Shown: in pieces, positions 1-31,405 of the stretch | Layout: every line of letters begins with the position of its first letter | Numbering within the stretch: the stretch's first letter is position 1 | Origin: a virus | Reading direction: 5' to 3' (one strand) | DNA length: 31,405 nucleotides | IMG/VR virus record: IMGVR_UViG_3300025065_000028 | Location: 1-31,405 of that record | Made by a program: the position numbers and the translations under genes | The notes under the pieces: model-generated | Told to the model about the DNA's origin: nothing | What the model saw: the letters and a program-made list of their open reading frames with translations, nothing else | Database searches by the model: none

Positions 1-56
1 CACCAGCAACCGACTGCGGCACCGTTCCAACCTGCACGGGGCCAATGTCGCAAGCC

Positions 57-80
57 GCCCCCGGAGTAGTGGCCGGGGGC
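57..80. promoter_or_regulatory. GC hairpin before the HNH gene
   Basis: Perfect 8-bp inverted repeat GCCCCCGG (57-64) and CCGGGGGC (73-80) with an 8-base loop, ending 15 bases before ATG 96. There is no T-tract, so it is more likely an RNA structure limiting translation or upstream readthrough than a classic terminator. Confidence 0.45.
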
Positions 81-95
81 GGCGCTGGTGAAGCC

Positions 96-692
96 ATGAA
101 ACGCTGCCCCCGATGCGGAGAAAACAAGCCGCTGGCTGGATTCTCTCGGTCCTCCTCTACCAAGAGCGGATACAAATCGTGGTGCAAGGACTGCTCCAAT
201 GCCTACAAGCGACGGTGGCATGCGGCAAATCGGGAAGATCAGAATCACAAAGCGCGCATCTACAAGGAACAGAACAAGGATGCTGTCGCGGCGTCGCAGC
301 GTGCCTACAACGATTCCCACAGGGAAGAGCGCAGGGCCTACGCTAGACGGCGCGCAAGAGAAGACCCAGAGCTGATCCGCGAGAGATACAGGAGATGGGC
401 CCGTTCGCAAGAGGGCAAAAAGTGGAAGCGCCGATACGCACAGCTTCGTCGAGAGGCAAAGCCTGAGCAACTTGAAGCATATGCGCAGGTCAGGAAAGCC
501 CTTCGGAATGGTGTACTTACGCGGTTGCCTTGCGAGCAATGCGGGATTGAGGACTCCCACGGGCACCACGAAAACTACTCGCTGCCGCTTGACGTGATAT
601 GGCTCTGCCACAGATGCCATATGAAACTGCACAGGAAGCCTCCAGGCGCAGGGCCTACACGTCGATCGGGGCCGCAGATCGTGACCCGCTGA
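96..692 (+). CDS. HNH endonuclease
   Basis: Predicted DNA-cutting enzyme of the small phage HNH family, 198 aa. The N-terminus has a C4-x2-C7 ... C30-x2-C33 zinc knuckle. A long Arg/Lys-rich helical middle (residues about 38-140) follows. The C-terminal nuclease core has CEQCG near residue 146, the tandem His of GHHENY near 157 and CHRCHMKLH near 171-179, the usual order of the His-Me finger (first Cys pair, HH, LDVIWLCHRCH, final His). An upstream in-frame ATG at 45 would add 17 Ala/Gly-rich residues and would lie across a GC hairpin (57-80). ATG 96 directly precedes the zinc knuckle and is preferred, although neither has a strong ribosome site. Such genes are either free-standing homing-type nucleases or packaging-associated; the window does not show which. 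Function is confident at family level only. Confidence 0.85.
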   Translation: MKRCPRCGENKPLAGFSRSSSTKSGYKSWCKDCSNAYKRRWHAANREDQNHKARIYKEQNKDAVAASQRAYNDSHREERRAYARRRAREDPELIRERYRRWARSQEGKKWKRRYAQLRREAKPEQLEAYAQVRKALRNGVLTRLPCEQCGIEDSHGHHENYSLPLDVIWLCHRCHMKLHRKPPGAGPTRRSGPQIVTR

Positions 693-746
693 TCGCACGA
701 CGTCTCCGCAATCGCAAAAAAAGTGCAGAAAAAATGCGTAAACCTG

Positions 747-777
747 TTGACATACGAGCGGGAATCCTGCATATTAT
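747..777 (+). promoter_or_regulatory. Probable sigma-70-type early promoter
   Basis: A perfect -35 box TTGACA (747-752) is followed by TATTAT (772-777; 5 of 6 matches, 19-base spacer) or CATATT (770-775; 17-base spacer). Two A-tracts at about 713-734 could act as an UP element. It lies in the 125-base gap between the HNH gene and the first gene of the small-regulator operon and reads towards it. The start of transcription would fall near 784, upstream of the AAGGAG ribosome site at 803-808. This is the best promoter by sequence in the left part of the window. Confidence 0.6.
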
Positions 778-817
778 AACCATGAACGACGGACGAACCA
801 ACAAGGAGACCGGGAAC

Positions 818-1069
818 ATGACCATCGCCGACGCCATTCAGGAATCCATTAACGCCCGATTCCTTCCCTTTCCGGTCATTGCTTCTCAGGGGTTCGGCGA
901 GTTCATCACCCTGACCATCCGCGTCCGACTCAATGGCCGCGAAAGCGCCGAGTCGGTATCGTTCCCGACGCCCGCCGATCCGGTACTCCTCGACGGCATG
1001 AACGGCCCGCTCGACCGGATGATCACCAAGGGCAATCTGGCCCAGCACATGGGGATGGAGGTCTTCTAA
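818..1069 (+). CDS. Small protein of unknown function, first gene of the early operon
   Basis: An 83-aa protein that I do not recognise. It starts with TIADAIQESINARFLPFPV and has a middle rich in beta-type residues (EFITLTIRVRLNG). ATG 818 is chosen because AAGGAG lies 9 bases upstream; the earlier in-frame ATG 782 lacks such a site and falls on the predicted transcription start. Its stop overlaps the next start codon (TAATG at 1067-1071), so translation is probably coupled to the following gene. It is the first gene downstream of the promoter at 747-777 and so is likely made early. Confidence 0.6.
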   Translation: MTIADAIQESINARFLPFPVIASQGFGEFITLTIRVRLNGRESAESVSFPTPADPVLLDGMNGPLDRMITKGNLAQHMGMEVF

Positions 1070-1377
1070 TGGGCGTCGCTGCCTACAACCGAGGCAGCCT
1101 CGCGATCAGCGCGGATCTGTGCCGCCAGTACGGATGCCCCGGTTGCGCCCGATGTTCAACGCCAACCGTCGAGCCGAGGCCCGCAGACTGGGGGGGCAAG
1201 ATACGCGCGAAAGCGGACAAGCGAGCCGCCGGGATTCTGCGCTTCTGGATCGAATTGCGGGGACGTAAAGCGCCTGATGTCGGTGATCTCGCCGACATGA
1301 TCCAACAAGGAGTCGGATGCGGCAGGAAGACAGCGAAAGAGGCCGCTGCTGCTGCACTAGAGAGCCTGGGGGACTGA
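1069..1377 (+). CDS. Small Cys-containing protein of unknown function
   Basis: A 102-aa protein. The N-terminal part holds a Cys cluster (C-x4-C-x2-C, in CRQYGCPGCARC, near residues 18-29) that could bind metal. The C-terminal part (about 60-100) is helical, with DVGDLADMIQQGVGCGRKTAKEA resembling the helical spacing of a winged or simple helix-turn-helix, though no family is clear to me. It overlaps the previous gene by one base and is followed three bases later by an XRE-type regulator, so it is part of the same small operon. A regulatory or DNA-binding role is a guess from its neighbours. Confidence 0.55.
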   Translation: MGVAAYNRGSLAISADLCRQYGCPGCARCSTPTVEPRPADWGGKIRAKADKRAAGILRFWIELRGRKAPDVGDLADMIQQGVGCGRKTAKEAAAAALESLGD

Positions 1378-1380
1378 CCG

Positions 1381-1569
1381 ATGACCATCTCCGAATCCAT
1401 CCGCGCCAAGTTTCGCAAGGCCCGAAAGGCCCGCAAACTGAGCCAGCAGGATCTCGCCGACCAGCTCGGCGTCGCGCTGCGCACCCTGAGCAGTTGGGAG
1501 CGGGGCGAGGCGTCACCGACGTGGGACGACCTCGACAAGTGGGCGGCAGCAGTGGGGATCAGGCGATGA
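1381..1569 (+). CDS. XRE/HTH_3-family DNA-binding regulator
   Basis: A 62-aa protein that is essentially one Cro/C1-type helix-turn-helix domain. The pattern RKARKLSQQDLADQLGVALRTLSSWERGEASP at residues 14-45 contains the standard features: SQQDLA at the start of helix 2, LGVALRTLSSWERG as the recognition helix, then the P-T-x-x-x-L tail of the fifth helix. It lacks any dimerisation or cleavage domain, so it is more Cro-like than a full lambda-type repressor. It begins 3 bases after the previous stop. A double inverted repeat (1560-1616) begins over its stop codon. Confidence 0.85.
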   Translation: MTISESIRAKFRKARKARKLSQQDLADQLGVALRTLSSWERGEASPTWDDLDKWAAAVGIRR

Positions 1570-1616
1570 TCGACCGGCCCCATAGGGGCCGCCGTCAGAC
1601 CGCCGACAATCGCCTG
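1560..1616. promoter_or_regulatory. Nested inverted repeats after the XRE gene
   Basis: An outer perfect 8-bp pair, CAGGCGAT (1560-1567) and ATCGCCTG (1609-1616), encloses an inner hairpin of CGGCCCC (1575-1581), loop ATA, and GGGGCCG (1585-1591). There is no T-run. The structure separates the XRE gene from the next gene and could be an attenuating or protective RNA structure, or a DNA operator. Confidence 0.45.
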
Positions 1617-1639
1617 TGAACGCGATGGGAGGGCTAGGC

Positions 1640-1912
1640 ATGGTAGAGGTCGGGGACAAGGGGAGATTGCAGCAAGTTCAAACTAAATGCCGCCTGTGCG
1701 GCAAGCCATTGATTCCACAGGACAAACCAGGCAAGGGTCGCCCGCGGATCTTCTGCTGCGTCGAGTGCCGGCAGATGGCCTATCACCTGGACAAACTGGC
1801 ACCACTGGTCGAGCGGCTGGGCCAGCGAGGCGTCGAGGTCGAAGCCGGCCGCGAGATCCGCTCGCGTCTGTGGAGTTTCGCAAACAGCTTGAACCAGGCA
1901 GGCCGCCCGTAG
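1640..1912 (+). CDS. Small zinc-finger protein
   Basis: A 90-aa protein. Residues about 13-46 have the pattern CRLCGKPL ... RIFCCVECRQMAYH. This two-Cys-pair zinc binding site followed by RQ-x3-H is seen in many small phage and plasmid proteins and in treble-clef knuckles that bind nucleic acid. The C-terminal half (LDKLAPLVERLGQRGVEVE) is helical. ATG 1640 is chosen because GGGAGGG lies 7-13 bases upstream; a GTG at 1616 and an ATG at 1625 in the same frame lack good ribosome sites. Specific function is unknown. Confidence 0.6.
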   Translation: MVEVGDKGRLQQVQTKCRLCGKPLIPQDKPGKGRPRIFCCVECRQMAYHLDKLAPLVERLGQRGVEVEAGREIRSRLWSFANSLNQAGRP

Positions 1913-1960
1913 TACAGTCTTGGTCGCTCGCGATGGTGGATAGCGCGGGCAGCGTCAGAA

Positions 1961-2014
1961 GGAGCTAGACCCCGATGACAACAGCGACACCGCAACCACT
2001 GCCGCGCTAGCTCC
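1961..2014 (+). promoter_or_regulatory. Inverted repeat covering a ribosome site and an 11-codon reading frame
   Basis: GGAGCTAG (1961-1968) pairs perfectly with CTAGCTCC (2007-2014). The left arm contains the GGAG of a good ribosome site that serves ATG 1975, which opens an 11-codon frame ending in TAG at 2008-2010 inside the right arm. Folding would hide the ribosome site. This arrangement resembles a leader-peptide or RNA switch ahead of the primase gene. Function is inference. Confidence 0.35.
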
Positions 2015-2034
2015 CGGCGTGGTGCGTGTCCATT

Positions 2035-2062
2035 GGTCCCCCCGGCCACCACCGGGGGGGCC
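2035..2062 (+). promoter_or_regulatory. Strong GC hairpin before the primase start
   Basis: CCCCCCGG (2038-2045) and CCGGGGGG (2052-2059) form a perfect 8-bp stem around the 6-base loop CCACCA. Three further pairs (one G-U) extend it to 2035-2062. It ends 12 bases before GTG 2075 and directly before GGGGAAG, so it may control primase-helicase translation. It also makes the in-frame TTG at 2033, which sits in the left arm, an unlikely start. Confidence 0.5.
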
Positions 2063-2074
2063 GCTGGGGAAGCT

Positions 2075-4615
2075 GTGCCCAAGCCGAGTGAAGAAACGGT
2101 ACTGGTCGGTACACGCTGGCCATCGAAGGAAAAGACGGGAGATGGGCGCCCGTTCAAAGTCAAGTGGGCCACGATGGCCAGGCGGCTGGCGAATCCGAAG
2201 CCAGCGCCGAGGAATCGCAAGTCGAACCTACCTATCTGGACCCTCGGACGATTCGGCGAGAAGACCGAAGCGCAGGCCAAGGAAGAGCACGAAGAACGCC
2301 TCAAGACCGAACCCGGCGCGAAGCGCACGCCACATGGCCCTCACTACCGCGACACGAAGCGACACCTGGGGTCAGGCGGTCTTGTGCTCGACTACGACGC
2401 AAACCCCGGACTCGACGCCAAGGAACTACTCGCTGCGTGGGGGGATGTGTGTTTCCTGGCGCACACGAGTTGGAGTCACGACCCGGATCGCATGCCCAAG
2501 TGGCGCGTTCTGATCCCGCTGAATCGCGAGGTGAGCGCCGAGGAATACTGGATTTTGATGTCGGCGGCGGGGAGGCGGCTTGACGGACTGGATCGGTGTC
2601 CAGCTGCACAGGGGTACTTCATCCCAGCCAAGCGGGAAAACTACGATTACGTCTGCAATGAAGACGGCGCACCGTGGCCCGTAGATAACATCCTGGAGGG
2701 CGAACAAGCCCGGCAGAATCAAGAGGAAGAGCTCGCCCGTCAGAAGCGCGCAGAGGATCCCCCTTCGCCGCCACCGCTGACCCAAGATGATCGGCTCAGA
2801 CGGTACGCGTTGGCGGCGCTTGACAGCGAGTGTCAAGCCGTCTCGTCGATGTCAGCGGGGACGGGCGCAGACGGCGGGCGGCACAAGCGGATCTTGCTGG
2901 CAGCCAAGAGCATGGGCTCGCTCGAGGTGTCCTGCGGATTGTCGCGGACATTCATAGAGGGGGCGATCCTCGACGCGGCCGACCAATGCGGGGCAATCAA
3001 GAACTACGGCCTCAAGAGCGTAAAACGGACGATCGCAGACGGATATCGGATGGGGATCGAGAATCCCCGCGCACCGGAAGATAGGCAGCAGTACGGCGCA
3101 CGAGATCCTGCCCCGCCGTTCGAAAGGGACGACATCCCACCTCCCGACGATGGTGATGCTCCCTGGGATGATTCAGATGGTGAAGAAGACGACAAGCCCC
3201 AAGTCAGAAAGAGCGTCCGGTACAGACTGACCGACGTCGGGAACGCGCTCCGCTACCGCGACGAGCATGGCCACAACTTGAGGTACTGCGAGCCCCTCGG
3301 CGGCTGGTTCGTGTGGAACGGCTGTTGTTGGGAGCGTGACGAGCTCGGCCGCGCCATGCAGTTGGCCAAGCAATCGGCGGTCAGAATGCGCCGCGACGCG
3401 GAATCTCTGGCCAACGACGAACCAGGGAACGCCTACGCTACGGCCCTGCTCAAGTGGTCTAAGGAGAGCGAGGGCAAGAACAAGCTGGACAACATGCGGT
3501 CGCTGGCACGGTGGGAGCCGCCGATCCCGGTGCGAGTCGAACAGTGGGATCAAGATCATTGGCTGCTGAACACGCCTGGCGCGGTCTTCGATCTGCGCGA
3601 GGGCACGCATGCGCCCAACGATCGCGACCACTTCATTACACGGCGCACGCTGGTTGAGTACGACCCTGCCGCCGAGTGCCCGCGCTGGATGGAGTTTCTG
3701 CACGACATCATGGTCAACGATTTCGAGATGGTGACCTTTCTGCAGCGGGCGGTCGGGTACTCGATCACGGGCGTTCAGGACGAGCAGTGCCTCTTCTTCC
3801 TGCACGGTGCCGGCGCCAACGGCAAGAGCACCTTTCTAGGCACGCTGGAGAAGCTGCTGCACGACTACAGCAAGCACGTGGACCCCGAGGTGCTGGCGGT
3901 CAGCAAGAACGTGCAATCAGGCCCGACGCCAGAGTTAGCACGGCTACGCGGCGCGCGGTTCGTGTCCACGGTCGAGGTCGAGCACGGTAGACGTCTGGCC
4001 GAGGGGCTGATCAAGCAGATCACCGGCGGAGAACCCATCGTGGCCAGCTTCAAGTACCGTGATCCGTTCGAGTTCCAACCCGCGTTCAAGCTGTGGTTCG
4101 CGGCCAACCACGAACCTCGAATCATCGGCCGGGATCTGGGGATCTGGAGGCGAATTCACAAGGTTCCGTTCGAATACACCGTGCCGAATGAGAAGCGCAA
4201 CAAGCACCTGCTGAAGGAACTGATCGACGAGGAAGGCCCCGGAATCCTGCGGTGGGCCGTCGAGGGATGCCTCTTGTGGCAGGCCAGGGGGCTCGACCCG
4301 CCCGACGTCGTGACCGCCGCGACCGAGCAATACAAGGATGACCAGGACGCCCTTCGCCCCTGGTTGGACGAGTGCTGCGTGGTCGATTCCAAGTCCGAGG
4401 CGACCATCGGCGCTCTCTACCTCTCCTACAACAAGTGGGCGAAGGCCAACGGGGAGAAGGAAAAGAGCAAGAACATGCTGGGTCGCCTGCTGACCGAGCG
4501 CGGTTTCGGGATGAAGAAGGGATCGGGGGGGAAGCGAGTCCGCGTCGGCCTACGATTGACTGGCGAGCCATCCCAGGAGGGCATGGGGTGGGGACACGAG
4601 GCGGGAGAAGCATGA
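2075..4615 (+). CDS. Primase-helicase (archaeo-eukaryotic-type primase plus D5/P4 superfamily 3 helicase)
   Basis: An 846-aa replication protein. Residues about 85-200 look like a phage archaeo-eukaryotic-type primase: LVLDYDANPG near 106 would give the metal-binding DxD, then HTSWSHDP near 130 and KWRVLIPLN near 143. After a linker and an acidic low-complexity stretch (about 360-385) comes a D5 N-terminal-like region (about 440-540). A superfamily 3 helicase follows, with Walker A GAGANGKST at about 578-586 and TPELARLRGARFVSTVEVEHG (switch and Walker B region) after it; FAANHEPRI is the sensor motif. The C-terminal 90 residues match the winged-helix tail of P4/D5 primases (LYLSYNKWAKANGEKEKSKNMLGRLL). 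GTG 2075 follows GGGGAAG; TTG 2033 is possible but lies in a hairpin. The gene directly precedes the repeat-rich origin candidate, as in phage P4-like replicons where the same protein binds iterons. It is the likely initiator, unwinding and primer-making enzyme. Confidence 0.93.
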   Translation: MPKPSEETVLVGTRWPSKEKTGDGRPFKVKWATMARRLANPKPAPRNRKSNLPIWTLGRFGEKTEAQAKEEHEERLKTEPGAKRTPHGPHYRDTKRHLGSGGLVLDYDANPGLDAKELLAAWGDVCFLAHTSWSHDPDRMPKWRVLIPLNREVSAEEYWILMSAAGRRLDGLDRCPAAQGYFIPAKRENYDYVCNEDGAPWPVDNILEGEQARQNQEEELARQKRAEDPPSPPPLTQDDRLRRYALAALDSECQAVSSMSAGTGADGGRHKRILLAAKSMGSLEVSCGLSRTFIEGAILDAADQCGAIKNYGLKSVKRTIADGYRMGIENPRAPEDRQQYGARDPAPPFERDDIPPPDDGDAPWDDSDGEEDDKPQVRKSVRYRLTDVGNALRYRDEHGHNLRYCEPLGGWFVWNGCCWERDELGRAMQLAKQSAVRMRRDAESLANDEPGNAYATALLKWSKESEGKNKLDNMRSLARWEPPIPVRVEQWDQDHWLLNTPGAVFDLREGTHAPNDRDHFITRRTLVEYDPAAECPRWMEFLHDIMVNDFEMVTFLQRAVGYSITGVQDEQCLFFLHGAGANGKSTFLGTLEKLLHDYSKHVDPEVLAVSKNVQSGPTPELARLRGARFVSTVEVEHGRRLAEGLIKQITGGEPIVASFKYRDPFEFQPAFKLWFAANHEPRIIGRDLGIWRRIHKVPFEYTVPNEKRNKHLLKELIDEEGPGILRWAVEGCLLWQARGLDPPDVVTAATEQYKDDQDALRPWLDECCVVDSKSEATIGALYLSYNKWAKANGEKEKSKNMLGRLLTERGFGMKKGSGGKRVRVGLRLTGEPSQEGMGWGHEAGEA

Positions 4616-4640
4616 TGTCTTTTTTACATTTTTTGGGCAG

Positions 4641-4909
4641 AGTGGCGCATTTCTGTGGAAAAGTGGCGCAATTAGTGGCGTATTTTTACCGTGATTCGCC
4701 ACTAAGGTTCCTTTGTAATTGCGGCGGTTTACGAGGATGAGTGGCGCAATGGCGAATTCTCCCGAAAAGTTAGCATACGCGTGTGTGCGTGTATGGGGAG
4801 GTTCTTTGAAAATCGCCAAAATGCGCCACTTTCAGAAGGCGGAGTCTTGTAAGGCAACGGAATTGTTACGAAAACGGAGTGGCGCATTCGCCACTGAAAA
4901 TACGCCACT
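4641..4909. repeat. Nine-copy 10-base repeat array, consensus AGTGGCGHAW
   Basis: Five direct and four inverted copies of a 10-base unit; the first seven bases (AGTGGCG) are invariant in all nine and position 8 varies among C, T and A. Spacings are 21, 12 and 20 bases in the left cluster, wider in the middle, and 8 to 14 in the right cluster. I did not notice the unit elsewhere in the window. Likely binding sites for a replication initiator. Confidence 0.85.
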
Positions 4910-4922
4910 CGCTGATCGGGCC

Positions 4923-4931
4923 TGTGGATAA
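4923..4931 (-). promoter_or_regulatory. DnaA box
   Basis: TGTGGATAA is the exact reverse complement of the strong DnaA box TTATCCACA. It lies 14 bases after the last iteron copy. It suggests that host DnaA helps open the phage origin. Confidence 0.6.
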
Positions 4932-4941
4932 CTGGGTAGCA

Positions 4942-5031
4942 GTGTGCCAGGGTGGCACACATTTCCCTCGCGCACGTGCGCGGTGATACCGGATCGGAGC
5001 TACGAAACGTAACGATCGGCTGATAAGCCGA
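4942..5031. promoter_or_regulatory. Three successive palindromes upstream of the 5045 gene
   Basis: The inverted repeat GTGTGCCA (4942-4949) and TGGCACAC (4953-4960) has a 3-base spacer. A 14-base perfect palindrome CGCGCACGTGCGCG is at 4969-4982. A hairpin TCGGCT-GATA-AGCCGA is at 5016-5031. The last ends just before the GAGAGGAG ribosome site of the gene at 5045. They could be operators, or structured elements of the origin. Confidence 0.45.
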
Positions 5032-5044
5032 GAGAGGAGCGACG

Positions 5045-6208
5045 ATGGAAACCACGGAACGGAACAGGGATCAGGTGCTCGGAACCGAGACACGCAAGCT
5101 GATCTGCAAGCTGACGACCGACGAGATCGACGCCAAACGCGCCGAGCTCGGCGACTACCCGGAGCGCATCGACGACACCGAGAAGGAGCTGGACCGCGCC
5201 AAGGAGGACTGGAAGACCGAGAAGGGCCGGCTGGAGGGGAAGATCGCCACGCTCCAGGCAGAGCAGAAGCAGCTCATCCGCATCGTGTCCCGTGGCGCGG
5301 ACCGGCGCGAGGTGAAGGTGGAGCGCGTCGGCGACTACCAGACGTCGATGGTCAGGTACGAGCGGACCGACACGCGGGAGGTGGTCGAATCCCGGCCGAT
5401 GCGGGACTCCGAACGCCAGGCCGAATTGGCGCTACAGACCGATGACACCGACGAGGAGTTGCCCCACCGACCGCCAGCCGACACGCCACCCATCGACGAC
5501 GAGGACTCGCACAAGGACCACACCTGCGCGGAGTGCCTCGACTACGGCAACTGCGGCGCGATCAAGCGGAAGCTGTGCGGGCCAGAGGACGAGGCGTGCG
5601 CCAACCTGTGGTTGGAGGGGCGCGACCGGCCACTGCTGTGCGGGCTGTGCCTGCCGTTCCAGAATCACAACGAAGCGGATCCGCCCACTCCCGGCCGCTA
5701 CGACTGCCCCAGCGACCCCACCATCGAAGGGACGCGTGGAGTGATGCGCGTGACGGGCGCTTGCAACGGGTTCGTCGAGGGTGAGATGCCCCCCCCCGCA
5801 CCGCATTCCGTGGCCCCCGAAGTCCTGGCCGAGACCCAGGACCACGGCACGTCGGGCGAGCCGCAGGACCTGCCACAGCTGGCGCAGGACGTCATCGCGG
5901 CGAAGTACGGACCCGCGTCGGAGCTGATCCGCGGGTGCGACGATGCCGAGCTGCTGCGCGAGGTGCTCGCCGCCGAGCAGGGGATGCGCAAGCCCAAGCC
6001 CCGGGAGCGACTCATGTCGGTGATCCGCAATCGGATCGAGACCATCGAGAAGGAGGCGAAGGCCAGCGAGCCGACGCCGACCGGCCACGACCTCGGCGAC
6101 GGGCTCAAGGAGACGGTGCCCGCGGAGTTGGCCGACAAGGAGGGCGACGAGGATCCGTTCGTGGACAAGGGGACCGACGACGGTAGCGAGTCCGGAAAGC
6201 TCTTCTGA
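5045..6208 (+). CDS. Coiled-coil protein with Cys-rich centre, unknown function
   Basis: A 387-aa hydrophilic protein. Residues about 25-85 are strongly charged with heptad spacing (DDTEKELDRAKEDWKTEKGR and on), a likely coiled coil. A conserved-looking segment follows at about 95-130 (VERVGDYQTSMVRYERTDTREVVESRPM), of a kind I associate with uncharacterised phage early proteins. Residues about 160-240 hold ten or so cysteines (CAECLDYGNC, CGLCLPF, YDCPSDP), a likely zinc-binding region. The tail is very acidic and ends ESGKLF, which loosely recalls acidic, hydrophobic-ended protein-docking tails such as that of SSB. GAGAGGAG precedes ATG 5045. Its stop overlaps the RuvC-like start (TGATG), and it directly follows the origin candidate, so a replication or recombination accessory role is plausible but unproven. 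Confidence 0.7.
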   Translation: METTERNRDQVLGTETRKLICKLTTDEIDAKRAELGDYPERIDDTEKELDRAKEDWKTEKGRLEGKIATLQAEQKQLIRIVSRGADRREVKVERVGDYQTSMVRYERTDTREVVESRPMRDSERQAELALQTDDTDEELPHRPPADTPPIDDEDSHKDHTCAECLDYGNCGAIKRKLCGPEDEACANLWLEGRDRPLLCGLCLPFQNHNEADPPTPGRYDCPSDPTIEGTRGVMRVTGACNGFVEGEMPPPAPHSVAPEVLAETQDHGTSGEPQDLPQLAQDVIAAKYGPASELIRGCDDAELLREVLAAEQGMRKPKPRERLMSVIRNRIETIEKEAKASEPTPTGHDLGDGLKETVPAELADKEGDEDPFVDKGTDDGSESGKLF

Positions 6209-6951
6209 TGCTGGTGCTCGGCCTCGATCTGGCGCCGACCCACTCCGCGGCGGCGCTGCTGAACATGCCGGTGACACCCGACGGGGTGGCGCAACTGAGC
6301 TCGCCGATCGTGCTCAACAGCTGGTTCACGTCCGAGGGCAAACAACTCGTCGACCGGCATCCCAAGCGCGGGGTGCGCCTGCCGAACCTCAACGCGCGGA
6401 AGAAGATGACCGATCTCGCGGCGAGGATGCACCAGTGCGACGGGCTGCGACGGATGCTCGGGATGGCTCGGCGCTGGGTCGATGGCCACGAGAAGACGCT
6501 CCACGTCGTGTTCGAGGGGTACGCCGTCGGGGCCCGTGGGATGCAGCTCGAGGCCGGCGAGGTCGGCGGCGTCGCGCGGCAGGTCGTGTGGAACTGGCGG
6601 ATTCCGTGGAAGGCCCGGGAGTACCACCCGCGACGGGTCGCCGAGTTCCTGGGGTTCGACACGGTCGTGCAGAAGCCGGCGAAGCTGGCCGAGGCGATCA
6701 AGCGATACCCGGCTGTCGAGACCCAGTTCGCACGCTACCGGACCGGCGCAGCCAACGGCGGCGACACCTTCGGCGACCTCGTGGACGCCTACGTGCTGGC
6801 CCGGATGGGCATCGTCGAGCTGGCGCTGAGGGCCGACTACATGCGGCTGGGCGATCTGCCCGACGGGCCGGAGCGCCAGTTGTGGACGAAGACCACGAAC
6901 AAGCAGCAGCCGGTCAACCTGCTGGCGATGGAGTGGACCGAACGCGCTTGA
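6208..6951 (+). CDS. RuvC-like Holliday-junction resolvase (RNase H fold)
   Basis: A 247-aa protein with the spaced acidic motifs of RuvC-family resolvases: GLDLAP at residues 5-10 (first Asp), VFEGYAVGARG near 100-110 (Glu), and GDTFGDLVDAYVLARMG near 185-202 (the final acidic pair). Basic segments (NARKKM, WKAREYHPRR) between them fit DNA contacts. Phages use such enzymes to remove branches before packaging. ATG 6208 overlaps the stop of the previous gene. The C-terminus ends in a short tail LLAMEWTERA beyond the RNase H core; a closely similar peptide is the core of a 14-codon reading frame at 8878-8922. Confidence in the fold is good; substrate is inferred. Confidence 0.75.
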   Translation: MLVLGLDLAPTHSAAALLNMPVTPDGVAQLSSPIVLNSWFTSEGKQLVDRHPKRGVRLPNLNARKKMTDLAARMHQCDGLRRMLGMARRWVDGHEKTLHVVFEGYAVGARGMQLEAGEVGGVARQVVWNWRIPWKAREYHPRRVAEFLGFDTVVQKPAKLAEAIKRYPAVETQFARYRTGAANGGDTFGDLVDAYVLARMGIVELALRADYMRLGDLPDGPERQLWTKTTNKQQPVNLLAMEWTERA

Positions 6952-6975
6952 CAGCAACGGAAGGGACGTCGGACA

Positions 6976-7083
6976 ATGACGTCGTGCTCACCTATTCCAA
7001 CGACGACAGCAAATAACCCACCCCTGGCCGGGGTGCCTTCGGGTGAGCACAGCCCTGGCCAGTGGGTGCGGTTTTCGGAGTGA
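6976..7083 (+). CDS. Possible 35-aa small protein
   Basis: An open frame beginning ATG 6976, with GGAAGGGA 10 bases upstream, ends in TGA two bases before the ParB-methyltransferase start at 7086. The product is Pro/Ser/Thr-rich (MTSCSPIPTTTANNPPLAG and on) with no recognisable domain. A GC hairpin CACCCC-TGGCC-GGGGTG (7019-7035) lies inside it, so the segment may equally be a structured intergenic spacer. Low confidence as a gene. Confidence 0.25.
   Translation: MTSCSPIPTTTANNPPLAGVPSGEHSPGQWVRFSE
7019..7035. promoter_or_regulatory. GC hairpin upstream of the methyltransferase gene
   Basis: Perfect 6-bp stem CACCCC (7019-7024), loop TGGCC, GGGGTG (7030-7035); a second inverted pair CTGGCC (7024-7029) and GGCCAG (7056-7061) overlaps it, so two alternative folds are possible. 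There is no T-run. Confidence 0.3.
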
Positions 7084-7085
7084 CG

Positions 7086-8411
7086 ATGCAGACGCATCCA
7101 ATTGCGGACATCTTTCCTTTGCTGGACGGCGACGAGTTCACCGAGCTGGCCGAGGACATCCGACAGCATGGCCAGCGGCACCCGATCATTACGTGGCAGG
7201 GCAAGATCCTCGACGGCCGGAATCGATACAACGCGTGCAGGGAAGCCGAGGTCACGCCGAAGATCGAGGGCCGTCACTTCGCCGACGACAGCGAGGCGAT
7301 CCTGTTCGTCATCTCGGCCAACCTGAAGCGGCGGCACCTGACCCCGAGTGCGAAGGCGATGGCGGCAGCGCGGAGCCTGGAGATGTTCGAGGCGGCGGCG
7401 AGGGAGCGACACCGAGCCGGCAGCAGCAAAGGCGGCAAGGCTGTGGCAAATTTGCCCGGGCCTTCAGAGGAGCGACGAGCCCGCGACGACGCAGCAGCCG
7501 CGTTCGGCGCCTCGCCCCGGAACGTGCAGGACGCCAAGAAGGTACTCACCAGCGGGTCGACGGAGTTGGCACAAGCTGTGGACAAGGGCAATGCGTCGGT
7601 GGCGAACGCCGCCGCAGTGGCGACATTGCCAACCACAGAGCAGCAGCAGGTCGTGGCCAAGGGCGAGAAAGAGATCCTCGCCGAGGCCAAGCGTATCCGG
7701 GAGCAACGGCGGGAAGCCGCCGCCAAGGCCAGACATCAGCGGCAGCAGGATGCCGCCAAGAAAGCCGCCGAGGCTGCGCCCGACATCGAGGGTATCGAGA
7801 TCCGACACTGCGACTGCGCGGCCATCCTCGCCGACACGGCGGCCGCTGTGTTGATTCACGCGGATCCACCCTGGAACTACGGCAACCAGATCAAGGAACA
7901 CGGCGCGGTCGGTGCCCACTACGGAGACCTTTCGATCGCCGACATCGCCTCGACCATCAACGACGCCTACGCCGCCGCCGCCGACAACTGCTACCTGCTG
8001 CTGTGGTGCACGCTGCCAATCCTGGCCGAATGGTTTGAGGCGGCGCGGGATATCCGGTGGGCCTACAAGTCGGCCGGCGTGTGGGGCAAGACGGGCCGCC
8101 TCGGCGTGGGGTTCCATTGGAGAGGCGACGCCGAGATCCTGATGCTGTACGTCAAGGGGAACCCGCGACCGTTCCGCGAGGACACCAGCAACCTCCACGT
8201 CGGGCCGAGGGGCGAGCACAGCGAGAAGCCGCAAGCGTGGCTGGAGACGCTGCTGGAGACCTTCTGCCCGCCGTCTGGGCTGGTACTCGATCTATACGCA
8301 GGGATGGCTCCAGCGGCCCGAGCGTGTGCCAAGACAGGCCGACGATACCTCGGCGCGGAGATCGACGCCCAGCGGCACGCGACCGCCGTGGCAAAGCTGA
8401 GGAGCGCGTGA
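7086..8411 (+). CDS. ParB-like N-terminus fused to a DPPW-type (MT-A70-like) DNA methyltransferase
   Basis: A 441-aa two-domain protein. Residues 1-95 match the ParB/sulfiredoxin-like domain: HPIADIFPLLDGDEFTELAEDIRQHG, PIITWQGKILDGRNRYNAC, then ANLKRRHL. A helical region with HTH-like repeats and a charged helix (residues about 195-235, REQRREAAAKARHQRQQ) follows. The methyltransferase has the catalytic DPPW at residue 260, HSEKP near 378 and the SAM-binding DLYAG near 402, an order (catalytic motif before SAM motif) like beta-type amino-methyltransferases; N6-adenine is the likely product. GGAG lies 8 bases before ATG 7086. In phages such fusions are thought to modify phage DNA, with the ParB part acting in DNA recognition; the sequence shows only the domains. 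TGATG couples it to the next gene. Confidence 0.88.
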   Translation: MQTHPIADIFPLLDGDEFTELAEDIRQHGQRHPIITWQGKILDGRNRYNACREAEVTPKIEGRHFADDSEAILFVISANLKRRHLTPSAKAMAAARSLEMFEAAARERHRAGSSKGGKAVANLPGPSEERRARDDAAAAFGASPRNVQDAKKVLTSGSTELAQAVDKGNASVANAAAVATLPTTEQQQVVAKGEKEILAEAKRIREQRREAAAKARHQRQQDAAKKAAEAAPDIEGIEIRHCDCAAILADTAAAVLIHADPPWNYGNQIKEHGAVGAHYGDLSIADIASTINDAYAAAADNCYLLLWCTLPILAEWFEAARDIRWAYKSAGVWGKTGRLGVGFHWRGDAEILMLYVKGNPRPFREDTSNLHVGPRGEHSEKPQAWLETLLETFCPPSGLVLDLYAGMAPAARACAKTGRRYLGAEIDAQRHATAVAKLRSA

Positions 8412-8881
8412 TGGTCCACGACTTCGACGATTCCCTGAAGCGAGGCCACGATGGCGAGGATCGCGTGGCGAAGTACCTGATCGACGAGTTCGGGTACGAG
8501 TTGAGGCCGTCCACCAAGTCCGAGCAGTTCCGGGGCATCGACTACCACGTGTTCGATTCGGCGACCGGCCGTCGATTCACCATCGAGATCAAGGCCGATG
8601 ATGTAGCCCAGCGAACCGACAACATCTTCGTCGAGACCGTCTCCAACGACACGACAGGGCGCAAGGGCTGGGCCTACACGTGCGAGGCCGACTTCCTGCT
8701 GTACTGGGTCAAGGGGCTAGATCTGGTGTACGTCGTCCAGCCTCGTAAGCTGCTGACCAGGCTAGACGAATGGAAGAAGTACAAAAAAGCGGGGGCGCAG
8801 AACCGCGGATACAGGACGCTCGGCCGACTGGTTCCGATGCGTGAGTTCGAAGCCCTAGCAGACAAGGTGCTGAGCCTGTGA
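8411..8881 (+). CDS. PD-(D/E)xK-type nuclease-like protein
   Basis: A 156-aa protein with the signature of the restriction-endonuclease fold. An N-terminal helix has Glu (GHDGEDRVAKYLIDEFGY, residues 12-29). GID-YHVF follows with Asp44, then a beta turn and TIEIKADD with the E59-x-K61 pair. A further basic strand-helix region (VVQPRKLLTRLDEWKKYKK) follows. Small phage nucleases of this kind act as exonucleases or branch-cutting enzymes. The start overlaps the methyltransferase stop (TGATG at 8409-8413), and the stop overlaps a micro-ORF start (GTGA). Placement right after a methyltransferase could also suggest a restriction-like pair, but no recognition domain is seen. Confidence is moderate. 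Confidence 0.65.
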   Translation: MVHDFDDSLKRGHDGEDRVAKYLIDEFGYELRPSTKSEQFRGIDYHVFDSATGRRFTIEIKADDVAQRTDNIFVETVSNDTTGRKGWAYTCEADFLLYWVKGLDLVYVVQPRKLLTRLDEWKKYKKAGAQNRGYRTLGRLVPMREFEALADKVLSL

Positions 8882-8922
8882 CCGCCACCGACCAACTGGC
8901 GATGGAGTGGACGGCACCATGA
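8878..8922 (+). CDS. Possible 14-aa micro-protein with an LAMEWT core
   Basis: GTG 8878 overlaps the nuclease stop by 4 bases (GTGA), and the frame stops at TGA 8920-8922, overlapping the next ATG at 8919 (ATGA). The frame thus fits exactly between two coupled genes. The product MTATDQLAMEWTAP shares LAMEWT with the C-terminus of the RuvC-like protein; the DNA share is 17 identical bases (6922-6938 and 8896-8912). QLAMEW resembles the beta-clamp-binding hexapeptide pattern QLxLxL. It may be a real docking peptide or a leftover gene end; expression is unproven. Confidence 0.35.
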   Translation: MTATDQLAMEWTAP

Positions 8923-9191
8923 GCTACCTGATCGACCTGCTGGGGCTCCTGCGCGAGAGCGTCATCCTCGGGCGCTACGGAACCGCCGAAACCCTCGCGA
9001 CGGACCTGCTCAAGCGCATCGACGACGGCGAGACCTTCGAGGAGTCCGCGGTGGTCGAGGCGATCCCGATCTTGCGGGACATGGACGACGACCTGGCGCA
9101 GCTGATCAGCCGGCTGAACTGGCGCCTGCCACCGGTACGAACGGGAGCGCACGAGGAGCGCGGGTCGTGGGTCAGCAGGGCCGACGAGTGA
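8919..9191 (+). CDS. Small acidic helical protein, unknown
   Basis: A 90-aa protein, Asp/Glu-rich and mostly helical (YLIDLLGLLRESVILGRYG, then LATDLLKRIDDGETFEESA). I recognise no family. ATG 8919 is preferred over GTG 8907 because GATGGAG lies about 10 bases upstream and because ATGA overlaps the micro-ORF stop. It sits in the run of small early genes between the nuclease and the sigma gene. Confidence 0.6.
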   Translation: MSYLIDLLGLLRESVILGRYGTAETLATDLLKRIDDGETFEESAVVEAIPILRDMDDDLAQLISRLNWRLPPVRTGAHEERGSWVSRADE

Positions 9192-9204
9192 GAGCGAGAT
9201 GCAC

Positions 9205-9417
9205 ATGACCAAGAACCGCCGCGGCGAGATGTCCGAGCCGACGGTGATCTACAGGAGGAGACGGCGACCCGCCCTGGGCGTGGAAGTTGACGACGGGGGT
9301 TCTGTTGGTCTTTCCCCCGCTGTCCGCAGCGTCGCCGCGGATGGGCCGCGGACCGAGAGGCAGGGCGGGGAGCCAGATGGAGGAATCGATGGAGATCACG
9401 ACGAATCCGCCGACTGA
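9205..9417 (+). CDS. Possible small Arg- then Asp/Gly-rich protein
   Basis: A 70-aa open frame with a basic first half (IYRRRRRPALG) and an acidic Gly/Asp tail. It has no recognised domain and only a weak ribosome site (GAGAGCGAG). It overlaps the start of the following gene by about 30 bases. A strong GGAGGAG at 9255-9261 has no ATG at the right distance. The DNA here also carries the inverted repeat GTCCGC/GCGGAC (about 9320-9351). It may be non-coding. Confidence 0.3.
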   Translation: MTKNRRGEMSEPTVIYRRRRRPALGVEVDDGGSVGLSPAVRSVAADGPRTERQGGEPDGGIDGDHDESAD

Positions 9418-9619
9418 GCCCGGATACTACCTGCGACGAAGCAACAACCGCACGCCGTGGCACATCTGGCAGGCGACGTTCATCGGCGGGGAGTTGGAGG
9501 TGCTGTCGATCGGGTCGTCCCACACGCAGAGCCCGACGGCGATCCGGGGCGAGTGGCTCGGCCCGTTCGACCTGGCCGACGTGGCGGAGTGGATGCAGAG
9601 AGACGACGAGGACGGCTAG
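9389..9619 (+). CDS. Small protein of unknown function (beta-type)
   Basis: A 76-aa protein: PPTEPGYYLRRSNN, then WHIWQATFIGGELEVLSIG and IRGEWLGPFDLADVAEWMQR. The pattern of P-x-E-P-G-Y-Y/W followed by beta strands and a final E-W recurs in many small phage proteins of unknown role; the protein at 11345-11548 starts in a similar way (PPTEAGWWWLKV). ATG 9389 has GGAGG 5 bases upstream; ATG 9377 in the same frame, with GGGGAG upstream, is also possible. Confidence 0.6.
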   Translation: MEITTNPPTEPGYYLRRSNNRTPWHIWQATFIGGELEVLSIGSSHTQSPTAIRGEWLGPFDLADVAEWMQRDDEDG

Positions 9620-9754
9620 AACCGAAAGCTGTACCGTTCGCGAATCTGACGGGGTTGTCATCACGGCGAATAGGTGTTGCTTGTTTGGAACGCGCGGAAT
9701 GAGATCCTAGCTAGGGAATGATCTAGGTGGAGAAGGAGGAAGGAAGGTTCTCGA
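9620..9754. promoter_or_regulatory. Gap with a 10-base palindrome
   Basis: This 135-base gap holds the perfect palindrome CCTAGCTAGG at 9706-9715, just before the ribosome-site-rich stretch GGAGAAGGAGGAAGGAAGG (9728-9747) of the next gene. I see no convincing -35/-10 pair. The palindrome may be an operator. Confidence 0.3.
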
Positions 9755-10012
9755 ATGGAGGATGAGAGACTGATCCGGCATCCAAGGTGGACGCTCCCGA
9801 CCGCCGATCTCGAGGACCCGCACGTCCTCGGCGCCATCGCCCTTCTCATCGTGGCGTCCGGTGGGCGTGTCGATCCCCTCTTCAGCCCCGATCGGCTCGT
9901 CGGCGACCTGCTCGACATCTGGGCAGTGGAGGACATCACCGAGGGGTGGTCGATGCGGCTGCAGGAGCGCAGGGAGGCGATCAGCGGTGGTGCGGTCAAG
10001 CCGAGCGAATGA
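9755..10012 (+). CDS. Small protein of unknown function
   Basis: An 85-aa protein, mildly hydrophobic and helical in the middle (HVLGAIALLIVASGGRVDP). That stretch is short for a membrane helix and is followed by charged helices (RLVGDLLDIW, MRLQERREAIS). It has a purine-rich leader with several GGAGG-like sites, so it is probably well translated. ATGA overlap with the next gene at 10009 indicates coupling. Confidence 0.55.
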   Translation: MEDERLIRHPRWTLPTADLEDPHVLGAIALLIVASGGRVDPLFSPDRLVGDLLDIWAVEDITEGWSMRLQERREAISGGAVKPSE

Positions 10013-10290
10013 CGACCCTCCCTCGCACGCCGTTCGCCACGGCTGCCAGCGTCGAAGACATCGACGCAGCGATCATCGGCGCGGACGCCCTCGACGGCCC
10101 GACGCTGGCTCTGCAACGCCTCCTTATCTGCGTGGTGTGGGAGCGCGACGCGGCGTGGGCGGCGAATCTCGCGATTGAGGAGGGGCGCATCATCGACGCG
10201 GGGGAGTTCCAACTGCGCTACACGGCGCTCCAGATGCTCCGGTTGGCGTTGACAGCGCGGCTGATGGCGTTCACACGTTCCGAGCGCTGA
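10009..10290 (+). CDS. Small helical protein of unknown function
   Basis: A 93-aa, Ala/Leu-rich, entirely helical-looking protein (SVEDIDAAIIGADALDGPTL, then LQRLLICVVWERDAAWAANL). It starts by ATGA overlap with the previous gene. Its last 20 bases overlap tail to tail with the sigma-factor gene on the other strand, so transcription from both sides converges here. No family recognised. Confidence 0.55.
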   Translation: MTTLPRTPFATAASVEDIDAAIIGADALDGPTLALQRLLICVVWERDAAWAANLAIEEGRIIDAGEFQLRYTALQMLRLALTARLMAFTRSER

Positions 10291-10801
10291 GGACGTCCTT
10301 GGCTTCCCTGAGCACCCGCGACGTGTGGATGCCGGTATAGCCGAGCTCGGCGGCGAACTCGAACGGCCGATCCCCGTTGAGCGCGCGCCGCACGGCGTAC
10401 TCCTGCACCGGCGTGAGCTGCGATCCCATCCGTTCGCCCATGCGCCGAACGTCGATCACCGCCTCGATCTCCGACTGCCGATCCACGTCGGCGGTGTGCT
10501 CCAGGATCAAGCCCTCCTCGTCGTCTACCTGCTGGACGTGCGCGCACTTCAGGCGCCCCGGGTTGAACCGGCGGATCGCCGACATCATCTCGCCCCACAC
10601 CTTGCGCCGGATGTAGTAGGCCCGCTCCGGCGCGTCTCGCGTCTCGTCCACGGTCTGTACCGCCTTCATCAGCCCGATGAAGCCGTGGCCGGCGAGATCC
10701 TCCACGTCCATCGGCACGAACCACAACAGGCGCCCCCCTAGCCTGTGCGCCTCTTTCCAGACGTAGGATTCGTACTCAGCTACCGCTTCCTCTGGCGTCA
10801 C
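10271..10801 (-). CDS. Sigma-70-family RNA polymerase sigma factor
   Basis: A 176-aa protein encoded against the rest of the early genes. Region 2 is clear: YVWKEAHRLG (2.1), then DVEDLAGHGFIGLMKAVQTVD (2.2, with the usual DL-x2-x-GxIGL pattern) and YYIRRKVWGEMMSAIRRFNP (2.3-2.4). Region 4 follows at about 130-175: LTPVQEYAVRRALNGDRP, then the helix-turn-helix EFAAELGYTGIHTSRVLREA. Region 3 is short, as in small phage or ECF/SigF-like factors. The start is set at GTG 10801 because AAGGAGG lies 5 bases upstream; longer in-frame ATGs (up to 10918) lack ribosome sites and would run back over the divergent gene. It is expected to redirect host polymerase, most likely to late promoters; which promoters is unknown. 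Confidence 0.85.
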   Translation of the reverse strand: MTPEEAVAEYESYVWKEAHRLGGRLLWFVPMDVEDLAGHGFIGLMKAVQTVDETRDAPERAYYIRRKVWGEMMSAIRRFNPGRLKCAHVQQVDDEEGLILEHTADVDRQSEIEAVIDVRRMGERMGSQLTPVQEYAVRRALNGDRPFEFAAELGYTGIHTSRVLREAKDVLSARNV

Positions 10802-10811
10802 TTCAGCCTCC

Positions 10812-10840
10812 TTGACGCGATCGTAGGACGTGTGCAAAAT
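10812..10840 (+). promoter_or_regulatory. Rightward promoter of the 10851 gene set
   Basis: TTGACG (10812-10817), a 17-base spacer and CAAAAT (10835-10840) read towards the + genes. Transcription would begin near 10847, only a few bases before ATG 10851, giving a nearly leaderless message. The -35 box overlaps the complement of the sigma gene's ribosome site. Confidence 0.55.
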
Positions 10841-10848
10841 TGGTGCAA
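10820..10848 (-). promoter_or_regulatory. Leftward promoter of the sigma-factor gene
   Basis: On the - strand TTGCAC (10848-10843), a 17-base spacer and TACGAT (10825-10820) point at the sigma gene, whose ribosome site begins at about the expected transcription start (10813). It overlaps the rightward promoter almost entirely, so the two should exclude each other. The -35 match is weak (3 of 6). Confidence 0.4.
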
Positions 10849-10857
10849 CCATGCACC
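10842..10857. promoter_or_regulatory. Operator-like inverted repeat over the start codon at 10851
   Basis: GGTGCA (10842-10847), spacer ACCA, TGCACC (10852-10857) is a perfect 6-bp inverted repeat spanning the predicted start of rightward transcription and the ATG. It also covers the -35 region of the leftward promoter, a good site for a switch protein. Confidence 0.4.
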
Positions 10858-11348
10858 GCAAGGTCATCAAACACGACGGCTCGATCGTACTCCGGACGCT
10901 GACGAACGGCCGCAACATCCGCGGTCCTCGGGAGTGGCTGGAGGCGCGCGAGCGCCGCTTCCGCCTCGACGGCTGCCCCCACTACCTCGGCTGTGTCCTA
11001 GCCGCCGCGCAGGCTCGCTGGGACGGGTTCACGTGCCGGGGTTGCCGGGATTCTCGAGGCGCATGGTTCCAGTACATCCAGGCGAACGGGACCGCCTACC
11101 GCACGCGCCGCCCCGTCCAGACGTGCTCGCGCCACGGCGTCCCGCTCGCGTGGACAAAGCCATCGGGCAAGCCGCGGAGCCGCCCCGCGTGCCCGGTGTG
11201 CTGTGCCGAGGCGTCGGAACGGCAACGTCAGCGGTGGCAGCGTCCAGAAGAGCACGAGAGGCAGGCGCGGCGGATGCAGGCGTACTGGGCGACCTACCGC
11301 GCCCGACGCGACGGCGTCCCGCACAGCAGCCTGGAGGCGCGACCGTGA
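10851..11348 (+). CDS. Zinc-knuckle basic protein, unknown function
   Basis: A 165-aa basic protein with eight or nine well-spaced cysteines: CPHYLGC near residues 43-49, CRGC near 64-67, CSRHG near 91, and CPVCC near 112-116. This suggests two zinc sites. The C-terminal third is a long Arg/Gln-rich helix (SERQRQRWQRPEEHERQARR) likely to bind nucleic acid. It is the first gene rightward of the divergent promoters opposite the sigma gene, so a regulatory role is plausible. ATG 10851 is used; no ribosome site is seen, consistent with a nearly leaderless message. GTG 10830 in frame would add 7 residues. Confidence 0.6.
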   Translation: MHRKVIKHDGSIVLRTLTNGRNIRGPREWLEARERRFRLDGCPHYLGCVLAAAQARWDGFTCRGCRDSRGAWFQYIQANGTAYRTRRPVQTCSRHGVPLAWTKPSGKPRSRPACPVCCAEASERQRQRWQRPEEHERQARRMQAYWATYRARRDGVPHSSLEARP

Positions 11349-11548
11349 ACGAGTGGACTCCAGGCCCCCCCACCGAAGCCGGGTGGTGGTGGCTGAAGGT
11401 ACCGACCCGTGAGGAGCTGCTGCTCATCCAGCGCGACGCAGCCGGTCGGATGTGGACCCACGGCGGGAACCTGCTGCCGCCGGCGCTGCTCGACGACCAT
11501 CCGCTGTGGAAGGACTGCAGCCATCGCTACGCGGAGCCGCCGCGATGA
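11345..11548 (+). CDS. Small protein, PGPPTEAGWWWLKV type, unknown
   Basis: A 67-aa protein starting at GTG 11345 with GTGA overlap of the preceding stop. The Trp-rich N-terminus (PPTEAGWWWLKVPTREELL) resembles many short phage proteins and the protein at 9389-9619. Its stop overlaps the next start (ATGA). Function unknown. Confidence 0.6.
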   Translation: MNEWTPGPPTEAGWWWLKVPTREELLLIQRDAAGRMWTHGGNLLPPALLDDHPLWKDCSHRYAEPPR

Positions 11549-11769
11549 CCGCGCGCCTCCACGTCCACATCACCGACTGCCAGCGCGTGCACCTGGAGCG
11601 TCAGGCGGCCGAGAAAGGCTCGACCGTCGCCGAGGTGGTGCGGCAGCTGATCGCGGAGTCGATGCAGCCGCGCCTCTCGCCTGGTAGCGCTGCCGCCGTC
11701 CTGGACGGCTACATCGAGGCGAGAGCGAGCGCGCTGACGCAGCTACGAAACCAAGGAGAACCGACATGA
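11545..11769 (+). CDS. Ribbon-helix-helix-like DNA-binding protein
   Basis: A 74-aa protein. The segment RLHVHITDCQRVHLERQAAE gives a beta strand followed by helix 1, then KGSTVAEVVRQLIAESM gives the turn and helix 2 of a CopG/Arc-like domain. The C-terminus is a short extra helix. ATGA overlaps join it to the genes on both sides. It is followed immediately by a second RHH gene, suggesting a pair of related regulators. Confidence 0.65.
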   Translation: MTARLHVHITDCQRVHLERQAAEKGSTVAEVVRQLIAESMQPRLSPGSAAAVLDGYIEARASALTQLRNQGEPT

Positions 11770-12056
11770 CCGACGAAGCCACATCCAACGTCACCGCCCG
11801 CATGACCGCCGAGCAGATCGCCTGGCTCGACGCCGAGGCCGAGCGCCAGGGCACCAACCGATCCGCCGTGCTGCGGGACGTCGTCGCCGACGGCATCGAG
11901 CGCGCCAAGGCGCCCAAGCTGCCCCAGGCCAAGGAGTCGCCCCCGCACTCCCAGCGCTGCGAGTACTGCGAGGGGCGCGGGCAGGTCTCGGTGATGGTCA
12001 ACGGCGAGCCGGAGTGGTGGATCTGCGCCAAGTGCGGCGGAAACGGCGCCTACTGA
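11766..12056 (+). CDS. RHH protein fused to a DnaJ-like zinc ribbon
   Basis: A 96-aa protein. Residues 8-50 are ribbon-helix-helix (NVTARMTAEQIAWLDAEAER, then QGTNRSAVLRDVVADGIE). Residues about 64-95 contain CEYCEGRG and CAKCGGNG, the CxxCxGxG units of the DnaJ zinc-finger type, separated by a beta hairpin (QVSVMVNGEPEWWI). The combination would give a DNA-binding dimer with a zinc hairpin for protein or nucleic-acid contact. It overlaps both neighbours (ATGA, TGATG). Likely a transcription regulator; target unknown. Confidence 0.7.
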   Translation: MTDEATSNVTARMTAEQIAWLDAEAERQGTNRSAVLRDVVADGIERAKAPKLPQAKESPPHSQRCEYCEGRGQVSVMVNGEPEWWICAKCGGNGAY

Positions 12057-12424
12057 TGGCCTTCAAGAAGCCGCCGGGGCAGATCTGGCTACTCGACCAG
12101 GTGTCGGGCGCCGTGCGCACCAAGGTGGACGCCGTGCTGCGGTCCATCCATCGCAAGCGCAGGTGCCGCCGCTGCTACTTCTGGAACCCCGGCGACGGGT
12201 CGGCGCCTGCGCTGGGGCTGTGTTCCAAGGCCCCGCCGACGGTCATCATGCGGACGCAGGCGATGTGGTCCAAGGGCGTCTCACCCGAAGAGGATGACGA
12301 GTCCGAGTGGGTCGGCCTCAAGAACACGCCGGAATCGGTGCTGCCCCAGGTCCACGCCGAGGGGTACTGCCGCGACTTCGTGCGGCATCGGCTCGTGACC
12401 GGCTGGTTCGGGATGAGCGGATGA
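12056..12424 (+). CDS. Four-Cys protein of unknown function
   Basis: A 122-aa protein. The centre reads CRRCYFWNPGDG, LGLCSKAPPTVIM and, later, GYCRDF. This C-x2-C-x-F ... G-x-C-x3-P-P pattern is familiar from many short phage proteins with an iron-sulfur or zinc site of unknown purpose. TGATG overlap with the previous gene. A gap of 28 bases with a good ribosome site leads to the next gene. Confidence 0.6.
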   Translation: MAFKKPPGQIWLLDQVSGAVRTKVDAVLRSIHRKRRCRRCYFWNPGDGSAPALGLCSKAPPTVIMRTQAMWSKGVSPEEDDESEWVGLKNTPESVLPQVHAEGYCRDFVRHRLVTGWFGMSG

Positions 12425-12452
12425 ACCGACTGCTACCTGACTAGGAGATTCG

Positions 12453-12935
12453 ATGCAGGTCAACCTCCCCCCCGACGTGATGCAGCTCGCGCCGCTGGCG
12501 CTGTCGAACCTCGCTGGCGACATCGGACGCGTCCAGGCCGACAAGGTCCAGGCGCAGCTCGACACGCTCCAGTTCGAGATCGACACCCTGCGCGGCCTCA
12601 TCAACCTCGTTACCCAAGGCATCGAGGCGCAGGACGTGCACAAGGCCCTCGCTGACTTCGTGGGACAGCGCCAGAAGGAGCAGGCGCTCCTCTCGCTGCC
12701 GTGTGAGATCGTTCTCAACGACATGATCGGCCGGTCCATCATCCGCGCCGTGGTCCGCGAGGAGGAGGGCAACGCCACGGCGGGGCTGCTCGTCATCGAC
12801 GGCGACTTCAAGCACCTCCACGGCCGCGAGTTCGAGGGCGCGACGGCGATCGAGGCAGTCCAAGCCGCCAAGGACTTCGTCGCGGCCGAAGCGGAGAAGC
12901 TGGGCCAGCAGGCGAAGGAGGCCGGCGATGCCTGA
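12453..12935 (+). CDS. Helical protein of unknown function
   Basis: A 160-aa protein. Residues about 20-75 are helical with heptad-like spacing (DKVQAQLDTLQFEIDTLRGL, then INLVTQGIEAQDVHKALADF). An alpha/beta part (EIVLNDMIGRSIIRAVVREE, AGLLVIDGDFKHLHG) and a C-terminal Ala/Glu-rich helix follow. AGGAG precedes ATG 12453 by 6 bases. It overlaps the next gene by 8 bases. No family recognised. Confidence 0.65.
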   Translation: MQVNLPPDVMQLAPLALSNLAGDIGRVQADKVQAQLDTLQFEIDTLRGLINLVTQGIEAQDVHKALADFVGQRQKEQALLSLPCEIVLNDMIGRSIIRAVVREEEGNATAGLLVIDGDFKHLHGREFEGATAIEAVQAAKDFVAAEAEKLGQQAKEAGDA

Positions 12936-13500
12936 CAAGCCGTCGCCCATCGTCGTGCCGATGAGCCGAGATCCCCGCCAGGCTGTCGAACAGGACGTGC
13001 GGGATGGCATCTTCAAGCGGCGCGTCCTGGACGTCGTCGATCCTGAGATTCGCCATCATCCCGTGGTCGCCGCCCTTGTCCGCGAGGTGCGGGCGCTCCA
13101 GATCTCGCTCGTGATGCAGGAGCGTTTCCGGATCGCGCTGACGGGATGGCTGCTCACGGGCCAGGAGATGCCGATCGAGGACTTCGAAAAGGAACTCGAC
13201 AACATCGACGCCGAGAACCACCGTCTCGCGGCGCTCCACTCCGTCCCGTGCACGCCCGTCGTGGAGGACGGCAACGGCAATCCCGCGCTGACGGTGTGGG
13301 GCGAGCCGCTGCTGGGGCTCTTCGTCGAGGAGGCCGAAGATGCGTGCACCGTGACGCTCGTGGCGCCCCCGCTGACGCCGTACTACGGGCTGCACGGCAC
13401 CGCGTTCCATGGCGATGGCGCGACGGCGAAGGCAGACGCCATCGCGCAGGCGAGAGAGTGCGTGGAGGGGGCGGTCGATGAAGCAGCGGGGGACGAATGA
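12928..13500 (+). CDS. Protein of unknown function
   Basis: A 190-aa protein with a helical N-terminal two-thirds (PEIRHHPVVAALVREVRALQ, then ISLVMQERFRIALTGWLL) and a beta-rich C-terminal part (ALTVWGEPLLGLFVEEAEDA and on to TPYYGLHGTAF). The start ATG 12928 is within the previous reading frame, next to AAGGAGG. ATGA overlap couples it to the MptE-like gene that follows. It may belong functionally with the two neighbours, but no domain is evident. Confidence 0.6.
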   Translation: MPDKPSPIVVPMSRDPRQAVEQDVRDGIFKRRVLDVVDPEIRHHPVVAALVREVRALQISLVMQERFRIALTGWLLTGQEMPIEDFEKELDNIDAENHRLAALHSVPCTPVVEDGNGNPALTVWGEPLLGLFVEEAEDACTVTLVAPPLTPYYGLHGTAFHGDGATAKADAIAQARECVEGAVDEAAGDE

Positions 13501-15065
13501 CCCTCCCCCTCCCGCCACCGCCTCAACAGCTCGACCCCATCGCCGAGCGCGCCCATTCGATGCAGTCCACGGTCTACGGGTTCGCCGAGGTGTGGACGCG
13601 CCAGGGCTGCTGCAACCTCCACCACGTCGCGCGGTGGCCGTCCGTGGCGAAGCTCGATGGTGCCTTCGAAGGCGTGCCTGCGGTCATCCTCTCACCCGGC
13701 CCGAGCCTGCCCCGCAACATCGAGCGCGTCCGCGAGCTCAAGGGCCGGGCGGTGCTCATCTCCTACGGGCGCACCCTCCACAAGCTACGGGACCACGGCA
13801 TCGTCCCCGACATCGCCGTCGCCCTCGATCCCCTCGACCTGGTCTACCACTACGACGGCTACGACGTGAGCCAGCTGGAAGCCTTCGTCGTCGGCGCGAC
13901 CTGCAACCCGGAGTTGTTCAACAGGCCATGGCGCCGCGTGTTCCCCTTCAGCGGCAACCAGATGATCGAGTCGTGGATCTACAACGCGCTGCCCGAAGGC
14001 GAGTCCATGTGGCTCGACACGTCGTGCAGCGTCGCCACCACGTCGCTATCCCTCGCCCGCAAGATGGGGTGCAGCCCGATCGTGCTCGTCGGCCAGGATC
14101 TCAGCTTCGAGGGCGGCCGGTACTACGCCAGCGGGACCGCCGACGGCGCGGCGCGGCTGGAGGCGATCCCGAAGCCGACCGATGAGCAGGTCCGCGACGA
14201 GGACGGGCGGCTGCGTACCCTGTGGGAGCTTGCCAAGCATGGCGATCCCCACGCCAACGCCGCGATCCAGCGCCTCTACAACGAGCGCAACCAGCGGGAG
14301 AAGGGCGCGCAGGTTGTCGGACTGTCGGACAAGGCCAAGAGCGTAGAGGCCAGCGGAAAGGCAGTGCTCTCGCGCATCGGCGAGGTCAAGCATGTGCCCG
14401 GCTACTACGGCGGGAGGGTCCGCGCAACGCCCTCGTTCACATGGGTCCGCGAATGGATCGGCAAGCGGGCCGCCGAGATGGAGGGCCAGATCATCAACGC
14501 CACCGAGGGCGGCTGCTACATCGACAACTGCGTCCACGCCGAACTCTCCGTGGTGCTCGACGGTGGCGTGTCGAAGTTGGGAACCCAGGTCCGTGCCGAA
14601 CTCGATCCGCTCAGTACCGCACCCGTGGACGTCGGGGAACGACTCGGCGCCGTGGTGGACGCCCTCGACGTCGAAGACCAACGCGCCGCCCTGCACGATA
14701 TGGCCCGCGACCACCGCGACGCGCTGCGCAAGGCGTCGAAGTACGCCTCCAAGATTCGCCATGCCGTCGCCCGCAGTCCGCGCCGAGCGTGGGAGGTGCG
14801 CCGCATCACCACCTGGGACACGAGGATGCGTGAGGCGCTGCAGCCGGCGGCGATGTTCACCGCCACCTACCAGCAGCAGGTCATCGACGCGATCTACGAC
14901 CAGGCGCTGCCGGAGGGTACGATGATGGGGGCGCTGGAGAAGCTGGCGATGACCGCCGAGGTGGTGGGCCACGCCGCGGAGTTCGGCGTCCCGCTGTTCG
15001 AGGACGCCATGAGGAGGATCGAATCCGATGCCGAGAAAGACCAAGAAGACCACAGGACTGGTTGA
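13497..15065 (+). CDS. MptE/Maf-like protein (MAF_flag10 / DUF115 family)
   Basis: A 522-aa protein. Residues about 60-240 match the family typified by archaeal 6-hydroxymethylpterin diphosphokinase MptE and bacterial motility accessory factor Maf. The features are a Rossmann-like opening VILSPGPSLPRNIERVRELKG, then YGRTLHKLRDHGIVPDIAVALDP, a conserved hydrophobic strand with NPELF, and the later IVLVGQDLSFEGGRYYASG. The C-terminal half is helical with a region of Arg-rich coils (about 380-480). The family includes pterin kinases and nonulosonic-acid transferases acting on flagellin, so catalytic role cannot be fixed from sequence. It lies directly before the terminase genes. Virion or host-surface glycosylation is one possible role. 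Confidence 0.75.
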   Translation: MTLPLPPPPQQLDPIAERAHSMQSTVYGFAEVWTRQGCCNLHHVARWPSVAKLDGAFEGVPAVILSPGPSLPRNIERVRELKGRAVLISYGRTLHKLRDHGIVPDIAVALDPLDLVYHYDGYDVSQLEAFVVGATCNPELFNRPWRRVFPFSGNQMIESWIYNALPEGESMWLDTSCSVATTSLSLARKMGCSPIVLVGQDLSFEGGRYYASGTADGAARLEAIPKPTDEQVRDEDGRLRTLWELAKHGDPHANAAIQRLYNERNQREKGAQVVGLSDKAKSVEASGKAVLSRIGEVKHVPGYYGGRVRATPSFTWVREWIGKRAAEMEGQIINATEGGCYIDNCVHAELSVVLDGGVSKLGTQVRAELDPLSTAPVDVGERLGAVVDALDVEDQRAALHDMARDHRDALRKASKYASKIRHAVARSPRRAWEVRRITTWDTRMREALQPAAMFTATYQQQVIDAIYDQALPEGTMMGALEKLAMTAEVVGHAAEFGVPLFEDAMRRIESDAEKDQEDHRTG

Positions 15066-15237
15066 CAAGGGCGTGACCGTCCACGTCCGGGGCGACAAGT
15101 ACCGCGTGCCCAACGACCGCAAGGTGCTCGCCGTCGTGGACCGCATCAACGCCAACGACCTGATCGAGGATCGCCAGTTGATCGCCGAGGGCGTGCGACT
15201 CGTGGACATGGACGGAAAGCGGATCTGGCCGAGGTAG
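15028..15237 (+). CDS. Small basic protein before the terminase
   Basis: A 69-aa protein beginning with a Lys/Arg/Thr-rich tail (MPRKTKKTTGLVDKG), then a compact beta-alpha part (VTVHVRGDKYRVPNDRKVLA, VVDRINANDLIEDRQLIAEG). It starts inside the last 38 bases of the MptE-like gene, with GAGGAGGA upstream, and ends 3 bases before the small terminase gene. No family recognised. Confidence 0.65.
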   Translation: MPRKTKKTTGLVDKGVTVHVRGDKYRVPNDRKVLAVVDRINANDLIEDRQLIAEGVRLVDMDGKRIWPR

Positions 15238-15240
15238 ACC

Positions 15241-15774
15241 ATGGCCGACAAGCGCGAGGCTCCCACCGAGGCGCAGTACGACATCGCCTTCGACCTGGTA
15301 GCCGAGCAGGGCGCGCGCTCCGGCTGCGTCAACAAGGACACTTTCAAAGCGGTGCTGCACCGCCTCAATCGCGAGATGAAGGGCGCCCGGTGGAACAGCC
15401 GGGACATTCACAAACGATGGAGGGAGCGACCACAAGAGGAACACTTCCGCCGGATGCGCAAGGCCCGCGAGCGGCTCATGCTGCTCAACAAGGACAAGGC
15501 AAAGCGATGGAAGGCTATCAACGAGGTGTCGTCGTTCATCGCGGTCGAGGGTCTTCGGCGCATCGCCACCAAGCTCAGCGACGGCAAGCTCAATACCCGT
15601 GACGAACTCGCAGCCGTCCGTCTCGCGATGGAGATCCAGTCGGGTGCCATGGGTGCTGCGGGCAAGACGGTGATTCTCACGGTCAACAACATCTCGGGAC
15701 GCATCCTCGATACGCCACCGCCGGCGCCAGAGATCGAGGGCGACCCCGACGACGTCAGCGAGCCCGATGGATAA
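15241..15774 (+). CDS. Probable terminase small subunit
   Basis: A 177-aa protein directly upstream of, and overlapping by 8 bases, the large terminase gene. An N-terminal helical domain (EAQYDIAFDLVAEQGARSG, then TFKAVLHRLNREMKGARWNS) resembles the DNA-binding part of small terminases. A basic helical middle (RRMRKARERLMLLNKDKAKR) for oligomerisation and a Pro/Asp-rich disordered tail follow. Motifs are weak; the call rests mostly on position, size and composition. It would recognise phage DNA for packaging. Confidence 0.65.
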   Translation: MADKREAPTEAQYDIAFDLVAEQGARSGCVNKDTFKAVLHRLNREMKGARWNSRDIHKRWRERPQEEHFRRMRKARERLMLLNKDKAKRWKAINEVSSFIAVEGLRRIATKLSDGKLNTRDELAAVRLAMEIQSGAMGAAGKTVILTVNNISGRILDTPPPAPEIEGDPDDVSEPDG

Positions 15775-17356
15775 GTCGGACACCATCGTCGCCGACGGCA
15801 TCACGCACTACACCACCGACGGGCGCAGCGTGACGCCCAACCCAGTACAGGCATGGATTCTCGACGCGGCCTTTTCGCAGTCGATCGATGAACTGTTCGT
15901 GTTCGGCGGCTTCGGATCGGGCAAGACCCAGGCCCTCGCGTGGACGCTGTGGAAGGCGATGATGCTCGCCTACGAGTTTTGGGACGGCAAGCGCCTGACC
16001 CGCGCGAGGTTCGCTATCGTGTCCAGCGACGGCTCGCAGCTGCGCACGGTGACCATGCCGACGTTCGAGGCCGTGTTCAACTACGCGACGGGGCACGACG
16101 GGCCGTTCTGGAGCATCTACGGAGCCAAGCGCAATCCGCTGGTGGAGTCCTACAGCCGAGAGGACAAGCTCTACGAGTTGCCGTGGTGCACGCTGACGCA
16201 GGCCACGGGGCACAACGGCTGCCAGTCGATCGAGGGCGGCTCCTACCTCGGTATCTTCTGCGACGAGACGCCGTTGTGGCTGCCCTCTGGCTTCGAACGC
16301 GTCCGCCACCGCTATCGACAGACGGGCTTCCCGTTCCGCGCCCTGGTGCACTTTGCCACGCCGCAGCCGGGGCGGTCCTTGGCTGCGATCAATGAGCGAT
16401 ACCAGGACTGCGATCCCTACAAGGTCTACGTCGAGAAGGGCACGTGGAAGGACCCATACAGCTACGGCCGCGCTCGCATCATGATGCCCACACGCCTCAA
16501 CGCCGCCAATCTGCCGCCGGGGTACATCCAGCAGCTCGCCAGCGGCACGTCGCCACAGATGGCCAAGGCGATCCTCGACGGCGAGCTCGTGCTGCTCGAG
16601 GGCCGCGTCTACCCCACCTACGACGAGTCCAGCCGCATCGACTACGAGTACTCGCCTGATCGGCCCGTCGTGCTCGGCTACGATCCCGGTTTTCATCGCC
16701 CCTACGCGCTGGCCATCCAAGAGATCGAGTCCGGCAGCGATCGGTGGTGCGCGTTCGACGAGATCGCCATCGCCGACGTCACCCGCGACACCTTCGCCGA
16801 CCATCTGTGCCGGCGTCACTGGATCCGCAACCTATCCGCCGTCATTCACGACCCGGCGGCGAAGCAGCGCGAGACCAGCGGCATCAGCGACCGCGTGCAC
16901 CTGCAGAACTTCCTTGCCGACCGCGGGGTGAACCCCAAGTTCTGGAACCCGTATCGCCCCGAGCATCGCCTCATCACCTACGGCTGCGAGCGCGGCCGAG
17001 CGTGGCTGTGCTCCGCCGACGGTGATCGGCGCTTCTTCGTCGCGCACTCCCTCGTGGGCAAGCGCTACGGCACCGGCAGCGACGGTCATCCAGTCAGCGG
17101 GATTCATGCGGCGCTGGAAAACCAGACCATCAAGACCGGCACCGACGAGCCGGATCGCAGCGCGAAGGTCGACCACCTCTCGCATCCGTCCGACGCCTTC
17201 CGCTACCTGGCCGTGCGGTATCACCCCGTGGCGCAGGTCGTCGACGGCGGCTGGTCAGAGGTCGCCGAGGCCGGCGCTACAGCCGAGGGACTCGGCGAGT
17301 CCATGGGCGACTTCGGCGCCGACGCGATGGGCGGCTGGGCGGAGCGGGGGTACTAG
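15767..17356 (+). CDS. terL: Terminase large subunit (packaging ATPase-nuclease)
   Basis: A 529-aa motor protein. The ATPase has Walker A GGFGSGKT at residues 47-54 and Walker B YLGIFCDET near 160-168 (Asp-Glu). The RNase H-type nuclease has three acidic sites: VVLGYDPG near 301-308, AVIHDP near 360 and HPSDAFRYL near 475. Length and domain order are standard for phage large terminases. ATG 15767 overlaps the small subunit gene. It pumps DNA into the prohead and cuts concatemers. Nine bases separate its stop from an inserted block of small membrane proteins rather than the portal. Confidence 0.93.
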   Translation: MDKSDTIVADGITHYTTDGRSVTPNPVQAWILDAAFSQSIDELFVFGGFGSGKTQALAWTLWKAMMLAYEFWDGKRLTRARFAIVSSDGSQLRTVTMPTFEAVFNYATGHDGPFWSIYGAKRNPLVESYSREDKLYELPWCTLTQATGHNGCQSIEGGSYLGIFCDETPLWLPSGFERVRHRYRQTGFPFRALVHFATPQPGRSLAAINERYQDCDPYKVYVEKGTWKDPYSYGRARIMMPTRLNAANLPPGYIQQLASGTSPQMAKAILDGELVLLEGRVYPTYDESSRIDYEYSPDRPVVLGYDPGFHRPYALAIQEIESGSDRWCAFDEIAIADVTRDTFADHLCRRHWIRNLSAVIHDPAAKQRETSGISDRVHLQNFLADRGVNPKFWNPYRPEHRLITYGCERGRAWLCSADGDRRFFVAHSLVGKRYGTGSDGHPVSGIHAALENQTIKTGTDEPDRSAKVDHLSHPSDAFRYLAVRYHPVAQVVDGGWSEVAEAGATAEGLGESMGDFGADAMGGWAERGY

Positions 17357-17364
17357 GAGGGAAC

Positions 17365-17631
17365 ATGGAGTGGATCTTCAAGATGACGCTGGTAACGCTC
17401 GCGCACCTCTTCACGTGGAGCTGCATCCTGTCCGGGCTGCTGTGGCTCGTGCGCCCGGAGATGGGCGCGGAGTGGATTCTAGGGCGTGGGTGTACGGCAG
17501 GAGCGATTATCTCCGCGGTGATCTGCGTCCCGTTCTACCTGCTGTTCACCGGGAATGTGCTAGCGACGCTGAGCGAACGGCGCCAGCGTAGACAGATCCA
17601 GCGCGCAGTCGATGCCCTGGACACGGAATAG
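17365..17631 (+). CDS. Small membrane protein with two transmembrane helices
   Basis: An 88-aa protein. Residues about 5-28 (FKMTLVTLAHLFTWSCILSG and on) and about 43-66 (TAGAIISAVICVPFYLLFTG) are membrane-spanning by hydrophobicity. They are joined by a short loop and followed by a positively charged tail (SERRQRRQIQRA), which would place the C-terminus inside the cell. AGGAGG lies 6 bases upstream. It belongs to the insert between terminase and portal. Holin-like function is conceivable (two helices, basic tail) but no lysin is nearby, so superinfection or membrane-modifying cargo is equally possible. Confidence 0.65.
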   Translation: MEWIFKMTLVTLAHLFTWSCILSGLLWLVRPEMGAEWILGRGCTAGAIISAVICVPFYLLFTGNVLATLSERRQRRQIQRAVDALDTE

Positions 17632-17667
17632 CCACCGCCCACGCACGTAACGCAACCAGGAGGAACC

Positions 17668-18060
17668 ATGTCCGAACTCATCGTGGCCGTTTCAGTCGCC
17701 GTCGGCGTCAACTCGATCCTGCTGTTCATCGCGCTTCTCGTCATGGGCGCCAAGAACTACAAGCGGCTGGAGCAGATGAACGCCGACGCGAGGGCGCAGC
17801 GCCCGATCGACATGATCAGGTTCGACGCCTACAACATCGTCAAGGCCGACGACGAGGATGGCGAGGATACCTACGAGACGCGTCCGATCTACGTCCGCGC
17901 GTCCAACGTGTTCGCCGTGACGACGGCCAAGAGTGATGTGATCCCCGACGACAAACCGATGTGCTTCCTTTCCATGGGGGGCGCGGGGTACACGGTGGCC
18001 GAGGACATGGAGGTCGCGCTGCACCGGCTGTCGGCGTTCGGCTATCAGGTCCGGGAATAA
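17668..18060 (+). CDS. Membrane-anchored protein of unknown function
   Basis: A 130-aa protein with one N-terminal membrane helix (LIVAVSVAVGVNSILLFIAL, residues about 4-27). A charged linker (NYKRLEQMNADARAQRP) and a soluble alpha/beta domain (VKADDEDGEDTYETRPIYVR, FAVTTAKSDVIPDD) follow. AGGAGG precedes ATG 17668 by 6 bases. It is part of the presumed moron block; no known family. Confidence 0.65.
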   Translation: MSELIVAVSVAVGVNSILLFIALLVMGAKNYKRLEQMNADARAQRPIDMIRFDAYNIVKADDEDGEDTYETRPIYVRASNVFAVTTAKSDVIPDDKPMCFLSMGGAGYTVAEDMEVALHRLSAFGYQVRE

Positions 18061-18099
18061 CCCCTCGCGCCCGCGGTATCCTACGACAGGAGGGAACCC

Positions 18100-18420
18100 A
18101 TGCGCTACCTGCTGATCTGTCTCGTTTGCCTGCCGTTCCTCGCCTGCACCTACGACACATGCGAGCGGGCTTGCCAGCTCCACGCCGACTACATGCTGGA
18201 GTGCGACCGCGTAGCACTCTGCTGGGCGAACCCCGGCGACCTGACGAACGCCTACAACTGCGACGCCGACGAGTACCTGGCGCAGTGCTACGAGATGTGG
18301 TGGTCGGCTACCGAGACGATGGGACCGGGGACGCTGGCAGAAGCGCGGGACGCGTGCGGGAAGTGGTCGTGGAGCGGGGATTGCGAGGACGGGGCGGCGC
18401 AGCCGATGCCGGTGGATTAG
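18100..18420 (+). CDS. Cys-rich lipoprotein
   Basis: A 106-aa protein with a lipoprotein signal: RYLLICLVCLPFL, then A-C at 15-16 as the lipobox cleavage site. The mature part has eight further cysteines (21, 25, 35, 41, 54, 63, 86, 95), enough for four disulfides, so it should fold outside the cytoplasm. AGGAGGG lies upstream of ATG 18100. Phage lipoproteins often block superinfection or act as spanins; the lack of a partner spanin and the insert-like location favour superinfection exclusion or host-surface change. Its end overlaps by 4 bases the antisense gene. Confidence 0.75.
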   Translation: MRYLLICLVCLPFLACTYDTCERACQLHADYMLECDRVALCWANPGDLTNAYNCDADEYLAQCYEMWWSATETMGPGTLAEARDACGKWSWSGDCEDGAAQPMPVD

Positions 18421-18632
18421 CCGCTGACACCTCCCGCCACCGGGACGCCGTACTCCTTCTCTAGCGACTGCAGCCCACGCTCCAGCGCCACCCGCACGAC
18501 AGCTTCCCGTGACGGCTCTGCGACGATCGCGCGTTCGTCCTTCGATTCCTTGATTTTGCCTGCGAGCCCGCTAGCTCTGACCATGTGTTCTCGCATCACT
18601 TTCGACGTCGTGGCGCTCGTCCAGCGTGCCAT
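18417..18632 (-). CDS. Antisense ribbon-helix-helix-like regulator
   Basis: A 71-aa protein on the - strand inside a + strand structural region. The C-terminal half (KDERAIVAEPSREAVVRVAL, then ERGLQSLEKEYG) has the helix-helix spacing of CopG/Arc-type proteins, with a basic N-terminal part (ARWTSATTSKVMREH). ATG 18632 is chosen because AGGAGG lies 7 bases upstream; a longer in-frame start at 18674 would run through the operator. A 16-base perfect palindrome directly upstream suggests it represses itself. It probably controls the cargo block; an antitoxin role is possible, but no toxin is evident. Confidence 0.6.
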   Translation of the reverse strand: MARWTSATTSKVMREHMVRASGLAGKIKESKDERAIVAEPSREAVVRVALERGLQSLEKEYGVPVAGGVSG

Positions 18633-18644
18633 TCGGCTCCCTCC

Positions 18645-18660
18645 TGCAACGATCGTTGCA
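18645..18660. promoter_or_regulatory. Perfect 16-base palindrome, likely operator
   Basis: TGCAACGATCGTTGCA reads the same on both strands and abuts the AGGAGG ribosome site of the antisense gene. On the - strand a TG-C-TATCTT extended -10-like element lies just upstream (about 18660-18668), placing the palindrome at the start of transcription, where a dimeric regulator would block it. Confidence 0.6.
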
Positions 18661-18716
18661 AGATAGCATACCATACCGTTTCAAAGTGCGATTCGCCTAG
18701 CCGTATACGCCTGCGT

Positions 18717-18734
18717 GCCTACATCTTGGTAGGC
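18717..18734 (+). promoter_or_regulatory. Hairpin hiding the portal ribosome site
   Basis: GCCTAC (18717-18722), loop ATCTTG, GTAGGC (18729-18734) forms a perfect 6-bp hairpin ending two bases before ATG 18736. The right arm contains the only purine-rich site (GGTAGG) available to the portal gene, so folding would lower portal translation. Confidence 0.4.
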
Positions 18735-18735
18735 G

Positions 18736-21189
18736 ATGGCGTCCACGCTCCCTCGTCGCACCACCCGTGTACTCCAGCGCGCGCACACGCGTAGGGGCAG
18801 GCCCTCCACCGACGTCGTGCGGCTCGTCGGCGCTGCTGGTGACGAGGCGGGAAAGCGGTCAGCGCCCCCGAAGCCAATCGGCTGGAGCGGCGTCGAACTC
18901 TCCGGCGGCGTGTTCACCGCCAACGACCCCGGCAACCATCCCGACCTCACCATGGAGTTGTGGCTCGGCGACACGTCCCGCACGGGCGTCGCCGAACAGA
19001 TGCTCACCGACCCGGCGATCTCTGCCAGCGCAGACGAGTGGGTCGAGCGCGCCCAGAACGCCGACTGGACGGTCAAGCCTGCGGATCCCGACGATCCCGA
19101 CTGCCGCATGCACGCGGAGTTCGTGCGGCGCATGCTGTTCGAGGAGAGCAAGACGCGGTGGATGGATACGGTCGGCAACGCGACCATGGCCGTCATCTAC
19201 GGTTGCGCGCTGGCCGAGCCGATCTACCGCTACGACGCTCGCGACGAGACGCCGACCTACGATCTCATCGAGGAGATCGGTCGCCGCCCCCGCTGGGAGA
19301 TGACCGACCGCTACGACATCGGCCACCACGTGCTCGATGACGTCGCCGTCCGTCTTCCTCGCTCGGTCTCGCGGTGGCACCAGCTGCCCGACGGCGCGTT
19401 CGGCGGCATCTACCAGTACCCCCGCACCGACGACACCGACAACCTCGACCCCGAAGAGATCCTGATTCCCGCCGAGAACCTGTGCCTGTGGACCTACGGA
19501 TCGCGAGGGTCGTCCAACTGGATGGGCACCGGGCGCTACCGAGCGTCGTACTTCCTCTGGCGCGCACGGCAGACCCTCATGCGGACCGGAGTCATCGCGG
19601 CCGAGCGGTTCGGCGTCGGCGTCCCGATCGCCAAGCAGACCGAGGAGTCGTTCAAGGACCGCCAGGGCCACGCCGAGGACTGGCGCAGCATCCAGCAGCA
19701 ACTCGCCCGCTACCGGGGCGGTTCGCAGGCGTGGCTCGCGGTGACGCACGGGATCGACGTGGACATCAAGGAGGCGTCGTTCACCTCGGCGCAACACATT
19801 CTCGACCTGTACAACGCTGCCGCGCTGGAGATCCATATCCTCGGCGGAACGCAGGCCCTCGTGCAGGGGACGCAGAAGGTCGGGACGTACTCCCTTGCCG
19901 AGACGCAGGCGTCCGAGTTCCGGGCGACCCTGAACCCGTGGCTCGGCACCGTCGCCGACGTCGTCAACACCACCGTCGTTCGCAAGCTGATCGACCTCAA
20001 CTGGCCCGACGTGAAGCACTACCCGCGCGTGACCGTGGGCGACCAGGAGGACGGGAGCACCAAGGACGACGCCGAGGTCTATCAGATCCTCGTCAACTCC
20101 GGCATGCCCACGCAGCCGGAAGACTGGGACCTGTTCCGTGAGCAGCGCAACTGGCCCGCGCTGACGGCTGCCACGCTGGGGCACGACGAGGAGCCGGAAG
20201 CCGAGGAAGACGCCGACGACGAGGAGGTGGTCGAGGACGGCGACGAGCAGGACGAGCCGCTTGCCGCCTCGTCGCAGCCGAACACGACGCCCGCGATGCG
20301 GGTGCGCCTGCTGGCCGAGTCGAGGTTCGACGCCCGCGCCTCGCGCTTCAACCGCCAGGACGCGACCGAGCGAATCAGCCGCGACCTCCACGACGCCATC
20401 GGCCGCGCCGTACTCGATCCGTTCCTCAAGAAGGTGTCCGACGCCATCGCCGACGGCGACGCCAAGACCATCGACGAGACGCCGCTGCCCGGGGTCGTCG
20501 CGCTGCGACAGATCGAGTCGCGCGGGCTGCGCAACGTCCAGGACGTCGGGCGCCTCGAGGTCAAGCAGGAGATCGAGCGCCAGGACGATCCAGCGTTCCG
20601 CGAGGACATGGCAGCCGCCCTCGCCGAGTGGCGTGGCATCGCCGCGCAGGGCAACCCGTCGGGCCTCGAGAACGTGATCGACGAGATCGTCCGTGACCCC
20701 AAGAAGATCGCCGAGCAACTTGCGCTCGCAGCCTCGACCACAGCCAAGCGCATCCTCGCGATGATCGACGATGCCATCGCCTCGTTCTTGCAGACGACGC
20801 CAACGACCGAGTGGACTGCCGAGGCGATCCGCACGCGTGTGCTCAACATCGTGACGCCAGGCGTGCTGGCCCGCGGGGTGGCTCAGGACGTCAACACCGT
20901 CTATGACACGGCCCGCGCGGAGCAGGCGCGCAAGGAGGAGGCCGAGATCGCGGTGTACACGCTCAACCCGGAGATCGGCGTGAATGGCCCGCACGAGCCT
21001 TGCCCCGCGTGCGTGGACACGGCATCGGGGGCGGACAACCCCGCTGTGGTCGGCAGCGAGGCTGAAGCGCGGCTCGTCGTGCCGAACCCCGAATGCCACT
21101 CGTCGCGTAGCGGCATCCTGACCTGCTGGTGCAGCAAGGTCTACGTCACCGATCCGGACGTCGCTCTGGACGTCGTGGAGGGCTTCTGA
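18736..21189 (+). CDS. Portal protein (DUF935 / Mu gp29-like) with a C-terminal MuF-like domain
   Basis: An 817-aa protein. Residues about 60-470 match the DUF935 portal group: GWSGVELSGGVF, EWLGD-type N-terminal part, FLWRARQTLMRTG, IKEASFTSAQHILDLYNAAAL, then LVQGTQKVGTYSLAETQASEF and LNPWLG. A highly acidic linker lies at about 484-508 (EEPEAEEDADDEEVVEDGDE). The last 130 residues end CPACVDTASGA, PNPECHS and CWCSK, the Cys/His pattern of the Mu gpF/SPP1 gp7-like minor head domain. Typical DUF935 portals are near 500 aa, so this is a portal-minor head fusion. The portal forms the DNA channel; the MuF part usually helps head assembly or enters with DNA. Confidence 0.85.
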   Translation: MASTLPRRTTRVLQRAHTRRGRPSTDVVRLVGAAGDEAGKRSAPPKPIGWSGVELSGGVFTANDPGNHPDLTMELWLGDTSRTGVAEQMLTDPAISASADEWVERAQNADWTVKPADPDDPDCRMHAEFVRRMLFEESKTRWMDTVGNATMAVIYGCALAEPIYRYDARDETPTYDLIEEIGRRPRWEMTDRYDIGHHVLDDVAVRLPRSVSRWHQLPDGAFGGIYQYPRTDDTDNLDPEEILIPAENLCLWTYGSRGSSNWMGTGRYRASYFLWRARQTLMRTGVIAAERFGVGVPIAKQTEESFKDRQGHAEDWRSIQQQLARYRGGSQAWLAVTHGIDVDIKEASFTSAQHILDLYNAAALEIHILGGTQALVQGTQKVGTYSLAETQASEFRATLNPWLGTVADVVNTTVVRKLIDLNWPDVKHYPRVTVGDQEDGSTKDDAEVYQILVNSGMPTQPEDWDLFREQRNWPALTAATLGHDEEPEAEEDADDEEVVEDGDEQDEPLAASSQPNTTPAMRVRLLAESRFDARASRFNRQDATERISRDLHDAIGRAVLDPFLKKVSDAIADGDAKTIDETPLPGVVALRQIESRGLRNVQDVGRLEVKQEIERQDDPAFREDMAAALAEWRGIAAQGNPSGLENVIDEIVRDPKKIAEQLALAASTTAKRILAMIDDAIASFLQTTPTTEWTAEAIRTRVLNIVTPGVLARGVAQDVNTVYDTARAEQARKEEAEIAVYTLNPEIGVNGPHEPCPACVDTASGADNPAVVGSEAEARLVVPNPECHSSRSGILTCWCSKVYVTDPDVALDVVEGF

Positions 21190-22682
21190 TGGAGTGGACT
21201 CGCGCCTACATCAACGACCTGCCGGATTCGGCGTTCCTCTACGTCGAGTCGGGCGGCGAAAAGGACGACGACGGCAAGACCACACCGCGGTCGCTGCGGC
21301 ACTTCCCTTATCGCGACGCCAGCGGCAAGATCGACCTGCCGCACCTGCGCAACGCCATCGCGCGCATCCCGCAGAGCAAGATCCCCGCCGACGAGAAGGG
21401 ACCGATCCAGGACAAGGCGCGCAAGCTGCTGCAGGAGGAGAACGAGCGGCTCGCTGCGGCCCTCCCGCTGCGGTTCGTGCTCATGGCAGCCGAGGGCGAA
21501 CCAGCGGACGACGGCAACCGCCGGTGGTACCTCATCTTGCCCAAGGGCATGACTCGTGGGCAGGCGATGAAGGGACCGAAGGGCGGCATCAACGTCACCG
21601 ACGTCATGATCGATACCCTGGTTTCGACCTTCGGCAAGGAGCGCCCCGTCGGCGTTCATCACATGGACGAGCGCGCGAAGGACGATCCGCGGCTGCTCGA
21701 CCCGGAGCTCTCCGGCGCGTTCGGGTGGATCGAGCAACTCGAGAAGCGCGACAACGGCCTCTGGGCGTGTATCAACTGGACCGACGAGGGCGCCAGCCTG
21801 ATCAGCCGCAAGAAGTTCCGGTACTTCTCGATCGAGGCTGCCCGCGAACCCAACCGCAAGACGGGCGAGAAGGAGTTGTGCGTCACCGGCGGCACGCTCA
21901 CCAACACCCCGTTTTTCGACCTGCCCCCCCTGGAGCTCGCCGCTTCGGTGGTGGCCGACTTCTACAGAACCGAGGCCGTGGATTCCGCTGGCATGGGGCC
22001 AGAGGACGTCTCCCCGGCTGATGATGAGGAGGGCTCATTTATGAGTCTGTTCGAGGATCTGTCCTCGCTGCTCGGGGAGACCGTCACCGAGGACACGGCC
22101 AAGGATCTCATCGCTTCCCGCCTGCAGGCGACCACCGACGAGGTGGATACGCTCAAGGGCGAGCGCGAGGAACTGAAGGCCGAGATCGAAACGCTGAAGG
22201 CTTCGAAGGCCGAGGCGACCGAGTCGATCACCGCCCTCAACGACCGCGTCCTGGAGCTGGAAGCCAGCAAGGCGCGCGCGACCGAGGACGCCGCGATCGA
22301 CAAGGCGCTGGGGCGACAGGCCATCAGCAAGGCGCAGGCGGGCGACGCCGACGAGCCGAAGGCAGGCACGATCCGCGCCATGTGGCGCCTCGACGCCGGC
22401 CAGACGGCTGCGTTCCTGGCTTCCCTGCCCGACAACTACGCCACCACCGGCGGTGCCAAGGAGGGCAACGGTGGCGGCGGCGAGGAGCGCGACAAGCAGC
22501 CCAGCACGGAGCAGATCACCAAGGCGCTCGACGCCGAGGTGTTCCTCTGCGCGCTGGCCGCGAAGCGCGACGACGACGACATCGAGGCCGTGGTCGCCGA
22601 GCTCAACCAGGAGCACGACGGCGAAGGCACGCGCCTCTACAAGCTGATGGAGGAGGGCTACGATGGCACGCTGGCTTCCTGA
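21189..22682 (+). CDS. Mu gpI-like prohead protease with C-terminal scaffold
   Basis: A 497-aa protein starting by TGATG overlap with the portal. Residues 1-90 form a small charged domain (DSAFLYVESGGEKDDDGKTT, SLRHFPYRDASGKID) common before phage proteases. Residues about 95-255 match the Mu I protease: VGVHHMDERAKDDP, SGAFGWIEQLEKR, FRYFSIEA and the hallmark GGTLTNTPFF. After a linker the rest (about 285-497) is a charged coiled coil (TDEVDTLKGEREELKAEIET), the scaffold. The protease matures the prohead. An in-frame internal start (22041) could make the scaffold separately, as in Mu gene Z. Confidence 0.8.
   Translation: MEWTRAYINDLPDSAFLYVESGGEKDDDGKTTPRSLRHFPYRDASGKIDLPHLRNAIARIPQSKIPADEKGPIQDKARKLLQEENERLAAALPLRFVLMAAEGEPADDGNRRWYLILPKGMTRGQAMKGPKGGINVTDVMIDTLVSTFGKERPVGVHHMDERAKDDPRLLDPELSGAFGWIEQLEKRDNGLWACINWTDEGASLISRKKFRYFSIEAAREPNRKTGEKELCVTGGTLTNTPFFDLPPLELAASVVADFYRTEAVDSAGMGPEDVSPADDEEGSFMSLFEDLSSLLGETVTEDTAKDLIASRLQATTDEVDTLKGEREELKAEIETLKASKAEATESITALNDRVLELEASKARATEDAAIDKALGRQAISKAQAGDADEPKAGTIRAMWRLDAGQTAAFLASLPDNYATTGGAKEGNGGGGEERDKQPSTEQITKALDAEVFLCALAAKRDDDDIEAVVAELNQEHDGEGTRLYKLMEEGYDGTLAS
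22041..22682 (+). CDS. Internal in-frame scaffold protein (Mu gpZ-like)
   Basis: ATG 22041, in the frame of the protease gene, is preceded 7 bases upstream by GAGGAGGG (22026-22033), as good as any ribosome site in the window. The product would be the 213-aa coiled-coil part alone (MSLFEDLSSLLGETVTEDTA and on). Known relatives (Mu I/Z; lambda C/Nu3) make extra scaffold this way. Existence is inferred from sequence. Confidence 0.6.
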   Translation: MSLFEDLSSLLGETVTEDTAKDLIASRLQATTDEVDTLKGEREELKAEIETLKASKAEATESITALNDRVLELEASKARATEDAAIDKALGRQAISKAQAGDADEPKAGTIRAMWRLDAGQTAAFLASLPDNYATTGGAKEGNGGGGEERDKQPSTEQITKALDAEVFLCALAAKRDDDDIEAVVAELNQEHDGEGTRLYKLMEEGYDGTLAS

Positions 22683-23049
22683 CACCACGGAAGCGGTCGT
22701 CTACCCGCATCTCCGCTCCCTGAGCAACCTCTCGGGCTTCGAGGGGCGTCTCATGGAGTGGAGCGGCGGCGTCGTGCCGACCAGCTCCACCACGTCCGCC
22801 GCCTTCGGCGTGCTGGCCAACGCGGGCAACGCCGCGTCCGCCAACGTCGCGCTCGCCGTGGACGGCTACATCCAGGTCATCGCGGGCAACGACGTGCAGC
22901 CCGGCGGGTTCGGCGTCGCCGACGCCTCCGCCCGCGCGTGCATGACCGCGGTCACGTCTGCCTATTGCTACTCGGTGCGGTTCCTGGGGTCCGCGTCGAG
23001 CGGTGAGGCCGTGCGTGCGCTCATCCTCAACCCCCCCTGGAGGTTCTGA
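22663..23049 (+). CDS. Probable capsid decoration protein (DUF2190-like)
   Basis: A 128-aa, Gly/Ala/Val-rich, beta-type protein without signal peptide. The C-terminal phrase SVRFLGSASSGEAVRALILNPPWRF resembles the ending of small capsid cement proteins (a strand, then G-E-x-V/A-R and P-P). Its position just before the major capsid gene also fits. It starts within the last 20 bases of the protease-scaffold frame after GGAGGAGGG and overlaps the capsid gene by one base. It would stabilise the expanded head. Confidence 0.65.
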   Translation: MARWLPDTTEAVVYPHLRSLSNLSGFEGRLMEWSGGVVPTSSTTSAAFGVLANAGNAASANVALAVDGYIQVIAGNDVQPGGFGVADASARACMTAVTSAYCYSVRFLGSASSGEAVRALILNPPWRF

Positions 23050-24026
23050 TGCCCACCGGATCAGCAATCGCTCCGAACCTCACCCGACTCGCGAGGATGC
23101 GTGGCCGCAACATGGCCCGCGCGACCACGTGGCGGGCGGTCCCCAACATCCGGTCCGAGGAGGACAGCGAGACGGGGAGCTACGAGTCCTACGAGGCGGG
23201 CGCCTTCCTGCTCGACACCGAGGACACCACCACGCGGCAGTACATACGGCCCGCTCGCGCGCCGTACCTGTCCTTCGACGCAGGCGTGGCTTCCGGCGAC
23301 TACGAGCTCGCCGAGATCTACGCGATGAAGAAGGAGGACTTCCGCGAGACCAACAACTCCAGCGGCATGAAGCGCTGGCGCCGGATGACCGTCGCGTGCT
23401 CGAACCGTTTCGAGACTGCCATGGAGGTCACCCTGCGCGATGCGCTGTGGAGCGCCACCAACTTCACGTCGGGGGCGTGGCCGGCTGAGGACCAGTTCCA
23501 GTTGACGAGCGGCGACCCGTTCAAGCGGTTCCGCACGTACTGGAACACCATCGAGCTGGCCTCGGCGCTGATCGACACGGCCGACGAGAACCGCCACGTG
23601 TGGTTCAACCCGACCGCGCTGAACCATCTCCTGAGCCACGCCAAGCTGACCCGCTACTACTCCAAGGGCGAGTCCGCCAGCGCGGGGACCATGGAGATGC
23701 TGGCCGGCGAGATCCACGTTCCGGTGGCCAACATCCACGTCGGGCGCATGGTGCTCAACGCCGCCGCTCCGCGCGCCACGGCGTCCAACCAACGCGTCTG
23801 GAACGCCGCGTCGCTGTGGATGGGGTACATCCCGCCTGCGGTGACCGAGGAGGGCGACCAGACCGCCATCGTGCGCATCTGGGCCAACGAGGCGGATGCG
23901 GCGGTCAAGCGTGGCGAGGTGGACAACGGGACCGAGCACTACCGCTGGGTGCGCCAGGCGCACGTCAACGGCTGGGCTTGCCCCGACACCACCTACGGCC
24001 AGTACCGCACCACCGTGTACGCGTAG
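23049..24026 (+). CDS. Major capsid protein
   Basis: A 325-aa protein in the expected place after the protease/scaffold and decoration genes. It has features of an HK97-fold subunit: an N-terminal arm with basic residues (RLARMRGRNMARATTW), an extended loop region (DTTTRQYIRPARAPYL), a spine-helix part (ETNNSSGMKRWRRMTVACSN, ETAMEVTLRDALWSA) and a late domain with HVWFNPTALNHLLSHAKLTR and the C-terminal TEHYRWVRQAHVNGWACPDT. GGAGG precedes ATG 23049 by 5 bases. Assignment is from order, size and general pattern rather than a diagnostic motif. Confidence 0.8.
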   Translation: MPTGSAIAPNLTRLARMRGRNMARATTWRAVPNIRSEEDSETGSYESYEAGAFLLDTEDTTTRQYIRPARAPYLSFDAGVASGDYELAEIYAMKKEDFRETNNSSGMKRWRRMTVACSNRFETAMEVTLRDALWSATNFTSGAWPAEDQFQLTSGDPFKRFRTYWNTIELASALIDTADENRHVWFNPTALNHLLSHAKLTRYYSKGESASAGTMEMLAGEIHVPVANIHVGRMVLNAAAPRATASNQRVWNAASLWMGYIPPAVTEEGDQTAIVRIWANEADAAVKRGEVDNGTEHYRWVRQAHVNGWACPDTTYGQYRTTVYA

Positions 24027-24040
24027 AGGGGAGGTAAGGC

Positions 24041-24643
24041 ATGCCTGCTTCCAAGTGGATCAGCAACCCGGTCTTCCGGGGGTCCGCAACCCTCAACAGC
24101 GCCACGGGCGACACGCTCAACCTCCCGCGAGGCGGGTTGTACATCGGCGGCACGCAGATCACGGCTTCGGCCGCGCAGCTGAATGCCGCCCCCGTGGTGA
24201 TCAAGAAGGTGCTCAGCGCGCAGGCCTCCGGTCTGTCCGCTGCGGCCAACCGCGTCACCGTCGGGTTCAACGTCTCGTTGCCGTCAAACGCTGTCGTCGA
24301 GAAGGCGTGGGGTCGCATCTCCGCGCTGTTCGGCGGCAACGCCGCGTGCTCCAGTGTCGTCATGGACATGGGGCTCTCCGGCGCTGCGACGGTGGATGTG
24401 GACGGATTCATGGACGGCACCCAGGTGCTGTCCGGAGCCGGCGCGGCCGGGTACGTCAACCCGCGCAACATGGCGGCGGCGCAGGCGTTGTTCTCCAACG
24501 GCACCTGCTACGTCACCAGCGCGACGGACCTGCCGATCATCTCCCTCTCGGCGACCGGACACAACATGTCCACGCTGAGCACCGGGGTCGTGATCGGCTA
24601 CGTCCAGTACGTGCCGGCACCGGCTGGATCTTCGATCCCGTAG
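24041..24643 (+). CDS. Structural protein, possible head fibre or decoration
   Basis: A 200-aa Ala/Ser/Gly-rich beta-type protein. The N-terminal phrase (TGDTLNLPRGGLYIGGTQIT and ASAAQLN) is typical of phage head or collar decoration proteins. The rest is beta strands with short turns (VTVGFNVSLPSNAVVEKAWG). GGGGAGG lies upstream of ATG 24041. A UUCG-capped hairpin follows its stop, so it may be transcribed in a head block with the capsid gene. Confidence 0.55.
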   Translation: MPASKWISNPVFRGSATLNSATGDTLNLPRGGLYIGGTQITASAAQLNAAPVVIKKVLSAQASGLSAAANRVTVGFNVSLPSNAVVEKAWGRISALFGGNAACSSVVMDMGLSGAATVDVDGFMDGTQVLSGAGAAGYVNPRNMAAAQALFSNGTCYVTSATDLPIISLSATGHNMSTLSTGVVIGYVQYVPAPAGSSIP

Positions 24644-24652
24644 CCGCTCTGA

Positions 24653-24678
24653 GGTGTCCCGACTTCGGTCGGGGCACC
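24653..24678 (+). terminator. UUCG-capped hairpin, terminator or processing site
   Basis: An 11-bp stem (24653-24663 with 24668-24678, one G-U pair) closed by the extra-stable C(UUCG)G tetraloop. It lies in the 63-base gap after the 24041 gene. No T-run follows, so it is a weak intrinsic terminator at best; it could protect the capsid messages from 3' decay. Confidence 0.5.
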
Positions 24679-24706
24679 GACTGGGCCGCTACGGACAGGA
24701 GAGGCG

Positions 24707-25477
24707 ATGACCACCATCAGCAACTGCGGCGTCGCAGGCGTCTGGGACATGTCGGGCGCTGCTGGCGTTTCCTACTTCCGCGAGCTGCGCGTCGGCGCCG
24801 GGACGCCGGGAACGGCGAACGCGACTGGCGATCTGTACGTGACCAACCGTCTCGAACTGGACGGCGACTTCTACCACGACGGCGCGGGCACCATTCACGG
24901 CGTGGCACACACCGAGGTCATCGCGTCTGGGGTGGCCAACGCGCGCACGGTCGGCCGCAACGCGACGAGCGCCTGGACGCGCTACGACACGCTCAACGAC
25001 GAGTTCGAGGTCTACAAGAAGCTTGAGTACAATGCCGCGTCGGGCATCCAGAACCGGGCGCTCGCGGGGCTCGATCAACTCGCCACGCGGCAGGGCGACT
25101 GGTTTCGGTACAACCTCGGATCGGCCAACGGCGCCGCGGCCATGCTGTCGGCGCCGAACCCCTACAGCGGCACGGCCTGCATCATCACCGACTGGTTCCT
25201 GCGTGTGGAGAAGGTGGCGTCTGGCTGCTCGCATATCGAGGCCGGCATCACTTCCGGCGTCTCCACGGTCGGCGATCTGATGAAGTCGGGACCGATCACG
25301 GCTGCCGGCGCTTTCGCGAGGACACGCACCACCCAGCAGGGCGGCTCCGGCAACTCCGGGATGCCCGTCGTCTGGGGTGCGAACAACAAGCTCAACGTCA
25401 CGGCGTCGGGAGGGCACGCGGCCGGCGCTTCGAACTTCTCCGGGCACCTGTTCGTGTGCTGCAAGAAGGTGGACTGA
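24707..25477 (+). CDS. Structural protein, fibre- or decoration-like
   Basis: A 256-aa beta-rich protein. The N-terminal part (GDLYVTNRLELDGDFYHDGAGTIHG) has the strand-turn pattern common in phage fibre and decoration proteins. A C-terminal part has VEKVASGCSHIEAGITSG and ends HLFVCCKKVD. Its final TGATG overlap couples it to the next gene. Position between capsid and head-tail connectors suggests head fibre or spike; the role is inferred. Confidence 0.55.
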   Translation: MTTISNCGVAGVWDMSGAAGVSYFRELRVGAGTPGTANATGDLYVTNRLELDGDFYHDGAGTIHGVAHTEVIASGVANARTVGRNATSAWTRYDTLNDEFEVYKKLEYNAASGIQNRALAGLDQLATRQGDWFRYNLGSANGAAAMLSAPNPYSGTACIITDWFLRVEKVASGCSHIEAGITSGVSTVGDLMKSGPITAAGAFARTRTTQQGGSGNSGMPVVWGANNKLNVTASGGHAAGASNFSGHLFVCCKKVD

Positions 25478-25938
25478 TGGCTGCATACGTCTCGGCAGTG
25501 ACCTTTTCCCAGGTGAGCGCGGGAGGGTGGACCCCCGCGCAGCGGCTCAACATCGGCGAGATCGCCAGGATCGATTCGCTGCTACTGAGCGCCGCGACGT
25601 CCACGGTCTCCCAGGTCCGCATCGAGATCGGCTATGGGGCCAGCGGCGCGTCCGCGGGTTCCGCGCGTGTGCTCATGCCGGAAACGACCCTGGACCTGCC
25701 CCCCGTCGCAGGCGCCTGGAACATCTCGAGCATCGCAGGCACTGCGCAGCTCTGCCACAAGCAGACGTTCACCGACGAACCCGTCCGCATCGAGTGGGGC
25801 TATCCTGTCGCCGCGCCGTGGATCTACTCCGGGACGACGCTGCTGTCCGGTGGTGGCGCGTTCGCTCGGATGCGCGGCCTCAACGCGACCGGCTCCGGCT
25901 ACGACTTCACGCTGTACGTCAAGGAGGGCGACGAATAG
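25477..25938 (+). CDS. Structural beta protein, unknown role
   Basis: A 153-aa protein of beta type (IARIDSLLLSAATSTVSQVR, IEIGYGASGASAGSARVLMP). It begins at ATG 25477, overlapping the previous stop, with AAGGTGG upstream. It is one of three consecutive strand-rich genes between the capsid and the connectors, so it is probably part of the same head-surface structure. Confidence 0.55.
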   Translation: MAAYVSAVTFSQVSAGGWTPAQRLNIGEIARIDSLLLSAATSTVSQVRIEIGYGASGASAGSARVLMPETTLDLPPVAGAWNISSIAGTAQLCHKQTFTDEPVRIEWGYPVAAPWIYSGTTLLSGGGAFARMRGLNATGSGYDFTLYVKEGDE

Positions 25939-25940
25939 AG

Positions 25941-26414
25941 ATGCCGCAATGGAACTCAGCCCTGACCAGCGCCCTGCGCTTCACGGACGCCACGCCGTCG
26001 GGAGGCACCAACCCGACGAGCGGCGAGGTGCAGGCGATGTGGCTGGCGGACCACTACATGCTCAGGGCGCGGCTCGCAACGGTCGGGTTGTCGGCGACGG
26101 TCGGATCGAACACGCCGGCGCGCACGCTCATGGCGCAGGTCGAGGCGTACTGCCTCTGCGCCGACTACGAGGAGACCTACGCGTCGCGCACGGGCAAGGC
26201 GGTATCCAAGCACTCGGTGTCGCTGCGTGGCCATTGCTCGTCGTGGATGACGAAGCTCACGGACGATCCGCACATCCTGGCTAGCCTGTCGGGCGCGACG
26301 CTCATCGCAGCACGCGTGCCGTCCATCTCCGGTAGCTTTACCGACGCCGTCTCCACGCTGTCAAACGTCGGCATGGAGGACGACGTCAACTTCACCCGCG
26401 AAAGCACCTGGTGA
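25941..26414 (+). CDS. Probable head-tail connector/adaptor protein
   Basis: A 157-aa protein starting 3 bases after the previous stop. Helical segments (VQAMWLADHYMLRARLATVG, TLMAQVEAYCLCADYEETY) fit the usual all-helical adaptor that binds under the portal, as expected from its place before the neck and tail-terminator genes. The motif match is weak; position is the main evidence. TGATG couples it to the next gene. Confidence 0.5.
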   Translation: MPQWNSALTSALRFTDATPSGGTNPTSGEVQAMWLADHYMLRARLATVGLSATVGSNTPARTLMAQVEAYCLCADYEETYASRTGKAVSKHSVSLRGHCSSWMTKLTDDPHILASLSGATLIAARVPSISGSFTDAVSTLSNVGMEDDVNFTRESTW

Positions 26415-27121
26415 TGCCTGCCGACGCCCTGACCATGAGCATCACCGGCCCCGACGGGCAGCAGTTCTCGGCGTCCATCGCCAAGAACCTCGGAGACCTG
26501 CCGACGAAGTGGATGCCCCGCGTGTGGTGGTACGTGGTCGAGTACTTCGGTCGCGTGCTCCAGAAGCGCAACTTCGAAACCGAGGGCGCCTACCTCGGCG
26601 AGGGCACGCAGTGGTACGGCATCGAGGACGTGTATCGGCAGGCCAAGGTCAGGCGCTACGGCTCCGGCGCCGACTTCATCGGGCGCGCGAGCGGCCAGAT
26701 GATGAAGGTGTACACCAACTTCCACGGGCCGGGCGGGATCTTCGAGGTCTCCGGCGACGGCATGAGCGTCACGTTCGGCGGCGAGGTGTTCGCGGGCGCT
26801 GGCGGCTCGGCGCGGTCGGGCGGCTCCATCCTCGGCGACGAGTACAGCCAGTACTACAACGACCTGCGCAAGCTGTTCGGGACCGGCGACAAGCTCCCCC
26901 CTGACGCGGAGTTCGAGCTCGGCAAGCTGATCGGCGCGATCTACCTGCAGCTGATGCGGATCCGCACAGGCACCCGATCCCGCTCCGGCGTCGAGTGGCG
27001 CCCCGACGGCGAACTCGCGGTGGTGGCCCTCGACGGCTTTCGCCCCGGCGACATCGACGCGCTGATTCGCAGCATGGAGACTGAACTCGGCTTCGGTCGC
27101 AGCGCCGGGAGGGCTGCCTGA
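26414..27121 (+). CDS. Probable neck/tail-completion protein
   Basis: A 235-aa protein, mixed alpha/beta, with a central region (YLGEGTQWYGIEDVYRQAKV, RRYGSGADFIGRASGQMMK) reminiscent of Mu gpG-like virion morphogenesis proteins. The tail segment (GTRSRSGVEWRPDGELAVVA) is beta. It starts at ATG 26414 overlapping the previous stop and ends in TGATG overlap with the next gene. Function is inferred from order. Confidence 0.5.
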   Translation: MPADALTMSITGPDGQQFSASIAKNLGDLPTKWMPRVWWYVVEYFGRVLQKRNFETEGAYLGEGTQWYGIEDVYRQAKVRRYGSGADFIGRASGQMMKVYTNFHGPGGIFEVSGDGMSVTFGGEVFAGAGGSARSGGSILGDEYSQYYNDLRKLFGTGDKLPPDAEFELGKLIGAIYLQLMRIRTGTRSRSGVEWRPDGELAVVALDGFRPGDIDALIRSMETELGFGRSAGRAA

Positions 27122-27672
27122 TGGCCCTCAGCGCCACCGGGATGTACGCCGAGCGCGTGGCCCGCGGCTGCTCGTCGCTGCTCGCTCACAGCGCCTACGG
27201 GCTGGCTGCCCGCTGCTCCGCGATCAACTCGGCCATGGGCGACAGCGTGGTGCTCCCGGGTATCGCAGACTGGTCATCGCTCAACCAGCAGGACGTGGGG
27301 ATCATCCCCGATCCCCCCGCTTACGAGATGTTCACCACCGACGAGGCCGAACCCGAGTCCATCGTGGTCGGCCCGATCGAGGTGGGCGTCAGCGTCACCG
27401 TCAAGGCGTGGCTGCCGGCGTCGGTGACCGTCGGCGAGTGGAACATCGCGACGCCGATGTACCGGCGCCTGTCGTGGGCGATGCGGGCGATGTTCGTCGA
27501 GCGCGTGCGCTACGGCGGCCGAACGCTCAACGACTACGAGAACGTGCTCACGCTCGGCAACATCCGAACCGCGCCGATCGTGAACTGGCAACCAGGAGAC
27601 GAACCCCACATGGCCGGCGTCGGCGTCGAGCTGACGATGTCCGTGACCGTGTGCGAACAGGACACATTCTAG
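27121..27672 (+). CDS. Probable tail terminator protein
   Basis: A 183-aa protein immediately before the tail tube gene. The pattern VVGPIEVGVSVTVKAWLP, then TPMYRRLSWAMRAMFVERVR and HMAGVGVELTMSVTVCEQDT (alternating strands with a central helix) fits the terminator/neck proteins that cap phage tails. Order in the operon supports it; no diagnostic motif is visible. Confidence 0.55.
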   Translation: MALSATGMYAERVARGCSSLLAHSAYGLAARCSAINSAMGDSVVLPGIADWSSLNQQDVGIIPDPPAYEMFTTDEAEPESIVVGPIEVGVSVTVKAWLPASVTVGEWNIATPMYRRLSWAMRAMFVERVRYGGRTLNDYENVLTLGNIRTAPIVNWQPGDEPHMAGVGVELTMSVTVCEQDTF

Positions 27673-27684
27673 GAGGGTCCTGCA

Positions 27685-29103
27685 ATGGCAACGAGCAGGC
27701 AGCAACACAAGGATCTCGTCGGCGCCGTGCAGGAGCAGGCGGCGTTCCAGACCGCGCGCGTCAACCTGTCGGGGGGGCACTGCTTCCCCTGCCAGAGCTT
27801 CAACCTGCGCGGGATCGTCAACGAGGAGGTCTACGCCGACCACACCGGGCGCATGGTGCGGACCTCGAGCACGGTCAACGCGGGTGCCGCGGAGTGGGAT
27901 GGCGTGTTCCAGATCCGCCCGCACGGCAACCCCGCCGCGCCCGTGGACTTCCAGCCGTTCATCGGCAACGGCATGTTCTCGGCGGCGCTCGCCTACGGCA
28001 ACTCGGCGACCATGTCCGGGACGCGGACGGTGCTCTCGGCGCACATCTCCAATCCGTCGGGCCTGACCGCGGGCATGATGATCCCGATCGAGACCAGCGC
28101 GGGCACCAGCAACTACAACCCGCGGCTGCTCGTCAGCGTCTCGGCGGGCACGAGCGCCGGTTCGGGCGGCAAGATCACGTGGCGGCCGCCGCTCACCGCG
28201 GCACCGGGCAGCGGCGCGAGGATCAAGCCGTCGCGGACGTTCCGGCTCGCCAACAGCGCGACCGACACCGCGTTCACCAACCAGTCGTGGGGGACGTCGA
28301 TCTCGCGGAAGACGTGGGGATCGTGGGTCAACACCTACACGATCAACCTCAACAACAACACGCCGCCCACGATGCAACTCGACGGCGGCGCTCGAGGCTA
28401 TGCGCAGGCTGGCCCGACGTCGCTGGCCTCGGCGATCACGACCGCAGCCGGCACCGACATCCGCCTCGTGGACGCCGACCAGGTGGACGAGGGTTTCGTG
28501 ATGGTGTTCGGCAGCGAGAACATGCTGCTCAAGACCAAGAACGGCGACGGCACGTTCACCGTTCCGACCTCGGCACGCGGCCTCAACGGCACCGTTGCCA
28601 CGAGCCACGTCGCGAACATCGGCGTCACGGTCCAGAAGCCCACGCCGAGCTTCAACGGCTCGCCGATCCCGCCTCAGTATTGCGTCGTGGACGTCGGTGG
28701 AAAGAGCGCGGCGAGTAGCACTGTCGAGCGCCTGGAGGGCACCGACGCCACATTCACGATCGGTGACGGCATCGTGCCCGATGAGCAGCTGTTCGGCGAC
28801 GACTGGACCGTCCCCAGCCTCGGCAAGGGCGACGAAGTGGCACCGCAGCTGCAGGTCACGTCGAGGCTCGATCAGGACCAGATGAAGCGCTGGAACCAGG
28901 CGCAGGACGGCGACCAACTCGGCGCCGTGGCCCGCCTCGGTCGGCGCTCCGGGACGATGTTCGCGATCGGCTGCCCCTACATGCTGGTGCGCAGCACCGA
29001 GCAGAGCGAGGGCGACGGGCAGGGCAGCATCCCGATGACCTTCACGTTCGAGGCCCGCGGCGCGCGGAGCGGTCTCGACGCCGTGTATTTCATGACCGCG
29101 TGA
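27685..29103 (+). CDS. Major tail (tube) protein
   Basis: A 472-aa beta-rich protein placed just before the tail chaperone pair, the standard place for the tube subunit. It has long Thr/Ser/Gly/Asn-rich strands (RTSSTVNAGAAEWDGVFQIR, SGTRTVLSAHISNPSGL), internal repeats of strand-turn type and the C-terminal TFTFEARGARSGLDAVYFMT. It is longer than the simplest tube proteins (about 200-250 aa), suggesting added immunoglobulin-like or decoration domains. AGGAGGG lies 7 bases upstream of ATG 27685. Confidence 0.75.
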   Translation: MATSRQQHKDLVGAVQEQAAFQTARVNLSGGHCFPCQSFNLRGIVNEEVYADHTGRMVRTSSTVNAGAAEWDGVFQIRPHGNPAAPVDFQPFIGNGMFSAALAYGNSATMSGTRTVLSAHISNPSGLTAGMMIPIETSAGTSNYNPRLLVSVSAGTSAGSGGKITWRPPLTAAPGSGARIKPSRTFRLANSATDTAFTNQSWGTSISRKTWGSWVNTYTINLNNNTPPTMQLDGGARGYAQAGPTSLASAITTAAGTDIRLVDADQVDEGFVMVFGSENMLLKTKNGDGTFTVPTSARGLNGTVATSHVANIGVTVQKPTPSFNGSPIPPQYCVVDVGGKSAASSTVERLEGTDATFTIGDGIVPDEQLFGDDWTVPSLGKGDEVAPQLQVTSRLDQDQMKRWNQAQDGDQLGAVARLGRRSGTMFAIGCPYMLVRSTEQSEGDGQGSIPMTFTFEARGARSGLDAVYFMTA

Positions 29104-29127
29104 ACCCGCAGCCCTGGAGGGGACATC

Positions 29128-29490
29128 ATGGCTGTTCGATTCAAGGTGCTCGTACCGTACCGCAGTAGCGTGGACCCCCGCGTGTGGTGGCGCTACGAGC
29201 CGATCACCGACGAGGAGCTGAAGGCGCACAACGAGCACGTGGAAGGTGAACACACCGAGGAGGAGGACGAGGCGCACTCCCGCGATCTCATCGCCCACGT
29301 CCGCGAGCTGTGGTTCGACGGCGAGAAGTTCGACGACCCCGACGACATCGCTGACACCATGATCGAGGGCAGCGGTTCCATGCTCGCGATCGAGGCGGTG
29401 CGCGCGATGTTGAGGAGGGCGTTCGTATCCGACGAGGATGCTCCCTTTCGTCGGGGCGGCGCTGCACTGGACACTGATTCGGGGGGCTAG
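29128..29490 (+). CDS. Tail assembly chaperone, upstream part (G-type)
   Basis: A 120-aa acidic protein (WWRYEPITDEELKAHNEHVE, then GEHTEEEDEAHSRDLIAHVR) located between tail tube and tape-measure genes, the position of lambda gpG. GGAGGGG precedes ATG 29128. It ends AALDTDSGG just at a run of six G (29481-29486), where a -2 or +1 shift would join it to the next frame to give the long GT-type product. The short form is the free chaperone. Confidence 0.75.
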   Translation: MAVRFKVLVPYRSSVDPRVWWRYEPITDEELKAHNEHVEGEHTEEEDEAHSRDLIAHVRELWFDGEKFDDPDDIADTMIEGSGSMLAIEAVRAMLRRAFVSDEDAPFRRGGAALDTDSGG

Positions 29491-29854
29491 AGACGGGGAG
29501 GACTGGGACGAATGGCTGGAGGCCGAGCGAGAGAGGCGCAAGTGGAGCGGCGACGGCTACGAATCGCCGCTGTGCTGCGGCACGCTCGGCTTTCGGTACG
29601 GCTGGTTCGATCGCCACTGCATCCGCGGCTGGCCTCCCGACGACGTCCCCGCGTGGATCTGGATAGCGGTTACGACGTTCCTGGACTGGCGACGCTTCGG
29701 CACGCTGCCGCACGCAGGGGGCACGTTGGAGCAGGACGCGCGGATCATGGGCGCATTCCGCATCCTGTCGTCCTGTATGAGCGAGATCGAGAGCAGCGCG
29801 CGCAAGAGCGCCGAGAACAGGCAACGCTCCGGCTGGCAGCGGCGCAAGAGGTGA
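29438..29854 (+). CDS. Tail assembly chaperone extension, reached by ribosomal frameshift (T-type)
   Basis: This frame is open from 29414 to 29854 and overlaps the upstream chaperone gene. The ATG at 29438 has GAGG directly against it and no spaced ribosome site, so independent start is unlikely. The part after the overlap reads RDGEDWDEWLEAERERRKWS, GFRYGWFDRHCIRGWP and GTLEQDARIMGAFRILSS, a Trp-rich helical protein typical of the T part. Fusion through a -2 (Mu-type) or +1 shift would give a product of about 240 residues. The protein binds the tape-measure gene product that follows. Confidence 0.7.
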   Translation: MLPFVGAALHWTLIRGARDGEDWDEWLEAERERRKWSGDGYESPLCCGTLGFRYGWFDRHCIRGWPPDDVPAWIWIAVTTFLDWRRFGTLPHAGGTLEQDARIMGAFRILSSCMSEIESSARKSAENRQRSGWQRRKR

Positions 29855-29857
29855 TCC

Positions 29858-31405
29858 GTGGCTGTTAGGTTCACCATCACCGCCGAGGGAAAGGGCGCCG
29901 AGCAAGCGGTCAAGCGCCTCGGCCGCAAGTTCCGCGGTCTCGACAAAACCACCAAGCAGACCGAGCGATCGAGCAACCGCAGCATCAAGAAGATGGTCGC
30001 GGGCTACGCGACGCTTGGCTTGGGGATCGGGAGCGTCCTTCTTGCCGGGCGCCGGCTCGGGCGGTTCGTTGCGGATTCCGTCCGCGCGGCTGGCGTCCAG
30101 GCGCAGGCAGAAGCCAAGCGCCGCGCAGCACTGGAGGCGAGTGGGCAGGCGACGGAAGACGTCATCGCCATGCTCGACGCGCAGGCCCTCGCGCTGCAGA
30201 AGCTCACGGGTCGCGGCGATGAAGAGACGCTCGCGCTCCAGGCGCAGGCCATCCAACTCGGTGTGTCGCTCGACAAGATGGAGGAGTTCACGCTCGCCGT
30301 CGAAAACGCCGCCGCTGCGGGATTCCCACTGGAGACGATCACTCGCGGGCTGGCCGCATCGTTCGCCGGGTCGGCTGGGATGCTCAGTCGATACGTTCCT
30401 GAATTGCGTGAGTTGACGACCGAGCAGCTCAAGAGCGGCGAAGCCGTTCGACTCTTCAACGAGCGATTCGCCGGAACAGCCGAGGCTGCGGCTTCCACCT
30501 GGCCCGGCGCGGTCAACAAGCTCAAGGGAGCGTGGAGCGACTTCGCCAAGGAGGGCCTCGGCAGCGTCATCACCAAGTCGCCTGTCGCCCGCGCTGCGAT
30601 GGTCGAACTTGCCAACGTGATGCTCGACAGCACCGACAAGATGATCGGTGCACAAGCGGCGCTCACGAAGTCCACCGACAAGGTGGTGTACACCATCATC
30701 GACGGCGCCGAACTCGCGGCCAAGGGCGTATCGACCCTGTCGCGAGCATGGAAGGGCGCCCGCGCCACGGCCGAGGCGTTCACCGTAGACATCCTGCAGT
30801 CCCGGCTGGCTGGCGTCCGTGCTGAGGTCGAGCGGCTGCAAAAGGCCACCGTTGTCGGCGACCGCGCCTTTTTCGCCTTCGGGCGCTCCATGTCCGAAGC
30901 GCAGCGTCAGGCGCAGATCGAACGGCTTACCGGCGAGATCGCAAAGCTGGAGGTGCAGGTCGAGGAGGGCTCGCTCGCCGCCGATGACATGGCCAAGGCG
31001 TTCCGGGACGGCGCCGACGACACCAAGGAGATCGAGACTGCGTTCGAGAACTTCCGCGAGGCGGTCGCAGAGCTTGCCGCGGATCTTCCCGACGCATCAT
31101 CGGGCATCGAAAAGCTCGGCGACGACGCGGGAGAAACCGCAGACAAAATCGACGAAGCCGCCGATGCCACGCGGCGTCTCATGTGGTGGGAGGAGAAGCG
31201 CTACTCCAGCACGAGCGATCTGTTCAATGAGATGAGGGACCAGCAGCGCCAGCAGGCCGAGGAGGCGCGGATCGCCTTCGAGGACCAGATCCAGAGCTCG
31301 CAACGACTCGGCGAATCGATCGGCAACGTGGGCGCCGCGTTCGCACAAGGCCAGACCGCAATGGACGGCCTCAAGAACGGCCTGCGCAAAACCGGCCAAC
31401 TCGGC
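29858..31405 (+). CDS. Tape-measure protein, 5' part (gene continues beyond the window)
   Basis: Open from GTG 29858 to the right edge without a stop (516 codons visible). GAGGTGA lies 3-9 bases upstream, over the stop of the chaperone frame. The N-terminus AVRFTITAEGKGAEQAVKR, then LGRKFRGLDKTTKQTERSSN, is the standard opening of tape-measure proteins. It continues as long Ala/Glu/Lys-rich helices with LQAQAIQLGVSLDKMEEFT, SAGMLSRYVPELRELTT and WPGAVNKLKGAWSDFAKEGL, phrases usual in this family. It sets tail length and is likely exported during infection. The 3' end is missing. Confidence 0.88.
   Translation, partial: MAVRFTITAEGKGAEQAVKRLGRKFRGLDKTTKQTERSSNRSIKKMVAGYATLGLGIGSVLLAGRRLGRFVADSVRAAGVQAQAEAKRRAALEASGQATEDVIAMLDAQALALQKLTGRGDEETLALQAQAIQLGVSLDKMEEFTLAVENAAAAGFPLETITRGLAASFAGSAGMLSRYVPELRELTTEQLKSGEAVRLFNERFAGTAEAAASTWPGAVNKLKGAWSDFAKEGLGSVITKSPVARAAMVELANVMLDSTDKMIGAQAALTKSTDKVVYTIIDGAELAAKGVSTLSRAWKGARATAEAFTVDILQSRLAGVRAEVERLQKATVVGDRAFFAFGRSMSEAQRQAQIERLTGEIAKLEVQVEEGSLAADDMAKAFRDGADDTKEIETAFENFREAVAELAADLPDASSGIEKLGDDAGETADKIDEAADATRRLMWWEEKRYSSTSDLFNEMRDQQRQQAEEARIAFEDQIQSSQRLGESIGNVGAAFAQGQTAMDGLKNGLRKTGQLG

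Follow-up and report, generated by a model that had tools for sequence, protein, structure and literature searches.

The region behind the primase-helicase gene

The IMG/VR contig IMGVR_UViG_3300025065_000028 was analysed over its whole length of 31,405 bases (G+C 0.66), referred to below as the window, and is probably a fragment of a genome. It carries a gene for a primase-helicase followed by a gap of 429 bp, which is gene-free and, as the earlier note had described, AT-richer than its surroundings (G+C 0.52 vs 0.66 in the whole record). The features of the locus are listed here.

2033..4615, plus strand: primase-helicase, 860 aa; start codon uncertain (TTG as listed)
4349..4564, plus strand: C-terminal winged helix, proposed iteron reader (model, Foldseek, co-variation); wing KKGSGGKRVRVGL
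4616..5044, no strand: gene-free stretch, proposed origin, between the primase stop and the next gene start (5045)
4641..4650, plus strand: iteron AGTGGCGCAT (motif scan)
4662..4671, plus strand: iteron AGTGGCGCAA (motif scan)
4674..4683, plus strand: iteron AGTGGCGTAT (motif scan)
4694..4703, minus strand: iteron AGTGGCGAAT (motif scan)
4740..4749, plus strand: iteron AGTGGCGCAA, inner left copy, followed by a degenerate TGGCGA at 4750-4755
4773..4795, no strand: alternating purine-pyrimidine tract GCATACGCGTGTGTGCGTGTATG, 23 nt, at the dyad centre
4821..4830, minus strand: iteron AGTGGCGCAT, inner right copy, with a degenerate minus-strand TGGCGA at 4813-4818
4878..4887, plus strand: iteron AGTGGCGCAT (motif scan)
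4886..4895, minus strand: iteron AGTGGCGAAT, in palindromic overlap with the iteron at 4878..4887
4900..4909, minus strand: iteron AGTGGCGTAT (motif scan)
4923..4931, minus strand: exact DnaA box TTATCCACA, not conserved, role doubtful

The motif AGTGGCGNAW occurs nine times between 4641 and 4909, beginning 26 bp past the primase stop, and a motif scan confirmed the five direct and four inverted copies that had been counted before. The same motif is found nowhere else in the 31.4 kb record, and its backward-read control has no copies in the record. The earlier note had asked for a genome-wide count with a control, and both favour a true array: the heptamer AGTGGCG appears 14 times in the window, nine of them in this stretch and five scattered across the remaining 31 kb, while Markov-simulated gaps of 429 bp (3000 runs) hold 0.07 copies on average and two at most. 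No 7-mer of any kind reached nine copies in 1000 simulated gaps (maximum 7).

The copies are arranged around the alternating tract, with four of the five forward copies to its left and three of the four reverse copies to its right; the split is imperfect, as an inverted copy (4697) lies left of the tract and a forward copy (4878) right of it. The two inner copies (4740-4746 and 4824-4830) are opposite in orientation and form a dyad symmetry about the tract, each accompanied by the degenerate TGGCGA. Tract, dyad and degenerate copies had all been overlooked by the earlier note. The exact palindromic site AGTGGCGNATTCGCCACT was sought in viral contigs and found in none. Terminators at 4877-4910 were considered and rejected, the terminator-like hits being the inverted iterons themselves, and an Rfam search returned no match. 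A change of GC skew at 4616-4931, named beforehand as a check, was not seen; the cumulative skew climbs through the site and turns near 10 kb, which we count as neutral because the record is probably a fragment.

The phage itself belongs to a lineage that, judged by its terminase large subunit (15767-17356), is poorly sampled, this protein having a single weak relative (29% over half) among 50,697 phage records. A sibling contig, IMGVR_UViG_3300009314_000061, is 99.99% identical and covers positions 6026-27353 of the window, that is, without the origin stretch. Positions 7062-8411 encode a 449-aa protein with matches to ParB-like nuclease and DNA methyltransferase families, a fusion by appearance.

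The primase-helicase comprises a D5_N domain (residues 406-560; Pfam, 8e-31), an SF3/DUF5906 helicase (590-707; 1e-9) and a C-terminal winged helix (~773-844), and the whole protein matches the DNA primase family phrog_1156 at 2e-122. Single matches in the phage and plasmid collections cover at most ~64% of it, with an identity over the helicase half of at most ~44%, and peptide patterns found no close relatives in viral contigs. An AlphaFold2 model of residues 385-860 (mean pLDDT 93.9) resembles AsfvPrimPol, mpox E5 and the SaPI5 primase-helicase 7ola in Foldseek, and a family profile search likewise matched 7ola at 8.5e-43. The last 100 residues are modelled as a winged helix (pLDDT 82.7), whose best PDB match in Foldseek is the RFX DNA-binding domain on its X-box (1dp7, E 8e-4). 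The RFX domain binds DNA by reading it with the wing. Likeness to RFX has also been published for ASFV C962R and P4 alpha (PMC10516667) and, weakly, for vaccinia D5 (PMC9611036).

Repeats behind related primases and their proposed reader

Most of the first phage and plasmid homologues that we fetched have behind the primase gene a gap, 140-300 bp long, in which a repeat particular to that locus recurs in both orientations: GGGTTAA in A9Y, AGTAACA in phi105, CCGTCAG in AcaML1, GGTGAGCA in EV3, GGGACAT in Eponine and AGGGTACT in a Singulisphaera plasmid. The gap behind the primase of a Thermaerobacter plasmid held no such repeat. Under a strict test (exact 7-mers, 300 nt behind the primase, p<=0.05), a significant array was present at 36 of 96 non-redundant loci, and in 35 of the 36 it occupied both strands. 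This is the kind of search in related genomes that the earlier note had proposed. The innermost copies are opposite in 22 of the 25 loci in which an array was found together with a tract of 9 nt or more. According to the census, D5 primases of phages and prophages from many phyla are followed by this layout. It is not, as had been supposed, unusual for a tailed phage, given that the annotated origin of Streptococcus phage Sfi21 lies in the same place and many prophages are alike.

Which protein reads the motif is suggested by how the two vary together. In the Bacillus prophage loci L065/066/070, L075/076 and L081-087, primases 97-100% identical over the helicase are followed by AGGGCAG, GGTGTAT or AAGGTGG at near-fixed positions, and the differences between the proteins fall within the last ~100 residues; on this comparison, the loci would be natural specificity swaps. 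Among primase pairs from several lineages, not mutually independent, whose helicases are at least 97% identical, the C-terminal identity has a median of 98% where the motif is shared (n=32) and stands at 68% where it differs (n=25, maximum 82). The drop tied to a change of motif is confined to residues 774-858, with its onset near 774 and its deepest part at 822-858, which is the wing region of the model.

The same relation is seen from the side of the motif. A contig filed under candidate division NPL-UPA2 (L123) has eight AGTGGCG copies behind a primase only ~40% identical to that of the window, and the two primases have the wing KGSxG[KR]R in common. Among 166 primases, the wing signature KG[ST][AGN]G[KRQ] occurs in three, namely the window, L123 and L048, and the same three only are followed by at least three GTGGCG. 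The pattern was drafted after the alignment of the window and L123 had been seen, and with two members known in advance it was therefore tried on new loci found by DNA alone. Two scans for AGTGGCG arrays, in which neither a D5 primase nor its wing was a search criterion, gave 86 loci, and a D5 primase was present at five of these. Each of the five primase genes is followed within 420 nt by 3-9 AGTGGCG, the array itself having been searched for. Four of the five carry a KG[ST]xG wing (L185 KGTGG, L186 KGTAG, L187 KGTGG and L257 KGTGG, the last a relative of L048), and the fifth, L228, has KATGG. Evidence to the contrary comes from seven fetched loci with clusters of at least four AGTGGCG, in which there was no D5 primase in reach, several of them ending close to the array. 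Taken together, AGTGGCG seems to be read by the C-terminal winged helix of the primase, probably through its wing.

The heptamer is also found in other settings. L182, one of these seven loci, has an 11-copy AGTGGCG array (2624-3006) directly behind a Prim-Pol fused to a VapE-like SF3 helicase (3114-5576, minus strand), by its domains an initiator from another family with the same heptamer. Two arrays lie on one contig at L183:428-491 and 926-1022, in a fetched stretch without a D5 primase, and L184 is similar.

The alternating tract between the inner copies

Purines and pyrimidines alternate strictly through the tract, whose centre is offset by 1 bp from the point midway between the inner copies. 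It has a G+C content of 57% and, within the 300 nt that follow the primase stop, ranks at the 87th percentile of stability; the AT-rich region that separates the iteron sets in origins of the SaPI/PICI type is not found here, the gap being AT-richer than the record only overall. At 10 of 32 GC-rich loci, a tract of 16 nt or more lies in the 250 nt that follow the primase; the frequency is 0.12% among 854 control sites downstream of other ORFs and 1.3% in shuffles. Roughly two thirds of the GC-rich loci have no long tract, and the feature is to be regarded as common among them, not universal, as far as the surveyed loci indicate. Three loci found by motif alone (L185, L186 and L187) have tracts of 18-19 nt, e.g., GCACGCGCGCACGCACACG and CACACGCGCGCGCGCGCA.

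AT-rich relatives have (AT)n at the position of the tract. Nearest-neighbour energies rank the tract as the least stable segment in all three AT-rich cases examined and put it at the 87th-100th stability percentile in 9 of 11 GC-rich or mid-GC cases, on which ground we rejected, for most GC-rich members, a melting element that acts through low stability. Since the tract is stable in GC-rich and unstable in AT-rich loci, low stability is not the common property; alternation can be. Over all loci the tract is only weakly centred (median offset 8 bp vs 15 expected, p 0.04), and exact centring was not kept as a rule for all of them, though the offset is 1 bp here.

With more doubt than confidence, we suggest that the conserved part of the centre may be alternation and not AT-richness, written as (AT)n or (CG/CA/TG)n according to genome G+C. 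Such a tract might be flexible at its steps or Z-forming between the two hexamers, and the wing of the RFX-like C-terminal domain would provide a readable code leading from protein to iteron.

A probable origin of the SF3-helicase type and its alternatives

We interpret 4616-4931 as a self-loading origin of the SF3-helicase type, akin to those of SaPI/PICI, Sfi21 and P4, with a probability of about 0.87; the winged helix of the primase would bind AGTGGCG, and two opposed hexamers would open the duplex at the tract. The position of the array, its repeats, its symmetry and the co-variation of domain and motif are observed directly in the DNA and the proteins. In the mechanism that we infer from them, the C-terminal winged helix binds AGTGGCG, probably via its wing, and the left-hand forward copies together with the right-hand inverted copies would seat two hexamers of the primase-helicase in opposite orientation around 4773-4795. 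The duplex would open at this tract, from which two forks would start replication with primers made by the phage's own primase. We propose two hexamers because of the analogy with SaPI Rep, with Cch2 and with the SV40-like view of SaPI origins.

In both SaPI Rep and SCCmec Cch2, the C-terminal domain binds iterons that lie immediately downstream (PMC7581432), the origins of PICIs carry two sets of iterons 3′ of the gene for the initiator (PMC6092414), and SaPI origins have been likened to that of SV40, with two head-to-head helicases or double hexamers (PMC9894130). The window agrees with SaPI/PICI in an origin directly 3′ of the primase-SF3 helicase gene, in two iteron sets of opposite orientation and in a D5_N-type helicase with a C-terminal DNA-binding domain; it differs in belonging to a tailed phage that encodes head genes of its own, in the AGTGGCG motif and in a centre of alternating purines and pyrimidines that has 57% G+C and is not AT-rich. 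In Sfi21 the annotated origin also lies in the non-coding region right behind a D5-family primase and has inverted repeat arrays around a centre, but the motif is GTTAC, the centre is AT-rich, the host is Gram-positive and the phage genome is another one. Cch2 (AAGTG iterons) is likewise a D5_N-type helicase, and its C-terminal domain in isolation binds iterons in the downstream gap (PMC7581432); unlike the window, it has just three direct iterons and no fused primase. P4 alpha shares the SF3 primase-helicase and a C-terminal winged-helix origin-binding domain (structure cited in PMC10516667), iterons in both orientations and a crr that adjoins the alpha gene. However, in P4 ori and crr are ~4.5 kb apart and the iterons are GGTGAACA, whereas the window has one cluster in 31.4 kb of a record that is perhaps incomplete. 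The origin type is already known, and its tract centre is a variant for which our literature search on alternating tracts in such origins found no description.

The earlier note had proposed an iteron origin beside a D5/P4-like primase-helicase, read by its C-terminal domain, with host DnaA as a partner. The origin is supported by the array and its position, and the co-variation and the wing make reading by the C-terminal domain probable. The DnaA part, in which host DnaA at 4923-4931 would aid opening as in P1 oriR or pSC101, was not supported and we consider it unlikely. Both boxes are present as had been noted, the exact one 14 bp from the last iteron and one with a single mismatch (TTTTCCACA) at 4654-4662, and since exact boxes stand behind just 0.4% of other genes, the exact box may be real in this phage (~0.4% chance by the control rate). 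But an exact TTATCCACA follows the primase in only one of the 96 loci, the window alone (0 of 95 others), relaxed boxes in 4 of 96 vs 2.3% behind other genes are near background, and L123 has no DnaA box despite its AGTGGCG array. DnaA boxes were accordingly rejected as a family trait, and the box appears not to be part of this origin type. The neighbouring gene, too, encodes a D5/SF3 primase-helicase and not an initiator of the RepA/RepE type (P1 oriR, pSC101). Phage P4 has an exact box of the same sequence at the edge of crr (L099:4281-4289), though its replication is not known to need DnaA.

We give still less credit to an array that serves incompatibility or copy control by titrating the initiator, as P4 crr and plasmid inc iterons do, while replication starts at another site; P4 does have two iteron regions, one (crr) following the alpha gene and the other (ori) at a different place, but no second cluster of the motif was found in the 31.4 kb, from which part of the genome may be missing. 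Least probable of all is an operator array in which AGTGGCG is the target of a regulator (e.g., the small HTH_3 protein encoded nearby at 1381-1569) for the genes after 5045 and replication starts elsewhere, for although nine sites precede an operon, no sigma-70-like promoter was found in 4560-5100 and in relatives across lineages the motif follows the primase C-terminal domain.

In GC-rich members, the census finds a centre that does not melt easily. If the SF3-helicase reading of 4616-4931 is right, the C-terminal wing of the primase would by itself suffice to find origins of this kind and perhaps to predict their motif, and the opening of SF3-helicase origins would become testable with natural variants, that is, near-identical primases with different motifs.
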